DNA from: Flavobacteriales bacterium ALC-1
GTDB lineage: Bacteria > Bacteroidota > Bacteroidia > Flavobacteriales > Flavobacteriaceae
Direction of reading: 5' to 3'
Length of the DNA: 64,000 bases
Assembly (NCBI GenBank): GCA_000171875.1
Contig: ABHI01000001.1
Span: 1,127,001 to 1,191,000, forward strand
The notes under the pieces were generated by a model that ran no database searches, was not told the origin of the DNA, and worked only from the letters and a program-made list of their open reading frames with translations. Positions 1 to 64,000 of the stretch are shown here, in pieces. Made by a program: the position numbers and the translations under genes. The number at the start of each line of letters is the position of its first letter. Position 1 is the first letter of the stretch.

Positions 1-196
1 TTTTTACTTTATCTTTTATAATAAAATCATCTTCGCACATTATGTGTAATGTGCCCAAAAGATAAGAAGGTTTCTCTATGTCTTTGTGTTCAACTTTCCA
101 TAAAATTGAATTTGCTAATTTTTTTTCTTGAGCTTGAGAATTATTCGTTTGTAGAACAAAAGCTATAATTACTAAAATTGATTTTAAATGTTTCAT
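1..196 (-). CDS. TraB/GumN family protein, 5' part only
   Basis: Only the first 65 codons are inside the window; the gene runs off the left edge. The ATG is at 196-194. The product starts with a signal peptide (MKHLKSILVIIAFVLQTNNS) followed by residues reading LWKVEHKDIEKPSYLLGTLH and IMCEDDF. The PSYLLGT(L/I)H block is the N-terminal signature of TraB/GumN proteins, which are exported proteins of poorly defined role (some homologues are linked to polysaccharide export or plasmid-pheromone shutdown). It lies head to tail with the LytTR regulator operon but about 100 bp separates them. Family call is from the N-terminus only. Confidence 0.7.
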   Translation of the reverse strand, partial: MKHLKSILVIIAFVLQTNNSQAQEKKLANSILWKVEHKDIEKPSYLLGTLHIMCEDDFIIKDKVK

Positions 197-295
197 CTTT
201 ATATTTTTTCAGTTATAATCAGTAAGTAATCATTGTTACTATTTGTTACAGAAAAAAAGCAAGTTTTCAATGAAACTCATTTAATAGCTTAAAGA

Positions 296-967
296 TCAAG
301 GATTTATTTTGTTTAATAAATTATCTTTAAAGGTTCTTCCGATAGGAATAGTATGCTCTTTGATAAAAATTTGATTGCCTTGAATTTTATCAATTAACAT
401 AAAATTCACCGCATAAGAACGATGCACTCTAATAATGTTTACATCACTTATTTTCTCGATTAAATTATGCAAACTATCTGTAACCAATATTTTCTTTTGA
501 GTGCTAAAGACATTTACATAGTCTACTTCTGCTTTAAGAAAAAGAATGTCATCAATATTGGTTTTGTAAAGTGTTTTATTGGCATATAAGAAAATCTGAT
601 TTTGTGTGCTTTTTTCACTTATCGAATCTCTAATTCTACTTGTAGCTTTATAAAAACGTTCATAAGAAAAAGGTTTTAGTAGATAATCTGTTACAGCTTC
701 TTCAAAGGCATTGAGCGCATAGTTTGGAAAAGCTGAAGTAACAACTACTATCGGTGGATTAACAATTGTTTTTAAAAACGAAAGCCCATCCAATTCCGGA
801 AGTTGAATATCTAAAAATAAAATGTCAGACTTTTGTAATAGCGCTATAGGTATATCTAACCCACTTTCAAAACTTCCTATACATTCTAAAAAAGGTGTTT
901 TTTCAATATAACTTTTTAGCAGTTCTATTGCTGATAATTCATCTTCTAAAATCAGACATTTAATCAT
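296..967 (-). CDS. LytTR-family response regulator
   Basis: A 223-residue response regulator of the LytR/AlgR/AgrA class. Residues 1-115 form a receiver domain with the acidic pocket E8-D9, phosphoacceptor D53 (LFLDIQLPELDG), T77 and K98 in LLKPF. Residues 125-220 form a LytTR DNA-binding domain, including FLKAEVDYVNVFS and IIRVHRSYAVN. It overlaps the upstream histidine kinase gene by 4 bp (ATGA), so the two are translationally coupled and almost certainly a cognate pair. LytTR proteins bind pairs of direct repeats about two helical turns apart; a candidate site lies before the first gene of this operon (5059-5089). The likely target is therefore its own receptor operon; that link is inference. 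Confidence 0.93.
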   Translation of the reverse strand: MIKCLILEDELSAIELLKSYIEKTPFLECIGSFESGLDIPIALLQKSDILFLDIQLPELDGLSFLKTIVNPPIVVVTSAFPNYALNAFEEAVTDYLLKPFSYERFYKATSRIRDSISEKSTQNQIFLYANKTLYKTNIDDILFLKAEVDYVNVFSTQKKILVTDSLHNLIEKISDVNIIRVHRSYAVNFMLIDKIQGNQIFIKEHTIPIGRTFKDNLLNKINP

Positions 968-1971
968 AATGAGATGTTTAAAGTTACCATAAATAGACTA
1001 TTCTTTTCAATGATACTAAGGCTGTGCCCTTTTGGATATAAAATATTTAAACGCGCTTTGGTGCTTGAAATTCCGATACCACTTTCTTTCCAATTTGTAT
1101 CTATGTTTTCTGATGCTTTAAGAGCATAGGGATTTTCGCAATAAAAATAGAGTTCGTTATTTTTTAAGCGAATGGTAATATTTATTGTATAATTTTCACC
1201 TTTTAGTATGCTCGTATATTTAAAAGCATTTTCTACAAAACTAATTAAAAGTAGTGGCGAAATCTGTTGGGAATTAGTATCTATATTTTCTTCAAAATTC
1301 ACAAAAACCTTTTTAGTTAATCTTTCCTTTTGCAGTGCGATGTAAGACTTTAAATGCTCAATATCCTTATAAATTGGAACAAATTGATGTTGACCTTCGT
1401 GAAATAGATACCTAAAATTATCTGATAATTTTAGTATTAAGTCTGCTGTTTTTTCGTCTTTTTTTATGGCATTAGCATAAATCATATTTAGTGTATTGAA
1501 TAAAAAATGAGGGTTAATGTTAGCCTTTAATGCATTTATTTCTGAAATCCTTTTTTCTTTTTCGAGCTGATTTATTTTCAGTTCTGAGTAATATTCTTTC
1601 TTTAATGCGTAAATAACATAAAACACAATGCCGAAAGCAGTATAAGTTAATGCACTTGATGTGAAGTGTGTCCAATACTCATCATGTCCTGGATGAAAAA
1701 GATTGTCTGTATAATAATACGTCAATATATTTATAGAGAAAATACCAAAAACTAAGGGTAAATACTTTAGTTTATTCTTTAAAGGAAAAAACCAAAAGTA
1801 TAATAGGTATGAGATTGTAATTTTGAAGAAAAGTGAATTTAACTCGTGGCCAAAGGACATTGCGTAACCGTTTTCCTTTCCCATATATTTTATATAAGGG
1901 TAAAACAACACCATACACCATAAAAAAATATGGATATAAGGCTCAAGATGTATGAGTTTTTGTTTTTTCAC
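964..1971 (-). CDS. LytS/YehU-type sensor histidine kinase
   Basis: A 335-residue membrane histidine kinase. Four hydrophobic segments span about residues 12-31, 47-62, 70-88 and 108-124, followed by a short coiled linker. The His_kinase domain has phosphoacceptor H155 in NINPHFLFNTLN, typical of the LytS/YehU class. The ATPase part has the N-box LISFVENAFKY and a G-box GIGISSTKARL. There is no recognisable periplasmic sensor domain, so the signal is probably sensed in the membrane or through a partner such as the lipoprotein or receptor encoded upstream. It lies 7 bp downstream of the lipoprotein gene and overlaps the response regulator gene by 4 bp. Confidence 0.93.
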   Translation of the reverse strand: MKKQKLIHLEPYIHIFLWCMVLFYPYIKYMGKENGYAMSFGHELNSLFFKITISYLLYFWFFPLKNKLKYLPLVFGIFSINILTYYYTDNLFHPGHDEYWTHFTSSALTYTAFGIVFYVIYALKKEYYSELKINQLEKEKRISEINALKANINPHFLFNTLNMIYANAIKKDEKTADLILKLSDNFRYLFHEGQHQFVPIYKDIEHLKSYIALQKERLTKKVFVNFEENIDTNSQQISPLLLISFVENAFKYTSILKGENYTINITIRLKNNELYFYCENPYALKASENIDTNWKESGIGISSTKARLNILYPKGHSLSIIEKNSLFMVTLNISL

Positions 1972-1978
1972 AAGTTGT

Positions 1979-2668
1979 TTAGTAAGATATCACAATATCT
2001 TTAATTGCGGCTTTAGCAAATATAATTTTATCTCCAGTAGTGCCACTTATTCTAAATAGTAATCGCCCACCTTCTAGAGGCGTGGCATCTTCAACATCAA
2101 AATGTATTTTATCATTGAGTTTAAACCAAACCCGATTATCTTTTTTACCAACTTCAACATCATACCATTGGCCAACTTCAAAAATATTCTCATCTAAACG
2201 CTCATGAAAATCTCTAGAGTTTACGGGCATATTCTTAAAGAAAAAAGGGGTTATGCCATGAGAACGATTATTATAAGTGAGGTTATAATGTTTCATTGTT
2301 GTACGCCAATCCCAAACTTCTCTTGGTGTGGCGTCTTTATCAGGTAAATGAAAGGTTTTATTATCACCGTCTTGCAATACTGAAAATAAATTAATCAGTA
2401 CTGTTGATTCAGAAAGTGCTTTTACTTTATAGTTTAAGATAAAATCTTTAGGGTATAATTTGGGGCTTATTAAAAAATAACCGTCGGAACCTTCAGTTTC
2501 TTCAATAATAAGTTCATCTCCGTTGACTGTAGCTTTACCTTTATCGAAAGTTTGCCAATTAGCTAATTCTTGAGGTGTTATTTTTTCTTGAACCATATTA
2601 TTATTTTCACAGCCAAAAAATGAGACACCTATAATTAAGATTAGTTTTAATACTATTTGTTTTCTCAT
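1979..2668 (-). CDS. DUF1961-like lipoprotein (concanavalin-type fold)
   Basis: A 229-residue lipoprotein with signal peptide and lipobox Cys20 (GVSFFGC). The mature part is beta-rich with Trp/Tyr-rich stretches (VWDWRTTMKHYNLTYNNRSH and GQWYDVEVGKKDNRVWFKLN). This resembles the DUF1961/YesU group of jelly-roll proteins linked to polysaccharide binding or cleavage. The family assignment is by eye and tentative. It sits 11 bp downstream of the TonB-dependent receptor and 7 bp upstream of the sensor kinase, in one operon. That context suggests a surface or periplasmic protein that handles the receptor's ligand, possibly a glycan. Confidence 0.6.
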   Translation of the reverse strand: MRKQIVLKLILIIGVSFFGCENNNMVQEKITPQELANWQTFDKGKATVNGDELIIEETEGSDGYFLISPKLYPKDFILNYKVKALSESTVLINLFSVLQDGDNKTFHLPDKDATPREVWDWRTTMKHYNLTYNNRSHGITPFFFKNMPVNSRDFHERLDENIFEVGQWYDVEVGKKDNRVWFKLNDKIHFDVEDATPLEGGRLLFRISGTTGDKIIFAKAAIKDIVISY

Positions 2669-2679
2669 AATATATTGAT

Positions 2680-5001
2680 TTAATCGGTAGTACCACCGTA
2701 ATTATAATTCCTGTTCTTTCTATTTCTTGTTTTTTGTTTATTCTGAAATAATTTATAACTCACGCTAAATAGGTATCCAAAGGTTTGTGATTGAAAGCGC
2801 CATACTTCGTTTTGAATAACATTTTGAGTAACTGCTGTTCTGTACATTAAATTATTATCCAACAGATCTACAATACGTAAATTCAGACTTAATTTGTTTT
2901 CTAAAAGCTTTAAACGGACTGCTATATCAAAACGGTCTCTTGGCGCAATAAAATCGAACGCATTTTGAGTTTTAAAATTATGTCTGTAGCTAATATCTGC
3001 ACTTAAAGCACTGTTGATTTTAAATGTATTTTTAAAGATTAGATTAGAAGAATATAACTCATCCCATGTCAAAGGCACATCTTGATTTATGCTCGTGTGG
3101 TAGTAGTTTGCAGAGAGTTGACTATTCCAGAAATTGGTTAATTTATAGCTTGTACTGGCTTCTATTCCATAAGAATGTTTTTTACCAATGTTATCAAAGG
3201 TATTTAGTAACACACCATCCAAGTCAATAGTTTGCAGGCGCTCTATGACATCTGTTCTGTATCTGTAGAATAATGCGAATGATGCTATTAGTTTATTGCC
3301 GTTGTACTGATAATTGGTTTCAAAATTATTACTGAATTCTGGTTTTAGGCTTGGGTTTGCAATCCACTCAAAGTATTGATTTCTGGATTGAAATGGGTTA
3401 ATATTTCTAAAGTTAGGTCTCGATACACGTCGACTAAATCCTAAGTTGAATGTATTAGAATCGTTAATAGCATAAGATGCATGTATTGATGGAAAGAGGT
3501 TTGAGAACTTTAAATCTGTAGTTTCATTATTTGAAATATTAATAGAATTAGATGTTAAGATTTCATATCTTAATCCTAATTGCCAATTTAATCTCCCTAC
3601 TTTTATATTCGTTAAACCGTATATGCCAAGTAGTGATTCTTCGTAATTAAATACATCCAAAGTTTCAGGCTCATTAGCAACTTTAGTTAAATTTGAGCTT
3701 TCTAGTATTCTACCGTTCCAAGATGCTCCTGCTTCTAAAAAAATATTTTCTGTAATTGGAAGAGAATAGTCTAATGCTAGGGCATTAAGTTTATTATTAT
3801 TTATCCGCTTTTCTTCAAATAAAAAATTTTCACCGTCAAAATCTTTAGCTGGCAATATGTTGTTGTTTTTAGAAAACTGATAGTCTGCTTCTAAAAAGTG
3901 ATTTTCTTTTTCAAATTGTGCTCTATAGTTGGCATTTATATTTGTGGTTTTATGATGGTGAGACGAATTGCGAGTGTAGATAAAATCATCTCTTCCTGTT
4001 ACGTTAGTATAAAAAGTGTCATTATAAAAACTGTGAGCGTCATCAGTGTAGTCAAAACTAATTGAAAGTTCATTTTGCTCATTTATAAAAAAATCTAAAC
4101 CTGTATCGATTGTTCTTACAAGCCCGCTAAAGTCGTGTGGTGTAAATAAGTCTCTTGTATCACCATTTTGATAGTGTTGCAAAATTCTTTGCTTACTATC
4201 CATTTCTCTTCCAAATTGCGATAGGTTCCATCTAAAATTTAAGAATGAAAAATTGTAATTACCGTCTAAACCATAGTTATAACGTTTTGTGCCCACTCCG
4301 GCGTTTAAGTTTGTGTTTAACCCTTTTAAAGTGTTCTTTTTAAGAATTACGTTAATAATACCTGAAAGACCATCAGCCTGATTTTTAGCTGAAGGTGATG
4401 TAATTAGTTCTACCCTATGTATTGATGCCGCAGGTATCTGTCCTAATAACTCCGTGGCATTTAAGCTAGAGGGTTTGCCATTGATTAGTAAACGTACATT
4501 CCCACTACCTCGAAGCGATAAACTACCAGTGCCCAAATCTGTTTGTATTTCGGTAATTTGGTCAAAAGCTTCAAGTGCAGTTGCTCCTGCTTGTTGTAAA
4601 TCTGCGCCTAGATTGATTATTTTTCGGTCAATTTTTAAATTCGTAGTTGTTTGTTCTGCATTTATAACAACAGCATCTAGCTCCTCTACTGAGGATTCTA
4701 ACATAATTAAGATTGTATTGTTATCTGCAATGTCTTCAAATTTTAAAATTTTGTTTTTATAACCAATGAAAGTAATCTCTATATGTGATATTTTTTCCTT
4801 TAAACTCAGTTTAAATTTCCCAAAACTATCCGTTGAAGTCCCATTGATTAGATCAGAATCATTATAGGCGGTAATTGTAGCATACGGAATTGCTTCTTTA
4901 GTGTTTTGATCAAAAACTATGCCTTGGAAATTATTACGCTGTTGTGCATAAAGAGAAATTGTAAATACAATAAAAAGCGTAGTTTTTATAATTTTGTTCA
5001 T
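2680..5001 (-). CDS. TonB-dependent outer-membrane receptor
   Basis: A 773-residue outer-membrane receptor. It has a signal peptide (about 1-19) and a CarboxypepD-regulatory-like domain (about 23-105, starting GIVFDQNTKEAIPYATITA). A plug domain spans about 130-220 (GSLSLRGSGNVRLLINGKPS, then SGIINVILKK), followed by a large beta-barrel of the OMP_b-brl_3 type to the C-terminus. It is the first gene of a four-gene operon with a lipoprotein, kinase and regulator. The substrate cannot be read from the sequence; the DUF1961-like neighbour hints at a carbohydrate. No SusD-like partner gene is present, so this is not a classic SusC/D locus. Confidence 0.9.
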   Translation of the reverse strand: MNKIIKTTLFIVFTISLYAQQRNNFQGIVFDQNTKEAIPYATITAYNDSDLINGTSTDSFGKFKLSLKEKISHIEITFIGYKNKILKFEDIADNNTILIMLESSVEELDAVVINAEQTTTNLKIDRKIINLGADLQQAGATALEAFDQITEIQTDLGTGSLSLRGSGNVRLLINGKPSSLNATELLGQIPAASIHRVELITSPSAKNQADGLSGIINVILKKNTLKGLNTNLNAGVGTKRYNYGLDGNYNFSFLNFRWNLSQFGREMDSKQRILQHYQNGDTRDLFTPHDFSGLVRTIDTGLDFFINEQNELSISFDYTDDAHSFYNDTFYTNVTGRDDFIYTRNSSHHHKTTNINANYRAQFEKENHFLEADYQFSKNNNILPAKDFDGENFLFEEKRINNNKLNALALDYSLPITENIFLEAGASWNGRILESSNLTKVANEPETLDVFNYEESLLGIYGLTNIKVGRLNWQLGLRYEILTSNSINISNNETTDLKFSNLFPSIHASYAINDSNTFNLGFSRRVSRPNFRNINPFQSRNQYFEWIANPSLKPEFSNNFETNYQYNGNKLIASFALFYRYRTDVIERLQTIDLDGVLLNTFDNIGKKHSYGIEASTSYKLTNFWNSQLSANYYHTSINQDVPLTWDELYSSNLIFKNTFKINSALSADISYRHNFKTQNAFDFIAPRDRFDIAVRLKLLENKLSLNLRIVDLLDNNLMYRTAVTQNVIQNEVWRFQSQTFGYLFSVSYKLFQNKQKTRNRKNRNYNYGGTTD

Positions 5002-5020
5002 CTGATAACGATTATATCAT

Positions 5021-5089
5021 CAAATATGATACATCATTATGTATTATGAAATTTTACTCTGTTAACACGTATTTTCGATCTGTGAATGT
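5021..5089 (-). promoter_or_regulatory. Candidate LytTR operator and promoter of the receptor operon
   Basis: Reading on the minus strand, ACATTCACAG (5089-5080) and GTGTTAACAG (5068-5059) form an imperfect direct repeat with a 21-bp period. This is the geometry typical of LytTR binding sites. A -7-like box CATATTTG lies at 5028-5021, one mismatch from TAnnTTTG, about 20 bp before the receptor start codon. The role as binding site of the regulator encoded at the end of the operon is inference. Confidence 0.4.
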
Positions 5090-5130
5090 CGTCTATTTTA
5101 TTGAAAATTAAATTAAGTACAAGTCATAAT

Positions 5131-5230
5131 GCTTGCTAAGATGTTCGTGAATGGTTAGTTGCGTTGACTAGAACTAATTTATTGAAATTGAATCAACTAC
5201 TAGGGAAACCCTCAAGGTTTTCCTAGTGGC
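5131..5230. repeat. 100-bp repeat copy R1 with hairpin
   Basis: Imperfect direct repeat of 6322-6421. Shared blocks include GCTTG, TTCGT, TTGCGT, ACTAA, and a terminal hairpin. In this copy the hairpin arms are ACTAGGGAAACC (5199-5210) and GGTTTTCCTAGT (5216-5227), pairing over 12 bp with one G-T pair. No T-run follows in either direction, so it is not a standard terminator. Confidence 0.6.
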
Positions 5231-5258
5231 TTTAACCAAACAATTAGTAATACAGTTT

Positions 5259-6308
5259 TTACCCGCTAGTTCTTTTGTTTACTATTCTTTCAATTTCTTT
5301 AATCGATAAATTAACTCCTAAAACTATACCATTCTCGTCTATCAAATAATTGAATGGGATTGCTTGAATTCCAAGTTCATTATTTACTCGTTTGTCTATA
5401 TCAATTAAATTAGTCCAATTCAAATTGTCTTTTTCCAAAGCTTGAAGCCAGCTTTTTTTATTATCGTCAATAGACACACTTACAATATCAAAATTTTCTT
5501 TCTCAAACTTATTCTTAAGTTTTATCAAATCAGGATGTTTTATTCTGCAAGGCGCACACCAGGAAGCCCAAAAGTCAACTAACGTTATTTTACCTAAAAA
5601 TGCTTTTATGTTAATATTTTTGCCTTTAGTATTTGGTAAAGTAAAGTTCAAGAAGGATTTATTTATTCCATATTCATTAAGGTTTGCAATTCCCATTTTA
5701 AACATTTCCAAATCATCTTTATTTTGTTGAGTTGTGTCAATTTTAAAATAAAGTTCAACAAGTTCGCTTTTTGATAGAATGGGATTTATCAAAGCAATTT
5801 CTCCTAATATAGTTCCGCTAAACGGATGGTTTTTATTTTTCTCTATAAATGTGTTTAGTTTATTATAAAGTAAACTTTTGAAATTCTCTTTATTCTTATT
5901 GGATTGATAAAAGGTTTTGTATTCATTTTGGATTTGAGAAGAATACGAACCTTTGACATCTGTGATTTTCAAAATGTTTATTGGCTTTTCATTCTTAATT
6001 CCTTTTTCGTAATCTGTTTGAATTGAAATATCGCTATTCTCAATATATAACCAAGCAATATTTGCATCTGGTTTTAAATTCAACGATCCTTGAATTGGTC
6101 TTTCAACTATTCCTTTAAACTGAAAACTGTTGTTTATGATTTTTACGCTGTCTTTTATAATACCATAATTCAAATATATATAGTCTGAATATTCGCCATT
6201 TATAATTCCTGAAATACTAAATGATTGTTTTTCTATTTCCTCGTCTTTCTGATTTTCTTTGCAACTAGCAAAAATTAAAAAAATTAAAATCAATAAAATA
6301 TTTTTCAT
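5259..6308 (-). CDS. TlpA-like thiol-disulfide lipoprotein with DUF4369 domain
   Basis: A 349-residue lipoprotein (lipobox Cys16 in FLIFASC). Residues about 29-130 match the DUF4369 beta-domain that often precedes thioredoxin domains in Bacteroidota (ISGIINGEYSDYIYLNYG). Residues about 220-345 form a TlpA/AhpC-type thioredoxin domain with active site WCAPC (C251, C254) and the cis-proline region AIPFNYLID. It is probably a periplasmic reductase for disulfides, for example in cytochrome maturation or stress repair. The gene stands alone and is bracketed by two 100-bp repeats, unlike its neighbours, so it may have arrived as a single-gene insertion. Confidence 0.88.
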   Translation of the reverse strand: MKNILLILIFLIFASCKENQKDEEIEKQSFSISGIINGEYSDYIYLNYGIIKDSVKIINNSFQFKGIVERPIQGSLNLKPDANIAWLYIENSDISIQTDYEKGIKNEKPINILKITDVKGSYSSQIQNEYKTFYQSNKNKENFKSLLYNKLNTFIEKNKNHPFSGTILGEIALINPILSKSELVELYFKIDTTQQNKDDLEMFKMGIANLNEYGINKSFLNFTLPNTKGKNINIKAFLGKITLVDFWASWCAPCRIKHPDLIKLKNKFEKENFDIVSVSIDDNKKSWLQALEKDNLNWTNLIDIDKRVNNELGIQAIPFNYLIDENGIVLGVNLSIKEIERIVNKRTSG

Positions 6309-6321
6309 AGGCTGTTTTTTT

Positions 6322-6421
6322 AGCTTGTAGGTAGTTTTCGTATATAGTTAATTGCGTGGGCTGGTACTAAGTTAATAAGAGAAAACGAACCAGAGGAAAA
6401 TTCGTAAGATTTCCAAGTAAA
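6322..6421. repeat. 100-bp repeat copy R2
   Basis: Second copy of the repeat at 5131-5230. It reads GCTTG, TTCGT, then AATTGCGTGGGCTGGTACTAA. The weaker terminal hairpin is AGGAAA with TTTCC around TTCGTAAGA. It ends upstream of the thioredoxin-like gene, so the two copies bracket that gene. Confidence 0.55.
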
Positions 6422-6543
6422 CACAGAATTAATAATTGACTATGCACGATGTTTCATTAGTTTTTTTTTGATATTCAATATGTAATTCGTTAATAGACTC
6501 CTGCAATAATTTTTTATACTTTTTAATATCCTTAATGCGAATT

Positions 6544-6816
6544 TTATTCCATTTTAAAAAAAAGATTGCTTTTACCATTATTGTTGTTTGACATATCTAC
6601 AGTATAAATTATCTCCTCATTAATTACAGAATTTTCTACAGATTGCCATACTTTAGCCCTATTAAGTTCGGGATAATTTTTAGAGATTATTTCACTTGAA
6701 AATAAAATTTCGATCACTTCTTGATTTACCATATCTGAACCAGATTCTAATCCTGAATCACTAGTACATGAGACTAATAATGTGAAAATTGCAAAAAATA
6801 ATAAATACTTTTTCAT
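6544..6816 (-). CDS. Small lipoprotein, unknown function
   Basis: A 90-residue product with a clear signal peptide and lipobox (LLVSC, Cys17). The mature part is short and acidic (SDSGLESGSDMVNQEVIEIL) and has no recognised domain. It ends with a Lys/Asn-rich tail (NNNNGKSNLFFKME). It is not close enough to the thioredoxin-like gene to assume an operon, since the R2 repeat lies between them. I do not recognise the family. The lipobox and start codon make it a believable gene, but it could also be a truncated longer lipoprotein. Confidence 0.55.
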   Translation of the reverse strand: MKKYLLFFAIFTLLVSCTSDSGLESGSDMVNQEVIEILFSSEIISKNYPELNRAKVWQSVENSVINEEIIYTVDMSNNNNGKSNLFFKME

Positions 6817-7106
6817 ATAAAATTGATTTTTAAAAGTTCTAAAAATTTCCTTTGTGATTTTTTATTTATAGACAATAAGATATTAACTGTATATAGACAT
6901 GTGTTATTCGTAGATAAAATAGATTTTATTGAATGCTTAGAATAGAAAAGCTTAATCGTCTTCCTAAGCTATTAAAAGAGAGATTAACACAGGCAAGGAG
7001 AAATTTCTTTTTATATAGCAATATCCATCTATTCGTTAAGGGAAAAGATCTAAGAAATTAATACCATCCGCTATATTTGTATGTGAAAGGAGTCAAAATT
7101 TAGGTA
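6817..7106. other. Intergenic stretch with a possible gene remnant
   Basis: No convincing gene. A 42-codon frame at 6933-7061 on the plus strand (starting MLRIEKLNRLPKLLKERL) has no recognised homology, no clear promoter and no partner. It may be a leftover of a longer gene. The remainder is AT-rich spacer before the tRNA terminator. Confidence 0.4.
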
Positions 7107-7144
7107 TTAAAAAAACCTCAACAATCATTACGATTACTGAGGTT
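7107..7144 (-). terminator. Rho-independent terminator of the tRNA gene
   Basis: On the minus strand AACCTCA pairs with TGAGGTT (7144-7138 with 7120-7114), with an inner TAATC/GATT stem. A run of T follows directly. It lies 7 bp after the tRNA 3' end. Confidence 0.8.
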
Positions 7145-7150
7145 AAAAAG

Positions 7151-7224
7151 TGGTCCCACATGGACTCGAACCATGGACCACCTGATTATGAGTCAGGTGC
7201 TCTAACCAACTGAGCTATAGGACC
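7151..7224 (-). tRNA. tRNA with CAU anticodon (Ile2 or elongator Met)
   Basis: A complete cloverleaf. The acceptor stem pairs GGTCCTA with TGGGACC and the discriminator is A. The D-arm is AGCTC...GAGC, the anticodon stem CCTGA/TCAGG encloses the loop CTCATAA, and the T-arm is CATGG-TTCGAGT-CCATG. The anticodon is CAT. In the gene this fits either elongator Met or the Ile2 tRNA whose C34 is changed to lysidine. The acceptor start GGTCC and the loop context look more like Ile2, but this is not decisive. CCA is not encoded. A T-rich terminator follows directly. Confidence 0.93.
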
Positions 7225-7300
7225 TATTGACTAGTGTCAATCCACCTTACTTCTAAAGCGAGTGCAATATTACTATATATTTTAAAACTCTACAAGAAAA

Positions 7301-7705
7301 TTAATCCTCTATTTCTTGGCATAACTCAACCAAAACACCATTTGTAGATTTTGGATGCAAAAAAGCGATTAACTTATTATCCGCTCCTTTCTTTGGAACT
7401 TTATGAATCATCTGAAAACCTTCTTTAGTTAGTCTTTTAATTTCCTTTTCAATATTATCAACAGCAAAAGCAATATGATGAATACCTTCCCCCTTTTTTT
7501 CAATAAACTTAGCTATTGGGCTATCTTTATTAGTGGCTTGAAGCAATTCTATTTTATTAGGCCCACACTTAAAAAAAGAGGTTTTTACTCCTTCACTTTC
7601 GACATCTTCAACCTTATAGTGTGCTTTTCCAAACAACGATTTAAAAAGATCATTAGAACTCTCTATATCTTTTACAGCAATGCCTATATGTTCAATTTTT
7701 CTCAT
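7301..7705 (-). CDS. mce: Methylmalonyl-CoA epimerase
   Basis: A 134-residue glyoxalase-fold (VOC) enzyme that interconverts (R)- and (S)-methylmalonyl-CoA in propionate/succinate metabolism. Two beta-alpha-beta-beta-beta modules are visible. They carry metal ligands H6 (IEHIGIAV), H76-H77 (GIHHIAFAV) and E127 (GVLVELCQ), and the length is normal for the family. It is transcribed divergently from rbfA; the start codons are 62 bp apart, so the promoters must overlap or abut. The motif GEGIHHIAFAVDNI is typical of bacterial epimerases, which makes this call firmer than a generic VOC assignment. Confidence 0.93.
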   Translation of the reverse strand: MRKIEHIGIAVKDIESSNDLFKSLFGKAHYKVEDVESEGVKTSFFKCGPNKIELLQATNKDSPIAKFIEKKGEGIHHIAFAVDNIEKEIKRLTKEGFQMIHKVPKKGADNKLIAFLHPKSTNGVLVELCQEIED

Positions 7706-7755
7706 TATGGCTTCAATTTTGTAGTGTAAAAATACTATAATCCTTAAATAACCTC

Positions 7756-7763
7756 TACTTTTG
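7756..7763 (+). promoter_or_regulatory. -7 promoter box of rbfA
   Basis: TACTTTTG matches the Bacteroidota -7 consensus TAnnTTTG exactly. It ends only 4 bp before the rbfA ATG at 7768, implying a leaderless or nearly leaderless transcript. No good -33 TTTG is seen at the usual spacing. Confidence 0.55.
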
Positions 7764-7767
7764 CAGC

Positions 7768-8160
7768 ATGGAAAGTAATAGACAGAAAAAAATAGCAGGC
7801 ATTCTACAACAAGATTTGGTAGATGTGTTGCAACGTGCCGCTTCTGAAGGCGGACTAAAAGGCGTGATAATTTCAGTCTCTAAAGTTAGCGTTACCGTAG
7901 ATTTATCAATGGCTAAAGTTTACCTAAGTATATTTCCAAATAAAGAAGCTCAGCCCTTACTAGAGGGCATTAGGTCTAATAAACCCTTAATAAGACATGA
8001 GCTATCACAACGTACGCGTCATCAATTAAGACGCATGCCACAACTTGAATTTTTTATTGATGATTCTTTAGAATATATCGATGGTATTGAGCGTTCTTTA
8101 AAGGGCGAGGATGACCCTCTTGAAAATCCAGATTTATTAGGTAAGCGCAAAAAGTCTTAA
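7768..8160 (+). CDS. rbfA: Ribosome-binding factor A
   Basis: A 130-residue KH-fold protein that assists late maturation of the 30S subunit and the 16S rRNA 5' end. The sequence begins SNRQKKIAGILQQDLVDVLQ, continues with VSVTVDLSMAKVYLSIFP, and has RHELSQRTRHQLRRMPQLEF and a DDSLEYIDGIERSL segment. All of these are hallmarks of RbfA. The length is standard. It directly abuts the downstream permease gene (TAA then GTG), a pairing I believe is common in Flavobacteriaceae. Confidence 0.96.
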   Translation: MESNRQKKIAGILQQDLVDVLQRAASEGGLKGVIISVSKVSVTVDLSMAKVYLSIFPNKEAQPLLEGIRSNKPLIRHELSQRTRHQLRRMPQLEFFIDDSLEYIDGIERSLKGEDDPLENPDLLGKRKKS

Positions 8161-9363
8161 GTGAATTTTCCCTTATATATAGCAAAACGATATCTGTTTT
8201 CTAAAAGCAGTAATAATGCTATAAATATAATGACACTAATTGCTTCTGGAGGCGTTATTATTGCTTCAGCAGCTTTATTTATTGTTTTATCTGTTTTTGC
8301 GGGATTAAAGGATTATAGTCTTGAGTTTTCTTCTTTTGTAGATCCTGATTTAAAATTGTTGCCCACAGAAGGTAAATCATTTCTGTTTTCTGAAACTGAT
8401 AAGGCTAAATTAATCTCTATTAGCGGAATAGCTTTTTATTCTAAAATTATTGAAGAACGCATCATCATAAAATCTGAAAACAAAAACCTTCTTGCGACAT
8501 TAAAGGGTGTAGATTCAAATTATTTAAACGTTACAAATGTAGACTCCATGGTTGTTAAGGGGAATTGGATTTCACCAGGAAGTAATGAGGTTGTTGCTGG
8601 CTCAGGAATTTCTTATAATTTATCTTTTGGTGTTTTTGATTATTTAAAACCTTTATCGATTTACGTTCCAAAACCAGGAAAAGGCCAGGCAAGCTCACTA
8701 AAAGGGTATTATAACTCAGCTTATGTAAGCAATGTTGGACTCTTTAATATTAATGAAGAACTAAATAATGAATATGTTTTTGCAGATATTAATCTTGCAA
8801 AATCCCTGTTAAGCTACAAAGAAAATCAAGTTAGTGCGCTTGAGTTAAAGCTGGAGAATGGTGTTGATGAATCTGAGGTTATAGCTCAATTAGAAGGTAC
8901 TTTACCAAATCGTTTTGTCATTAAAAATAGAGAACAGCTTAATGATGCGTTATTTAAGATGTTGAATACCGAAAATTTAGCCATATACCTCATTTTTACT
9001 CTAGTTATCATAATTGCATTATTTAATGTCATTGGCGCTATAATTATGATGATTTTAGATAAAAAGAAGTCGCTTAACACCTTATTTAATTTAGGAACAG
9101 AACCAAAAACAATTAAATCCATTTTCTTTTGGCAGGGCAGTTTAATGACTATTGTGAGTGGAATTATTGGTGTCACTATTGGCCTGCTAGTTGTGTTTTT
9201 ACAACAATCTTTTGAGTTGATAATGTTAACACCCGATTTACCTTATCCTGTGCGGTTGCATTTGATTAATGTTTTTATTGTATTGGCAACAATTTTTGCA
9301 CTCGGCATTATGGCATCAAAAATCGCATCGCATCGTATTACAAAACAGTTGATTCAGTCTTAA
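8161..9363 (+). CDS. LolC/LolE-like ABC transporter permease (FtsX fold)
   Basis: A 400-residue permease with the FtsX/MacB topology. One N-terminal membrane helix (about 22-45, starting ASGGVIIASAALFIVLSVF) precedes a periplasmic MacB_PCD-like domain (about 50-265). Three helices follow near 270-300, 320-345 and 370-392. The start is GTG at 8161, directly after the rbfA stop codon, so the genes are coupled. The N-terminal IAKRYLFSK...NAINIMTLIA matches LolC/E-type subunits that extract lipoproteins from the inner membrane. The partner ATPase is not in this neighbourhood. It converges on dusB, whose 3' end overlaps by 4 bp. Confidence 0.88.
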   Translation: MNFPLYIAKRYLFSKSSNNAINIMTLIASGGVIIASAALFIVLSVFAGLKDYSLEFSSFVDPDLKLLPTEGKSFLFSETDKAKLISISGIAFYSKIIEERIIIKSENKNLLATLKGVDSNYLNVTNVDSMVVKGNWISPGSNEVVAGSGISYNLSFGVFDYLKPLSIYVPKPGKGQASSLKGYYNSAYVSNVGLFNINEELNNEYVFADINLAKSLLSYKENQVSALELKLENGVDESEVIAQLEGTLPNRFVIKNREQLNDALFKMLNTENLAIYLIFTLVIIIALFNVIGAIIMMILDKKKSLNTLFNLGTEPKTIKSIFFWQGSLMTIVSGIIGVTIGLLVVFLQQSFELIMLTPDLPYPVRLHLINVFIVLATIFALGIMASKIASHRITKQLIQS

Positions 9364-10355
9364 GACGTAAACTGATGATCAGAGAATTTCTCTAATACCT
9401 CATCAAAAGCAGCAAATACATCCTTAGAGTCGTCGCTGGTTACCATTTTCATTCTGTATTCTTTAAAATGTGGAATACCTTTAAAGTAGTTGGTATAATG
9501 TCTTCTCATTTCAAAAACACCAAGAACTTCACCTTTCCAATCTATTGACATTTGTAAATGACGTCTAGCGGCTTCAACACGTTCTGCTAAAGAAATTGGC
9601 GCTAAATGTTCTCCTGTTTCAAAATAATGCTTCACTTGTTTAAAAAACCATGGGTTACCAATTGTTGCGCGTCCTATCATTGCGCCATCAAGTCCGTAAC
9701 TATCTCGCATTTCTGCCGCACGTTCTGGAGTATTTATATCACCATTTCCAAAAACCGGAATGTGCATTCGTGGATTGTTCTTAACTTCTGCAATAGGTTT
9801 CCAGTCCGCATCACCTTTATACATTTGCGCTCTAGTTCTACCATGTATGGCAATAGATTTACAACCCACATCCTGAAGTCGTTCGGCTACCTCAACAATT
9901 TTTATAGAATCATGGTCCCAACCTAATCTGGTTTTTACAGTCACTGGCAAATTGGTGCGTTTTACCATTTCTGCAGTGAGTTTTTCCATAAGACAGATAT
10001 CTTTTAGAATTCCGGCTCCTGCACCTTTAGAAACTACCTTTTTAACGGGACAACCAAAATTGATGTCTATTATATCTGGATTCGACTTTTCTACAATATC
10101 AATGGTTTGCAACATGCTTTCCATATTCGCACCAAAAATCTGAATGCCAACTGGCCGTTCTTTTTCGTAGATATCTAACTTCATAACACTTTTTGCAGCA
10201 TTACGAATTAAGCCTTCACTAGACACAAATTCGGTATAAACCACATCTGCACCTTGCTCTTTACATAAAGCTCTAAATGGTGGATCGCTCACATCTTCCA
10301 TGGGTGCTAAAAGCAATGGGAAATCTGGTAATTCTATGTCGCCTATTTTAACCAA
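9360..10355 (-). CDS. dusB: tRNA-dihydrouridine synthase B
   Basis: A 331-residue FMN enzyme that reduces uridines in the tRNA D-loop. The TIM-barrel has the N-terminal LLLAPMEDVSDPPFR and the catalytic Cys102 in INFGCPVKKVV. It also carries VKTRLGWD, IHGRTRAQMYKG, FGNGDINTPE and GAMIGRATIGNPW. It starts at TTG (10355-10353); no ATG is available nearby upstream. A -7-like TAATTTTG lies at 10380-10373 on the minus strand, giving a leader of about 11 nt. The 3' end overlaps the converging permease gene by 4 bp. Confidence 0.95.
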   Translation of the reverse strand: MVKIGDIELPDFPLLLAPMEDVSDPPFRALCKEQGADVVYTEFVSSEGLIRNAAKSVMKLDIYEKERPVGIQIFGANMESMLQTIDIVEKSNPDIIDINFGCPVKKVVSKGAGAGILKDICLMEKLTAEMVKRTNLPVTVKTRLGWDHDSIKIVEVAERLQDVGCKSIAIHGRTRAQMYKGDADWKPIAEVKNNPRMHIPVFGNGDINTPERAAEMRDSYGLDGAMIGRATIGNPWFFKQVKHYFETGEHLAPISLAERVEAARRHLQMSIDWKGEVLGVFEMRRHYTNYFKGIPHFKEYRMKMVTSDDSKDVFAAFDEVLEKFSDHQFTS

Positions 10356-10372
10356 GTCTTAAAATTTTGAAG

Positions 10373-10380
10373 CAAAATTA
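10373..10380 (-). promoter_or_regulatory. -7 promoter box of dusB
   Basis: TAATTTTG on the minus strand is a full match to TAnnTTTG, 18-25 bp upstream of the TTG start. No convincing -33 box is visible. Confidence 0.5.
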
Positions 10381-10438
10381 CAGCTTTTTAAGTAATGTAT
10401 GTATCTTCAATATATTCAAACAACTATAATTACAAATA

Positions 10439-11182
10439 TTGCATATCCCATTTGAACCTGTCGTTTTTGGTTACACTATAAATAGTCATTTAATCCTTGA
10501 GTATTTAGCATTCTTTATTGCTTTTAGATATTACGTCGTATTACGACGAAAAGGCTCTGATAGTATTACCTCAAATAATCGCTTATCCATAATTCTTGGT
10601 GCAGCTTTAGGGGCTTTGATCGGTTCGCGATTAATTGGGTTTTTGGAAAATCCATTGGTTGAATTCTCTCAACAAAACATATTTCAATTACTAAACACCA
10701 AAACTATAATGGGAGGCTTATTCGGTGGCTTGCTTGGTGTAGAATTAGCGAAGAAAATTATTGGAGAAAAACAATCCTCTGGTGATTTATTTGTGCTTCC
10801 TATTGTTGTTGGTATTTTTATTGGTCGTGTTGGTTGTTTTCTTTCTGGCATAAATGAGTTTACCTATGGAAAAGTGACAACATCTTCTCTAGGGATGGAT
10901 TTAGGCGACGGCTTACTTCGTCATCCGACATCACTTTATGAGCTTATTTTTTTAGTTGTCTTATTCTTTGTTTTAAAATGGATTCAAAATAATTCAGTAT
11001 TAAAAAACGGAGAACTTTTTAAGCTTTTTATGTTGCTGTATTTCGGATTTCGATTTTGTATTGAATTTTTAAAACCTAATGTGTTTTATGCATTTGGATT
11101 AAGCAGCATTCAACTATTATGTGTAATTTGTTGGTTGTATTACAGCCCTTTTATCATTCAAAAATTAAAAAATGCCAGTTAG
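10439..11182 (+). CDS. Lgt-like prolipoprotein diacylglyceryl transferase homologue
   Basis: A 247-residue membrane protein with about seven hydrophobic segments. It keeps the Lgt core: the catalytic-loop region GRVGCFLSG (the canonical family has GRxGNFxNxE), LRHPTSLYELIF, and a C-terminal FRFCIEFLKP (canonical RxxxE). It is shorter than the usual 270-300 residues, and the family's GNF and second Asn/Glu are replaced. It may therefore be a divergent paralogue rather than the housekeeping enzyme. It starts at TTG and overlaps the radical SAM gene by 11 bp, so the two are coupled. A lipid-linked role with that partner is inference. Confidence 0.75.
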   Translation: MHIPFEPVVFGYTINSHLILEYLAFFIAFRYYVVLRRKGSDSITSNNRLSIILGAALGALIGSRLIGFLENPLVEFSQQNIFQLLNTKTIMGGLFGGLLGVELAKKIIGEKQSSGDLFVLPIVVGIFIGRVGCFLSGINEFTYGKVTTSSLGMDLGDGLLRHPTSLYELIFLVVLFFVLKWIQNNSVLKNGELFKLFMLLYFGFRFCIEFLKPNVFYAFGLSSIQLLCVICWLYYSPFIIQKLKNAS

Positions 11183-12566
11183 AAAATATACCTATTACGA
11201 TTTTACATTGAGTCTTTGTCCAGAATGTCTGCGACGTGTTGATGCTAAAATTGTGTTTGAAAATGGTAATGTATATATGCTAAAACGTTGTAATGAACAC
11301 GGCAATTCTAAAGTGTTAATTGCAGACGATATTGAGTATTATAAAAACATAAGAAACTACAATAAACCAAGTGAAACACCATATACATTTAATACCAAAA
11401 CACATTATGGTTGTCCTTACGATTGCGGTTTGTGTCCAGACCATGAACAGCATAGTTGTTTAACCGTTCTAGAGGTTACTGACCGCTGTAACCTAACCTG
11501 TCCCACTTGTTATGCTGGTTCGTCACCAACATATGGGCGACATCGCACCCTAGAAGAGGTTAAGACGATGTTAGACACTATTGTAAAGAACGAAAAAGAG
11601 CCAGATGTGGTACAAATTTCGGGGGGTGAACCCACAATTCATCCGCAGTTTTGGGATATTATGGATTATGCAAAATCCTTACCCATTAGGCATTTAATGC
11701 TAAACACCAATGGTATTAAAATCGCTAAGGATTTTGAATTCGCCAAACGTCTAAAAACTTATGCTCCAGATTTTGAAATCTACTTACAGTTCGATTCGTT
11801 TGAAAATACTGTTTTACAAGAATTACGCGGTGCAGATTTAAACGATATTAGGGAACAAGCACTTGAAAACCTGAATAAACTGAACTTATCAACCACATTG
11901 GTTGTAACGCTTCAAAAAGGCTTAAATGATAATGAAATAGGAAAGATTATAGACTACGCTCTAAAGCAAAAATGTGTGCGTGGTGTCACTTTACAGCCCA
12001 CTCAAATAGCGGGAAGATTAGATAATTTTAATCCTGAAACAGACCGCATGACTCTAACAGAAGTTAGACGAAAAATTATGGAACAGACTGCTATTTTTAA
12101 TCCTGATGATTTATTACCTGTGCCTTGTAACCCTGATGCTTTAGTGATGGGTTATGCACTTAAATTAGATGGAGAGGTGTTTCCGTTAACGCGCTATATT
12201 AACCCAAATGATTTGTTGGATAATAGTAAAAACACTATTATTTATGAGCAAGACGAACAACTTCATGGTAAAATGATTGAACTCTTTAGTACTGGTAATT
12301 CAGTAGAAGTTGCTGAAGAAAATCTAAAATCTATTATGTGTTGTTTACCAAATATCGACGCACCGAATTTAGGTTACGATAATTTATTTAGGGTCATTAT
12401 TATGCAATTTATAGACGCTTATAATTTTGATGTGCGAGCAATTAAAAAATCTTGTGTGCATATTGTGGATAAGGACAATAAAATTATTCCGTTTGAAACA
12501 ATGAATTTGTTTTATCGTGATGATAAAAAGGCTAGATTAGAAGAACTTAGAAACGAAATTTTATGA
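11172..12566 (+). CDS. Radical SAM protein of the Tes/MJ0619 (COG1964) type
   Basis: A 464-residue radical SAM enzyme. The SAM cluster motif is Cx3Cx2C at C106, C110 and C113 (EVTDRCNLTCPTCYAG), followed by the SAM-binding glycine-rich ISGGEPTIHPQF. Extra cysteines occur before it: CPEC (16-19), C40, CPYDCGLC (81-88) and C96. The C-terminal region has IMQFIDAYNFDVRAIKKSC and IIPFETMNLFYR. This architecture matches COG1964, which contains the archaeal tetraether lipid synthase Tes and MJ0619. The product in this bacterium is unknown; joining or modifying lipid chains is a fair hypothesis given the Lgt-like gene it overlaps. Confidence 0.8.
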   Translation: MPVRKYTYYDFTLSLCPECLRRVDAKIVFENGNVYMLKRCNEHGNSKVLIADDIEYYKNIRNYNKPSETPYTFNTKTHYGCPYDCGLCPDHEQHSCLTVLEVTDRCNLTCPTCYAGSSPTYGRHRTLEEVKTMLDTIVKNEKEPDVVQISGGEPTIHPQFWDIMDYAKSLPIRHLMLNTNGIKIAKDFEFAKRLKTYAPDFEIYLQFDSFENTVLQELRGADLNDIREQALENLNKLNLSTTLVVTLQKGLNDNEIGKIIDYALKQKCVRGVTLQPTQIAGRLDNFNPETDRMTLTEVRRKIMEQTAIFNPDDLLPVPCNPDALVMGYALKLDGEVFPLTRYINPNDLLDNSKNTIIYEQDEQLHGKMIELFSTGNSVEVAEENLKSIMCCLPNIDAPNLGYDNLFRVIIMQFIDAYNFDVRAIKKSCVHIVDKDNKIIPFETMNLFYRDDKKARLEELRNEIL

Positions 12567-12766
12567 TGAATTTACCAATAGAAGTTGATGGTATAGGGTT
12601 GTTTATTTTACTGATGATACTCGTTATGATAATTATTCCTATTATTCTTTTTATAGTAGGTTTAGTGACACTTCGTAAAAATAAAAAGCGTGCAAAAATC
12701 ATTCTAATTATAGCAACTGTTTACTCAATTATAAGCCTTGGCATTTGCGGAGGCTTCGGATTTTAA
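12563..12766 (+). CDS. Small two-helix membrane protein (copy 1)
   Basis: A 67-residue protein with two membrane helices (about 10-37 and 45-62) separated by a basic turn (LRKNKKRAK), ending SLGICGGFGF. Its ATG overlaps the radical SAM stop codon (ATGATG), so it is translated in the same operon. It is a paralogue of the next gene. Function is unknown. The tight coupling suggests it helps anchor or modulate the radical SAM/Lgt-like pair, but this is inference. Confidence 0.7.
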   Translation: MMNLPIEVDGIGLFILLMILVMIIIPIILFIVGLVTLRKNKKRAKIILIIATVYSIISLGICGGFGF

Positions 12767-12777
12767 ATTATAATAAA

Positions 12778-12978
12778 ATGAAATTATTAATAGAACCTGG
12801 AAATTTAGATGGCATATTGGTTTTAATTATTGCTATAATGTTTGGTCCGGCAATTCTATTAGCTATTATTGGGTTTGCAGTGCTTAAAAAGAATAAAAAA
12901 GCAGCTAAGGTTTTATTTATTCTAGCGGCTGTTTATGTGATTATTAGTTTAGGTATTTGTGGTAGTATGATGATGTGA
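12778..12978 (+). CDS. Small two-helix membrane protein (copy 2)
   Basis: A 66-residue paralogue of the preceding gene with the same plan: an acidic N-terminus (MKLLIEPGNLDG), helix, KKNKKAAK turn, helix, and the ending ISLGICGSMMM. I chose the ATG at 12778. A longer frame reaching back into the previous gene would start at a non-conserved position and break the similarity to copy 1. The 3' end overlaps the converging DUF4345 gene by about 30 bp. Confidence 0.7.
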   Translation: MKLLIEPGNLDGILVLIIAIMFGPAILLAIIGFAVLKKNKKAAKVLFILAAVYVIISLGICGSMMM

Positions 12979-13350
12979 TTTTAATGCCCAAATTCCATAA
13001 AGTCCTAGAAATAATTCTGCAGAAACTCCAAATTGATATGCAAAAGTTGGTGTACCATCTAAAAACCAGCTTAACAATCTTCCAAGACCTAAACACAACA
13101 TAAAAATAATATTAGTTACTAGGGCTATTTTCAAATACTTGGCTTTAAATATGCCAAATATCCAAAGAAATGAAAAGCCTAGATACAACCCCATTAAGGC
13201 TTTAAATTGATTTTGTTCGTCAATTGTATTGAGATGAATATCGAATTCTGAACTTGGATTAAATCCATAAACAAAAGCCACTGGAACAACAATCAGTACC
13301 GAAATGATTAAGTGTGTTTTGGTTATGATATCCGTTTTAGCAATTCTCAT
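12949..13350 (-). CDS. DUF4345-type membrane protein
   Basis: A 133-residue protein with four predicted membrane helices (about 14-30, 50-66, 72-90 and 107-124) and a His/Thr-rich tail (KSHHHTTTNT). The pattern GLYLGFSFLWIFGIFK...LGRLLSWFLDG...ELFLGLYGIWAL matches DUF4345 proteins, whose function is unknown. Its start codon directly abuts the stop of the M28 peptidase gene, so the two form an operon with the peptidase first. The end overlaps the oppositely transcribed small membrane protein gene. Confidence 0.7.
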   Translation of the reverse strand: MRIAKTDIITKTHLIISVLIVVPVAFVYGFNPSSEFDIHLNTIDEQNQFKALMGLYLGFSFLWIFGIFKAKYLKIALVTNIIFMLCLGLGRLLSWFLDGTPTFAYQFGVSAELFLGLYGIWALKSHHHTTTNT

Positions 13351-14613
13351 TTAGAATTTAACCCTGGTTTTAATGGTTTCTTCCCCTCGTTTTACTGTGA
13401 TGTTAGCTTCATCTCCATTATCAAATACAGATAAGGCTCGCATATAACTCATCATATCCGTAATTGTACTATCTCCTAATTTTAATACTATATCACCTTT
13501 TTGCAAACCTGCTGCAAAAGCAGGAGTATCTTCTCGTGTGCCATCAATTCGCATACCCTTTCCGTCATATAAATAATCTGGAACCACACCTAAACCTACT
13601 TTAAATTGTGGGGTTTCTTCACTTTCATTTTTTGTTTTTCTGAACGCTAATTTGCCATTATCATCTAAATCGGTAATTATAGTGTAGATGTAGTCCGAAA
13701 TTAAATTCATACCATCATAATTCAGCTTCTCTGAATCATCTCCAGGTTTGTGGTAATCTTCATGCTGACCCGTAAAGAAATGTAATACTGGAATATCAAT
13801 TAGATAAAACGAGGTGTGATCACTTGGGCCTACTCCGCTTTCATTTTCTACCAGTTTAAATTTATCGTTGTTAGATTTTATGGTTTGTTTAAATATTGGT
13901 GAGGTTCCTGTACCATAAACAGCTAGAGTACTATCGGTTTTCATACGGCCAACCATATCCATATTAATCATATAATTAATTGATTTAGCATCGATCGTTG
14001 GGTTTTTAGAGAAGTAATTAGACCCCAACAAGCCCATTTCTTCTCCAGAAAATGCCATAAATAGGTAGTTGTTTTTGTCCTTAATTTCTGCACTTTGATT
14101 TTTAACGGTTAATCTAGCTGCTAAATCTAAAAGCACAGCAACTCCGCTTGCATTATCATCAGCTCCATTGTGTATCGCTTTATCTTTCTCCCTGTATAAT
14201 GAACCTTCACCACCAAAACCTAAATGATCATAATGTGCTCCAATAACTATCGTCGTTTTTGCATTATTATCTATAAATCCAATAACATTATTTCCGGTAA
14301 TTGTACTATCTGCATTGGTAGTAAATTCAACTTCCTTATGTGGATCTGTTTTAGGTTTAAATGAAAAGGGCTGTAAAAACCCTTCTGTCCCTTTAGATTG
14401 AAGACCAATAGCTTTAAAACGTTTAGAAAGATACTTGGAGGCAAGTATTTCACCTTGAGTGCCTGTTTGGCGACCTTCAAGTTTATCGTCTGCTAAAAAT
14501 GAAACATCGCTTTTGATTTTGTTTTCGTATTGTAGTTTATTTTCAGAAAGCTCCGATTCATTTTTACAGGATAGAAATCCTACTAAAACAAATAATAACA
14601 CTAAATTTTTCAT
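13351..14613 (-). CDS. M28 family metallopeptidase lipoprotein with PDZ domain
   Basis: A 420-residue lipoprotein (Cys16 in LVGFLSC). The M28 domain shows the two-zinc ligands in order: GAHYDHLG (His, Asp), NGADDNASG (Asp), FSGEEMGLLGS (Glu-Glu), NMDMVGRM (Asp) and HEDYHKPGDD (His). A C-terminal PDZ domain (about 330-415; TPAFAAGLQKGDIVLKLGD) probably binds peptide ends. It is likely a periplasmic or surface aminopeptidase that trims imported peptides. A -7 box TAATTTTG lies at 14641-14634 on the minus strand. It is divergent from the PD40 lipoprotein gene. Confidence 0.92.
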   Translation of the reverse strand: MKNLVLLFVLVGFLSCKNESELSENKLQYENKIKSDVSFLADDKLEGRQTGTQGEILASKYLSKRFKAIGLQSKGTEGFLQPFSFKPKTDPHKEVEFTTNADSTITGNNVIGFIDNNAKTTIVIGAHYDHLGFGGEGSLYREKDKAIHNGADDNASGVAVLLDLAARLTVKNQSAEIKDKNNYLFMAFSGEEMGLLGSNYFSKNPTIDAKSINYMINMDMVGRMKTDSTLAVYGTGTSPIFKQTIKSNNDKFKLVENESGVGPSDHTSFYLIDIPVLHFFTGQHEDYHKPGDDSEKLNYDGMNLISDYIYTIITDLDDNGKLAFRKTKNESEETPQFKVGLGVVPDYLYDGKGMRIDGTREDTPAFAAGLQKGDIVLKLGDSTITDMMSYMRALSVFDNGDEANITVKRGEETIKTRVKF

Positions 14614-14623
14614 ATGTAAGTCT

Positions 14624-14641
14624 TACTTTTGTTCAAAATTA
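14624..14641. promoter_or_regulatory. Overlapping divergent -7 boxes
   Basis: TACTTTTG (14624-14631, plus strand) faces the PD40 lipoprotein gene. TAATTTTG (14641-14634, minus strand) faces the M28 peptidase gene. Both are full matches to TAnnTTTG and lie back to back between the divergent genes. Confidence 0.45.
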
Positions 14642-14674
14642 GGCATTAAAAGCCACTTATTATAATTCTTTACC

Positions 14675-15781
14675 ATGAACAGAATCATTGTTATTTTAGT
14701 TATACTTGTTACGTTTTCATCTTGTAAAAACAACTCCTCAAAAGATGGAGCTGACACTACTACCGGAGCTACTAAATCAATTGAGTCGTTGATTTATCCT
14801 GAGGAAACACACTTTAAATCTATAAGGCAGGTGACATATGGTGGGGATAATGCTGAAGCGTATTGGAGTTTTGATGATAAACAATTGGTGTTTCAGTCTA
14901 ATAATGTAAAATGGGATGTGGGTTGCGATCAAATGTTTTTAATGAATGCTAATGAAACATTTACCGATAGCATTGCTCCTCCAATGATAAGTACTGGAAA
15001 AGGGCGTACAACCTGTGCTTATTTTTTACCAGACAATAAGCATATTATTTATGCTTCAACTCATTTAAAGCAAGATAAATGTCCTGATACTCCATTGCGT
15101 AAAAACGGAAAGTATATCTGGCCAATCTACGATAGCTATGATATTTTTGTGGCTGATTTAGAGGGTAATATTGTGAAGCAATTAACTAATGAAGTGGGTT
15201 ACGATGCAGAACCTACGGTTTCTCCTAAAGGCGACAAAATTGTGTTTACCTCAACCAGAAGTGGTGACTTAGAACTTTATACCATGAATATTGATGGTTC
15301 TGATGTAAAACAAATTACCAACGAATTGGGTTATGATGGCGGTGCGTTCTTTTCACCTGATGGCACTAAGCTTATCTTCCGGTCATCACGACCTAAAACC
15401 GAAAAAGAAATAAAAGATTACAAAGATTTATTAGCTGAAGGTCTTGTTGAGCCTACAGAAATGGAACTCTATATTTGTAATGCGGATGGTTCTGATTTAA
15501 GACAACTTACTGATTTAGGTAATGCAAATTGGAGTCCGTTTTTTCACCCTTCTGGAGAAAAGATTTTATTCTCTTCTAATTTTGAAGCTGAGCGCGGCTT
15601 TCCTTTCAACTTGTATTTAATAGATATTGATGGCAAAAATTTAAAACGTGTCACGCATGGTGAAACCTTTGATGCCTTTCCTGTGTTTTCTAATAATGGA
15701 AAATATTTAGCGTTTTCTTCTAACCGAAATAATGGTGGAGGACGCGATACAAACCTTTTTATTGCAGAATGGCAAGATTAG
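14675..15781 (+). CDS. TolB-like PD40 beta-propeller lipoprotein
   Basis: A 368-residue lipoprotein (Cys17 in LVTFSSC) built of PD40/WD40-like beta-propeller blades: AEPTVSPKGDKIVFTSTRSG, LYTMNIDGSDVKQIT, GAFFSPDGTKLIFRSSR and FPVFSNNGKYLAFSSNR. Such TolB-like propellers bind proteins or peptides in the periplasm. The divergent M28 peptidase suggests a shared role in peptide or protein handling, which is inference. Its 3' end overlaps the converging receptor gene by 4 bp. The start ATG places the lipobox at the normal distance. Confidence 0.85.
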   Translation: MNRIIVILVILVTFSSCKNNSSKDGADTTTGATKSIESLIYPEETHFKSIRQVTYGGDNAEAYWSFDDKQLVFQSNNVKWDVGCDQMFLMNANETFTDSIAPPMISTGKGRTTCAYFLPDNKHIIYASTHLKQDKCPDTPLRKNGKYIWPIYDSYDIFVADLEGNIVKQLTNEVGYDAEPTVSPKGDKIVFTSTRSGDLELYTMNIDGSDVKQITNELGYDGGAFFSPDGTKLIFRSSRPKTEKEIKDYKDLLAEGLVEPTEMELYICNADGSDLRQLTDLGNANWSPFFHPSGEKILFSSNFEAERGFPFNLYLIDIDGKNLKRVTHGETFDAFPVFSNNGKYLAFSSNRNNGGGRDTNLFIAEWQD

Positions 15782-18201
15782 TTATCTTCAAGTCGTTTGC
15801 GTTCTTCTCGTTCTTCTTCATCTGGATCTGGCGCATTAGTCTTTAGTTTTGTATTCCCAAAATTGTAACGGAAACCAAGCTTGATAAATCGATTGTCGCT
15901 ATCTACAAAACTTCTACTAGACTGATTTAAGTACTGTACAGAAGAATCATAATCTTGAAGGTTAAATATATCATCTATCGCTAGAGAGATGACACCTTTT
16001 TTATTAAAAACAGATTTTGAGATACTGAGCTCAGACACTAACCTGTCCTCAATTGTTTGAAATTGTTGTAAGTTTTTCCCAACCCAAGTAAGTGTTAGAT
16101 TAACATTCAAACTGTTGTCTTCTAAAAGAAATAAAACATTTTGTAAAACACTATAATTGGACCATTGGTCTTGCTTAATAAAGCCTTCTCCAAAATCGGA
16201 CTCTTCAGTTATATTATAAAATGAGGTTACCGCATAAAGATACCATCGGTCAGTTATATAATTTTCAAAGGCAAAATCAAATCCGTATTCCGTTTTTTTA
16301 TCCAAGTTTGTTGGGGTGTAAGCTATAACATTTGTTTGGTTGTTTTGTCTTGGTAATTCCACTATATCTCCATCATAGTTATCATAATAAGCTTCAATAG
16401 TAAAATGGTCTAAAAAAGTAGTCCCAATAACATAATGGTCAAAATAAGTTGGCACCAAATTAGGATTCCCTAACACAACCGTGTTTTCATTTAAGAAAAA
16501 TGTAAACGGGTTTAAATCTGTATAACTTGGTCTTGTAATGCTTCTTTTATAATTTACTTTAGCACTTACATCTTCAGAAATTTGATGTGATAAACTTGCG
16601 TTAGGAAACCAATTTAAATAATCTTGTGTGTTGGTTTCGCTTAAGGTTAAGGATTCCCCTTCGATATTGGTTTGCTCAACTCGCAGACCTATATTCAAAT
16701 CCCATTTATCCCAAGATTTACTATAATTAGAATATGCGGCAAATACATTTTCATCATAATTAAATGCATCTGTATTATCCGTATTTATAACTTCAGAACC
16801 ACCGATAATATCTAACCTTGTAATGTCACTATCTGTTTTTACATTTGAGTATTTAATGCCTGCATCAAAACTTGAAGTTTCATCAATTGGTAAATTATAA
16901 TCTACTTTTCCTGTAACGATATTTGTCTTTTGATTGGCTAAGGTTTTAAATTCTGAGCTATCATCAAACATATTATTTTGATCAAAGAAATTGCTCAATA
17001 CATTTTGATTACGCTGGTAGTCATAAATTGTATAGTGTGCATTAAAAGTAAGGCTTGCGTCATTTTTAAAATCGTGTTTAAACGTAAGGTCAGAGCCTAT
17101 ATTATATTTATCATCTCTGGATAAATTATCTGCAGTAAAACGCGATAAGAAGTTCTGATTGTCGTCTGTGATATTAGTGTTGTTCTTTATTTTGTATTTA
17201 AAATATGGCAAATACAAACCTGTACTCGTCAAACTCAATGTGTTTCTCTCATCAATGTAATAATCGAAATTAAGATTAAGGTTGTGTGTCTCGGACCATG
17301 TATTTCTATTCACATTAGATTCCCAAATTTGATCTATTTCATTAGAATTATCCAAATAATTAACGGTATCATCTTGGTCTCTATTAATTTTTTTATTGGT
17401 ATAACTGTAATTTACATTTAAATTGATTTTATCATTTTTAAAATAATGACTAGTACCTGCGTTATACCTTGGAAAAACACCTTGTGTATAATTTGTAAAA
17501 ACACTACCTCTATAACCCGTTATTAAGTTTTTACTCATTATAATATTAATGACAGCTCCACTATCCGCATCGTAACTTGCTGGTGGATTTGTAATCACTT
17601 CAATTGATTTAATACTGTTGGCTGGCGCATTTTCAAATAGCTGAATAAGTTCTTCATTAGTTAATTGGACTTTACGATTATTAATATAGACAGCGGCAGG
17701 AGCACTTTTAATATTAATACTACTTTCTGAAACAATAACACCTGGTGTACTTTTTAAAACTCCAAGTGTAGAGCCTTCTGTTAAAGCCGTGTTTTCTATA
17801 TTGAATATTCTACGGTCTGGTTTTCGTGTAAGTGTTGGTTTTCTAGCAATTACCGTCACTTCATCTAAACTTTCAGGAATTTCTTGAAGCTGAATAATCT
17901 TTAAATCTAAATTTCCTTCTAGTATAATTTTTTGGTCAAAATCTTCATAACCTATATAACTTATCTTAATAAAATAAGTCGTTTTTGATAAGTTTTCTAG
18001 CTTAAAAAACCCTCTGTCTCCTGTAGAGGTTCCTTTAAAAAAGGTGTTTCCGTTTTCAACTGAAATAATCACGTTAGCAAGCTCAATAGGACTTCCGTTT
18101 GCGTCAACTACTTTCCCGGAAATGGAAAAATCTTGAGCAAATACAGTAAAACAAAGCGTAAAAAGAATTACGCTAAAGCAATATCGTAGGCGAGTAATCA
18201 T
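15778..18201 (-). CDS. TonB-dependent receptor / outer-membrane beta-barrel protein
   Basis: An 807-residue receptor with a signal peptide ending near FTVFAQ and a CarboxypepD-regulatory-like domain (about 25-110; ISGKVVDANGSPIELANVII). The plug (about 125-230) contains LKSTPGVIVSESSINIKSAP and AVINIIMSKN. It is followed by a barrel of the OMP_b-brl_3 class and an unusual charged tail after the last strand (DPDEEEREERKRLEDN). It is a stand-alone gene without SusD partner. It resembles the receptor at 2680-5001 in architecture but is clearly a different family member. Substrate unknown. Confidence 0.9.
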   Translation of the reverse strand: MITRLRYCFSVILFTLCFTVFAQDFSISGKVVDANGSPIELANVIISVENGNTFFKGTSTGDRGFFKLENLSKTTYFIKISYIGYEDFDQKIILEGNLDLKIIQLQEIPESLDEVTVIARKPTLTRKPDRRIFNIENTALTEGSTLGVLKSTPGVIVSESSINIKSAPAAVYINNRKVQLTNEELIQLFENAPANSIKSIEVITNPPASYDADSGAVINIIMSKNLITGYRGSVFTNYTQGVFPRYNAGTSHYFKNDKINLNVNYSYTNKKINRDQDDTVNYLDNSNEIDQIWESNVNRNTWSETHNLNLNFDYYIDERNTLSLTSTGLYLPYFKYKIKNNTNITDDNQNFLSRFTADNLSRDDKYNIGSDLTFKHDFKNDASLTFNAHYTIYDYQRNQNVLSNFFDQNNMFDDSSEFKTLANQKTNIVTGKVDYNLPIDETSSFDAGIKYSNVKTDSDITRLDIIGGSEVINTDNTDAFNYDENVFAAYSNYSKSWDKWDLNIGLRVEQTNIEGESLTLSETNTQDYLNWFPNASLSHQISEDVSAKVNYKRSITRPSYTDLNPFTFFLNENTVVLGNPNLVPTYFDHYVIGTTFLDHFTIEAYYDNYDGDIVELPRQNNQTNVIAYTPTNLDKKTEYGFDFAFENYITDRWYLYAVTSFYNITEESDFGEGFIKQDQWSNYSVLQNVLFLLEDNSLNVNLTLTWVGKNLQQFQTIEDRLVSELSISKSVFNKKGVISLAIDDIFNLQDYDSSVQYLNQSSRSFVDSDNRFIKLGFRYNFGNTKLKTNAPDPDEEEREERKRLEDN

Positions 18202-18315
18202 TAGTTAGGCTTGTACTGCAATATATAAATTGTTTTTTACTTTATGTTATGGTTTTTCCGTAGTTCGTCGAGGTTTTATTGTGGTTTTTGATACTACAAA
18301 GCACAAGAAATCAAC

Positions 18316-18323
18316 TATATTTG
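18316..18323 (+). promoter_or_regulatory. -7 promoter box of lepA
   Basis: TATATTTG is a full match to TAnnTTTG, 34 bp before the lepA start codon. A TTTTTG lies about 25 bp upstream, slightly farther than the usual -33 spacing. Confidence 0.5.
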
Positions 18324-18356
18324 CACTCTTATAAATATTTCCTTAGAAAACGATAG

Positions 18357-20153
18357 ATGAAGAATATTCGCAATTTTTGCATCATTGCACATATAGATCA
18401 CGGAAAAAGCACACTTGCGGATCGCTTATTAGATTATACAGGCTCTGTTACCGCTCGCGAAAAGCAAGACCAGCTTTTGGATAGTATGGACTTAGAACGT
18501 GAGCGTGGTATTACCATAAAGTCGCATGCGATACAAATGGAATATACTCTTGACGGACAAGAATATGTTCTTAATTTAATTGATACTCCTGGTCATGTGG
18601 ATTTTTCTTATGAGGTATCTCGCTCTATTGCAGCCTGTGAAGGAGCTTTATTAATTGTTGATGCCGCACAGAGTATACAAGCACAAACTATTTCCAATTT
18701 GTATTTGGCTCTTGAGAATGATTTAGAAATTATTCCTGTTCTCAATAAAGTAGATTTACCAAGTGCAAACCCAGAAGAGGTAACAGACGATATTGTTGAT
18801 TTATTAGGTTGTGATCCTGAAGAAGTGATTCATGCTAGTGGAAAAACAGGCTTTGGGGTCGATAATATTTTAAAAGCAATTATTGAACGAATTCCTGCTC
18901 CAGAGGGTAATGTTGACGAGCCACTTCAAGCCTTAATTTTTGATTCAGTCTATAATACTTTTAGAGGAATTGAAACTTATTTTAGGGTCTTTAATGGAGA
19001 AATTAAAAAGGGGCAGAAAATTAAATTTGTCGCAACAGATAAAGAATACTTTGCAGACGAAGTCGGTACTTTAAAATTAAATCAAGTTCCAAAACAAAGT
19101 GTTAAAGCTGGTGATGTTGGCTATTTAATTACAGGAATAAAAACCGCAAAAGAAGTAAAAGTAGGTGATACTATTACCGATTTTGCTAACCCTACGACTA
19201 ATATTATTGAAGGGTTTGAGGATGTAAAACCTATGGTTTTTGCAGGTATTTATCCTGTGGATACAGAAGATTATGAAGAGTTGAGAAACTCTATGGAAAA
19301 ACTACAATTAAATGATGCCTCTCTCGTATTTGCGCCAGAAAGTTCTGCGGCTTTAGGTTTTGGTTTCCGTTGTGGTTTTCTTGGAATGTTACATATGGAA
19401 ATTATTCAAGAGCGCTTAGAACGTGAGTTTGATATGACAGTTATTACCACTGTACCCAATGTATCTTATCACGCTTATACAAATAAAGAACCTGATGTTG
19501 CTTTTGAAGTGAACAATCCTAGTGATTTACCAGAACCAACAACTGTAAATCGTGTTGAAGAGCCTTATATAAAAGCTACTATAATTACGAAGTCTGATTT
19601 TGTGGGTAATGTGATGAGCTTATGTATAGAGAAACGTGGTATGATTATTAACCAAACGTATTTAACCACTGAGCGTGTAGAGTTAATTTTTGAAATGCCT
19701 TTAGCTGAAATTGTATTCGATTTTTATGATCGCCTAAAAACAGTTTCTAAGGGTTATGCCTCTTTTGATTATTCTCCAATTGGTATGAAGGTATCTAAAT
19801 TAGTGCGATTAGATGTTTTATTAAATGCTCAACCTGTAGATGCACTTTCTGCTTTAATTCATGCAGATAACGCACAGCATATTGGTAAAAAAATGTGCGA
19901 AAAGCTAAAAGAATTAATCCCAAGACAACAGTTTGATATTCCTATTCAAGCTGCAATTGGTGCTAAAATTATTTCACGTGAAACCGTCAAAGCACTGCGT
20001 AAAGATGTAACTGCTAAATGTTATGGTGGTGATATTTCACGTAAACGTAAACTTTTAGAAAAGCAGAAGAAAGGTAAAAAGCGTATGCGCCAGGTAGGTA
20101 ATGTAGAAATACCTCAGCAGGCTTTTATGGCTGTATTAAAATTGAACGATTAA
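18357..20153 (+). CDS. lepA: Elongation factor 4 (LepA)
   Basis: A 598-residue translational GTPase that acts on stalled or back-translocating ribosomes. The G-motifs are [19 protein letters not shown] (G1), RERGITIKS (G2), [11 protein letters not shown] (G3) and NKVDLP (G4). The LepA-specific C-terminal domain follows, with [19 protein letters not shown] and [19 protein letters not shown]. Length is standard, and a strong intrinsic terminator follows. Promoter -7 box at 18316-18323. Confidence 0.98.
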
Positions 20154-20160
20154 CTAAGAA

Positions 20161-20187
20161 CCGAAGCTTTTAACTTCGGTTTTTTTT
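20161..20187 (+). terminator. Rho-independent terminator of lepA
   Basis: CCGAAG (20161-20166) and CTTCGG (20174-20179) enclose a short loop and are followed by eight T. The T-run is also part of the promoter-like motif of the next gene. Confidence 0.85.
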
Positions 20188-20195
20188 GTACTTTA
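20180..20195 (+). promoter_or_regulatory. Promoter-like motif of the propeller-LytTR regulator
   Basis: TTTTTTTTGTACTTTA, identical to 25475-25490 before the second regulator. TACTTTA acts as the probable -7 box and ends 5 bp before the ATG, implying a leaderless transcript. The shorter core TTTTGTACTTTA also occurs before the endonuclease V gene. Confidence 0.45.
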
Positions 20196-20200
20196 ATTTA

Positions 20201-22864
20201 ATGAAAAAGTCTTGGCAAATACAGCACAATATATTTCTAGTTGTTCTACTTATTATATTACCGTTCTATTCATTTGCTCAGATTGTTCAAAAAGATTATC
20301 ATTTTAAATCAATTACTACTAAAGATGGATTGTCAAACAATGTGGTTTTTGATATTCTTCAAGATAATGACGGTTTTATATGGATGGCAACCAACAATGG
20401 TTTAAATCGCTATGACGGATACTCTATAAAGACCTTTTTTCATTCCTATCAGGACAGTACTTCGATTTCTTCAAATGAGGTTAGAGCAATTATCAAAGAC
20501 GAACAAGGACACCTTTGGATAGGTACAAAAAATGGGCTAAATCGTTATAACAAAGAATTACAAAGTTTCGAGACACCAATAAACCTTAGCGATTTTTATT
20601 TTTTAAATCAGAACATTAGCTCTATGGTGCTTGGTGAATCAGGAAAAGTATGGTTTTCTACAGCCAATACTATTGGTTTTTTTGACCCTAAAACTTTCGA
20701 GGTTGGTTTAGCCTACACTAAAGAAGAGAATGCTATAAATATCGTATTGGCCAATGAAAAAGTGTGGATTAGCAATTTGCAAGGAGATATCATTTCTTAT
20801 GATAACAATACAAAAAAAAGAGTTACCGAAGCAAAGGCAATGAGCAATAATGCTATAGGTTTTGGCTACTATTCAAAACGATTATGGTTACCTAGTGATT
20901 TTAAAACCGCAATAGACACATCAGTTTTTAGGCGTTTTCCAAGATTACCAAACAATATTTTATCAAGACGCTTGCTCGAAATAGACGCCCAAAAATCTTT
21001 AATAAGTACAAACAATGGCTTGTTTGAATATGATTACTGTACAAAAACAGTGTCTAAAATCCACTTAGGCAAATCCACGTTAATCAATCAGATTCGAAGT
21101 TTATACAAAGATGATTTTGGTGGCATTTGGGTTGGAACATTAGCAGGAGTTCTTCATTATGATCCTTACAGAAAGGTGTTTAAGCATGATGATATTGTTG
21201 ATGAATTTGAAGATATAGCTATGGGTCTTCATACAGATAAAGAAGGTATTTATACCAATGCCTTAGGTAAGGGTATTTACTTTAAGCCTGATAATTCAAA
21301 AAAGTTTAAAGAAATAACCTTACCTAAAACATTTCCACAACAGGGCATATTTATATGGGATTTTGAAACGGTACCTGAAAGCAACTTTCCGCTTTGGATG
21401 TCAACAAATAAGGGGTTAATATGCTTAAACCCAAAAACTTTAGATTTTAAGCAGATAGACATTCCTTTTAAAGGAAAAGATGGTAATATATCGTTTTGCC
21501 TACTTGACACTAACCAAGATTTTCTTTGGGTTTCATCACATAGAGCAATTCATAAAGTCAGAAAAAAAGACGGAATATTGGTCATCTCTTTCCCATTGGA
21601 TGATGATATAAAGTACCCTGGAATTCAGAAAATAATTGACATAGGTGATTATATTTTTATTGCCACAGAAAGCAGAGGTCTATTTTCGTTTCATATTAAT
21701 TCACTTAAGATTTCTAAAGTAAATTTAAAAGATAATAAACAAGAATTGGAGACGTCTATTTGGGACTTATTCGTTTCTGGAAGCACCTTATGGATCGGTA
21801 CTAATAAAGGGTTATATAGCCTCTCTTTAGATGCTATGGAAATAGAACCTGTTTTAGAAGACAACCAAGTTGTTTTTAGTATCATTCAAGACGATTCGGG
21901 TCTACTATGGGCGGGCACCGATAAAGGTATTAAAGCCTATAACACAGAAAATAAATCCGTTAGATATTATACGACTGCCAACGGATTAAAAAACACAGAG
22001 TTTAATAGGAAATCTGTGATAAAAACCGATGATGGCAGACTGTGGTTTGGTGGTGTCAATGGCATTACTTCCTTTAACCCAAATACAATTAGAAAAGATA
22101 ATCCCAATACACCTTATGTGCATATCAAAAATTTACAAGTGGTAACTTCTGATTCTACATTTAATCTGCCTTATGCTCAAAAAAAAGTGGTACTTCCTTG
22201 GAAGCATAATACTATAGAAATAGATTATGTGGGTCTTAATTATACAAATACGTCACAAAATAAGTACAGGTATAAAATGGAAGGTCATGACCCAAACTGG
22301 GTAAGTGCTGACAAGCCAAGTAAGGCGCGATATGTAAGATTGCCAGTTGGTACATATACGTTTAAAGTTTTAGCGTCTAATAATGATGGGAAATGGAATA
22401 AAAATGGTGATAGTATTGAAATAGAAATTGCTCCACCAATTTGGCGTACTAAAGCTGCCTATGCTGTTTATGTCTTAGTCTTATATAGCCTAATTATTTT
22501 ATTTAAGCGCTTAAAAAAATATCGCAACCGAATTAAAGAAGTAGAACAAGAAAAAGAAATCATTGCTAAAAAAGTTGAAGAAAAATTTATAGTACTTAAT
22601 AACAAAACAAAAGTCTACCTTAAAGATCTTAAGTACATAAAAGCTGCTGGCAACTATCTAGAATTTTGCACAGAAAATAAGACCATCACAGACCGAAATA
22701 AGCTTAAGATAGTGGAGGAAAAATTACCACCCAATTTTATAAGAACACATCGCTCTTATATCGTTAATAAAAACCATATTGTTTCGGCCAATAGCATTTC
22801 GGTAACTATAAGACCGGATGTTGAAACACCATTGTCTAGATCCTTTAAAGGAAGCCTAAACTAG
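20201..22864 (+). CDS. Membrane-anchored propeller-sensor LytTR regulator (no kinase)
   Basis: About 887 residues from the ATG at 20201 (a TTG-started form would begin inside the terminator). It has a signal peptide ending near YSFAQ and a large two-component-regulator propeller (Reg_prop blades such as GLSNNVVFDILQDNDGFIW and GGIWVGTLAGVLHYDP). A Y_Y_Y domain (RYKMEGHDPNWVSADK, GTYTFKVLASN) precedes one membrane helix (YAVYVLVLYSLIILF). A basic coiled linker leads to a C-terminal LytTR DNA-binding domain (VYLKDLKYIKAAGNYLEF). There is no HisKA, HATPase or receiver domain, so the protein appears to pass a periplasmic signal straight to DNA. The predicted target is the secreted propeller gene downstream. 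Confidence 0.9.
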   Translation: MKKSWQIQHNIFLVVLLIILPFYSFAQIVQKDYHFKSITTKDGLSNNVVFDILQDNDGFIWMATNNGLNRYDGYSIKTFFHSYQDSTSISSNEVRAIIKDEQGHLWIGTKNGLNRYNKELQSFETPINLSDFYFLNQNISSMVLGESGKVWFSTANTIGFFDPKTFEVGLAYTKEENAINIVLANEKVWISNLQGDIISYDNNTKKRVTEAKAMSNNAIGFGYYSKRLWLPSDFKTAIDTSVFRRFPRLPNNILSRRLLEIDAQKSLISTNNGLFEYDYCTKTVSKIHLGKSTLINQIRSLYKDDFGGIWVGTLAGVLHYDPYRKVFKHDDIVDEFEDIAMGLHTDKEGIYTNALGKGIYFKPDNSKKFKEITLPKTFPQQGIFIWDFETVPESNFPLWMSTNKGLICLNPKTLDFKQIDIPFKGKDGNISFCLLDTNQDFLWVSSHRAIHKVRKKDGILVISFPLDDDIKYPGIQKIIDIGDYIFIATESRGLFSFHINSLKISKVNLKDNKQELETSIWDLFVSGSTLWIGTNKGLYSLSLDAMEIEPVLEDNQVVFSIIQDDSGLLWAGTDKGIKAYNTENKSVRYYTTANGLKNTEFNRKSVIKTDDGRLWFGGVNGITSFNPNTIRKDNPNTPYVHIKNLQVVTSDSTFNLPYAQKKVVLPWKHNTIEIDYVGLNYTNTSQNKYRYKMEGHDPNWVSADKPSKARYVRLPVGTYTFKVLASNNDGKWNKNGDSIEIEIAPPIWRTKAAYAVYVLVLYSLIILFKRLKKYRNRIKEVEQEKEIIAKKVEEKFIVLNNKTKVYLKDLKYIKAAGNYLEFCTENKTITDRNKLKIVEEKLPPNFIRTHRSYIVNKNHIVSANSISVTIRPDVETPLSRSFKGSLN

Positions 22865-22872
22865 AAGATGTT

Positions 22873-22941
22873 TACCATCCATTTTGTTTTTTCTACCATT
22901 CGTCACATTTTCTAATTCTGAATGAAAATGAAGTCTAATTT
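22873..22941 (+). promoter_or_regulatory. Candidate LytTR operator and promoter, copy A
   Basis: TACCATCCA (22873) and TACCATTCG (22894) form a direct repeat with 21-bp period. The block 22884-22911 matches 27047-27074 at 23 of 28 positions without gaps. A -7-like TAATTT lies at 22936-22941, exactly 25 bp after the block, as in copy B. No -33 box is seen; the operator occupies that position, which suggests activator dependence. Confidence 0.6.
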
Positions 22942-22967
22942 TAATATAAGCTATTAATTATATTACT

Positions 22968-25442
22968 ATGAAAACAAAATTATTCGTACTCACTCTTTTG
23001 CTATTTTCTTTAATTTCTTTCTCTCAAACCAATGGATGGTATCAATATCATAAACCAAATCAAATAACCAATATGGATGTTGACACATCTGGGAACATCC
23101 ACTTAGCTACTGATGGCGGTTATATAATGTATAACACTGCCACTAATATGGTTGAAGATTACGCTAATCTTACATCCCAAAGCCAACCAATTGGTTGGTG
23201 TACTTCAGTTAAAGTAAATCCAATGAATAGCAGTGTTGCTTTGGGTTTTCCATCTGGTCAAGGTATAGCAATCTATGACGGCACAGACTATATTATGTAC
23301 AATTCTGATAATTCTATTATTGGTGATTTCTCAAGTCCTCAACTGCATTATACCGATAGCGGATTACTTTATATTTTTGATAAAGCAGACACTAAATACC
23401 AAACTTTTGAAAGCGGAGTGTTTAGTGCTGTACAAACTTTAACCTTTAGACCTCAAGCTATTATTGAAAACGAAGCTGGCACTATTGCTTATTTTGCAGG
23501 GCAGACTCCTAGTGGTTTTGCTGATGGCTTCTATGAACTTGATAAATCTACAGATACATTTACACATTATACCACTTCAAATTCTGGTATTGTTCATAAT
23601 GGGGTAAATTGTTTTTTTAGAGATACAAACGATTTACTTTATATAGGGGGTCATAGAGGTGTTAATACTTTAGATGCTATGGGTAATTGGGCAACTTATC
23701 AAGAGCCTTTGCCTATAAATCCGTCACTGTTTTATAGTGTTTATAGCATCGATAAGTTTAGTGATGGTACGTTTTTAGTTAATAATTCTAACCCTAACTC
23801 TTCTGAAGAACGAGGGTTTTCAACAGTGGATTTTACAACCAATACGTGGACGCATTATGATAGTTCGGTGTATTGTAATGCTTCTGACCAAGTACAAAAT
23901 ATGGTTCTTGCAGATGATATGGTTTTCACACACTTTAGAAAATTTGGCACTCCGTCAGAAGATAACAAGCTTTGGTCTTTTGATACATCAACTAACACTT
24001 GTCAAGAAAAAGACGTTAATTTTTTAGGTATAGACGACCTCGGCCTATATGGTATTACCAGTGTTAGTATAAGTGAAGACACAAACAATTCAAATGAACT
24101 GGATATTAACTATATAAAGAATGGTGATTTGGTATTAAAAGAGATAACCATACCTAAGGACTTTACAGGAAACTTCCCAATCGCAACAAATATAACGTCA
24201 TCAACCTCATCATTAAGTAATGTCTATTCTGTTGCAACAGCAAACAATCAGTATAAGATTGTTGGAGATAAAGATGGTTTGAGAATTATTGATGAAAGCG
24301 GTATGGCTACACACATCCCTCATAATATTCCGGGTTTTGAACCTTACGAAGTACAAAAAGTATCATGTTCTAATCAAGGTAATGAAATAGTAAATCTTAT
24401 TTTTAAAGGCTTTGATGCAACATTTAACACGATAGCATATAAAACGCAATGCAATATTGTCACCAACAACTGTAGTGCCTTAGAGCAGGTATTCGTAGCG
24501 AATAGAGACCTTAGTCAAGATGTGAAAATTAATGCAATAATCGAGGATGGAAATATAAAAGCTGCGGGTGTAAAAATAGATTTAAACGACGAGATCCTTA
24601 TTGAAGAAGAGCTTTGGGACGAGGTTCTAAATGATTCACCACAAGATGAACTTGAAGAGAACATTAATCAGCTTGCTAGCTTAGGATTAGTTGATGCCTT
24701 TTGGATTGATGGTGATGGTGAATCAAAGATATGTTTTCAAATCCCTGGTGACCCACTTGTTTATTGCATTGAAAAAGATTCTGTCACAAACGAAACATAT
24801 ATTGAAAACTATGAAGTAGATTTTGACGATTCTTACGACGGTGGCGAGATTTACTTGATTCAGGCAGATGTCTACAGGGAAATGAATGAGGAGCCTGAAG
24901 AGGATGATGGGTGTCTTGATTTTGTTGAAGCATTTTATGTAGCTTTTAGTCCAGATCAATTTAAACATGTAATCGCTCATAGGAAAAAGTATGGTCAGCC
25001 AAACTCTGGTAGAATACAAAATTCACAAAACAATATAAATTTAGAAGTATTGCCCGGAACCGTTTTAGAAAATTTACCTAAAAATTATTCTATACTAAAT
25101 TCATCTTTTTACTTTTATAGCGAAACATATTTCGCTGCCGTAATCTCTACAAATTATGGTTTACTTATTAATACCGCAATAGACTACTCTTCTATTGCTT
25201 TAGATGTTGATGAAGTTTCGACTGCTATTGATTTTAAATTATATCCCAACCCTGCAAATGACATCGTGTCTATTACAGATGAAAATATTGTTTCAGTTGA
25301 AGTTTATGATCTTAATGGTAGAAACATCCTTTCTACCAAATCAAATACGTTTTCCATTAAGCATTTATCAAATGGTGTTTATATTTTAAAAATTCTAGGC
25401 GAAGACAATTATGAGGTTACTAAAAAATTAATTAAGAACTAA
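22968..25442 (+). CDS. Secreted propeller protein with T9SS sorting domain (copy 1)
   Basis: An 824-residue exported protein: signal peptide (ends SLISFSQ), an N-terminal region of propeller-like repeats (about 25-330; NGWYQYHKPNQITNMDVDTS), and a long less defined middle. The C-terminal type A T9SS sorting domain (about 752-824) contains LYPNPANDIVSI, VEVYDLNGRNIL and HLSNGVYILKI. It is likely exported by the type IX system and attached to the cell surface or released. It is paralogous to the product at 27135-29546, and both genes have the same upstream operator. Ligand and function unknown; a surface sensor partner or target of the upstream LytTR regulator is inferred. Confidence 0.85.
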   Translation: MKTKLFVLTLLLFSLISFSQTNGWYQYHKPNQITNMDVDTSGNIHLATDGGYIMYNTATNMVEDYANLTSQSQPIGWCTSVKVNPMNSSVALGFPSGQGIAIYDGTDYIMYNSDNSIIGDFSSPQLHYTDSGLLYIFDKADTKYQTFESGVFSAVQTLTFRPQAIIENEAGTIAYFAGQTPSGFADGFYELDKSTDTFTHYTTSNSGIVHNGVNCFFRDTNDLLYIGGHRGVNTLDAMGNWATYQEPLPINPSLFYSVYSIDKFSDGTFLVNNSNPNSSEERGFSTVDFTTNTWTHYDSSVYCNASDQVQNMVLADDMVFTHFRKFGTPSEDNKLWSFDTSTNTCQEKDVNFLGIDDLGLYGITSVSISEDTNNSNELDINYIKNGDLVLKEITIPKDFTGNFPIATNITSSTSSLSNVYSVATANNQYKIVGDKDGLRIIDESGMATHIPHNIPGFEPYEVQKVSCSNQGNEIVNLIFKGFDATFNTIAYKTQCNIVTNNCSALEQVFVANRDLSQDVKINAIIEDGNIKAAGVKIDLNDEILIEEELWDEVLNDSPQDELEENINQLASLGLVDAFWIDGDGESKICFQIPGDPLVYCIEKDSVTNETYIENYEVDFDDSYDGGEIYLIQADVYREMNEEPEEDDGCLDFVEAFYVAFSPDQFKHVIAHRKKYGQPNSGRIQNSQNNINLEVLPGTVLENLPKNYSILNSSFYFYSETYFAAVISTNYGLLINTAIDYSSIALDVDEVSTAIDFKLYPNPANDIVSITDENIVSVEVYDLNGRNILSTKSNTFSIKHLSNGVYILKILGEDNYEVTKKLIKN

Positions 25443-25463
25443 AATAGATAAAAACAAAAATTC

Positions 25464-25490
25464 TTGACTTCTTCTTTTTTTTGTACTTTA
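25464..25490 (+). promoter_or_regulatory. Promoter of the TPR-LytTR regulator
   Basis: TTG (25464-25466), 17 bp, then TACTTTA (25484-25490) ending 4 bp before the ATG. This fits the Bacteroidota -33/-7 layout and implies a leaderless message. The 16 bp from 25475 to 25490 are identical to 20180-20195. Confidence 0.5.
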
Positions 25491-25494
25491 CAGT

Positions 25495-27027
25495 ATGAAA
25501 AATAGTGGCTATATATTTTTCGTTTGTTTAATTACTTCCTTATTCGGTTTTTCTCAAACTGAACACCCAGAAATTGATTCCTTTATTCAAAAAGCCATTA
25601 AAAGTGGCACCAAAAACCAAGACAGTGCTTTACATTTTTCTAAAAAAGCCTATGACATTGCTAAAAAAACAAAAGATACTTTTCTCATTGGGTCAGCAGG
25701 TTACTATTATTCATTCTATCTTATATCTGTAGATAAAATAACTGAAGCGCAATCACTATTACGATTCAACTTTGACAATCAAGACAAGTTAACAGATGCT
25801 CTTAAGGGAAACACGCATTATAATCAGGCGGCAATCTTCGATATAGGTGAGCAGTTTGATAAAGCCCTAGAGTATTATTTATATAGTGTAGATTTCTACA
25901 AAACAGCAAAGAATAAAAAAGGACTTGCTAGGTCTTACCTGCAAATTGGTGTGATTTATGAAAAATTAAATAAAATAGAGCTAGCAGACTACTTTTTTGA
26001 TGCTTCACTAAAGGTTAGCGGCAATACTAATAAAAAACATGAGGTCGATTCTAGTTCTAGAGGAATGACATCTGCTGAAAAAACAGCTGAATCATTAAAA
26101 ATGCTCAAAGAGCTTGAAAAAGGCGGGAACGATAAGTTGAAATCTATTGTACTTTATAATCTTGGCCAATCATTAATGGGCGAAAAACGATACTTAGAAG
26201 CCATAAACTATTTTAAGCGCTCTTTAGAAATAAAAAAGAATCTTAGTTTTTCAACTAATGTAGATAAAACCTATTTTTTACTTGGGCAATGTTATTATAA
26301 CATTAACAATGCAGAAAACGCAATTCTAAACTTAAATCAAGCTAAAAAAGAAAATAAAAAAAGAACTCAATTAGCACAAATAGAACACTTTTTATCAAAA
26401 TCATATGAGTCTAAACAAGATTATAAAAAAGCCTTACTGCATTCAAAAAATCATAAGATAATTAGTGATTCTATAGCTGAATTTAAACAAAATGAGCGAA
26501 TAGCGGAAATTACAGCAAAGTTTGAAAACCAAAAACAAGCCAATAAAATTATAAGGCTTGAACAAGAAAATCAGAAAAATGAATTAGAAATTTATAAGCA
26601 AGAAAATTTAAGGTGGCGCTGGTCGGTTTTTGCTCTTGTGGCTTCTTTAATTGCTGTTTGGCTTGGTCGTCGTTTTATACAATCTCAAGAACGTGTAAAA
26701 GAGGTGGAATTAGAAAAAAAACATATTGCTAAAAAGGTTGAGGAAATTGCCGTAATACTTAATAATAAATCTAAAGTGTATCTAAAAGAATTAAAATATA
26801 TTAAGTCTGATGGTAATTATTTAGAATTTGTAACTGATGAAAAGCGTATTATAGATCGAAATAAAATAAAAGTAATTTTAGAACAATTACCTCCGAATTT
26901 TGTCAAAGTACATCGTTCGTACATTATTAATAAAAACTATGTTTCCGCTGTAAATAGATCTAATGTTATTCTACAAACGAATATAGATATTCCTCTTTCC
27001 CGAACATTTAAAAAAAATCTGGCTTAA
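25495..27027 (+). CDS. Membrane-anchored TPR-sensor LytTR regulator (no kinase)
   Basis: A 510-residue protein: signal peptide (ends LFGFSQ) and TPR repeats (about 25-320, such as NQAAIFDIGEQFDKALEYYL and YNLGQSLMGEKRYLEAINYF). A coiled coil (about 330-370) precedes one membrane helix (WSVFALVASLIAVWLGRRFI). The linker and LytTR domain are closely similar to those of the propeller regulator (both read AKKVEE, LNNK(T/S)KVYLK(D/E)LKYIK and RTHRSY/KVHRSY). No kinase or receiver domain is present. It lies directly upstream of the second secreted propeller operon, its probable target. Confidence 0.9.
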   Translation: MKNSGYIFFVCLITSLFGFSQTEHPEIDSFIQKAIKSGTKNQDSALHFSKKAYDIAKKTKDTFLIGSAGYYYSFYLISVDKITEAQSLLRFNFDNQDKLTDALKGNTHYNQAAIFDIGEQFDKALEYYLYSVDFYKTAKNKKGLARSYLQIGVIYEKLNKIELADYFFDASLKVSGNTNKKHEVDSSSRGMTSAEKTAESLKMLKELEKGGNDKLKSIVLYNLGQSLMGEKRYLEAINYFKRSLEIKKNLSFSTNVDKTYFLLGQCYYNINNAENAILNLNQAKKENKKRTQLAQIEHFLSKSYESKQDYKKALLHSKNHKIISDSIAEFKQNERIAEITAKFENQKQANKIIRLEQENQKNELEIYKQENLRWRWSVFALVASLIAVWLGRRFIQSQERVKEVELEKKHIAKKVEEIAVILNNKSKVYLKELKYIKSDGNYLEFVTDEKRIIDRNKIKVILEQLPPNFVKVHRSYIINKNYVSAVNRSNVILQTNIDIPLSRTFKKNLA

Positions 27028-27046
27028 CCATATCAAGTTAAACATG

Positions 27047-27104
27047 TTGTTTTTTGTGTCAGTCATCACATTTTAGGCTAATGCATTCATTTAGAGTGTA
27101 ATTT
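27047..27104 (+). promoter_or_regulatory. Candidate LytTR operator and promoter, copy B
   Basis: The block 27047-27074 matches copy A at 23 of 28 positions and includes CATCACATTTT. A -7-like TAATTT lies at 27099-27104, again 25 bp downstream. GCTATTAATT is shared in the 5' leader (27112-27121 and 22950-22959). The upstream half of the direct repeat is poor here; an AACCAT lies 31 bp upstream instead. Confidence 0.55.
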
Positions 27105-27134
27105 CATTGAGGCTATTAATTCAAATTCTTTTCA

Positions 27135-29546
27135 ATGAAAACAAAATTACTATTCCTTCTTGCGTTTTTATGTTCAACAACCGTTTTTACACAATCTAAT
27201 GATGGTTGGAGTCAGTATGCGAAACCACTATATGTCAATCAAATGGTTAAAGATGCAAGTGGGAATTATCACTATGCTACAAATCTTGGTTACCAAAAAT
27301 TAGATGGCAATTTTAATACTGTTGATTTTATAAACCTAACATCTCATGACACTCCATTGGGCAACTGTTTTTCAGTAGCAGTAAATCCGAGCAACGAAAA
27401 TCAAATTGCTTTGGCTGAAAATAATCGCTTGTTTGTTTATACAAATGGAATAGAAACTAATGCAATAGAGGTTGTTTCTGCAACACCTTTTACTGGACCC
27501 AGTTTGTATTACAACGGTAATAATGCTTTATACATTTTTGATAAATATGCTAACATAGAAGGCTATTCCGTTTTTGAAAACGGAATATTAAATGATGTAG
27601 TTACAACAGGAATAAGACCACAAGATATTATTGAAAACAATGGAGGAACCAAGATTTTCATTGCAGGAACAAATAATGGCTTGTGGGAATACACCAAAGC
27701 AACAGATACTTGGGTAAACTATACAATGACAAACTCAAACTTAAACAGCAATTTTATAAATGATTTATATGTAGATGATAACGATGATTTATATGCGGGC
27801 ACTTATCAAGGGATAAATAAAATTGAACCAGATGGAACCATTACAGTGTGTGAACCTTCGACCTTTTATCCGGTTTTTGAATTAGATATACATCCAACTA
27901 CTGGAGACATTTTAGCAAGAACTTCAGATCCAAATAGTTCGAACACTTTTGGTTTTTGCATTGTAGATTTTGATACGTGTTCATGGGTGAATTATACTGA
28001 CACAAATTCAAGTTTAAATGTAAACATGTTTGAAACGGCTCAGTTTGCAGTAGCTCCAGAAGATGGTAAAATTGTTGCTAGTGAAGCCATACTTTCTGCA
28101 GAGAACACATTTGTTTTTGATCCAAATAACCCTCAAGAGCCATTATTGGGCAAACCAATAGAGTTTATTGTGAATGGTGTTCCGGTTAGGGTAGATGTTA
28201 ATTATACTGTAGATTTAGACGTTAGAAAAAAGACAGATGGAACTTTAGATATTGGATTTACAAATGGTAATGGATTTGATAAATTTCATCATTTCCCAAT
28301 AAACCCTTTAACATTTAATGGTGCTTTTCCTGCTGCTACACCGGTTAATCTTCCTATTGGAAAGCCAGCATATTCAATAATTAATGACAATGATTATTTT
28401 ATTATCGAAAATAACGAAGGGTGGGTCTTTGTAGATGATAATGATACAACAACCGAATTCAACCATAACATTCCAAATTTTTTAGCTATAGTCACTAAAA
28501 AGGCTGCTAAATTTAATTCTGATGATGGTACTGTTAATTTGATTCATAAGGGTTTTGATGCTTCTTTTAATTATAGAGTTTATAAAACTACATGTAATAC
28601 TATAACTGGCACTTGTGGTGCTTCTGAAGAGATTTTCACCAATGATAGAGACTTAACGGAAAATATTGTGTTTGGGGCTTCAGAGGATAAAACCACTGGC
28701 AATGTAGCCGTGGTTGCAGTAAAAACAAATAGTTCTGGAAACATTACTAGAACAGCCATTCATGCAGAGCCAAATATGCCCGCTGTTGATAATTGGGATA
28801 GAATACATAATGTATTTCCAGAGTTCGACCCAACTATTTTTAGTTTCGTTTTAGACGATTTAACTTCAATGTTTGTGCCCGATCTTGATACATATAAAAT
28901 AATTCATGAAGACAATGATAATAATAGCATAGCTGAAGAAGATTTTGATATAGGAGATTATTCACCTGGTGATGTGGTTTTAGTGGCTTCACCAGATCAT
29001 ACAATTGAAATCACAGATGATCAAGCGTCAGATATTGCTGTGGCTATAGTAATGCTTGTTTCTTATAGGGGGCTAGGCCCAAATTTAGTCTATGAACTTA
29101 GACAGGTTGATCCTTCAATAAATGAAGGGTCAAGAAAAAATCTCACAACTGAACTTACTGATGCAAAGTTTTATGATCTTCCCACAGACACATTTGTAAA
29201 AGAATTAAACCTTGTTCAATACAATAATACTGAAGCAATGATTGTGCTTTTAACCAATTATGGAATTTTACTTAAAACTGGTATTGATATTTCCAATTTG
29301 TCATTAAACACTCAAGATTATACTATTGATAATGAGGTGAAACTATATCCAAATCCAACAAATGACCTAGTGTCCATATCAGATAAAAATATAATTTCTG
29401 TTGAAGTTTTTGATATCAACGGTAAAAGTGTTCTAGAAACCAAATCAAGTACGCTCTCTGTTAGGCATTTAGCTAATGGTATATACATTATAAAAGCAAA
29501 AACACAAGACGGTTCTGAGGCTGTTAGAAAACTAATAAAAAACTAA
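27135..29546 (+). CDS. Secreted propeller protein with T9SS sorting domain (copy 2)
   Basis: An 803-residue exported protein paralogous to the one at 22968-25442. It has a signal peptide (ends TTVFTQ), N-terminal propeller repeats (DGWSQYAKPLYVNQMVKDAS, LWEYTKATDTWVNYTMTNSN), and a shared middle segment (HKGFDASFNYRVYKTTCNTI). The C-terminal sorting domain contains LYPNPTNDLVSIS, VEVFDINGKSVL and HLANGIYIIKAK. It is the first gene of a probable operon with two smaller secreted proteins (23 and 49 bp gaps). Likely surface-exposed; molecular role unknown. Confidence 0.85.
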   Translation: MKTKLLFLLAFLCSTTVFTQSNDGWSQYAKPLYVNQMVKDASGNYHYATNLGYQKLDGNFNTVDFINLTSHDTPLGNCFSVAVNPSNENQIALAENNRLFVYTNGIETNAIEVVSATPFTGPSLYYNGNNALYIFDKYANIEGYSVFENGILNDVVTTGIRPQDIIENNGGTKIFIAGTNNGLWEYTKATDTWVNYTMTNSNLNSNFINDLYVDDNDDLYAGTYQGINKIEPDGTITVCEPSTFYPVFELDIHPTTGDILARTSDPNSSNTFGFCIVDFDTCSWVNYTDTNSSLNVNMFETAQFAVAPEDGKIVASEAILSAENTFVFDPNNPQEPLLGKPIEFIVNGVPVRVDVNYTVDLDVRKKTDGTLDIGFTNGNGFDKFHHFPINPLTFNGAFPAATPVNLPIGKPAYSIINDNDYFIIENNEGWVFVDDNDTTTEFNHNIPNFLAIVTKKAAKFNSDDGTVNLIHKGFDASFNYRVYKTTCNTITGTCGASEEIFTNDRDLTENIVFGASEDKTTGNVAVVAVKTNSSGNITRTAIHAEPNMPAVDNWDRIHNVFPEFDPTIFSFVLDDLTSMFVPDLDTYKIIHEDNDNNSIAEEDFDIGDYSPGDVVLVASPDHTIEITDDQASDIAVAIVMLVSYRGLGPNLVYELRQVDPSINEGSRKNLTTELTDAKFYDLPTDTFVKELNLVQYNNTEAMIVLLTNYGILLKTGIDISNLSLNTQDYTIDNEVKLYPNPTNDLVSISDKNIISVEVFDINGKSVLETKSSTLSVRHLANGIYIIKAKTQDGSEAVRKLIKN

Positions 29547-29569
29547 GTACAACCAAAAACACAATACAT

Positions 29570-30316
29570 ATGAAAACAAAATTCTCTTATGCATTAAGTG
29601 CAGTATTTCTGTGCCTTTTCATGCAATTAAATGCCCAATCTCAATTTTTTAATGATTTTAATTTCAATGAAAAAGAGATTAAAGCCGAAGATTTCACCAA
29701 CCTAGAAATAGATTATATTCTAGACGATTTTAAATCATTCTTAGAAAACAAACCTGAAGTAAGCTTAAAAACTTTTGAAGAACAAAACCCAGAGGACATT
29801 ATATTCGCTATGCAAATGCTAGCTGTTGGTGCTGGTTTGGGCCTGGGTGAAGACGAAACACTTTGGTGTTTACATGCGGCATATTACTACAAATTAAGGC
29901 AATATAAACGCTCAGCACTTTATGCATCATTAGGTCTGGTTTACGATGGATTGAGTATAGGAGACAGAACACAAAGTCTGATTGATTTACAACTTAAACT
30001 TTTAATGTTTCACAGCATTTCAAAGCTTAATGAAATTCGTCTAATTTATGGGCTTCTTGGTGGTTATGGTTTTGGAAATGAGAAATACAATAATTTTACT
30101 ACAGACATTACAAGGGTTACACTTGCTGTGATAATGGGTGTTCAATTAATGTTATCAACTCGTTGGTCTATTGCTTTGCAAACCAACTTGATAACACATA
30201 GAGCTTTAACATATAAACCAGAAAGTGGTGAAGAATACAAAAATGATTTCACCAACTTTTTAATAGCGAAGAATAACCTACTCACCTTATCCTTGTTTTT
30301 TAATATCGGAAAATAG
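29570..30316 (+). CDS. Secreted protein, probable outer-membrane beta-barrel
   Basis: A 248-residue product with signal peptide (ends MQLNAQS). An acidic N-terminal segment (FNEKEIKAEDFTNLEIDYIL) is followed by alternating hydrophobic strands (LIYGLLGGYGFGNE, LAVIMGVQLMLSTRWSIALQ) ending in LLTLSLFFNIGK with a terminal aromatic-rich strand. This suggests a small outer-membrane barrel. I do not recognise a family. It follows the T9SS propeller gene by 23 bp and precedes another barrel-like gene, so the three are probably co-transcribed under the operator at 27047. Confidence 0.6.
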   Translation: MKTKFSYALSAVFLCLFMQLNAQSQFFNDFNFNEKEIKAEDFTNLEIDYILDDFKSFLENKPEVSLKTFEEQNPEDIIFAMQMLAVGAGLGLGEDETLWCLHAAYYYKLRQYKRSALYASLGLVYDGLSIGDRTQSLIDLQLKLLMFHSISKLNEIRLIYGLLGGYGFGNEKYNNFTTDITRVTLAVIMGVQLMLSTRWSIALQTNLITHRALTYKPESGEEYKNDFTNFLIAKNNLLTLSLFFNIGK

Positions 30317-30365
30317 TACGCTATAGAATTTAAACCAAACATATAATAAATTAAACTTAAGTATT

Positions 30366-31082
30366 ATGAAAACAACTATTCTTAGACTAACTATTCTCTT
30401 GTTTTGTATAGGGGGAATCACAGCAATTAACGCTCAGGGGCTTTATAACTTAGCCACTTTGGATGAAGAAGATGGTAATTCACCTCTTAAATGGTCGGCT
30501 GGAATTGATTTTGGATATGATGATCTTGTTGATAGATTTGGTGACGGTGTTGAGTGGGCGGATAACACTATTGGAGGAAGTATTGGAATTGGATGGGGTG
30601 ATGTTGAGGGTAACAGTGAAACATCATTCTGCTTAGGTGTTGAATATCTCTATAAAATTACTGGTAATGACCAAAATCCAAATGGAGCTGGTTATTTGGG
30701 TGGTTTTGGAAATTATCACAAACTAAAAACAGATAATTTTGATGAGAGTATATTTAGGTTGGGTGCTAAATATAGCTATTTTGACCGCATTACCGCCTTT
30801 AATGAAGTACAACTTATTTATGGGGCTAATGTTTATTATGAAACAGGGTCTCTAGGTTTCTCTGGGGCTAAAGAGGACCTTTCTGGTTATGGGGCTGGTA
30901 TTTATACAGGAGCGAATTTTAGGGTTTGTGATAAAGTTTCGCTTGGGGTGGAGGTTCCAGTAGTTTCTTATTTAAGTAGAACTTTTGATTCTGGCGGTAA
31001 TGAGTTTAGTCAAGATCAAATTTGGGCTGGCGTCAATAAAGATAATAGTGCTTCCGCTACTTTAAGGTGGATTATAGATTAG
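30366..31082 (+). CDS. Secreted protein, probable outer-membrane beta-barrel
   Basis: A 238-residue product with signal peptide (ends TAINAQG). Amphipathic strands rich in Gly, Tyr and Phe follow (GSIGIGWGDVEGNSETSF, YGAGIYTGANFRVCDKVSLG), ending in ASATLRWIID. The pattern is that of a small outer-membrane barrel. No family is recognised. It is the last gene of the probable operon starting at 27135 and is followed by a strong intrinsic terminator. A structural or ligand-uptake role with the secreted propeller protein is inference. Confidence 0.6.
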   Translation: MKTTILRLTILLFCIGGITAINAQGLYNLATLDEEDGNSPLKWSAGIDFGYDDLVDRFGDGVEWADNTIGGSIGIGWGDVEGNSETSFCLGVEYLYKITGNDQNPNGAGYLGGFGNYHKLKTDNFDESIFRLGAKYSYFDRITAFNEVQLIYGANVYYETGSLGFSGAKEDLSGYGAGIYTGANFRVCDKVSLGVEVPVVSYLSRTFDSGGNEFSQDQIWAGVNKDNSASATLRWIID

Positions 31083-31168
31083 TGCCAACTATGAGTTGTA
31101 ATATAGCCTAACTAAAAAGATCAAAAGATATAGTTTTAAAATTGATTATTTTAATTGGTCTTTAGTTA

Positions 31169-31200
31169 AGAGGTTCTAATATAAGTTAGAACCTCTTTTT
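31169..31200 (+). terminator. Rho-independent terminator of the propeller operon
   Basis: AGAGGTTCTAA (31169-31179) pairs perfectly with TTAGAACCTCT (31186-31196) and is followed by T. It separates this operon from the converging antiporter gene. Confidence 0.85.
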
Positions 31201-33046
31201 ATTGGTAATCATTGATTGCTTTTTCAATATCGAAAGGCTTTCCTAAGTAAACGAGCTTTGTGTTTTCTGCGATATCATCTATCTCAGTGTTATAGGATGA
31301 TATAATAACAAATTCGTCATTATTGTTTCTTAAAAACAATGGAATAATGTCTTTCTCGTTATTTGCAATTTCTATCACTTTTTGATAGTGATCAATATCA
31401 TTAATATCAACTTCTTGGATAGAAGGGAACTTTTTAGCCACTTCACTTAGTGAATTAAAATCATCTGTATGAGAAAATAAACCTTCATGTGGATTGTTGT
31501 TTTCGTCTAGCATTTCTTCTGTTGAAACTAACCTAAACGAGCCATTCTCACCAAATTGCTTACTAAACTTATTAATGGCATACTTATTAATGTCCGAATT
31601 TCCTGTTAAAGCCATTAAGTACCCAACATCATTAAGTTCAATATTATCCATCAATTTATCAGAATATATATTAGCATCAAAAGCTTCTAAGCCTAATTCT
31701 TTTGCTTGTTTAATATTATTTTGATTACTGTCGATTAAAACCACATGTCTTCCGTTTGTTTCAAGATAATGCCCTAATAATCTTGAGACTTTTGAGGCTC
31801 CAACTATTAAAATGCCATTAGAATTATTCAAAAACACTCCTACCATTTTTGCAAATAGTCTTGCGGTTGTGGCGTTTAAAAGCACTGTTCCTAATACTAT
31901 CATAAAAACGAGAGGCGTAATATAATCCGCACCTACAACATCTTCAGCCATAAGTTTACTTCCAAATAAAGAAGCTATACCAGCCGCAACTATTCCTCTT
32001 GGACCAACCCAACTTATAAAAAGCTTTTCGTTTAGTGTCAAAGATGATTTATAGGTGCTCAAAAACACGCCAATGGGTCTAATTACAAAAACAACAACTA
32101 AAAATAAGACTGCAGCCTTCCAATTGGCAAGGAGCATTAGGTTTTCCATATCAATATTTGCAGATAGTAAAATAAATAATACAGATATTAACAGAACACT
32201 TAAAGACTCTTTAAAATATAATAGCTCTTTTAGGTAAGGCGCGTTTTTGTTTCCTAAAACCATTCCCATAATTACTACAGAGAGTAAACCAGATTCGTGA
32301 GCAAAATTATCTGAAAGCACAAAGACGCCTAGAACTGCTGCCAAAGCAAAAACATTCATAAGATAATGAGGAATCCATTTTTTATTAATTAAAAAATCTA
32401 AAGCATGAGCAAACGTAAATCCAAATGTTGCACCAAAGAGAATAATTTTACCAAACTCAATTAGTGCCGTCTTCGTAAAGCCTCCGCCTCCACCAACAAA
32501 AATAAACTCAAAGACTAGTACTGCCACCAAGGCTCCTATTGGGTCAATTAAAATCCCCTCCCATTTTAGTACAGCAGAAACGTCTTTTTTTAGAGGAATG
32601 TTTCTTAAAATTGGTGTGATTACTGTTGGTCCTGTAACTATAATTAGGCCAGAAAATAAAAAGGACAACTCCCAATCTAAGCCAAACAAATAGTAAACAG
32701 CAACTGCTGCTCCAAAAAAAGTAACCATAGAACCCAGTGTAATTAATTTAGTTATGACGGGGCCTACATTTTTTATTTCTCCCATTTTAAGGGTTAAACC
32801 ACCTTCAAACAGAATTATACTAATCGCAAGTGAGACAAAATAAAATAAGCCATCACCAGGAAATAGTCCTTTTTCGCCATTCCAAATAGGTTCTATCCAT
32901 TTTACACCATCATTTAAATATTCAGCCGCAATTGGACCAACTAATAAGCCAATAAGAATTAATGGCAAAATCGCTGGTATTTTAAGTTTCCAAGCTACCC
33001 ATTGCGCTAAAATACCTAATATTATAATTCCTGCTAACTCTAACAT
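31199..33046 (-). CDS. Cation:proton antiporter with TrkA-N domain (CPA family)
   Basis: A 615-residue membrane transporter. Residues 1 to about 400 hold about 12 helices of the Na+/H+ exchanger fold, with FEGGLTLKMGEIKN, TGPTVITPILRNIP, WEGILIDPIGALVAV and SWVGPRGIVAAGIASLFG. Residues about 410-530 form a TrkA-N Rossmann domain (ILIVGASKVSRLLGHYLETN, VVLIDSNQNNIKQAKELGLE). It probably exports Na+ or K+ in exchange for protons at the inner membrane, gated by nucleotide binding. It is a single gene, converging with the propeller operon, with an AT-rich promoter region shared with the divergent Usp/STAS remnant. Confidence 0.92.
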   Translation of the reverse strand: MLELAGIIILGILAQWVAWKLKIPAILPLILIGLLVGPIAAEYLNDGVKWIEPIWNGEKGLFPGDGLFYFVSLAISIILFEGGLTLKMGEIKNVGPVITKLITLGSMVTFFGAAVAVYYLFGLDWELSFLFSGLIIVTGPTVITPILRNIPLKKDVSAVLKWEGILIDPIGALVAVLVFEFIFVGGGGGFTKTALIEFGKIILFGATFGFTFAHALDFLINKKWIPHYLMNVFALAAVLGVFVLSDNFAHESGLLSVVIMGMVLGNKNAPYLKELLYFKESLSVLLISVLFILLSANIDMENLMLLANWKAAVLFLVVVFVIRPIGVFLSTYKSSLTLNEKLFISWVGPRGIVAAGIASLFGSKLMAEDVVGADYITPLVFMIVLGTVLLNATTARLFAKMVGVFLNNSNGILIVGASKVSRLLGHYLETNGRHVVLIDSNQNNIKQAKELGLEAFDANIYSDKLMDNIELNDVGYLMALTGNSDINKYAINKFSKQFGENGSFRLVSTEEMLDENNNPHEGLFSHTDDFNSLSEVAKKFPSIQEVDINDIDHYQKVIEIANNEKDIIPLFLRNNNDEFVIISSYNTEIDDIAENTKLVYLGKPFDIEKAINDYQ

Positions 33047-33163
33047 CTGTCTACTTTTTTGTGAAATTACTAAATTATACCTTTATAAAAAATGTAAATT
33101 TATTTTGTGGTTTTGCTCTGCAAAAAAATACTATCTTTCAAAACTAACTAAACAAAAATAAAA

Positions 33164-33517
33164 TTGCCTCAAGGACCTTTTAAAACAATTGGAATTGGTG
33201 TTATATTTTCCCCCTATCTTAAGGCTAATATTTTCGAGACCTCAAGATTAGCTTTAGCATTTAAATCTAAACTCATTCTTTTTCATGTGCTAATTAATAA
33301 AAATATTATGTTGTTTGTAAGAAATGTTTTCAAGCCTAATGTGATTATATATAAAGAACTAGGTTCAGATGGTAATTATTACAAACAGAAAGATAAACTA
33401 GACAATATTCCCGAAGACCAAAATATCGTTTTGGATTTCTCATTTCGCGAATTTGTCGACCACAAAGTCATGGATAACCTTAACGTTTATAGAATGTTAT
33501 GCGTCATTAACGAATAA
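33164..33517 (+). pseudogene. Decayed gene: Usp-like N-terminus joined to a STAS-like C-terminus
   Basis: A 117-codon frame starting at TTG. Residues 6-40 (IGVIFSPYLKANIFETSRLA, then FKSKLILFHV) look like the first beta-alpha unit of a universal stress protein. Residues about 75-110 (KDKLDNIPEDQNIVLDFS, FVDHKVMDNL) look like the STAS core found at the C-terminus of Bacteroidota SulP transporters. The middle of both families is missing. The simplest reading is a deletion that fused a usp gene to the end of a sulP gene. An intact sulP lies just downstream, which supports a former usp-sulP array. It may still be translated. Confidence 0.45.
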
Positions 33518-33541
33518 AATCAATATTATTTAATAAACTTT

Positions 33542-33685
33542 ATGATACAAGTCATAGATTTAAATTCAAATTTCTCGGAAATTAAACTATTTCATATATT
33601 ACATGATTTAAGAATTATGAGGCGATCTATTGACATTTATTATATTCAAAATCTCAATATTTTACAAACACGAATAGTTAAATAA
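33542..33685 (+). CDS. Short open frame before sulP, doubtful
   Basis: A 47-codon frame (MIQVIDLNSNFSEIKLFHIL...) whose stop codon directly abuts the sulP ATG. No family is recognised. It could be a small leader peptide coupled to sulP, or chance coding potential in the remains of the usp/sulP array. Evidence is weak. Confidence 0.25.
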   Translation: MIQVIDLNSNFSEIKLFHILHDLRIMRRSIDIYYIQNLNILQTRIVK

Positions 33686-35914
33686 ATGGAAATTACACCT
33701 AAAAAAGGTTTTAAAGGCTTAGTAGAAAATTGGCAGAGTGATTTAATTGCAGCGGTGAGTGTCTCACTTATTGCTTTACCGCTTTCGTTAGGTATTGCAT
33801 TAGCAGCTGGTGCACCTGCGATGTCTGGTATACTTTCAGCAATTGTTGGTGGTGTTGTAACAACACTTTATAGAGGTGGACATATATCAGTCAATGGACC
33901 TGCCAAAGGGGTTATTGCAGTTATCCTTTTGGGTATTGCATTGATGGACGATGGTTCTGGGCAAGCCTTTAATTATGTATTGGCAGCAGTGGTTGTTTCT
34001 GGTGCAATTCAAGTTGTATTGGGATTATTGAAATTAGGTCGATTAGCAGATATATTCCATTCTTCTGTAATTCATGGTATTTTGGCAGCTATCGGAATTA
34101 TCATCTTTGCAAAACAAATTCATGTTGCCTTAGGCACACATTCTGATAGTCCGAGCATTATACAAAACCTTGTTGATGCAGTTCTATTTCTACCTCAAGC
34201 AAATCCTTTTGTAGTAATTATTGCTTTGACAGGCTTACTTTTATTGTTGTTTCATTCTAAAATCAGTTATAAGTTTTTTCATATTTTACCTGCGCCAATG
34301 TGGGTTATTGCGTTGTCGATACCGTTTGTTTATATTTTCAATTTCTTTGATCAAAATACACTTTCATTCTTTGGAAAAGCTTACGAAGTAGGACCGCATC
34401 TATTGTTAGATATTCCGGATAATATTATGGATTCGATAATGCATCCAAATTTTGGTAAAATAAATACCATAGAATTCTGGACAACAGTAGTATCCATTTT
34501 AATCATAACTAGTATTGAATCATTAGCCATTGCAAAAGCTGTTGACAAAATTGATCCATACAAACGAAAAACAGATTTAAACAAGGATTTAACAGGTATT
34601 GGATTGAGTACGATAGCAGCTGGTATGATTGGAGGTTTGCCAATTATTGCTGTGATTATTCGGAGTACAGTAAATATTCATAATGGTGCAAAGACAAAAT
34701 GGTCTAATATGTATCAAGGCCTTTTGTTGTTACTTTTTATTGTGGTATTGAGCCCAATTATGAGACAAGTACCACTATGTGCTTTTGCAATTTTACTGGT
34801 TTACACAGGTTTTAAATTAGCTTCGCCCGCTGTCTTTAAACAAATTTACAATCAAGGCATCGAGCAATTAATATTTTTTGTTGGCACAATGGTTTTAACG
34901 CTTTACACTAATTTATTAATTGGATTACTTGGCGGGTTATTACTAGCAATGGTTAGTCATATGTTATTGGCAAAGGTTTCTATACCTCAATTCTTTAAAA
35001 TGGTGTATCGCTCTGGTTCAGATTTAATTAAGAACCCAGATGGCAGTTACGATATAAAGGTTAAGGGGATTGCAAACTTTTTGGGTATCTTAAAAATTGA
35101 TAAAATGGTGAGTCAAATTCCTTCTGGAGCAGATGTTAATATTGATTTATCAGAAACAAGATTGGTAGGCATTACCTATATGGATTATATAGTAGATTAT
35201 CTAAAGACGCAAAAGAATACGGGAGGCAAAGTTATAATTAAAGGATTAGATTCTCATGTGTCATCCTCTACCTATAATAGAGCTTTAAAAATTGCTTTAA
35301 ATAATCAAGTGGTAAAATTATCATCAAGGCAAAATCGTTTACAAAATTTAGCCAATGAAAATGATTATCAATATGCGAATCAAGTTGATTGGAATACTTT
35401 GTATTTAAAGAAATTTCACTTTTTTGAAATTAGGCCTATAGAGCGAAAATCAAATTGTCTCAAAGGAACTTTTAAAGATTTAGATGTGCCTTGGGAAATT
35501 GCGGATGTAACTTTTAGTGAAGGTGCGGCTTTTACAGCTGAGACTTTTAATACGACATTGATGGTCTTAAAATTACCTAAAAAAATACCTGTTTTTACAA
35601 TGGAAAAAGAGGGGGTGCTTGATAAAATAGTTGACCGTGTGAGATCATATACAGGCTATAAAGATGTTGATTTTGAAATGTATCCAGAATTTTCAAAGAA
35701 ATTTCTCATTTTAGGAAACAACGAATCCGAAATTAAATCCTTTTTTACAGATGAAATCATTCGCTTTTTTGAAAGTCATCAGATTTATCATTTAGAAAGT
35801 AATGGAGAAGCACTTGTTATTTTTGATAAAATTAAATTAGCAAGGACAGATGAAACGATAGCATTTATAGATTATGGTAAAGAATTAGCCACGATCCTAG
35901 ATATAATGGATTAG
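33686..35914 (+). CDS. SulP family anion transporter with STAS domain and C-terminal extension
   Basis: A 742-residue inner-membrane transporter of the SulP/SLC26 class, probably for bicarbonate or sulfate. The membrane core spans about 1-430 (starting LIAAVSVSLIALPLSLGIAL, with GGVVTTLYRGGHISVNGPAK). A STAS domain lies at about 460-560 (DVNIDLSETRLVGITYMDYI). A further 180 residues follow, unusual for the family. They contain IPVFTMEKEGVLDKIVDRV, DVDFEMYPEFSKKFLILG and ALVIFDKIKLA, and resemble an uncharacterised domain seen in stand-alone bacterial proteins. The start ATG directly follows a short open frame. Confidence 0.9.
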   Translation: MEITPKKGFKGLVENWQSDLIAAVSVSLIALPLSLGIALAAGAPAMSGILSAIVGGVVTTLYRGGHISVNGPAKGVIAVILLGIALMDDGSGQAFNYVLAAVVVSGAIQVVLGLLKLGRLADIFHSSVIHGILAAIGIIIFAKQIHVALGTHSDSPSIIQNLVDAVLFLPQANPFVVIIALTGLLLLLFHSKISYKFFHILPAPMWVIALSIPFVYIFNFFDQNTLSFFGKAYEVGPHLLLDIPDNIMDSIMHPNFGKINTIEFWTTVVSILIITSIESLAIAKAVDKIDPYKRKTDLNKDLTGIGLSTIAAGMIGGLPIIAVIIRSTVNIHNGAKTKWSNMYQGLLLLLFIVVLSPIMRQVPLCAFAILLVYTGFKLASPAVFKQIYNQGIEQLIFFVGTMVLTLYTNLLIGLLGGLLLAMVSHMLLAKVSIPQFFKMVYRSGSDLIKNPDGSYDIKVKGIANFLGILKIDKMVSQIPSGADVNIDLSETRLVGITYMDYIVDYLKTQKNTGGKVIIKGLDSHVSSSTYNRALKIALNNQVVKLSSRQNRLQNLANENDYQYANQVDWNTLYLKKFHFFEIRPIERKSNCLKGTFKDLDVPWEIADVTFSEGAAFTAETFNTTLMVLKLPKKIPVFTMEKEGVLDKIVDRVRSYTGYKDVDFEMYPEFSKKFLILGNNESEIKSFFTDEIIRFFESHQIYHLESNGEALVIFDKIKLARTDETIAFIDYGKELATILDIMD

Positions 35915-36093
35915 GGGTATAGAAATAAAACACAAAATTTAAAACCGTGCCTAACCACGTTTATAAGTAGACAATCTTAATAAAATTCGTTTTTTAGGTA
36001 ATCGGCGTTTTGCAAGCATAAAAGAAATTAAAGGTTTATTTGATTTTGGAAAACGATTAAAAAAGGTAATCTCCCCTTAGTTTATTCACTTTC

Positions 36094-36393
36094 TTAAGCT
36101 TCAGAATCATAATAAAGTCGTTTCAAGCTTCTCTTTAACAGAGAAAATCTATAGATACCGATAATAAAAAAAATAACACTAAATATTATAGCTGTTAAGG
36201 CTAAATATTCAAAATTAGAAAACTCTTTTAGTTGATAAAAAGCAATGCTTCCTAATAATAAATATAAAGACGATCTAATATATGACAACAACGTGCGTTC
36301 GTTAGCCAATCGTGTACGTTCTATCGCAAGGTAATCTCTTAAAATAATTTTTTGGTCTGGTTCAAAATCACGACCGAATCTTAATATTTTCAT
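36094..36393 (-). CDS. DUF202 (YidH-type) membrane protein
   Basis: A 99-residue protein. The conserved DUF202 start is LRDYLAIERTRLANERTLLS, followed by YIRSSLYLLLGSIAFYQL (first helix), a second helix (ALTAIIFSVIFFIIGIYRF) and a basic tail. DUF202 proteins are small inner-membrane proteins of unknown function; yeast homologues are SPX/VTC-associated. It is an isolated single gene with about 120 bp upstream before the divergent metallo-hydrolase. Confidence 0.85.
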   Translation of the reverse strand: MKILRFGRDFEPDQKIILRDYLAIERTRLANERTLLSYIRSSLYLLLGSIAFYQLKEFSNFEYLALTAIIFSVIFFIIGIYRFSLLKRSLKRLYYDSEA

Positions 36394-36520
36394 CTTTTAT
36401 GATTTGTTTAGTGCTTTTACTTGTGCTAAATTAAGCTGTTATATCAATTTAACCTTTAAATGTCTCAAATAATTTTAATGCTTTTAGTAATTTGCAAAAC
36501 AATTTACAATTCATAATCTA

Positions 36521-37381
36521 ATGAATTTATACCCAATAAATGCTGGTAATTTTAAACTTGATGGTGGTGCCATGTTTGGAGTGGTTCCTAAATCATTATG
36601 GACTAGAACAAATCCTGCAGATAATAACAATATGATTGATATTGCGGCACGTTGTTTGCTAATTGAAGATGGTAATCGTTTAATTTTAATCGATACTGGT
36701 ATGGGAAACAAGCAAAGCGAGAAATTTTACGGATACTATTACCTTTGGGGAGATGATAGCATTGACAAATCGCTTGCGACTCATGGCTTTCATAGAGACG
36801 ACATTACTGATGTGTTTATGACACATTTACATTTTGACCATTGTGGCGGAAGCATACAGTGGAATAAGGATAAAACCGGTTACGAACCCGCTTTTAGAAA
36901 TGCTCATTTTTGGAGTAATAAAGACCATTGGAAATGGGCAACAAAACCTAACCGACGGGAAGTGGCTTCGTTTTTAAAAGAAAATATTTCACCCATGGAA
37001 GATAGTGGGCATTTAAAATTTACTTCGCTTCCAGAACAGCATCTTTTAGAAAATTCTGAATTGGGGTTTGACATCTTTTTTGCTAATGGACATACCGATA
37101 AACAAATGATTCCTATGATTCATTATAAAGGAAAGACTATTTGTTTTATGGCTGATTTATTACCAACCGCTGGACATTTACCTTTGCCTTTTGTAATGGG
37201 GTATGACACAAGACCTCTTTTAACACTAGATGAAAAAGAATTATTTTTGAACATGGCTGCGGATAATAACTTCTATCTGTTTTTAGAACACGATGCGCAT
37301 AACGAAATTATAACTGTTAAACACACTGAAAAAGGTGTTAGGCTTAATGAAATTTATACTTGTAATACATTATTTAACTAA
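36521..37381 (+). CDS. MBL-fold metallo-hydrolase
   Basis: A 286-residue enzyme. It has the metallo-beta-lactamase motif THLHFDHCGG (HxHxDH), ligands in FANGHTDKQM and FMADLLPTAGH, and a final FLEHDAH. The N-terminal NAGNFKLDGGAMFGVVPK is typical of the subgroup that includes lactonases such as AHL quorum-quenching enzymes and AidC-like proteins. The substrate cannot be fixed from the sequence. No signal peptide is present, so it is cytosolic. It lies 10 bp upstream of the subtilase lipoprotein gene, so the two may be co-transcribed. Confidence 0.9.
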   Translation: MNLYPINAGNFKLDGGAMFGVVPKSLWTRTNPADNNNMIDIAARCLLIEDGNRLILIDTGMGNKQSEKFYGYYYLWGDDSIDKSLATHGFHRDDITDVFMTHLHFDHCGGSIQWNKDKTGYEPAFRNAHFWSNKDHWKWATKPNRREVASFLKENISPMEDSGHLKFTSLPEQHLLENSELGFDIFFANGHTDKQMIPMIHYKGKTICFMADLLPTAGHLPLPFVMGYDTRPLLTLDEKELFLNMAADNNFYLFLEHDAHNEIITVKHTEKGVRLNEIYTCNTLFN

Positions 37382-37391
37382 ACATAATTAA

Positions 37392-39002
37392 ATGAAATTT
37401 AATCACAAACCCTTCGTTTATATTGGTTTTGCAGCAACATTGCTTTTAGGATGTGGTGCTACATCAGATATTCTTTCAACACCAATTGAAAATATTGATT
37501 CTTCACCAATAAAAGTTACAGATTTAACTGAGGTTGAAGAAAAAAACTGGGGACACTTAGATCTAGTAAACGATACTATTCCGGGAATGGCTGTGGACAA
37601 GGCTTATGCTGAAATTATTAAAAATAAAAAAGGCACTAAGGTCATCGTTGCTGTTATTGATTCTGGTATAGATATCGACCATGAGGATTTAGATGGTGTC
37701 ATTTGGACCAATAAAGGGGAAATACCAAACAACGGAAAAGATGATGACAACAATGGGTATGTAGACGATATTCATGGTTGGAACTTTATTGGTGACGGTT
37801 ACGATGAACAACTAGAATATGTCCGTCTTTTGGCAAGTGGTAACACTTCAGACCCGCGTTATAATGAAGCAAAGGCATTATATGAGTCTGAATATCAGAA
37901 ATATACTGGTACTAAAACGCAATATGAGCAAATCGCTCAAGTGGTTAAACAATCTGATGATGTATTGGCGGCTCACTTTAAAAAAAGAGATTATACCATA
38001 CAAGAGGTTAATGCAATAAAAACAGAAAATCAGGAATTGGCTAAAGCGAAACAAGTTGCTCAAAATATTCATGCTAGTGCAGATGGAGCAAGTTTATCTA
38101 AGGCAACTGAAGAAATTAATGGTATTTTAAATCAAATCAATGAGCGCTTAAACTTTCATTTAAACAAAAACTTTTCTGGTCGCAAAACAGGTGATAATAT
38201 TAACGACTTATCAGATACTGGTTATGGAAACGGAAATGTAAAACCTGTAAAAAAAGACGAGTCTCATGGTACACATGTTGCTGGTATTATTGCGGCAGAA
38301 CGAAATAATGGAAAAGGGGCAAATGGTGTGGCAAATAATGTAGAAATTATGTCAATTAGATCCACTCCTAACGGGGATGAGTATGATAAGGATGTGGCGC
38401 TGGCTATTAGATATGCCGTAGACAATGGAGCAAAGGTCATAAACGGAAGTTTTGGTAAATCCTTTTCGCCTCACTCAGAATGGGTAAGAGACGCTATAAA
38501 ATATGCTTCAGACAACGACGTAGTTTTTGTACATGCTGCTGGTAATGATAGTAATAATGTAGATGTAAAACCTAACTTTCCAGACGATAATGTGAACTTT
38601 GTTGAGGTGTCTAACACATACATTAGAGTAGGCTCGCTAGCACCTAAATATGGGTCTAAAATGGTGTCTGGCTTTTCCAACTATGGAAAAAAGAATGTTG
38701 ATATTTTTGCACCTGGCTCTGAAATTTATTCTACTATGCCAGAAAACGAATACGATTTTAATGGCGGTACTTCTATGGCTGCTCCGGCAGTTGCAGGTAT
38801 TGCGGCTTTAATTCGTTCTCAATATCCTCATTTAACTGCGGCTCAGGTAAAGCAAGTAATTTTAGATTCTGGACTGCATTTAACCACAAAAGTAGTGGTA
38901 GGTGGTGACGCTTCTAATGTAAAACCATTTGCAGATTTATCTAAATCTGGTACAATAGCAAATGCATACAATGCCTTAATTATGGCTTCAAAAATCAAGT
39001 AA
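37392..39002 (+). CDS. S8 family subtilisin-like serine protease (lipoprotein)
   Basis: A 536-residue lipoprotein (Cys21 in LLLGC). The catalytic triad is D90 (VIAVIDSGIDIDHEDL region), H292 (ESHGTHVAGII) and S461 (NGGTSMAAPAVAG). Between D90 and H292 lies a long inserted helical segment (about 140-275), rich in Gln, Lys and Glu and probably coiled-coil, absent from standard subtilisins. It is probably a periplasmic or surface protease. It is followed after 2 bp by the M1 peptidase lipoprotein, so the two form an operon for protein degradation. Confidence 0.93.
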   Translation: MKFNHKPFVYIGFAATLLLGCGATSDILSTPIENIDSSPIKVTDLTEVEEKNWGHLDLVNDTIPGMAVDKAYAEIIKNKKGTKVIVAVIDSGIDIDHEDLDGVIWTNKGEIPNNGKDDDNNGYVDDIHGWNFIGDGYDEQLEYVRLLASGNTSDPRYNEAKALYESEYQKYTGTKTQYEQIAQVVKQSDDVLAAHFKKRDYTIQEVNAIKTENQELAKAKQVAQNIHASADGASLSKATEEINGILNQINERLNFHLNKNFSGRKTGDNINDLSDTGYGNGNVKPVKKDESHGTHVAGIIAAERNNGKGANGVANNVEIMSIRSTPNGDEYDKDVALAIRYAVDNGAKVINGSFGKSFSPHSEWVRDAIKYASDNDVVFVHAAGNDSNNVDVKPNFPDDNVNFVEVSNTYIRVGSLAPKYGSKMVSGFSNYGKKNVDIFAPGSEIYSTMPENEYDFNGGTSMAAPAVAGIAALIRSQYPHLTAAQVKQVILDSGLHLTTKVVVGGDASNVKPFADLSKSGTIANAYNALIMASKIK

Positions 39003-39004
39003 CT

Positions 39005-40837
39005 ATGAAAAACTTTTTAATTCTTCTATCTGTAATTACCCTTGTCTTTTCTTGTGGAGCAACAGAAAAACTAACTCAAAGCTCTGAAACAACAAAAGTT
39101 TCTACAAACAATTATTGGCAACAACATGTTGACTATGACATGGAAATTGATATGGATGTTAACAGTTTTCAATACAAAGGAAAACAGAAGTTAGTCTATA
39201 CCAATAATTCACCAGATGTATTAAACAGAGTTTACTACCACCTGTATTTCAACGCTTTTCAACCTGGTAGTGAAATGGATGTACGCTCTCGTACTATTCA
39301 AGATCCAGATCGTCGTGTTGGTGATCGTATTAGTAAACTTTTACCTAATGAAATAGGTTATATTAAAGTCAATTCACTTAAACAAAATGGAAAATCTATC
39401 TCTTATGAAACCGTTGGAACTGTCTTAGAAGTGAAATTAAGTCAGCCTATTCAACCAGGTGAAAAGGTAACTTTCGATATGATTTTTGATGGGCAAGTAC
39501 CAAAACAAATTAGACGTTCTGGAAGAGATAATGCAGATGGTGTTTCGCTTTCTATGACCCAGTGGTATCCAAAATTAGCTGAATACGATTTTGAGGGTTG
39601 GCACGCAGATCCATATATCGGAAGAGAATTCCATGGTGTTTGGGGGAATTTTGATGTAAAACTAACGCTTGATAAAACTTATATTGTTGGTGGTACTGGT
39701 TATCTTCAAAACCCTAACGAAATTGGTTATGGTTACGAAACGGGAGCTATAAAACGACCTTTTGGAGATAAATTAACCTGGCATTTTAAAGCTCCTAATG
39801 TACACGATTTTACTTGGGCGGCTGATCCGGATTATATTCATGATTCTGTACAAGTTCCTAATGGCCCTACATTACATTTCCTATATTCTAATGACGACAA
39901 AGTGATAGAAAACTGGAAAAAGATTCAACCAGAAACAGTTAAATTAATGCAGTTTTTTAGTGAACATATTGGACAATATCCCTATAAGCAATATTCATTT
40001 ATACAAGGTGGAGATGGTGGTATGGAATATGCTATGTGTACGCTAATAACTGGTGGCTCTAGTTATGGTGGTTTATTGGGTACAGCATCGCATGAATTGG
40101 CACACACTTGGTTTCAGTTTTTATTAGCATCTAATGAAGCTAAGCACGAGTGGATGGATGAAGGTTTTACAAGCTATATTTCTGCATTAGCCATGAACTC
40201 TTTACGTGAAGAAAAGAGAGAAAATCCTTTTGTGGGTTCTTACAGAAGTTATATTCGTTTAGCTAATTCTGGTTATGAGCAACCATTAACCACGCATGCC
40301 GATCGATATAAATTTAATGGCGCATATGGAGCGGCTGCATATAGCAAAGGAGCTGTATTTTTAGCGCAATTAGGTTACATTATTGGAGAGGATAATTTAA
40401 AGAAGACCATTAAAAAATACTTTAATGATTTTTCTTTTAAACACCCAAAACCTTTAGACATTGTGCGAACTGCAGAGCGTATTACAGATTTAGAGCTCGA
40501 TTGGTATTTAATAGACTTTGCACAAACCACCAATACAATAGATTATGGGGTAAAGGCTGTTGAAGGCAAATCTATTACATTAGAACGTGTTGGTTTAATG
40601 CCAATGCCTATTGACTTAACTGTAACTTATGAAGATGGTTCTACTGAAGCGTTTTACATTCCGTTACAGATGATGCGTGGTGAAAAATCAACCTCAGCAA
40701 CTATAATTAGTGATTGGGCTTGGGCAATGCCAACCTATACTTTTGAGGCTAATAAAACGGTGAAATCTGTTGAAATTGACGCCTCACAAATGCTTGCTGA
40801 TGTAAAACGTGAGAATAATACATTTACTAAAGAATAA
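39005..40837 (+). CDS. M1 family metallopeptidase (lipoprotein)
   Basis: A 610-residue lipoprotein (Cys17 in LVFSC) of the gluzincin M1 aminopeptidase class. The zinc motif is HELAHTWF followed by the third ligand Glu in EWMDEGFTSY. The substrate-binding exopeptidase loop is GGMEYAM, a variant of GAMEN. A C-terminal segment (VDLTVTYEDGSTEAFYIPL region) resembles the M1 beta-sandwich. It is located 2 bp after the subtilase gene and ends at a strong bidirectional terminator. It probably trims peptides released by the subtilase. Confidence 0.93.
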   Translation: MKNFLILLSVITLVFSCGATEKLTQSSETTKVSTNNYWQQHVDYDMEIDMDVNSFQYKGKQKLVYTNNSPDVLNRVYYHLYFNAFQPGSEMDVRSRTIQDPDRRVGDRISKLLPNEIGYIKVNSLKQNGKSISYETVGTVLEVKLSQPIQPGEKVTFDMIFDGQVPKQIRRSGRDNADGVSLSMTQWYPKLAEYDFEGWHADPYIGREFHGVWGNFDVKLTLDKTYIVGGTGYLQNPNEIGYGYETGAIKRPFGDKLTWHFKAPNVHDFTWAADPDYIHDSVQVPNGPTLHFLYSNDDKVIENWKKIQPETVKLMQFFSEHIGQYPYKQYSFIQGGDGGMEYAMCTLITGGSSYGGLLGTASHELAHTWFQFLLASNEAKHEWMDEGFTSYISALAMNSLREEKRENPFVGSYRSYIRLANSGYEQPLTTHADRYKFNGAYGAAAYSKGAVFLAQLGYIIGEDNLKKTIKKYFNDFSFKHPKPLDIVRTAERITDLELDWYLIDFAQTTNTIDYGVKAVEGKSITLERVGLMPMPIDLTVTYEDGSTEAFYIPLQMMRGEKSTSATIISDWAWAMPTYTFEANKTVKSVEIDASQMLADVKRENNTFTKE

Positions 40838-40858
40838 ATTCTTGCGTATTATAATCCT

Positions 40859-40888
40859 AAAACCGCATCAAAATGATGCGGTTTCTTT
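40859..40888. terminator. Bidirectional rho-independent terminator
   Basis: AAACCGCATCA (40860-40870) and TGATGCGGTTT (40874-40884) around AAA, with a T-rich end on both strands. It serves the M1 peptidase (plus) and the last gene of the accessory island (minus), and marks the island's left border. Confidence 0.85.
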
Positions 40889-41474
40889 ATTTGATTAACC
40901 TAAATCCAACACCTATATTATAAGTGGGTTTAGGTAATTGGTTTAGATTCATTCTGTAACTCACAAACCATTTCCCTTTTCTGTTATATTGCAAGCCTAA
41001 GCTTATATTGTCAAAGGTATTAGTATTTCCTCCAAACTCAGAAAAAACATAAAGTCCACTTCTATATGTTTTGGGATACTCAATAGTCTTAGTAACCGTA
41101 ATTTCTCTCGGTACTTTAAGTTTATATGCTATTTCACTATCGAGCAAATTGCCTTCTAAAAGGTTGTAACTAAAGATATCTATATCATTATTGCTCAAGG
41201 TATCTCTATATATTCTAGCTTTTACAAATAGAGAAGTATCTATTTTTTGAGGTAACCTTTCTACAATTTTTGAAGTATCACCCTTAGAAACATAAACCGT
41301 TTTATAAGTTGTTGTTTGTACTTTAAAAGTATCTATTTTAGTTTGCCAAATGGTATCTCTTATAATTGAAATTTTAGGCGCTTCTTTTTTATCTATACGA
41401 TTACATTGTCTATTAAACAAGTTTAAAAGTAATAGCCCTAAAATGACAATTAACATTGTATTTTTAGTCTTCAT
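40887..41474 (-). CDS. Membrane-anchored protein at the end of the lysis/fibre operon, unknown
   Basis: A 195-residue protein with one N-terminal membrane helix (LIVILGLLLLNLFN) ending near Cys23. A middle section of charged and Thr-rich strands follows (DTFKVQTTTYKTVYVSKGDT). The C-terminal third is beta-rich (YRSGLYVFSEFGG, LGLQYNRKGKWFVSYRMNLN) and ends GVGFRLIK like an outer-membrane strand. It is the last gene of the island's minus-strand array. An envelope-spanning role at lysis (spanin-like) is possible by position only. I do not recognise a family. Confidence 0.5.
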   Translation of the reverse strand: MKTKNTMLIVILGLLLLNLFNRQCNRIDKKEAPKISIIRDTIWQTKIDTFKVQTTTYKTVYVSKGDTSKIVERLPQKIDTSLFVKARIYRDTLSNNDIDIFSYNLLEGNLLDSEIAYKLKVPREITVTKTIEYPKTYRSGLYVFSEFGGNTNTFDNISLGLQYNRKGKWFVSYRMNLNQLPKPTYNIGVGFRLIK

Positions 41475-41588
41475 TTTTTTATGGTATTGTTTGGTTGGGA
41501 ATAAGAAAAGCCTCCTTCTCTAACTTATTTTGCTTCCTAAAATTCGGTTAGAGAAGTTCGTAGGCTTTTAAAAATTTAACGTTATTCT

Positions 41589-42716
41589 TTAAGCAATAAC
41601 AACTACCCTGTATTTATCTAGAGCTGGTGCTGTGCTAAAAGTTAGGCTAATCGTATTTGTGTCTACAATAGTCATAATACAATCTGTAACTGTTTTAGTA
41701 TTTACATCTCTTACTTGTATAATGACATCTTCAGAACCCAAATTATGATTTACATTAATAGTTGTTAATGTGCCATCTCCAATAGTTGATGAAAACTTAG
41801 AAGTACTATTAGCTTTCACCCATTCTTTAGTAGACAAAGCTTTATCATTAGCGGCATCAATTTGAGTAATTGATACGTCACTTTCAATTAACCCTTTAAA
41901 ATATGACGGTAGATCAACAACAGAGTTAATGGCCTTCATATTAGCGTTAGGCAATTGTATTCCATTATCTAATTTTAAATATGAACCCTCTGCAACTGTT
42001 CCTCCGGTTTGATTTAGGTCTATTAAAACACCTGTCCACCCATTTACCGTTCCTGCTTCAAGGTCTAAACCAAAGACACCACTATTGATATTAGAAGATG
42101 TAACATTGGCATTATTCTGAATGACTTTACCTCTTAATCCTACAGCATTAGCAACTGTACCCGTGCCTCCGTAATCGTCAATTTTTACATAGTTTTCAGA
42201 TCCGCTTAACAAGTTAATTGTTCCTGAGCCTGTGTTTCTGTAAGATGCTTGGTTATAACAACCAATCATTTCTCCTGGTGTTCCTGAGTTTTGAGTCCTT
42301 ACCCTATTAAAAGCGCCATATACATAGCCTATATCTTCTGGTGCGTTATGCGTTATAAGGTTGTTTACTCCATAAAAAAATTGATTAGCAACAGATTTTA
42401 TTTTTGTAATCGCATTATAAATAGAAAATACATTACCAGTATTTTCATCTGAATAGTTGATATTTAGATTCCCGTTAAAAGGATTACTAGGAGTATCACC
42501 ATCTGTGATGGTTAGATTACCACCTACTAGCTCCACATCATTTGTGGTACTATTACCTTCATCTGTAACTTGTTGTAAATTCTTCGCTTCTATTTTCTCT
42601 CTAGAAATCACTTCGTCCTTATGCCAAAAGGAATCCCAAGTGTCATAATATTCATCTTGCTTAGGTTTATCACCTGTTTCAAAATAACTTCTTATTTTTT
42701 CTTTATTTTGTTTCAT
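41589..42716 (-). CDS. Phage tail fibre-like receptor-binding protein
   Basis: A 375-residue protein. Residues 1-35 (KEKIRSYFETGDKPKQDEYY, DTWDSFWHKDE) are a fibre N-terminal motif common in flavobacterial phage-like loci and shared with the 137-residue protein at 44389. The middle is Gly/Asn/Thr-rich and beta-helical in pattern. The C-terminal about 65 residues (TIGDGTLTTINVNHNLGSED, VIIQVRDV, YRVVVIA) match the C-terminal module widespread in phage tail fibres. It probably binds a target-cell receptor. No tail structural genes accompany it, which is unusual. Confidence 0.75.
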   Translation of the reverse strand: MKQNKEKIRSYFETGDKPKQDEYYDTWDSFWHKDEVISREKIEAKNLQQVTDEGNSTTNDVELVGGNLTITDGDTPSNPFNGNLNINYSDENTGNVFSIYNAITKIKSVANQFFYGVNNLITHNAPEDIGYVYGAFNRVRTQNSGTPGEMIGCYNQASYRNTGSGTINLLSGSENYVKIDDYGGTGTVANAVGLRGKVIQNNANVTSSNINSGVFGLDLEAGTVNGWTGVLIDLNQTGGTVAEGSYLKLDNGIQLPNANMKAINSVVDLPSYFKGLIESDVSITQIDAANDKALSTKEWVKANSTSKFSSTIGDGTLTTINVNHNLGSEDVIIQVRDVNTKTVTDCIMTIVDTNTISLTFSTAPALDKYRVVVIA

Positions 42717-42787
42717 TGTATTTTATGTTTTAGTCATAAAAGCTGAAACCAAATAAGTGTCTCAGCTTTTAATTTTTTATGTGTTTA

Positions 42788-44386
42788 TTAAATTTCTTTC
42801 AGTACAACATTAGAAATACTTCCATGAAAACCTGTATTGCTTCTTAAAATAAAGTTACCAACGTCGGTATTATTTACAGTAAATGTTTCTGAATAGGTTC
42901 CATTAGCACTTCGCGCTGTCATATAACCTGTAGAGCTCGTATATGGTCTAAACACACCAGATACGTAATCTGAAATTTCATAAGTAAGATTGTAGGTCTT
43001 ACCTTGTATAAGCACATTTTGGTATGCTCCCGAGTTATCGTTTGTGTCAAAATTCAGTTTACCATTACTGATAGTAATATTTGAAGAGAGGCCAACCCAA
43101 TTGTGTTGATGTGAAAAATCTGAATTTAATAATACATTATCACCTTTTGGAATAACATTTATTAATCTACAAGACACATTATCTAGTGCACAATCATTAT
43201 CGGTACCAGCATAGAATAATAAATTCGTTGTATTGGCTTTTAGTAAATATTTTTTGTTTCCTGTACCGTTATTTCTTAAAAAACTGTTATATGCGTATAG
43301 GTCTATATAATCTGAATTATTTAAAATATTGAACGATATATTGTAAAAACTATATCTCTTCATAACTGTTTGCATCAAATTTCTATTAGCAACAGTTGCG
43401 GTAGCTGAACTTACAGCTTCTCCATTAATTTCAGTCCATCCATTTGAACCTCCGACATTTGATAAATTCCAATCCGTAAACCCATTAGAAAAGTCACCAT
43501 TTAAAACTAGATTATCAGATACATAAGGTGTATATACCACCTCTTTTACTGAAACATTATTAAAAGTAGCACCTAAAACTTCTGCGCCTGGCTTAATATA
43601 TATATCACCATTGAGCAACCTTGAAAAAATAATGTTGCGTCCATTTTTAAAAAATATACTATGTCCATCAGAATTTAAAAGTCTATAAGTTCCAGAATTT
43701 AACTCAACGTCTAATTCTATTTTATATAATGTATCATTATCTCCTATATTTTGTAATAATGCCGCTTCATTAATTCCTTGGTTTTCGGCTTTATTGTTAT
43801 TAATTACCCAATTATCGAAGCTTCCGCTTTGGACTTGCCAATCATTTAATCCATTCGAAAAATCTCCATTTAAAACTAGCTCTTCACCATATAAGGCTGT
43901 GCCTTCTATAATAGGTTTAACACTAATATTACTAATAGTAAATCCACCTCCACTGCCATTTACACTTGGTGAAATTCCAAAAACTATATAATCTGCCTCT
44001 TGGCTAGATTCCCCATCTACAAATAGCACATGATGCCCTTCCTCATAGGTTTTATAAATATTAAACATTGGCTTTGCATTCCAGTTTCCTGGCATTGAAA
44101 AATAAGCCAACTTCCCAACTTCTATATCAGAGATATCAAACTCAATTTTAAACTGTGTGCCAAAAGATTGTGTATCTATACTTTGTCCTAATCTTACACT
44201 TTGACCGCCATTATTAACACCACTAAATGTTGCAGTGTTATTAGTAATACTCCATTCACTACCTAGTGTAGTCCAATCTGTAGAACCATTAGAAAAATCT
44301 CCGTCAGTTATAAGTTCCGATCCAAAAACAAAGTTTTTATAAGGGTCTGAGTCTTTTTTTTGTATTAACTGTGTTTTTCTTAACAT
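42788..44386 (-). CDS. Four-module carbohydrate-binding-like protein
   Basis: A 532-residue protein made of four tandem modules of about 130 residues. The modules start GSELITDGDFSNGSTDW, GEELVLNGDFSNGLNDW, SDNLVLNGDFSNGFTDW and GDNVLLNSDFSHQHNW. This N-G-D-F-(S)-N-G-x-x-x-W opening is typical of CBM4/9-like jelly-roll modules that bind glycans. It lacks a signal peptide and lacks the fibre N-terminal motif of its neighbours; the start MLRKTQLIQKKDSDPYKNFV resembles other phage fibre accessory proteins. It is 2 bp from the 137-residue gene and probably binds surface polysaccharide of a target cell. Confidence 0.7.
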   Translation of the reverse strand: MLRKTQLIQKKDSDPYKNFVFGSELITDGDFSNGSTDWTTLGSEWSITNNTATFSGVNNGGQSVRLGQSIDTQSFGTQFKIEFDISDIEVGKLAYFSMPGNWNAKPMFNIYKTYEEGHHVLFVDGESSQEADYIVFGISPSVNGSGGGFTISNISVKPIIEGTALYGEELVLNGDFSNGLNDWQVQSGSFDNWVINNNKAENQGINEAALLQNIGDNDTLYKIELDVELNSGTYRLLNSDGHSIFFKNGRNIIFSRLLNGDIYIKPGAEVLGATFNNVSVKEVVYTPYVSDNLVLNGDFSNGFTDWNLSNVGGSNGWTEINGEAVSSATATVANRNLMQTVMKRYSFYNISFNILNNSDYIDLYAYNSFLRNNGTGNKKYLLKANTTNLLFYAGTDNDCALDNVSCRLINVIPKGDNVLLNSDFSHQHNWVGLSSNITISNGKLNFDTNDNSGAYQNVLIQGKTYNLTYEISDYVSGVFRPYTSSTGYMTARSANGTYSETFTVNNTDVGNFILRSNTGFHGSISNVVLKEI

Positions 44387-44388
44387 TT

Positions 44389-44802
44389 TTAAACTGTATT
44401 TAAGTTTTTAATAAATCCTCTAATCATATCACTTTCTACACTAATGGTGTAGCGATTCCATTTGGTACCATCGTACAAATCACTATCGGCATCAAATAGC
44501 ACTGTATCATTAAATACTATTGGATGATCACCACTAATTTCTAGTTCAATGATTTTTATTAAATCACCCGTAGGGACATTAATAAAAGTAATATCGGTTG
44601 CTCCAGTCAGTGCTAAGCGCCATTTACTTGCCAATGCCACATCGACATCATAAGAGCCAGATACCGCTGTATTAACTATGCGATGCTCAAATTGCGATTC
44701 GTCTTTATGCCAAAACGAATCCCAGGTATCATAATATTCTGCCTGTTTTGGTTTATCACCTGTTTGAAAATAACCTCTTATTGTTTCTTTACTCTGTTTC
44801 AT
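44389..44802 (-). CDS. Short fibre-like protein with shared N-terminal motif
   Basis: A 137-residue protein. Residues 1-35 (KETIRGYFQTGDKPKQAEYY, DTWDSFWHKDE) are nearly the same as in the 375-residue fibre. The remainder is a compact beta domain (VDVALASKWRLALTGATDIT, NRYTISVESDMIRGFIKN) similar to small modules attached to phage fibres. It may be an assembly partner that joins the multi-CBM protein, encoded 2 bp downstream, to a base. Its start overlaps the end of the holin gene by 14 bp. Confidence 0.6.
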   Translation of the reverse strand: MKQSKETIRGYFQTGDKPKQAEYYDTWDSFWHKDESQFEHRIVNTAVSGSYDVDVALASKWRLALTGATDITFINVPTGDLIKIIELEISGDHPIVFNDTVLFDADSDLYDGTKWNRYTISVESDMIRGFIKNLNTV

Positions 44803-45238
44803 TTTTGTTTGTGTTTATATTATTTGTTTCGTTTTCTTCGCCTTCTGTAAGGCTATCTACAGTGTCTTTTAAAGGGGTTAATCTTATGAGATTTACCAAG
44901 GCTTTAAAAGGGTTAACACCATAGATTGTATTGTAGTTTTCTAAAATGGACTTTATCTCTGCAATGGCAATAAAGCCAGCTATAATTTTTAAAAATGGCA
45001 CCTCGTTAACGATGTGTTTTTCTAAAAAATAAGCCGCTAAAATCACTAAGTTGTAGATAAAGAATTTAGAAACGGTGTGTGCTATACGCGATCCTCTTAT
45101 AGGAATATGCTTTTTAAAAGAGGCATATGATCCTGTAATAAAATCGACAATAATTAAAAAGATCATGGTTATGATTACACCATGTAATGGTGATAATAGC
45201 GTTAATAACCAGAACGTAAATTTTATTAGTTTTTCCAT
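44789..45238 (-). CDS. Phage holin-like protein
   Basis: A 149-residue protein with several hydrophobic segments (about 8-30, 55-72, 80-100). The pattern MIFLIIVDFITGSYASFKK...RGSRIAHTVSKF matches the phage holin 4 (toxin secretion/phage lysis) family. A charged tail rich in Glu and Asn follows (TEGEENETNNINTNKNETE). Such proteins open the inner membrane so the endolysin can reach the wall. It overlaps the endolysin gene by 13 bp, a normal lysis-cassette arrangement. Confidence 0.75.
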   Translation of the reverse strand: MEKLIKFTFWLLTLLSPLHGVIITMIFLIIVDFITGSYASFKKHIPIRGSRIAHTVSKFFIYNLVILAAYFLEKHIVNEVPFLKIIAGFIAIAEIKSILENYNTIYGVNPFKALVNLIRLTPLKDTVDSLTEGEENETNNINTNKNETE

Positions 45239-45660
45239 AGTTTTTCTAATTTTTTATAGTCTAATACTCTGTTTTTGGGGTATGCTTTTATGCATACTTT
45301 GTTGCCTTGATTACCTCCAAGTACATAGACATAACCTCTGGTTTCTTTAATAAAAAATGCCACATGGCCTTTCCAGCTTTCTGGTGACTCTCGCCAAAAG
45401 ATGACGATATCACCAACCTCTGGATTCACCACAGACTTACCAACGCTAAGCCAGCTTCTGGCATTGAGTTTGCCTGAGAATTCGTAACCCGAAGTCTTAG
45501 CTACCCAATTAGCAAACGCACTGCACCAAGCGGTTTCGTCTTTTAATTTTTTACCATTAAAACCTGTATCATTAAAATATTTTAATATTCTACGGTTGTC
45601 TTTGGAGCCAACAATTTCCTTAACGCCATACTCAGACAGCGCTTTATTAATTAAATGCAT
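45226..45660 (-). CDS. CHAP/NlpC-type endolysin (TIGR02594-like)
   Basis: A 144-residue cell-wall hydrolase. The catalytic Cys is in DETAWCSAFANWVAK and the His in SWKGHVAFFI. GDIVIFWRE and VYVLGGNQGN are typical of the TIGR02594 group of phage-associated peptidases. There is no signal peptide, so release depends on the holin encoded next. It is the first gene of the lysis/fibre part of the island. Upstream lies a 399-bp gap with a partial copy of the repressor control region. Confidence 0.85.
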   Translation of the reverse strand: MHLINKALSEYGVKEIVGSKDNRRILKYFNDTGFNGKKLKDETAWCSAFANWVAKTSGYEFSGKLNARSWLSVGKSVVNPEVGDIVIFWRESPESWKGHVAFFIKETRGYVYVLGGNQGNKVCIKAYPKNRVLDYKKLEKLWKN

Positions 45661-46059
45661 TGGTTTAAAATTTTTTGATTAATCGCAACTACATTATGTA
45701 AGTTGCTTTTTAGAACATGGTGCTATTTGTAAAAAAGGAGACCACTTTATAAATTAACGCGAATGGCATTCCTCAATTACATGCTATTAACACATATGTT
45801 TGATATTATATTTTAAGCAGACCAAACTCTAACCAAAGATTACTTTAGTATATTGTTTCTTAACCAGAATAGATTTAATCTAGGTTGTACAGTTTCTACT
45901 TAACACGAAGTTTTTGTATCTAACGGTAAACGTTGTTAGAAAAGCGAATACAAATATAAACATATTACATACAATAAACAAACATTTTACAAATTAAATG
46001 TGTTAAATTTTGTAATTTGTTTTAATTCAGTATAATACCTAGGAAAGGAATAGTTTGTC
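45661..46059. other. Non-coding gap with partial copy of the island control region
   Basis: No gene. It holds a palindrome GCAACT...AGTTGC (45685-45706), an inverted copy of an element from the S24/giant-gene control region (45913-45948), and a stretch (45949-46020) resembling the S24 promoter (ACAAATATAAA, CATTTTACA). The arms ACATTT and AAATGT (45982-46001) form a possible operator. It probably controls the endolysin operon. Confidence 0.5.
45913..45948 (+). repeat. Inverted repeat arm, left
   Basis: TTTGTAT, then GGTAAAC, GT and TGTTAGAAAAGCGAA. The reverse complement occurs at 54106-54137, where the GT is absent. The two arms bracket about 8.2 kb that carries the giant, toxin, immunity and endonuclease genes. 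Confidence 0.6.
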
Positions 46060-46560
46060 TTAATCTTCTTTAGTCTGTTGATCTAGTATTTTTAAAATAG
46101 TAGGTATGCGATAATCGCCATGTAACAGTTTTACATTATCTAATACAGTTTCTTCTGGTAAACCTATAGAAGATACATATAGTGGGTTTTGGCTTTCTCC
46201 TCTATAAACAGGAGTAGATACCTGTTCTGTATTATGAAACGCTCTTTTAGCAATACCTATAATTGGTATCTTCTCATCTAGTGCTTGCCATAAATGACCA
46301 CCCAAACCAAAGGTTTTGTTATTATCTACAAAAACATGCCCATCTACGATAATTACCTCAATAGTAGTTAGATCTACTTGTCTAATCAACTGAAGAATAC
46401 AAGGCAATTCTCTTTTATAAAATTGACCTGGCTCATAAGGAGCAACATTAGTAATGATATCTGTAATAATGTGATGAGGTGCTTTATCTGCCCAATTAAA
46501 TAGTACTCCTACAGATTTTGAATAGCTTTCTTTGTAATGGACGTCTATGGCTAGTAACAT
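46060..46560 (-). CDS. Endonuclease V family protein (short form)
   Basis: A 166-residue protein with the endonuclease V core. Visible blocks are LAIDVHYKESYSKSVGVLFN (first Asp), PYEPGQFYKRELPCIL, IIVDGHVFVDNNKTFGLGGH, and PIIGIAKRAF. The family normally has about 220 residues and nicks next to deaminated (inosine) bases in DNA or RNA. Here the N-terminal portion is shorter. It has its own promoter-like motif and lies between the toxin/immunity genes and the lysis cassette. It could repair host DNA, act as a host-takeover nuclease, or serve as a further effector. I cannot tell which. Confidence 0.75.
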   Translation of the reverse strand: MLLAIDVHYKESYSKSVGVLFNWADKAPHHIITDIITNVAPYEPGQFYKRELPCILQLIRQVDLTTIEVIIVDGHVFVDNNKTFGLGGHLWQALDEKIPIIGIAKRAFHNTEQVSTPVYRGESQNPLYVSSIGLPEETVLDNVKLLHGDYRIPTILKILDQQTKED

Positions 46561-46578
46561 TATTTTTTGTTATTTGGT

Positions 46579-46614
46579 TAAAGTACAAAAGCCACAGCTA
46601 TTATGCTATGGCTT
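46579..46614 (-). terminator. Terminator after the YwqK-like gene, merging into the endonuclease V promoter
   Basis: On the minus strand AAGCCATAGC pairs with GCTGTGGCTT (46614-46605 with 46598-46589) and runs into TTTTGTACTTTA (46590-46579). That is the same promoter-like core seen before the LytTR regulators. Confidence 0.6.
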
Positions 46615-46676
46615 GGTTTGCTTATTATTAATGGCGCTCATCATAGATCAGTGCTAGCGAAGAGGCTTGTTAGAGA

Positions 46677-47084
46677 CTAAATTGTGTAGTCTTCCCTTTT
46701 CCCTTTTTTAATTCCGTTTTTTAATTCATATGTAATTTCGCCTTGCTGATTATATTGTCTTACAATCCATTTCCCATTTTCCTCTACTTCTTCATGACGA
46801 ATACTGCCATTTTCCCAATATGCTATTGAAGGACCAATCTCATTAAAATCATCAAATTGAAAATAATATTTAACCTGTCCGTTGTTGTAATATTCTACTT
46901 GATAACCATATTCTCTTCCGTTTTTCCATTCATATTCTAACTTTGTCGTTCCATTTGAATGGCGTTCAAAAACTAAAAAACCTGTAAACTTATCATTTGA
47001 TAATTGTGTTGCTTTTTTCTTGTCGCCTCTTTTAAATTCTATTCTTTCTAAATCGGGTTTTATTAATTCCATGTTTTCATCCAA
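46677..47084 (-). CDS. YwqK-type MORN-repeat antitoxin/immunity-like protein
   Basis: A 135-residue protein of MORN-like repeats (GTTKLEYEWKNGREYGYQVE, YYNNGQVKYYFQFDDFNEIG, YWENGSIRHEEVEENGKWIV). This matches the YwqK family of antitoxin or immunity proteins found beside polymorphic toxins. No toxin gene lies directly next to it; a 100-bp gap with a strong hairpin separates it from the SMI1-like gene. It may be an orphan immunity gene kept against kin toxins. Confidence 0.7.
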   Translation of the reverse strand: MDENMELIKPDLERIEFKRGDKKKATQLSNDKFTGFLVFERHSNGTTKLEYEWKNGREYGYQVEYYNNGQVKYYFQFDDFNEIGPSIAYWENGSIRHEEVEENGKWIVRQYNQQGEITYELKNGIKKGKREDYTI

Positions 47085-47129
47085 ATCATCTAAATGATGC
47101 TAAATAATTTTAACTAACAATTAGTCATA

Positions 47130-47170
47130 GTGTTAAAACCGCTCAACAAATACTTGAACGGTTTTAACAC
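47130..47170. terminator. Strong hairpin between the two immunity-like genes
   Basis: GTGTTAAAACCG (47130-47141) pairs with CGGTTTTAACAC (47159-47170), 12 bp, with an inner TCAA/TTGA. No T-run follows on the minus strand, so it may slow or process the transcript rather than end it. Confidence 0.5.
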
Positions 47171-47185
47171 ATTAACTCAAAACTC

Positions 47186-47590
47186 TTAAACGCCTCTAAT
47201 TTTTAGTTCTTCGATGAACTCAGCGAATGAATTTGAAATTTTATACGGTTCTTGATCAGAATGGTAAGCATATATTTCACCATAATTATCATCAACATAA
47301 CCTATAGCTAGATACCCTCCTTCTAAAGTGCCTATTGATAACAACTTTGGGTACAAAAAGGACTTCTTAAGGCGAAAAAAGTCCTTTACCTCTTCAACCT
47401 CGTCTAAACTAGATAAGACTAATTCTTTATTTCTGAAGGAAAAAAAATACTCTTTGCCCGAAGGAATACTCCCTCCATTATATTTTTTCATATGAGCCTT
47501 ATAATCTTCAGGTAATTCTTTTTCTAATACTAGTTCTAATTCATTTAAGTCATCTTCCCCTAACTCATAATCTTTATCAAATACTATCAT
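47186..47590 (-). CDS. SMI1/KNR4-type immunity protein
   Basis: A 134-residue acidic protein with the SMI1/KNR4 (SUKH) pattern: an N-terminal DLNELELVLEKELPEDYKAH, then MKKYNGGSIPSGKEYFF, LLSIGTLEGGYLAIGYVDDN and the terminal ISNSFAEFIEEL. SUKH proteins are the commonest immunity partners of nuclease toxins. Its start lies 1 bp after the end of the WHH nuclease gene, so it is almost certainly the cognate immunity protein. Confidence 0.85.
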   Translation of the reverse strand: MIVFDKDYELGEDDLNELELVLEKELPEDYKAHMKKYNGGSIPSGKEYFFSFRNKELVLSSLDEVEEVKDFFRLKKSFLYPKLLSIGTLEGGYLAIGYVDDNYGEIYAYHSDQEPYKISNSFAEFIEELKIRGV

Positions 47591-47591
47591 A

Positions 47592-48404
47592 TTATTGTTT
47601 TTTTAATTGATTAAATATTTCTAATAATTGTGCATTACTGCCCATGTGTGGTGTTGTTCTCTTGTGTAAAGGAGTATAAACTAACTGAAATGTACTTTTT
47701 AAACTACCGTCTAAATCATCTAGGTGGTGCCAAGTCAATTTCATTTTTCTACAAATCTCTTGATACTTGTTTATCAATTTATTGTCTGTCACCCCTATAC
47801 TTCTCCAACAATTTTTAAAATCAGATGGCCGATCCCCTGTTACAAATGTTCTTGTCTCACCCTTGTGTTTCTCAATAAGATTTTGTATTTGCTTAACATA
47901 AACTTCGTCACCTTTAGGTATAATTCCATTTCCAAATTTACCATTTTTTAGATACGCCTCCATACCTTTAAAAGTAGGTGATATTTCAAATTCACTATAA
48001 GGTACATTGGGAGTATCTGAATTATTATATATATAACGTTGTTTTTTGGGGTCGTTTTTTAGAGCATTTTTCCCTTTTTCTATAATTTCATTTTTTTGGG
48101 GATAATTAATTAACCTTTTATAATCATCTATGAAATCCCCAAAGACTCTTATAAATCCTTTAGAGTCTACCAATGCATCATTTACTTCGGAAATTACAAC
48201 TCTTTTCAGGTTCTTAATCTCAATCAACTCTTCCAAATACCTTGCCAAAGCTTCTTCCTCTGATAAATTTGGATATTCTTTTTTGGCAACATCTTGATAA
48301 TCCTTTATTTTTTTTGGTGCATCTGTTTTTTTAACACCAGACTCAATGATATTACCCTTGGTATCCACTAAACTACTATTTTTATTTTCATATATCATAC
48401 ACAT
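47592..48404 (-). CDS. WHH-type HNH/Endo VII nuclease toxin
   Basis: A 270-residue protein. The C-terminal about 75 residues hold the WHH nuclease motif (KLTWHHLDDLDG, then FQLVYTPLHKRTTPHMGSNAQ), a toxin domain of the HNH/Endo VII fold that cleaves nucleic acid. The N-terminal 190 residues are helical and unassigned. The first ATG is at 48404 and a second in-frame ATG lies two codons later. It starts 5 bp after the 670-residue gene in another frame. Such nucleases are normally the C-terminus of a long carrier, so separate coding is notable. Immunity is encoded 1 bp downstream. Confidence 0.8.
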   Translation of the reverse strand: MCMIYENKNSSLVDTKGNIIESGVKKTDAPKKIKDYQDVAKKEYPNLSEEEALARYLEELIEIKNLKRVVISEVNDALVDSKGFIRVFGDFIDDYKRLINYPQKNEIIEKGKNALKNDPKKQRYIYNNSDTPNVPYSEFEISPTFKGMEAYLKNGKFGNGIIPKGDEVYVKQIQNLIEKHKGETRTFVTGDRPSDFKNCWRSIGVTDNKLINKYQEICRKMKLTWHHLDDLDGSLKSTFQLVYTPLHKRTTPHMGSNAQLLEIFNQLKKQ

Positions 48405-48409
48405 AACAC

Positions 48410-50422
48410 TCAGGTTTTAATTGGACAAAAGGTGAATGCCTCCGTAGCTTCATCATACTTAGTTGGGCTTAAACCAAACCGCTTAAACCTGCTTCTGGTA
48501 GATGGGTTAAATACTTTTTTATAAGCCTCTTCAATAAACTGCTTTGTGGTTTTAAACAGCTTTACAAACCAAGCTATAAAATCGTCTATTAGCTTTTGCA
48601 CATTGAGCTTTCGTAAGTATTTAAACAATCCTATAAGGCTATCTACAAAAGACACTGGTGCTTTACCAAGCGTTTTAACTCCAGCTTTTCCTAACTTAAA
48701 GAGTTGCTCAAAAGATTCTGCCGTTAGTTTTAGGGCCATACCAATCGTTTTTGCACCTCCTGTAGCTATAGCAGTAATCACTTCCTCAATAAGAAAACCT
48801 ACCGCAAAACCTAGCCCATAACCTATATTATCTACTCTTGCGTTTAGATACTTAGCGCCATCTACCGTTTTGTCAGCAATTGCAACCGTAAAAGCACGGT
48901 TAAGCGATAATATTTGTTCTGGATTAGAAAAGGTGGTAATAGCTAATGCACTCATTTGTGCAAAGCCAGTAAATAAAGCTTCTAAGTTTTTTACAGTAAA
49001 TAGCTTACCAATGGTTTGTGCCATTTCTTCAAAAACCTCTAAAACTGAGGATAAAGAGGTTGATACTTTGTACTTGCTCTTTCTCTCCTTGTCTTCTCGT
49101 CTGGTCTCATATGGATACTTTAAAATAGCACCTACCATGCTTAAAATTCCTCCAACAGCTTTTACAAGACTGTTTATTATACCTATTAAAAGAGCGTTAC
49201 CAAAAATAAGCGTGTTTTTTGCCTTAAATGTTTCTTTAAAAACAGCATATAGTTCTCTTAATTTACTTAATAACGTTTTAATAAAACCAAAATGCTTTTT
49301 AAACAGTTTATTAAAATTACCATCATAAGAAGAGGCGTTAAAAAAAGTATTTACTTTACTTTCTAAGGCAGCAATAAACACCTCAAACGTATCTGCTTGC
49401 TTAAGACTCTCTTTTTCTTTAGTGCCTAAATGATCTAATAAAGCATCAAGCCCAGGTAATACAGGGCTAAAGTCTTTTGCTCTATCCCCATTTTCGTTAT
49501 AATAATTCCAACGTTTGTCATCAAAGACAAATTCTGTAGAAATGGCATCACCTAATTCTTTTACCACATAACCAACACCATATAAGATGGCGCTATTTAC
49601 CGCTATAGGTACATCTATTATATCGGTTAACCATTGAAATACACCTCCGTCTTTTTGTTCTTTTACAAACTCTAAATGGTTCTTAAAAACACTCTTTATC
49701 CGAGACTCTATTTCACTAACATTTGCAACGACCCCAAAACGCTCTGCCAAATGAGCAATGGCATTTGTAGGTAATACAGTTTCAAAACTAATATTTGATC
49801 CTGTGTAAACTCTTACTATAGATGTTGAGCCACGAAAACCGTCATTTTCTATAAAAAAGATGACCTCGTTAGGAAGTGTTTCCTCAATAGCATTGTAGGC
49901 ATTGTTTAGCTTATTGCCATCTGTAGAAAAGAAAAAGAACAATTTAAGGTCTTCATTTTCTAAAAGCTCATTGAGTTTGTTTTCAGTATTTAAAAATTGT
50001 TTTAAACTTGGAACTTTAGGGCTAGAGTTGCCAGTGATCAATACTTCATCTAAACTATTAGGGTTTTCATACTTTACGTAAAATTTATCGTTAAAGCCAT
50101 AAACTTGATATGTGCCACCCGCACCTATCACAGAGTTGTTATCACCTAAATCTGTCAGATAATCATTAGGTAAAAGATAATCTTCTATATACAAAACACT
50201 TTCTGAACGAATAGGTTGGTAAAGCGCATATATATTTTCAGCGGTTTGAAACACCTCAGCGTAAATAAAATCTCCTTGTATAGAATTTAATGGTATAATC
50301 TGGTCGTTTTCATCAGTTTCGTAGTCATCAGAAAAGATATGTTTATCATTGAAAACAATAACATTAGGTATCGGTTGATATTTAAACCTAAAATTATCCA
50401 TTCCATATTCATATGCATTCAT
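48410..50422 (-). CDS. Large hydrophobic-helix protein, possible toxin carrier
   Basis: A 670-residue protein of unrecognised family without signal peptide. Residues 1-230 are mixed alpha/beta with many Tyr, Asn and Asp. Residues about 265-620 are helical with long amphipathic or hydrophobic stretches (GNALLIGIINSLVKAVGGIL, near 410; GYGLGFAVGFLIEEVITAIA, near 545). They resemble membrane-active helical domains of toxins. The C-terminus reads SPTKYDEATEAFTFCPIKT. It lies between the 1163-residue gene and the WHH nuclease gene, in one operon, and may carry or translocate the nuclease. That role is inference. Confidence 0.6.
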   Translation of the reverse strand: MNAYEYGMDNFRFKYQPIPNVIVFNDKHIFSDDYETDENDQIIPLNSIQGDFIYAEVFQTAENIYALYQPIRSESVLYIEDYLLPNDYLTDLGDNNSVIGAGGTYQVYGFNDKFYVKYENPNSLDEVLITGNSSPKVPSLKQFLNTENKLNELLENEDLKLFFFFSTDGNKLNNAYNAIEETLPNEVIFFIENDGFRGSTSIVRVYTGSNISFETVLPTNAIAHLAERFGVVANVSEIESRIKSVFKNHLEFVKEQKDGGVFQWLTDIIDVPIAVNSAILYGVGYVVKELGDAISTEFVFDDKRWNYYNENGDRAKDFSPVLPGLDALLDHLGTKEKESLKQADTFEVFIAALESKVNTFFNASSYDGNFNKLFKKHFGFIKTLLSKLRELYAVFKETFKAKNTLIFGNALLIGIINSLVKAVGGILSMVGAILKYPYETRREDKERKSKYKVSTSLSSVLEVFEEMAQTIGKLFTVKNLEALFTGFAQMSALAITTFSNPEQILSLNRAFTVAIADKTVDGAKYLNARVDNIGYGLGFAVGFLIEEVITAIATGGAKTIGMALKLTAESFEQLFKLGKAGVKTLGKAPVSFVDSLIGLFKYLRKLNVQKLIDDFIAWFVKLFKTTKQFIEEAYKKVFNPSTRSRFKRFGLSPTKYDEATEAFTFCPIKT

Positions 50423-50555
50423 ATTTATATTTTTTAATCATTAAACATTCGTTTAAAAACAACACAACACATCTTACCCCTTGCCGCTTTAAAAAAGCAG
50501 CAAGGCTGTAATTTTTATTAAAATGTAAGATGTAAATATGTGGTGTACTAAACTC

Positions 50556-53500
50556 TTATTGTACGGTAATAATTTCACCAACTGAGTCTGATCCAACGCC
50601 ACCTGGGCTCTCGTCTCCTCCGATAAGGTTTTCATTTGGTGTAATTGGGTTGCCTCCTTCTGGTTCGCATTCTGGGTTACATGGTAAACCGCCCTCTACT
50701 TCTAAACCAATACCGCCAGCTTGTAAAATGGTAAGGCTTGTTGGTAATCGTGTTTCCCAAGTACTTTCTATTTCTCCTTCTAGAGTTTGCATTTCTTCTG
50801 CAACAGACACATAGAGATCGTCCTCTTGGTCAGCAACTAAGCCTTGGCCATTCCAAACCTCTCCAGTCTTCATATACCAGTTTACAGCATCTTCAAAACC
50901 TGGACTTACAGGTACAACTGTACGCGCCATCCCAGATTGTAAAAAGGTTTGAAACAGTGGGTCAGCAGCATCTTGTTGTTGAAATAATTCTACCCAATCC
51001 TTTTCGTCTGCATAGAAATAAGGATAAAAGATATAGGCCATAATTTCCCAATCAAAAGCCTGCTCAAAAAACTTAACTTCAGAAATATGTTTTTGTAAAG
51101 CTTCGCTTTTATTGACCTTTGAAATTCCACCCGTTTCAACTGGTTCGCTATAATTGTTATTAGACACATCTTTTTCTTTTTGCTCTGTCAACAATTCAAT
51201 CGCAATACGTTTTAATTCTCGTTTTTCAATAGCTCTATTCTGCAGTGGATTAAACTTTAGTTTTACCGTATCACCATCTTGAATAATCTCTTGGTTTTGT
51301 ACATCATTATACTCATTAACACGGTCTTGGTAAGCTTCCATAATAGCATTATAGGTTTCATTTTGCCATTGTTCTAATGCTTCTGTAGTTATACTACAAG
51401 ATACAGATACATTAAAGCTAGAGGCTGCCATATCAAACGCTGATGCGGAAACCGCTAACTCTTGTCTAATACCATCCATAAAGGTGTAGTCGTATTCAAA
51501 CTGTCTGTGCCCAAGAACAGTCATGTCATCATGATTGTCGTAACCTACAGAAATATTAATTCTTCCGTTATTACCATTACCTGAATCTGAGAATATTCTT
51601 CCGTTTACAGTTGCACTTTTTGCTTCATAACCTTCAGTAATATCAATATTATCATTTAATGAACTTGCCTCATCATTGGCTTGAGCATTATAGTCTAACT
51701 TAAATGATTTACTTAAAGTAATCATCTCTTGTGGTGCAGAAGACACCTCGGCATTATATTCTGAAGCAATTTGTTGGTAATTAGTTTCATTTATATCTAA
51801 TGCGGAACTCATTGCCAATTCTCCCTCTAACAAACTTGGGTGTGTTGGCTTATCGGGAAAAATTAAATCCTTATCAATCTCATCGTTTTCAATTTTTTTC
51901 CAAATCGCTTCTTTAAAAAACTTAGAGGGCTCTGGTATTGCAAATTCATACATTAAACGTTTGCCGTAATTAATAAGCTTGTTTTTGTAGATTTTATCCA
52001 CCCAACGATAAACACCTGTAACATGAGTTTCTCCCTTTCTGTTATCAAAACCATGTGAATTATTTTCTTCAAACTCTCTAAGGATTCGAGATGTACGTTT
52101 AGAACTTATTTTCTGCACCACACGTTCCATAGCACGTTCTGTAACCTCCTGTGCATAAGTTTGCGCTTGTGTATTAGAGTTAGAAGATGCGCTTGCAGAT
52201 GCGGAATTAAAAGAAGCTCCAGCTGTAAAGCCCCAATTTTTACCTCCACCTCTCACTGAGGCATTTGCTCCATAAGATTGAGATTCGTCTTCGTTTAAAA
52301 CAGAGGCCACCTCACTTTGCATTTCGTTGCGCTCAGTGGTGGTTGAGTCTGTTAAGTTTTCAATTTCGCTTTCTCTACTCTCTTCTATGGTTGTTTCTGC
52401 ACTTGTTAAACTACGCGTAGAACGTTCTTTATACTCACGTGCCATTACATTTTCAATATGAGAAACTTCTCCAGGAACGTAACAACATACTTCTTGCTCC
52501 ACACGTCTAAAATCTGCGACACCTAAATTGGTAATACCATAAACAGACTCTAAACTATTTAGTTCTGTTTCGGCGTTTTCACCAACAATAGTTGCACAAC
52601 CCGTTACACTTTCTGTTAGTTTGCTGATATTAAAATTGTCTATATTAAAATCAATTGTCTTTCCATTAGATAATGTGTATTGTCCTGTTAGAGTATAAAT
52701 GCCATGTATTAAATCTAAGCCAGATTCAAACAAAATTAAACCCAAGTGTGTTGAAACACCTCCGCCATGTACTCGTCTTATTTCATTACTACTGTAAGAA
52801 ACACTACTGTCTGAATTAAGCTCTAAACTATATGTAGCACTCAAAATCTGCGTGTTTTGAGGGGTTGCTAAATACATATAAATATTAGACTTATTCTTTG
52901 GCGCTCTATCCTTTCTTACTAAAAAGCAATATGGAGTAGAGGGCAGTCGCGAACTTCGGTTGGTGCGTATATATGTACCTCCAACATTTACTTTTCCTGA
53001 TGACTTTTTTGCTTTAGAAAATACAGCCTTGTTTTCTTTTTTAATTTTTGACTTTAGAGCGTTTTTAGCTTCCGTAAATGTATCATACATTTCTAAACCT
53101 TCATTATCAAAAACATTGTATGCGTTATCAGATAGTTTAGTTGCTAAATACGTTTTGGTAATTGTTTCTTCAGGCGTGTAAGAAAACTTAGGGATAACTA
53201 AATCAGGGTACGTTTTTACATCTACTATTTCACCTGTATCAGAATCCGTTTGTTGAACAATTACGGGAGTTGCATTTTCTATTAACGTTTCTACATCTTT
53301 ATTATATTGATTTAAAGCAGTGTCATAAGCTTTTTGGTTTGCCTTATTGAAGATCACCTCTTCTTTATCCAGCTCTTTAATCAATAATTTATAGTCAGAT
53401 ATCCTGTCTTTAGCCAAGGCAATATCTGCCTCATTATTTATGGCTTTTCTTTGTAAGTCAGATAGTTTAGGGCCTAGCTTAGTTATTTCTGTGGTAATTT

Positions 53501-54047
53501 TAGAAAAAAGAGCTTTAGGCATTACCACACTTGCGTTGGCTCGTCTTGTAAACTCTTTATCTTGCTCTTCTGTAAAGATTGTGTTTTCACTTAAATCATT
53601 AAAGGCATCTAGAAATTGATTAGCCACTAAAAGTCTTATTAAAGCCTCTCTTACATGAACAGATGCTTTGCTAATGGTTTGATAAATTAGGTTTTCCCAA
53701 ACCACAATTTCTGATGTTGTTAACAAAGAAGCACCTTCAGAATTTGCCTTAATCTCATCATAACTAAGCGCGTTCTTGTTTCGCATTAACCAAGAAGAAA
53801 ATAGATATAATGCAGGGTTCAATTGTTTTACATCGGCAATAGTTTTTAAAGAACCCGTAAAAGCATCTGCTTCTTGCTGTAATAATACCTTTTTATCAGA
53901 TTCTTGTTGGTTTTCAACTACTGATAGAAACCTATTTGGCTCTTCTGGATGATATACAAAACCAGGGTGGTCTTCTTTCTCATCTATTAGTTGTGGACTA
54001 CGTAAAGTCACAAACCTAAATAGGTTGTTTTTAATATTTTGACTCAT
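50556..54047 (-). CDS. 1163-residue giant protein of the island, possible pore-forming component
   Basis: No signal peptide, and the start NNLFRFVTLRSPQLIDEK does not match a family I can name. Residues about 195-270 are coiled-coil. Residues 515-590 are rich in Glu, Ser and Thr after a CCYVPGEVSHIENVM block. Residues about 590-640 alternate small polar and hydrophobic residues (NASVRGGGKNWGFTAGASFN, SASASASSNSN), as in the beta-hairpins of pore-forming proteins. Then come ERAMERVVQKISSKRTSR, HVTGVYRWVDKIYKN and a beta/alpha region to a Gly/Pro/Cys-rich tail (PCNPECEPEGG). It is the first gene of the toxin operon, facing the S24 repressor. A secreted or lysis-released toxin component is the favoured guess. 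Confidence 0.6.
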   Translation of the reverse strand: MSQNIKNNLFRFVTLRSPQLIDEKEDHPGFVYHPEEPNRFLSVVENQQESDKKVLLQQEADAFTGSLKTIADVKQLNPALYLFSSWLMRNKNALSYDEIKANSEGASLLTTSEIVVWENLIYQTISKASVHVREALIRLLVANQFLDAFNDLSENTIFTEEQDKEFTRRANASVVMPKALFSKITTEITKLGPKLSDLQRKAINNEADIALAKDRISDYKLLIKELDKEEVIFNKANQKAYDTALNQYNKDVETLIENATPVIVQQTDSDTGEIVDVKTYPDLVIPKFSYTPEETITKTYLATKLSDNAYNVFDNEGLEMYDTFTEAKNALKSKIKKENKAVFSKAKKSSGKVNVGGTYIRTNRSSRLPSTPYCFLVRKDRAPKNKSNIYMYLATPQNTQILSATYSLELNSDSSVSYSSNEIRRVHGGGVSTHLGLILFESGLDLIHGIYTLTGQYTLSNGKTIDFNIDNFNISKLTESVTGCATIVGENAETELNSLESVYGITNLGVADFRRVEQEVCCYVPGEVSHIENVMAREYKERSTRSLTSAETTIEESRESEIENLTDSTTTERNEMQSEVASVLNEDESQSYGANASVRGGGKNWGFTAGASFNSASASASSNSNTQAQTYAQEVTERAMERVVQKISSKRTSRILREFEENNSHGFDNRKGETHVTGVYRWVDKIYKNKLINYGKRLMYEFAIPEPSKFFKEAIWKKIENDEIDKDLIFPDKPTHPSLLEGELAMSSALDINETNYQQIASEYNAEVSSAPQEMITLSKSFKLDYNAQANDEASSLNDNIDITEGYEAKSATVNGRIFSDSGNGNNGRINISVGYDNHDDMTVLGHRQFEYDYTFMDGIRQELAVSASAFDMAASSFNVSVSCSITTEALEQWQNETYNAIMEAYQDRVNEYNDVQNQEIIQDGDTVKLKFNPLQNRAIEKRELKRIAIELLTEQKEKDVSNNNYSEPVETGGISKVNKSEALQKHISEVKFFEQAFDWEIMAYIFYPYFYADEKDWVELFQQQDAADPLFQTFLQSGMARTVVPVSPGFEDAVNWYMKTGEVWNGQGLVADQEDDLYVSVAEEMQTLEGEIESTWETRLPTSLTILQAGGIGLEVEGGLPCNPECEPEGGNPITPNENLIGGDESPGGVGSDSVGEIITVQ

Positions 54048-54393
54048 TTTAATTTTTTTAAAGTTTATACTAATTATTAAGCTCCTTTTAGGAACTGTTA
54101 TGTTTTTCGCTTTTCTAACAGTTTACCCTAATACAAAGTCTTAATACTTAAGACATAAACTTTCCTCATATTCCGTATAATGTTGGAATATGTAACCTTC
54201 AAATCGTCTTCTAAATGTAAAAATGATTGTAAATTCTAAAAATTTTGCTTCAAAAACACAACAAATGTTTAATTTTAAAGTGTTTTTTGTATATTAGCAA
54301 TTATTTAGAGCACAAATATAAAACATTTTACAGAATAAAACTAACATAATTTTAATTTTTTTGTAAAAAGTTTGAAATTAAAATTTATTGCTT
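54048..54393. promoter_or_regulatory. Divergent control region with four inverted repeats
   Basis: It lies between the giant gene (minus) and the S24 repressor (plus). Inverted repeats are: AACTGTTA/TAACAGTT (54093-54123, 15-nt centre), GTCTTAA-TAC-TTAAGAC (54138-54154), CATATTCC/GGAATATG (54167-54192, 10-nt centre), and CAAAAACAC/GTGTTTTTTG (54251-54289). The first three are perfect. Position and symmetry suggest binding sites for the dimeric repressor. Confidence 0.6.
54106..54137 (-). repeat. Inverted repeat arm, right
   Basis: Read on the minus strand: TTTGTAT, TAG, GGTAAAC and TGTTAGAAAAGCGAA. This matches the arm at 45913-45948 apart from a few inserted bases. Confidence 0.6.
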
Positions 54394-55203
54394 ATGGAGG
54401 GTATCGACGAAAAAATATCAGCAATTATTAATCATTTTCATCTTAATAATTTTTCATTTTCTAAACGCATTGGAGTTACAGGAACTACTGTAGATAGTAT
54501 TGTTAACGGAAGGCCACAAGCTGATGGTTCTCGTAAAAAAACAAAACCTGGCTACGATGTCTTAAACGCTATTATCGATACTTTTAATGTCAATCCAGAC
54601 TTTCTGTTTAGTAAAAGCACAATAATGCTAAAATCTGATGTTGTAAAGGGTCAAACATATTCTGGAATGCCTCAAGTTATTGCTGTTAACCAAACTGGAG
54701 ATGAAAATGTGGTTTATGTACCAGTAAAAGCTAGGGCAGGTTATTTAGATGGTTATGGTGACCCTGAATATATTGAAACCCTTCCGTCTTTTAATATGCC
54801 ACATCTTACAAACGGTACTTATCGTTGTTTTGAGGTTAAAGGGAATTCCATGGTGCGTACATTTTTTGACGGTGATTTGGTCTTTGGTAAATATGTTGAA
54901 GATCTTAATGATATTAAAGATGGTCGTATATATGTTATAGTGAGTAAAAATGATGGTATTGTATTAAAACGTGTCATTAATAGAATTGCTGAGCGCCGAA
55001 AGCTTATTTTAAAAAGTGATAATAAGGATGGCAACTATCCAACTTACACCATTAACGCTGAAGATATTGTTGAGGTGTGGTACGTAACTATGTATGCCTC
55101 TAAGCAAATGCCAGAACCTGTTGATATTTATGACCGTTTACACGAACTAGAAAGTAAAGTTGTAGATTTAGAAGGTGTGTTACAGCGTAAAAGTTTAAAT
55201 TAA
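54394..55203 (+). CDS. LexA/CI-like S24 transcriptional repressor
   Basis: A 269-residue regulator from the ATG at 54394 (a TTG two codons earlier is less likely). Residues about 8-70 form a helix-turn-helix (FSFSKRIGVTGTTVDSIVNG). Residues about 108-235 form an S24 peptidase domain. The self-cleavage site is Ala115-Gly116 (VKARAGYLDG), the catalytic Ser152 is in VKGNSMVR and Lys192 in GIVLKRV. A short coiled coil follows. All residues for RecA-stimulated self-cleavage are present, so DNA damage should inactivate it and release its targets. It faces the toxin operon across a palindrome-rich region. A housekeeping role is also possible, since similar genes occur outside phages. Confidence 0.88.
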   Translation: MEGIDEKISAIINHFHLNNFSFSKRIGVTGTTVDSIVNGRPQADGSRKKTKPGYDVLNAIIDTFNVNPDFLFSKSTIMLKSDVVKGQTYSGMPQVIAVNQTGDENVVYVPVKARAGYLDGYGDPEYIETLPSFNMPHLTNGTYRCFEVKGNSMVRTFFDGDLVFGKYVEDLNDIKDGRIYVIVSKNDGIVLKRVINRIAERRKLILKSDNKDGNYPTYTINAEDIVEVWYVTMYASKQMPEPVDIYDRLHELESKVVDLEGVLQRKSLN

Positions 55204-55250
55204 TATACTTTTTATCTCTAAAAAGAAAACCTAACTAGATCTTAGTGTTA

Positions 55251-55628
55251 ATGTCCTTTAAATATTCAAAAAAAGATAAGCTTAAAAGTAAAAAACTCAT
55301 AGAACAGCTTTTTACTGAAGGGAAAGCAATTACAGCTTATCCACTACGTTTAATTTATCTTAAAACCGAATTTGAAGACAATAGTACTCTTAAAACAGGA
55401 GTTTCAGTAAGTAAGCGTCTCCATAAGACTGCAGTGGCTAGAAATCGTATAAAACGTCTTTTAAGAGAAGCTTATAGGCTTAATAAGCCCATATATTTTA
55501 ACAATAGTTCAACATCTTATGCGTTTATGATTTTATACCTTAGCAAAGATGGAACAACTTTTGATAAACTAAACAAGAGTATGAAATTGTTGTTTGATAA
55601 ATTTATCGACAAAACTTCTGAAACATGA
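55251..55628 (+). CDS. rnpA: Ribonuclease P protein component
   Basis: A 125-residue protein from the ATG at 55251. It binds the RNase P RNA and helps process tRNA 5' ends. The family signature is TGVSVSKRLHKTAVARNRIK followed by RLLREAYRLNK. The N-terminal KSKKLIEQLFTEGKAITAYP is also typical. A GTG two codons upstream is in frame, but the ATG fits the family start better. The 3' end overlaps the S41 protease start by 4 bp. The usual rpmH/dnaA neighbours are not present here. Confidence 0.95.
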   Translation: MSFKYSKKDKLKSKKLIEQLFTEGKAITAYPLRLIYLKTEFEDNSTLKTGVSVSKRLHKTAVARNRIKRLLREAYRLNKPIYFNNSSTSYAFMILYLSKDGTTFDKLNKSMKLLFDKFIDKTSET

Positions 55629-57214
55629 AAAAACTACTACATAAAAAAATAATGCTTCCTGTGTTGGCTGTTGTTATTTTTCTCAGTACTACTGCTTTCA
55701 AAAATGATTTCTTTGAAATTGCGAAGCAGATTGAAATATTTACCACGCTTTTTAAGGAAATCAACATGAATTATGTGGATGATACCAATCCAGGAGATTT
55801 AATGGACACAGCGATTAAAAGCATGTTAGATGATTTAGATCCTTACACACAATTTTATAACGAACAGGATGTAGAATCTGCTAGAATAAACAATGCTGGA
55901 GATTATACTGGTATTGGTGCTAGAGTCTTAACCTTAAAAGATAAATTACTTATTGTTGAGCCTTATAAAGGTTATGCGGCAGATAAGGCTGGTCTTAAAG
56001 CTGGAGACGAAATTATAAAAGTAGATAAAGTAACTGTTGCTGATTTTAAAGATGATGCCGCAAATTTATTACAAGGAGCAGCTGGTACGGAAGTAAACGT
56101 AACCTACAAAAGACAAGGAAAAACCAATACGGTTAAAATTATAAGAGAATCTTTAGAAATTAAAGCTGTCCCTCACTATTCTATGGTAGATGAAAAAACC
56201 GGTTATATTGTTCTGAGAAGATTTAATGATAAAGCTTCTTCAGAAACTTTTAGTGCTCTAAAAGCTTTAAAAAATCAAGGAGCTACACAATTAATATTAG
56301 ACCTTAGAGGAAATCCGGGTGGTCTTTTACATGAAGCCGTAAATGTGACTAATATTTTTGTTCCTAAAGATCAATTAGTAGTTACCACAAAATCTAAAGT
56401 AAAAAAATACAATAAAACCTATTATACTAAGCGAGAAGCTGTAGATACTGAAATTCCATTAGTGGTACTGGTAGATGGTAGCAGTGCTTCTGCAAGTGAG
56501 ATTGTGTCTGGTGCATTGCAAGATATGGACCGCGCTGTGGTGGTTGGTACACGTAGTTTTGGAAAAGGACTGGTGCAGAGACCAAAACCTTTAACTTATG
56601 GTACACAAATGAAAATTACAATTTCTAGATATTATACACCTTCTGGTCGTTGTATACAAGCTTTAGATTATTGGAATAGAGATGAAAACGGTAAAGCCAC
56701 TAGAACTAAAAAAGAAAACTATAATGCATTTAAAACCAAGAATGGTCGCGACGTGTTTGATGGTGGTGGTGTGCAACCAGATATTGAGGTAGAATTCGCA
56801 AAACAAACACCAATAACTAAAGCGATATTAAATGAAAACTTGGTTTTCAACTTTGCAACCAATTATTATTATGATCATAAGGTTGAAGATTTAAAAAGTT
56901 TTAGGTTTTCTGATTCAGAATTTAAAAAGTTTAAAAACTTCATAAAAGCAAGTGGTTTTAATTTTGAAACCAAAACAGAACAAGCATTACAAGATGCTAT
57001 AACAATTGCAAAAGAAGAGGAATTAGATGGTGTAATTAATTCAGAATATAAAGACTTAACTACAGCGTTACAACGCTATAAATCTAGTGCGATTGAAGGT
57101 AATAAAACACAATTAAAATCATTAATTACAGACGAAATTATTAAACGTTATTTCTATAGTGAAGGCTTATATACCTACTATACAGCTAATAATTTAGAAA
57201 TAAAAAAGCATTAA
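55625..57214 (+). CDS. S41 family carboxy-terminal processing protease
   Basis: A 529-residue exported protease: an N-terminal signal or anchor (IMLPVLAVVIFLSTTAF), a PDZ domain (about 95-165; AADKAGLKAGDEIIKVDKVT) and the S41 catalytic domain. The latter contains LILDLRGNPGGLLHEAV, the nucleophile Ser in VLVDGSSASASEIV, and the Lys in TRSFGKGLVQRP. A helical C-terminal tail follows (about 430-529). Such C-terminal processing proteases remove tails of periplasmic proteins. It overlaps rnpA by 4 bp. Confidence 0.94.
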   Translation: MKKLLHKKIMLPVLAVVIFLSTTAFKNDFFEIAKQIEIFTTLFKEINMNYVDDTNPGDLMDTAIKSMLDDLDPYTQFYNEQDVESARINNAGDYTGIGARVLTLKDKLLIVEPYKGYAADKAGLKAGDEIIKVDKVTVADFKDDAANLLQGAAGTEVNVTYKRQGKTNTVKIIRESLEIKAVPHYSMVDEKTGYIVLRRFNDKASSETFSALKALKNQGATQLILDLRGNPGGLLHEAVNVTNIFVPKDQLVVTTKSKVKKYNKTYYTKREAVDTEIPLVVLVDGSSASASEIVSGALQDMDRAVVVGTRSFGKGLVQRPKPLTYGTQMKITISRYYTPSGRCIQALDYWNRDENGKATRTKKENYNAFKTKNGRDVFDGGGVQPDIEVEFAKQTPITKAILNENLVFNFATNYYYDHKVEDLKSFRFSDSEFKKFKNFIKASGFNFETKTEQALQDAITIAKEEELDGVINSEYKDLTTALQRYKSSAIEGNKTQLKSLITDEIIKRYFYSEGLYTYYTANNLEIKKH

Positions 57215-57248
57215 GTATTCTTAACAACCCATCGCAATATGCGAGCAT

Positions 57249-57281
57249 TTTGAGGTGAAAACTTAATTTTTTTTATATTTA
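57249..57281 (+). promoter_or_regulatory. Promoter of the OmpA-like gene
   Basis: TTTG (57249-57252), 21 bp, then TATATTTA (57274-57281), one mismatch from TAnnTTTG. The leader would be about 35 nt. Confidence 0.45.
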
Positions 57282-57322
57282 ACATTATATAAATTTTCGA
57301 ATTGTAAGAAAATTAAAATAAA

Positions 57323-58159
57323 ATGAAGGCCCTACTTATATTTTTAACTCTTAGTTTTCAGCTTGCTTTTTCTCAGCAAGAACTGAAACACGAAGTGTAT
57401 TTTGATACTGATAAATACAATATTCCTGAAACTGAACACAGTAGGTTATTACTCTTTTTGTCTAAAGTAGAGGAGATGGATATTGAAAAAATTTCCATTT
57501 ATGGTTTTTGCGACGATAGAGGAAGTGATAACTATAACTTAGTACTTTCTCAACAACGCGCAGATGCTATTAAAACTGTATTTTCTAATAACGAATTTGA
57601 TGAATCTGTAATTACAAATGTTGATGGGAAAGGAGAGATTTTACTAAACATTGTACACGAGGAAAATCTTAGTAAAATAAGAGGTTTAAACCGTAAAGTT
57701 GAAATTATAGTAAAACCTGTTTATCCTCCTAAACCTAAAGAGGTTAAAGAAGATAATACTGAAACTTTATTAAAAGGAGAGTTAAAGGAAGGAGATAAAA
57801 TTTTATTAGATAATTTATTATTTAGAACAGGATATAGCTACTTAACAAAAGAGTCTAAACCAGTACTCGATAAGATTGCTGTAATATTAGCAGAACGTAC
57901 AAATGTTTACTTTACCATTGAAGGCCACGTGTGTTGCACTCAAGGAGAAAGAGATGCAATTGATCGTAAAACCAAGAAAAGAAATCTATCTGTAGCGCGT
58001 GCAAAATATATTTACGACTACCTTGTTAAAAAAGGTGTAAGACCTTATCGAATGAAGTTTGTTGGTATGCGTAGAAAAGAGCCTCTTGGTGGTGAGCCAG
58101 AATTTGATAGGCGTGTAGAAATATTGGTTACAAAAATTTATAAAAAGGATTCTGATTAA
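57323..58159 (+). CDS. OmpA family protein with two OmpA-C-like domains
   Basis: A 278-residue exported protein with signal peptide (ends QLAFSQ). Two OmpA/MotB-like peptidoglycan-binding domains follow in tandem. The first (about 22-135) has YFDTDKYNIPETEH and YGFCDDRGSDNYNLVLSQQR. The second (about 155-275) has TEGHVCC-like IEGHVCCTQGERD, RAKYIYDYLVKKGVRPYRMK and DRRVEILV. The second carries a Cys pair at the place of the usual conserved Asp/Asn region. It is probably a periplasmic protein that ties the wall to the outer membrane. It converges with the GNAT gene, overlapping by 4 bp. Confidence 0.88.
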   Translation: MKALLIFLTLSFQLAFSQQELKHEVYFDTDKYNIPETEHSRLLLFLSKVEEMDIEKISIYGFCDDRGSDNYNLVLSQQRADAIKTVFSNNEFDESVITNVDGKGEILLNIVHEENLSKIRGLNRKVEIIVKPVYPPKPKEVKEDNTETLLKGELKEGDKILLDNLLFRTGYSYLTKESKPVLDKIAVILAERTNVYFTIEGHVCCTQGERDAIDRKTKKRNLSVARAKYIYDYLVKKGVRPYRMKFVGMRRKEPLGGEPEFDRRVEILVTKIYKKDSD

Positions 58160-58599
58160 TTTTTAATCATTCTAATATGTGGGATACCATCTTCAAGGTA
58201 CTCCTCACCTATTTCTATAAATTCTAAATTATTATAAAAACGCTTTAAATACGTTTGGGCAGAAATTTTAATTGTGGTCTCGTTGTAATAACGTTTTACA
58301 GCTTCAATTGAAGCATTCATAATATCATAACCGTATTTATATTGTCGTTCTTCTTCCTTAACTACTACTCTACCAATACTAGCGTTTTCAAAATAATAGC
58401 CTGGTTTAAATACACGTGTATACGCTACTAAATCATCATTCTTATAACCTAAAACATGGAGTGCTTTTTGATCCTTACCATCTACGTCCTGATACACACA
58501 ATCTTGTTCTACAACAAAAACCTCACTTCTTAATTGAAGTAAGTCATAGAGTTCTCTTGTAGTTAACTCTTTAAAGGTTTTGGTTTTTATATCTAACAT
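58156..58599 (-). CDS. elaA: ElaA-type GNAT acetyltransferase
   Basis: A 147-residue GNAT enzyme. The ElaA start is KTFKELTTRELYDLLQLRSE, followed by VFVVEQDCVYQDVDGKDQKA, the strand LVAYTRVFKPG and the acetyl-CoA-binding region IGRVVVKEEERQYKYGYDIM. ElaA-like enzymes acetylate an unknown substrate. It lies 6 bp from the zinc exporter gene, which precedes it, so they are probably co-transcribed with rpiB. Confidence 0.88.
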   Translation of the reverse strand: MLDIKTKTFKELTTRELYDLLQLRSEVFVVEQDCVYQDVDGKDQKALHVLGYKNDDLVAYTRVFKPGYYFENASIGRVVVKEEERQYKYGYDIMNASIEAVKRYYNETTIKISAQTYLKRFYNNLEFIEIGEEYLEDGIPHIRMIKN

Positions 58600-58605
58600 A
58601 TCTAT

Positions 58606-59523
58606 TTAATCTTGTACAATGACATCCTTACTATCACATTTACCAAACTCTGGTTGAATATTAATATGGTTAATTTCAAATTTATGAAATAGTAATTCTT
58701 CTATTTGATGTAAAATTATATCAAATTCTGAAAGTGTAATGTTAGATTCAAAATCTACATGTGCTTCAAAATGGGTCTCATCTTCGTTTAACTGCCAAAC
58801 ATGGATATGGTGCACATTTTTTATAGATTCAAAAGCGTTTATTTCTTTAATTATTTCATCAACAGGTATGTCTTCTGGTGTAAACAACATTAGGACTTTA
58901 GTGGATGCTTTTAGTAAATCAAATCCCATCCAAATAAGATATAATGCAATAGCGAATGTAAGTACACTATCTATCCACCAAATTTGATAAAATTGCATTA
59001 ATAAACCACCAACTAAAACTGCTACACTAGCCATCATATCCGTTAATAGATGTAAGTAAGCACTTTTCATATTCATATTATCTTCTGCATTTCGCTTTAA
59101 TAACAGAACACTAAATCCATTACCTAAAATAGCTACAATAGAAAGCCATATTACTAAATTAGATTCTATTTCTTGTGGATTTTGGAAACGCTCAACAGCT
59201 TCAAAAATTAAAAGTATAGCAACAATAATTAAAGTGGAAGCATTAATAAAAGCTGCTAAAATTTCAGCACGTTTATATCCAAAGGTACGTTTTATAGAAG
59301 CTTTACGTTTAACTAGTTTATTAGCTATATAGCTTATAATTAGTGAAATAACATCACTAAAATTATGGAGGGCATCACTCAATAAAGCTAAACTACCAGA
59401 AATTAAACCACCTACAACTTGTGCAGCTGTAATAGCAATATTTAAAACTATAGAAATTAAAAGATTACGACCATTAAGATCGTTATGAGAATGTGAGTGA
59501 TTATGCGAGTGAGAATGACCCAT
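58606..59523 (-). CDS. Cation diffusion facilitator (zinc exporter, ZitB/CzcD-like)
   Basis: A 305-residue metal exporter. The His-rich N-terminus (MGHSHSHNHSHSHNDLNG) should bind zinc. Six membrane helices follow, with metal-site residues in LLSDALHNFSDVI (helix 2) and HLLTDMMASVAVL (helix 5). The C-terminal cytoplasmic domain (about 210-300) has NVHHIHVWQLNEDETHFEAH. It probably exports Zn2+ in exchange for protons at the inner membrane. Its start abuts the end of rpiB, so the genes form an operon rpiB-CDF-elaA. Confidence 0.93.
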   Translation of the reverse strand: MGHSHSHNHSHSHNDLNGRNLLISIVLNIAITAAQVVGGLISGSLALLSDALHNFSDVISLIISYIANKLVKRKASIKRTFGYKRAEILAAFINASTLIIVAILLIFEAVERFQNPQEIESNLVIWLSIVAILGNGFSVLLLKRNAEDNMNMKSAYLHLLTDMMASVAVLVGGLLMQFYQIWWIDSVLTFAIALYLIWMGFDLLKASTKVLMLFTPEDIPVDEIIKEINAFESIKNVHHIHVWQLNEDETHFEAHVDFESNITLSEFDIILHQIEELLFHKFEINHINIQPEFGKCDSKDVIVQD

Positions 59524-59958
59524 CTAACATGATAATGGAATCTTATCTACACGGTTTTGATGACGACCACCTTCAAACGCAGTATTTAAAAATGTATCCA
59601 CCATTTTAATAGCTTGAGGAATTGATGTAAAACGCGCAGGAATACAAATAATGTTCGCATTATTATGTAAACGTGTCAATTCTGTAATTTCACTAGTCCA
59701 ACACACACCAGCTCTAACATTTTGGTATTTATTTGCTGTCATAGCTACACCATTAGCGCTACCACAAATTAAGATACCTAAATCTGCGTTACCATCATTA
59801 ACATCTTTAGCAACAGGATGTACAAAATCTGGATAATCTACGCTATCTAAAGTATCGGTACCATAATTAGTTATAGTATATCCTTTAGTTTCTAAATGCT
59901 TTACAACTGCTTGTTTATAATCTGGACCTGCGTGATCGTTACCTATAGATATTTTCAT
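59524..59958 (-). CDS. rpiB: Ribose-5-phosphate isomerase B
   Basis: A 144-residue enzyme that interconverts ribose 5-phosphate and ribulose 5-phosphate. The family start is KISIGNDHAGPDYKQAV. The catalytic Cys is in GILICGSANGVAMTANK, and ITELTRLHNNANIICIPAR carries the conserved His/Arg. I placed the start at the ATG 59958-59956. A longer frame exists, but its extra residues (MPRFARNDT) come from a palindromic repeat and are not part of the enzyme. Confidence 0.95.
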   Translation of the reverse strand: MKISIGNDHAGPDYKQAVVKHLETKGYTITNYGTDTLDSVDYPDFVHPVAKDVNDGNADLGILICGSANGVAMTANKYQNVRAGVCWTSEITELTRLHNNANIICIPARFTSIPQAIKMVDTFLNTAFEGGRHQNRVDKIPLSC

Positions 59959-59973
59959 CATTTCAATTTTAGT

Positions 59974-60001
59974 GTCATTGCGAGCGAAGCGCGGCAATCT
60001 C
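59974..60001. repeat. REP-like palindromic repeat
   Basis: GTCATTGCGAG, CGAAGC and GCGGCAATCTC in a row: ATTGC and GCAAT can pair around a GC-rich centre. This sequence is markedly richer in GC than its surroundings and resembles dispersed repeats known from many bacterial genomes. It sits just upstream of rpiB. Confidence 0.6.
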
Positions 60002-60638
60002 TTTAATTATTTAGTATAGCACAAAGTTAATAATTGCTTATAAGTAAGCATAACTTATAAGCGCTTACTTATTCATAAATTTTAAGTTTAACAATTTATC
60101 TTTTTATGAGCATTTATAATCACTGTTTATAAGTACAGGTAAAAATGATGAGTACTTGTTAATAACTGTTCACAAGTCTTAAAAACAAAAATTAGGATTA
60201 TCTAATTATTTTTCCAAACCAAAATAGGATTTTAAAAACCTAATTACTTAGTTATTTTTTTCGAGGAAGTTATTAATAGTAGAATGAGACGAAGTGAACA
60301 CTATTTTACTAAAAACATATCATATAATTCTATTAACAACTGTTATTAACAACTGTGTATAGAATTATAAATAGGCTTAAAAATGAATCAGTTATCTATA
60401 AAACTAATGTTAATTAATTATGAAGTAAATATGATAAGTCACTTCTCAAAACAAAACCCTAAAAAGTTATACTAACTATTAACAGACTATAATAACCATT
60501 ATTTTATTTTTTAGATTTTAAAAGAAAAATGATAATATGTATATATATGTTGATAAGTGTTTTTATTTAACATTAAAAACTTATAAATACATAGGTAATA
60601 GTTTATACTTGTAAGACAAATCTTTACAATTAGCTATT
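60002..60638. other. AT-rich non-coding gap with DnaA-box-like nonamers, candidate origin region
   Basis: No gene. Four nonamers of the form TGTTNATAA (either strand) occur: TGTTTATAA (60124), TGTTAATAA (60157), TTATTAACA (60343) and TGTTGATAA (60548), plus TGTGTATAG (60354). Each is one mismatch from TTATNCACA. CTTATAAG repeats occur at about 60038-60062. Genes on both sides are transcribed away from the gap. An origin function is a hypothesis only. Confidence 0.35.
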
Positions 60639-62306
60639 ATGAAACAACTATTACTCTTAATTTTTTTAATTCCTTTTATAGGTTTAGGCCAAGTACAAAT
60701 AGGTCAAAATATTTATGGTGAAAATCAGTTTGATTTTTTTGGATATGATATTAATATATCATCAAATGGAAATATTATTGCTATTAGTGGACCTCAAAAT
60801 TCTGGGAATGGATCATCGTCAGGTCATGTCAGGATTTTTGAGAACATAGGAGGAGTATGGATTCAAATTGGTCAAGATATTGATGGTGAGGGATCAGATG
60901 ATTATTCAGGAGAAAGTATAAGTATGTCATCAAATGGAAATATTGTTGCTATTGGTTCAAGATTTAATGGTAATAATAGTATAGGTCATGTAAGAATTTT
61001 TAAGAATATAGGAGGAGTATGGACTCAAATTGGTCAAGATATTGATGGTGAGAATGAAGGAGATAGTTCAGGTACTAGTGTAAGTTTATCATCAGATGGA
61101 AATATTATTGCTATAGGTTCACCATTAAATTCAGAGAATATTATTAGTTCTGGTCATGTCAGGATTTTTGAGAACATAGGAGGAGTATGGACTCAAATAG
61201 GTCAAGATATTGATGGCGAAAATGATGGTGACTATTCAGGTACTAGTGTAAGTTTATCATCAGATGGTTTAATAGTTGCCATAGGAGGACCAGGAAATGA
61301 TGAAGTAAGTCCAGACGCTGGTCAAGTTAGAGTTTTTGAGAACATAGGAGGAGTATGGACTCAAATAGGTCAAGATATTAATGGTTCATCAATATTAGAA
61401 ATATCTGGTGCTAATATTTCCTTATCTTCAAATGGTATGATTCTAGCTATTGGAGCACCAAGATTATCTAATGGATCTTTATATAGAAATGGAGCTGCAA
61501 GAGTTTATAAATTAATTAATAATACATGGACTCAATTAGGTGATACTATTTATGGAGATACTACTAATTTAAATTTTAGCCAGGGATTAGATATATCATC
61601 AGATGGTACAGTATTACTAATTGGTGGACCAGATGGTGGAGAAAGTTCTCCTACTACAGGTCAAGCAAGAGTATATAAATATAATGGTAATACATGGAAT
61701 CAAGTGGGTTTAACATTATATGGATTACCATCACATCAATTTGGTAATAGTGTAAGTTTATCTTCTAATGGCACAAATATAGCCGTTGCTTCTTTTACTG
61801 GAGGCTCAAACCCACTAGGAGGGTATGTTCAAATTTTTAGTATAGCCTCAGAATTAGCAATATTAGAAGTAGTAGAAGATATAGCAGGTAATAGTAATGG
61901 AATTAATGTGACAGCAGCCCAATTAAATAGTATAAATGGAGTCTCTAGTGCTATAGACGGCGTAAATTATAGTACAGCATTAGATAACGGCACTTTTGTA
62001 GATGAAAATAACCCAACAGCTCTAGAGATACAAACTATTATAGATCAAGTAAATGCTACTTTAGGAGTTACTGATAATTATAGTTTAAGCTTTAAATTAT
62101 ACCCAAACCCAACAAAAGCTCAATTCACAATTCAATTAGATAAGACTACAGAATTAAAAAATGTAAACATCTACAATAATTTAGGCCAATTAATTTTAAC
62201 ATGTAAAAAAGCAACAGTAAATTCTTCAAAATTAGCTTCAGGATTATATGTTGTAGAGATAGAAACGAATAAAGGAAAAGGTTCAAAAAAGTTGATAATA
62301 GAGTAA
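60639..62306 (+). CDS. Repeat-rich secreted protein with T9SS sorting domain
   Basis: A 555-residue exported protein with signal peptide (ends FIGLGQ). Four or more near-identical blades of 54-56 residues follow (about 18-260), each containing GVWTQIGQDI, SLSSDGNIIAIG-like and GHVRIFENIG segments; these form a beta-propeller. Residues about 405-470 (GINVTAAQLNSINGVSSAID, FVDENNPTALEIQTIIDQVN) are a module often found before T9SS tails. The C-terminal sorting domain has LYPNPTKAQFTI, VNIYNNLGQLIL and LASGLYVVEIE. It is probably displayed on the cell surface. The blades are also nearly identical in DNA sequence, so they are recent duplications or kept alike by recombination. Confidence 0.85.
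   Translation: MKQLLLLIFLIPFIGLGQVQIGQNIYGENQFDFFGYDINISSNGNIIAISGPQNSGNGSSSGHVRIFENIGGVWIQIGQDIDGEGSDDYSGESISMSSNGNIVAIGSRFNGNNSIGHVRIFKNIGGVWTQIGQDIDGENEGDSSGTSVSLSSDGNIIAIGSPLNSENIISSGHVRIFENIGGVWTQIGQDIDGENDGDYSGTSVSLSSDGLIVAIGGPGNDEVSPDAGQVRVFENIGGVWTQIGQDINGSSILEISGANISLSSNGMILAIGAPRLSNGSLYRNGAARVYKLINNTWTQLGDTIYGDTTNLNFSQGLDISSDGTVLLIGGPDGGESSPTTGQARVYKYNGNTWNQVGLTLYGLPSHQFGNSVSLSSNGTNIAVASFTGGSNPLGGYVQIFSIASELAILEVVEDIAGNSNGINVTAAQLNSINGVSSAIDGVNYSTALDNGTFVDENNPTALEIQTIIDQVNATLGVTDNYSLSFKLYPNPTKAQFTIQLDKTTELKNVNIYNNLGQLILTCKKATVNSSKLASGLYVVEIETNKGKGSKKLIIE
60849..61356 (+). repeat. Tandem DNA repeats inside the propeller gene
   Basis: GGAGGAGTAT marks repeats at 60849, 61011, 61179 and 61347, a period of 162-168 bp. 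The following bases (GGA, C/T, TCAAAT, GGTCAAGATATT) are nearly identical in all copies. Confidence 0.8.
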
Positions 62307-62325
62307 ATAATAAAAGGTTTATAAA

Positions 62326-62366
62326 TGTAAAAGCACTGTAAATTTTACAGTGCTTTTACATTTATT
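62326..62366 (+). terminator. Rho-independent terminator
   Basis: TGTAAAAGCACTGTAAA (62326-62342) pairs with TTTACAGTGCTTTTACA (62344-62360) and is followed by TTTATTT. It ends the T9SS propeller gene. Confidence 0.85.
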
Positions 62367-62401
62367 TAACCTAAGCTAAACACTATTAAATAATTAAACC
62401 G

Positions 62402-62501
62402 TAGCTTTGCACCAAACTTAATATCTTCACTTCCACCTATTATTGAGTTTAAAATAAAGAATTCCTAACACTTTTAGGAAAAGAATATGATTACAAATTA
62501 A
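62402..62501 (+). promoter_or_regulatory. rnr promoter and leader with hairpin and mini-ORF
   Basis: TAGCTTTG (62402-62409) is a full TAnnTTTG match. In the leader, TTCCTAA (62462-62468) and TTAGGAA (62474-62480) form a hairpin. A five-codon frame, ATG ATT ACA AAT TAA (62487-62501), ends exactly before the rnr ATG. Confidence 0.5.
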
Positions 62502-64000
62502 ATGACAAGAAAGAAAAAAAGGAAATCTAAAAAGAACAAGATTTCTAACCTTACAAATACAATCTTAAGTATTTTAAAAAAAGAAAGAAACCAAGCCTTA
62601 AACTATAAACAAATTGCCGCTAAACTAGGCGTTAACGACGCTAGTAGCCGCAACCAGATTATTAAAAAACTACAACAACTCAAAGCAAAACAAGAAATTG
62701 AAGAAGTGGATCGTGGTAAGTTTAAAGCGATTGTAAATACAGAATACCACACAGGTATTTTAGACCTATCCTCTAAAGGAAATGGATATATTATTTCAGA
62801 TGATTTTGAAGAGGATGTATTTATCGCTTCAAATAATATAAACAAAGCGCTTAATGGTGATGAAGTAGAATTCTACGTCTATAGAAGACGCCACAGAGGA
62901 AAATCTGAAGGAGAAATCACCAACATCATAAAGCGTGTTAAAACGGAATATGTTGGTACTATTCAAATTCATGATAAAAAGAACTTTGCTTTTGTAGTTG
63001 CAGATAGTGTAAAGATGTATAAAGACATTTTCGTACCTATTAATAAAATCAAAAAAGCAGAAGATGGTGATAAGGTTTTGGTATCACTAGAAGATTGGCC
63101 AGAAAAAGCAGATTCTCCTTACGGAAAAGTAATAGAAGTACTTGGAAAACCAGGAGAGCATAATACAGAGATTAACTCTATTATGGCTGAATATGGTTTA
63201 CCTCTAGAATTTCCTCACGACGTTGAAACGTATGCTAATAACCTAGATATTTCAATAAAACCAGAAGAAATTGCGAAACGTCGTGATATGCGTAAAGACT
63301 TAACCTTTACCATTGATCCTAAAGACGCAAAAGATTTTGATGATGCCTTATCCTTTACTGTTTTAGAAAATGGCTTGTATGAAGTCGGAATCCATATTGC
63401 AGATGTATCGCACTACGTTCAACCAGGAACGGTTTTAGATGATGAAGCTTATGAGCGTGCCACTTCTATTTATTTAGTAGATCGTGTAGTACCAATGTTA
63501 CCAGAGCGTTTATCTAACGGAGCGTGTTCACTACGACCACATGAAGAAAAATACACCTTTTCCGCGGTGTTTCAAATGAATAATAAATGCGAAATTAAGA
63601 ATGAATGGTTTGGTAGAACAGTAACTTATTCTGATGCACGTTTTGCATATGAAGAGGCACAAGCTGTAATAGAATCTAAAACTAATGAAATTCCACAAGA
63701 TGTTTCTTTAACAGGAAAAACTTATAAAACAGATCAAGCTATTGCAGATGCCATTCTGAAAATGGACGAGTTGGCTAAAAAAATGCGTTCGCAACGTATG
63801 CGAGAAGGAGCAATTTCTTTTGATAAGGTTGAGGTAAAATTCAATTTAGATGACCAAGCAAATCCGGTTGGTGTCTTCTTTAAAACCAGTAAAGATGCTA
63901 ATAAGTTGATTGAAGAATTTATGTTATTAGCCAACAGAAAAGTATCAGAATTTATTGGAAAGCAAAACCCTAAAAAGACGTTTGTGTATCGTGTACATGA
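62502..64000 (+). CDS. rnr: Ribonuclease R, 5' part
   Basis: The first 499 codons of a 3'-5' exoribonuclease; the gene runs off the right edge. A Lys-rich N-terminus (MTRKKKRKSKKNK) precedes a winged-helix domain (about 20-75; LNYKQIAAKLGVNDASSRNQ). Two cold-shock-like domains follow, then the RNB catalytic domain with TFTIDPKDAKDFDDALSFTV (the metal-binding Asp residues) and VGIHIADVSHYV. RNase R degrades structured RNA. The start ATG at 62502 directly follows a mini-ORF in the leader. Confidence 0.95.
   Translation, partial: MTRKKKRKSKKNKISNLTNTILSILKKERNQALNYKQIAAKLGVNDASSRNQIIKKLQQLKAKQEIEEVDRGKFKAIVNTEYHTGILDLSSKGNGYIISDDFEEDVFIASNNINKALNGDEVEFYVYRRRHRGKSEGEITNIIKRVKTEYVGTIQIHDKKNFAFVVADSVKMYKDIFVPINKIKKAEDGDKVLVSLEDWPEKADSPYGKVIEVLGKPGEHNTEINSIMAEYGLPLEFPHDVETYANNLDISIKPEEIAKRRDMRKDLTFTIDPKDAKDFDDALSFTVLENGLYEVGIHIADVSHYVQPGTVLDDEAYERATSIYLVDRVVPMLPERLSNGACSLRPHEEKYTFSAVFQMNNKCEIKNEWFGRTVTYSDARFAYEEAQAVIESKTNEIPQDVSLTGKTYKTDQAIADAILKMDELAKKMRSQRMREGAISFDKVEVKFNLDDQANPVGVFFKTSKDANKLIEEFMLLANRKVSEFIGKQNPKKTFVYRVH

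Follow-up and report, generated by a model that had tools for sequence, protein, structure and literature searches.

A candidate 41-bp operator behind single-chain membrane LytTR regulators in an exchangeable gene slot after lepA in Flavobacteriaceae

What do two membrane-spanning LytTR regulator genes control when they lie between two housekeeping genes, each followed by a gene for a secreted protein? This arrangement was found in a Winogradskyella-type marine bacterium, within a window (the whole stretch of DNA analyzed) of 64,000 nucleotides, to which all positions refer. The six genes of the initial annotation (regA, secA, regB, secB, o5, and o6) are all intact, and the locus is organized as follows.

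18357..20153, + strand: lepA (elongation factor 4; TIGR01393, 977 bits), left border of the slot
20156..20184, + strand: terminator-like hairpin 3' of lepA (11 pairs and a T run)
20201..22864, + strand: regA, with a signal segment, periplasmic Reg_prop propellers and Y_Y_Y, one transmembrane (TM) segment, a short linker, and a C-terminal LytTR domain
22610..22858, + strand: LytTR DNA-binding domain of regA (PF04397, 58.6 bits)
22871..22911, + strand: candidate operator 1, ACCATCCAT-12 bp-ACCATTCGT (22874-22882 and 22895-22903), then CACATTTT
22936..22941, + strand: TAATTT, a -7-like promoter box, 24 nt after operator 1
22968..25442, + strand: secA, a secreted family-I protein with a T9SS sorting tail (aa 758-822; Por_Secre_tail/TIGR04183)
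25495..27027, + strand: regB, with a signal-like start, a periplasmic TPR sensor, one TM segment, a linker, and a C-terminal LytTR domain
26773..27021, + strand: LytTR DNA-binding domain of regB (PF04397, 55.5 bits)
27034..27074, + strand: candidate operator 2, with a GTTAAACATGTTGTTTTTTGTGTCAGTCATCACATTTT core (PWM, 56.7 bits, top site of the window)
27099..27104, + strand: TAATTT box, 24 nt after operator 2, seen by eye and missed by a stricter script pattern
27135..29546, + strand: secB, a family-I double-propeller-like protein with a T9SS tail (aa 737-801; Por_Secre_tail/TIGR04183; Foldseek)
29570..30316, + strand: o5, an exported protein and possible outer-membrane barrel (OMP_b-brl, E 0.013, under the cut-off), with homologues in the same slot
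30366..31082, + strand: o6, a distant paralogue of o5 (24% over 153 aa, E 1e-9)
31168..31197, + strand: terminator-like hairpin at the right border (13 pairs)
31199..33046, - strand: cation:proton antiporter gene (Na_H_Exchanger and TrkA_N; PF00999, 139 bits), right border of the slot

Since shuffled sequence would yield 5.4 terminator-like hairpins in the region and three were observed, neither border hairpin is significant by itself.

All domain matches of regA (Reg_prop, Y_Y_Y, LytTR) and regB (TPR, LytTR) lay above curated cut-offs; both LytTR domains exceeded that of PF04397 (22.6 bits), placing the two proteins in the LytTR family. Hydrophobic TM peaks were located at aa 750-768 of regA and aa 377-395 of regB, and an N-terminal hydrophobic peak was present in regA, the N-terminal segment of regB being signal-like by eye and below the threshold used. 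This agrees with the initial annotation, which described a propeller-sensor and a TPR-sensor membrane LytTR regulator. Its view that the DNA-binding ends and linkers are paralogous and the sensors unrelated was borne out by the alignment of regA with regB, which extended over 141 aa (53% identity, E 5e-41) and was limited to the LytTR domain, the linker before it, and the membrane segment. Of the 23 LytTR matches in the genome, 21 lie in frames of 230-263 aa, and the only two in long frames are those of regA (913 aa) and regB (519 aa). Neither regulator matched HisKA, HATPase, or Response_reg at E 0.1.

With a LytTR domain and one TM segment in a single chain, both regulators resemble the transmembrane transcription regulators (TTRs), described in excerpts of PMC10269533 as one-component DNA-binding proteins with one or more membrane segments, enriched in Bacteroidota. 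The same excerpts mention LytTR proteins with TM segments for Caulobacter, and the words "propeller" and "tetratricopeptide" have no occurrence in the main text of that paper. The single-chain propeller-LytTR and TPR-LytTR regulators are a new variant of this class. As members of it, regA and regB would control target genes from the membrane. In ToxR and CadC the DNA-binding end comes first, whereas regA and regB run from the sensor through the TM segment to the DNA-binding end. The periplasmic sensor of regA, with its Reg_prop propellers and Y_Y_Y, is shared with the hybrid two-component system (HTCS) proteins BT4663, BT4673, and BT3049 and matched BT4663 in the PDB at E 4e-84; however, only the sensor half of an HTCS is present, without kinase, receiver, or AraC, and LytTR directly follows the membrane segment. 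A PDB search with the linker/LytTR end of regB gave no match. One PDB entry bears a title that calls BT4673 one-component.

A possible target of each regulator is indicated by a conserved 41-bp site that begins 6 nt past the stop of both regA and regB; a TAnnTT box and then the secreted gene come next. The site model (PWM) was built from 8 sites (leave-one-out, 15.2-53.8 bits), and 4 Mb of random sequence reached a maximum of 6.1 bits; four sites outside model building scored 20.3 (L075), 44.8, 46.8, and 41.2 bits. At the slot, the site was present in 12/12 one-component LytTR genes examined, starting -4 to +8 nt from the gene end, many of these 12 sites coming from one genus and having shared ancestry. 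The PWM detected only two sites in the window, both behind the regulators, and a whole-genome pattern search with up to 3 mismatches gave exactly 2 matches (reversed-pattern control, 0). The mean positional difference was 29% in the operator versus 58% in the following 40 bp. Outside the slot, the relatives L086 and L087 scored approximately 5 bits, not above random, and in L082 a repeat was spotted by eye, the PWM match being located elsewhere. In L166, the first ATG past the operator opens 15 codons only, and the probable start of the T9SS gene lies 220 nt past the site.

The regA copy of the site is a 9-12-9 direct repeat, the same format as the LytTR repeats upstream of promoters described in excerpts of PMC6193735. 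When repeat spacings of 20, 21, and 22 were compared, the best pair was at 21 in 11/11 sites examined (6-11/11 matches), which corresponds to the LytTR pattern of pairs about 21 bp apart upstream of a target promoter, as in the regA-type ACCATCCAT-12-ACCATTCGT; four TPR-type sites have a degenerate direct repeat (6-7/11 matches, partly within a T run). According to the same excerpts (PMC6193735), Bacteroides operons resembling the LytTR Regulatory System (LRS) carry 11-11-11 repeats (TCCGGTATTCA/ACCGGAAATCA) and Bacteroides LytTR proteins have membrane segments ahead of the DNA-binding domain, while in the LRS the regulator is paired with a distinct membrane protein and repeats stand before the regulator operon (autoregulation) and also before bacteriocin genes. 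As far as these excerpts go, the LRS shares with regA and regB the coupling of a LytTR output to a membrane protein and paired direct repeats upstream of the promoter, but here sensor, TM segment, and LytTR form one chain, and the sites precede a surface gene rather than the regulators' own operon. Apart from the Bacteroides repeats (PMC6193735), searches of open-licence PMC papers revealed no operator for single-chain propeller- or TPR-LytTR regulators.

The TAnnTT box lies 24-25 nt past the site end in the slot one-component LytTR loci. A sigma-70 promoter scan was set aside, since it gave no clear excess (60 found versus 53.1, sd 8.3, in shuffles) and Bacteroidetes promoters differ from the sigma-70 type. 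In Mantel tests, LytTR-domain distance correlated with the operator (r 0.68) and with the spacer behind it (r 0.76); covariation was rejected as proof of contact because the spacer covaries as much as the operator. Sensor type versus operator gave r 0.11 (p 0.12), so the operator shows no clear dependence on the sensor.

The slot after lepA in Flavobacteriaceae is occupied by TPR-LytTR, propeller-LytTR, TPR-kinase with LytTR, DISM-kinase with LuxR, or an HTCS (a full one in L099, genome G045), and these formats adjoin exchangeable surface genes. No account of a lepA hot spot in this family was recognized in the literature excerpts searched. The one-component genes of the genus stand directly after lepA in 9/9 cases (8/68 genomes). 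Counting the co-occurrence of regulators and secreted genes, the check proposed in the initial annotation, gave a regulator/T9SS pair in 8/8 regulator-bearing genomes (own genome included) among 68 genus-level genomes. The operator, the lepA slot, and its two-component and hybrid occupants elsewhere were absent from that annotation.

Within the slot, kinases and regB-type regulators share TPR sensors, although the LytTR domains of the response regulators beside the kinases are distant. Pairs of TPR His_kinase (PF06580) and LytTR (e.g., L077 and L080) share with regB the homologous TPR sensor, the slot, the LytTR output, and adjacent barrel-like/T9SS genes, but they are two proteins with phosphotransfer, and their LytTRs lie elsewhere on the LytTR tree. 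FimS is a TPR kinase as well. In the TPR tree, which contains 4 format changes, sensors of kinases and one-component LytTR forms intermix; a single clade was rejected at p-AU 0.026, a value flattered by the tested clade having been named after the first tree was viewed. That tree, with two long rows (L084 and L074), was poorly resolved, and both were dropped for the AU test. In the LytTR trees, propeller- and TPR-bearing slot LytTRs group together, which fits the earlier suggestion that the sensor was swapped; a single swap is compatible with the data, and two independent swaps are unsupported, the propeller-bearing LytTRs as one clade not being rejected (p-AU 0.495). An origin of regB by simple local fusion of a slot kinase and response regulator was rejected because the response-regulator LytTRs L077-L081 lie far from the one-component clade (98/86 support). 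When five response regulators served as outgroup in a smaller LytTR tree, two of them were not resolved from the one-component group. PMC7586716, examined for LytTR/TPR, was unrelated in the part of its text consulted.

On the secreted side, secA and secB share 32% identity over their full length and carry a C-terminal TIGR04183 type A sorting domain (48.5 and 46.6 bits; cut-off, 23), in line with their annotation as paralogous T9SS proteins. Given this tail domain and SprA in the genome (2767.7 bits; the one component of the T9SS machinery sought), both are predicted to be exported to the surface by the T9SS. A structural model of secB (mean pLDDT, 64.7) supported a propeller fold, with Foldseek matches to BT4663 (E 8.8e-16), BT4673 (E 1.6e-15), and PorZ (E 1.3e-13), then many eukaryotic double propellers, at TM-scores of 0.2-0.3. 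PorZ likewise combines a double propeller with a T9SS tail, but secA and secB had no match to the NCBIfam PorZ model NF052228 at E 0.1 and are accessory, occurring in 6/299 family genomes (own counted). As for the two proteins previously called barrel-like, the label is weak, the match of o5 being sub-threshold and o6 matching no family; two longer relatives at the same locus had OMP_b-brl matches of E 9e-5 and 1e-3, both under the cut-off. The structural model of o5 was too poor (pLDDT 37.8), and o5 as a proven barrel was dropped.

The observed architecture, the conservation and fixed geometry of the site, its association with one regulator class, and the mixed combinations in the slot lead us to propose that each regulator probably controls its neighboring surface gene directly through the 41-bp site, most likely as an activator. 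regA and regB would be single-protein transmembrane switches whose periplasmic sensor (propeller or TPR), on a signal, alters the state of a LytTR dimer on the cytoplasmic side of the inner membrane. By binding the 41-bp site that immediately follows the regulator gene, this dimer would control, most likely activate, secA in the case of regA and secB, probably with o5-o6, in the case of regB. The slot would serve as an exchange site at which sensor, output format, and surface cargo are replaced separately, and the arrangement of a signaling module next to a surface gene would have persisted through these exchanges.

Could the regulator instead repress the surface gene, the site being a silencing operator relieved by a signal? 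Its location, overlapping the -33 region or immediately upstream of it, is compatible with repression, but the LytTR repeats in excerpts of PMC6193735, which precede the -35 element by about 10 bp, serve activation, and we regard this reading as unlikely. A role of the repeat as a general promoter element for the surface genes of this locus, with the regulators acting elsewhere and their adjacency a by-product of a recombination slot, is very unlikely. The site is indeed close to the expected -33 element position, ahead of the TAnnTT box, and the slot is a hot spot accumulating unrelated genes; however, the site was absent (best, -6.3 bits) before 21/21 surface genes beside other or no regulators (20 in the slot and L091 elsewhere), including secA/secB homologues. 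Next to one-component LytTR proteins, the site is found ahead of cargo of three unrelated types, and similar sites precede operons with such proteins elsewhere (L085, 28.1 bits; L084, 20.1 bits).

A dedicated partnership, in which each sensor recognizes a cognate secreted protein, or the export state of that protein, and reports on it, appears quite unlikely as well. Regulator and surface gene are strictly adjacent, and the resemblance of secB to the double-propeller sensor domains of BT4663/BT4673 type implies related folds on both sides of the envelope. Propeller regulators mostly accompany family II (4/5) and TPR regulators family I (5/7) in a hand-typed cargo table covering occupied slots, which omits empty slots, opposite-strand kinase/regulator/TonB-like occupants (e.g., G317 and G304), and TPR kinases away from lepA (G078 and G015); the family-II label of G145 was checked (49-54% to L183, L173, and L185; 39% to L166). 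However, each of the two regulator types is found with either secreted family. Propeller-LytTR regulators precede two unrelated secreted families and TPR-LytTR regulators three cargo types, including a kelch/Fn3 lipoprotein, which indicates cargo exchange irrespective of the sensor; family I is also found at 5 loci beside LuxR/DISM systems and at 2 loci that lack a regulator. The matching of a sensor to its own secreted protein, as earlier envisaged, is thus unsupported, whereas a self-contained regulatory module is likely, given the co-occurrence of the pairs and the regulator-type-specific site before the secreted gene.

Direct control of the neighboring surface gene through the site may also extend to a more tentative picture, which we consider possible but doubtful. 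The lepA slot would be a regulatory socket for at least five formats, each taking over a surface gene, in which the single-protein LytTR format brings its own operator and sensor, wire, and output are separate exchangeable parts. Here two sockets would stand in series, regA acting on secA and, by read-through, on regB, which would act on secB-o5-o6 as a two-step relay leading from one surface protein to the other. No terminator hairpin was found in the 52-bp secA-regB gap, and site 1 could reach regB by read-through.

Interconversion of one- and two-component systems and sensor re-use are usually inferred from scattered proteins. At this one chromosomal position, TPR-kinase pairs, TPR-LytTR and propeller-LytTR proteins, a hybrid kinase, and DISM-kinase pairs stand beside the same or exchanged surface genes, and one format, the single-protein LytTR, has a recognizable operator. 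New here are the candidate 41-bp site, the lepA slot with several formats, and the intermixing of TPR sensors; the single-chain propeller- and TPR-LytTR regulators now have a candidate binding site and a likely direct target. With several formats at one position and an operator, output swapping, sensor swapping, and operator capture become directly testable in marine bacteria.

The six genes of the two cassettes are all intact and read in the same direction, and they lie between lepA and a convergent antiporter gene:

18357-20153, lepA, left neighbour
20201-22864, regA, membrane regulator of 887 aa counted from the ATG at 20201, with Reg_prop repeats, Y_Y_Y and LytTR domains
22968-25442, secA, secreted protein with a T9SS type A tail
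25495-27027, regB, membrane regulator of 510 aa, with TPRs and a LytTR domain
27135-29546, secB, secreted protein with a T9SS type A tail
29570-30316, o5, possible barrel-like protein
30366-31082, o6, possible barrel-like protein
31199-33046, minus strand, cation:proton antiporter gene, right neighbour

The regulators were annotated initially as paralogous in their linkers and DNA-binding ends, and they indeed share 53% identity, alignable only over 141 residues (membrane segment, linker, and LytTR domain; hydrophobic segments N-terminal to the linkers at aa 750-768 in RegA and 377-395 in RegB), while the sensor parts do not align. SecA and SecB likewise proved paralogous, with 32% identity over the whole length. 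Among 23 LytTR matches in the organism's own genome (3.83 Mb in 8 contigs), only regA and regB are long frames; secB is the only full-length relative of secA there, the eight other matches covering the tail region, and SprA is present. Beyond the antiporter gene, positions 33164-33517 (plus strand) hold a 117-aa frame with no family match. Its start matches a gene of about 300 aa and its remainder a second SulP-like transporter, both of which relatives carry just beyond the antiporter and ahead of the gene that comes next (L043:4242-7354), so the frame looks like a remnant.

Relatives of secA occurred in 6 genomes, this one among them, of the 299 searched in the family, and at nine GTDB loci, all in Flavobacteriaceae, which were reached through two peptide patterns and are not exhaustive (L169 and L218 also carry the family). 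All nine have the gene within the stretch that follows lepA (the slot), in several with other genes intervening. This position was seen on the locus itself or its genome twin in eight; for the ninth, G083, a contig ending behind lepA-regB has the start of the secreted gene, and another contig, not joined to it, begins inside the gene. The G147 slot is unreadable, as its contig ends inside the secA-family gene. The regulators at the nine loci were TPR-LytTR (three), a LuxR response regulator with a 7TMR-DISM kinase (four, three of them additionally with an opposite-strand kinase/LytTR pair), or none (two).

Elsewhere, the slot holds a TPR His_kinase with a LytTR response regulator and barrel-like or T9SS genes alongside (G284, G205, G198, and G267, the last with homologues of o5 [42%] and o6 [39%]). 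In G045 it is occupied by a complete hybrid two-component protein, comprising Reg_prop, Y_Y_Y, HisKA, HATPase, receiver, and AraC-type HTH domains, next to homologues of o5 and o6; in G145 by a LuxR/DISM pair accompanied by a T9SS gene of family II; and in G070 by an o5 homologue alone. Within the 299 genomes, all three full-length LytTR-type relatives of regB (G083, G148, G233; 41-42%) lie behind lepA, as do four of its best five TPR-kinase relatives (exception, G078). The sixty lepA loci that ranked highest in the LepA search, not counting G148 and G163 (four contigs ending within or shortly after lepA), contained no one-component LytTR regulator, and seven had the opposite-strand pair, besides the occupants in G045, G145, and G070. 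The right border of the slot is less fixed than the left, because glycogen genes separate it from the antiporter in several genera. In other genera, a glycogen set coming after the slot or its surroundings, before the antiporter, was observed at L155 (glycogen synthase, glgC, glgB) and, judged by matching gene lengths, at L159, L161, L162, and many others.

By LepA comparison, an uncultured Winogradskyella (L160; 98%) comes closest, and the window probably belongs to Winogradskyella or its genus-level group. The slot was read in 68 genus genomes, own included: 8 had one-component LytTR regulators (9 genes), 5 a LuxR-type response regulator with a DISM kinase, 2 an opposite-strand kinase set (G317, G304), and 53 none of these systems, at least one of the latter (G324) being unreadable at a contig end. 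The proposed co-occurrence of regulator and T9SS gene was borne out in these 8 of 68 genomes, a T9SS-tailed gene lying directly 3' of all nine one-component genes (in two frames in G353; running to the contig end in G336). T9SS genes came next in two of four readable DISM slots. A search of the 68 genomes with the linker/LytTR end of regB, which had drawn attention to three of the eight, returned the same eight genomes and no further long protein, the tenth match being a 235-aa frame. Another conserved-looking gene set (about 370, 149, 172, 376, 236, and 350 aa) lies in or after the slot in some members of the genus (L177, L179, L182, L185, L189, L202, L203, L219).

Comparison of eight regulator-to-next-gene gaps revealed a shared block, from which a 41-bp weight matrix was built. 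Its sites in the window start at 22871 (46.7 bits) and 27034 (56.7 bits), the next best scoring 2.7. With the sites outside the training set (L075, 20.3; L218, 44.8; L219, 46.8; L220, 41.2 bits), a predicted operator was found at 12 of 12 slot regulators (eight training, four others), sites whose phylogenetic independence is limited. The top score was 8.2 bits at loci without a known one-component LytTR gene (in a scan of the window and the loci from L040 on) and 6.1 bits in 4 Mb of random sequence. The operator was absent before all 21 surface genes beside other or no regulators (20 in the slot; -6.3 or less), and scores were -0.5 or less at 24 loci (slot loci without one-component LytTR and a second G336 contig) and -8.6 in an extra stretch, L240. 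Covariation of LytTR domain and operator was discarded as proof of contact, the test being confounded.

The geometry of the predicted operator is constant: it starts from 4 nt before to 8 nt after the regulator-gene end, followed 24-25 nt past its own end by a TAnnTT box (in 4 of 12 cases with C as the next base, missed by the script pattern and read by eye) and 55-62 nt past it by ATGAA. At L166, the ATG behind the operator opens a frame of just 15 codons; the probable start of the T9SS gene is 220 nt past the operator. The regA-pair operator, ACCATCCAT-12-ACCATTCGT, shares the 9-12-9 format of LytTR repeats reported in PMC6193735, one half-site being ACCATTCAA; for Bacteroides LytTR proteins that contain membrane segments, the same paper gives repeats of an 11-11-11 format. 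The repeat is degenerate in four TPR-type operators. A whole-genome pattern search found no site besides the two operators; since the pattern was derived from these two, the information lies in the absence of other sites. Outside the slot, one-component LytTR loci carry related sites ahead of the regulators' own operons at L085 (28.1 bits) and L084 (20.1 bits); L086 and L087 score about 5 bits, a level that random sequence also reaches. At L082, a T9SS gene follows the regulator, and a 21-bp repeat was seen by eye. At L089 and L090, the TPR-LytTR gene is succeeded by one for a small LuxR-HTH-like protein, a similar HTH frame seems present in the L083 gap, and several GTGACA-type repeats (read by eye) lie in between.

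The LytTR tree groups all 21 one-component LytTRs in a single clade (98/86), within which the slot LytTRs, propeller- and TPR-bearing, together with L082 form a subclade (99/93); response-regulator LytTRs of TPR kinases fall elsewhere. In a smaller tree that included more slot rows, support for the slot group was lower (87/88), and this tree did not resolve the wider one-component group from two response regulators. A constraint holding the propeller-bearing LytTRs together in this tree was not rejected (p-AU 0.495). A single sensor swap is therefore enough, and the swap suggested by the initial annotation fits both trees. A single group of six LytTR-type TPR sensors was rejected (p-AU 0.026; log-likelihood 50.6 lower; group defined once a first tree had been inspected, two long rows dropped), and the TPR tree needs four kinase/LytTR output changes. 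The one-component TPR of G233 shares 57% identity with the G267 kinase TPR and 37% with RegB. At E 1e-75 in the 299 genomes, the only propeller relative of RegA was a Reg_prop-HisKA_3 kinase (G102; 38%), with a LuxR regulator alongside and not at lepA.

Two unrelated T9SS families occupy the slot: family I (SecA/SecB) and family II (L166, L173, L183, L185; 39-58% mutual identity; also L145), with no match between them in the protein body. In a hand-made table of occupied slots, propeller-LytTR regulators accompany family I once and family II four times, and TPR-LytTR regulators accompany family I five times, family II once, and a kelch/Fn3 lipoprotein once; DISM slots hold family I (five), family II (two), or barrel-like genes only (two), one being cut by a contig end. 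Cargo leans toward propeller/II and TPR/I, yet both cross-combinations occur, which speaks against the earlier idea that each sensor is matched to its own secreted protein. Unrelated surface genes open with near-identical DNA, ATGAAAACAAAATT (peptide MKTKL; window 22968, 27135, and 29570; cargo starts of L185, L219, and L220), a possible junction for cargo exchange 3' of the operator or merely a common signal-peptide start. In the closest relative, the family-I gene is broken into two frames (L160:9971-12414/L164), so cargo may be decaying there, or the assembly may be in error.

The SecB model (mean pLDDT 64.7, built on an alignment of 8) matched the double-propeller sensor domains BT4663, BT4673, and BT3049 and PorZ (E between 1e-16 and 1e-12; TM-scores low), followed by many eukaryotic propeller proteins; with moderate confidence, SecB can be read as two propellers and a T9SS tail. 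The neighbouring proteins described as barrel-like are distant paralogues (24% identity), and they may be outer-membrane barrels.

Common to regA and regB is TTTTTTGTACTTT, which ends only a few nucleotides before the ATG (window 20170-20200 and 25470-25494; L160 8330-8362), a position that suggests very short-leader or leaderless transcripts. No operator lies directly before either gene, and thus no direct autoregulation is indicated. A hairpin scan from regA to o6 found none except a weak one inside o5; as none separates secA from regB, transcription from the secA promoter could extend into regB, and such a relay is our conjecture. In the simplest account, RegA and RegB would each be a membrane switch dedicated to the gene that follows its own, and from the position of the predicted operator we infer this action to be activation.
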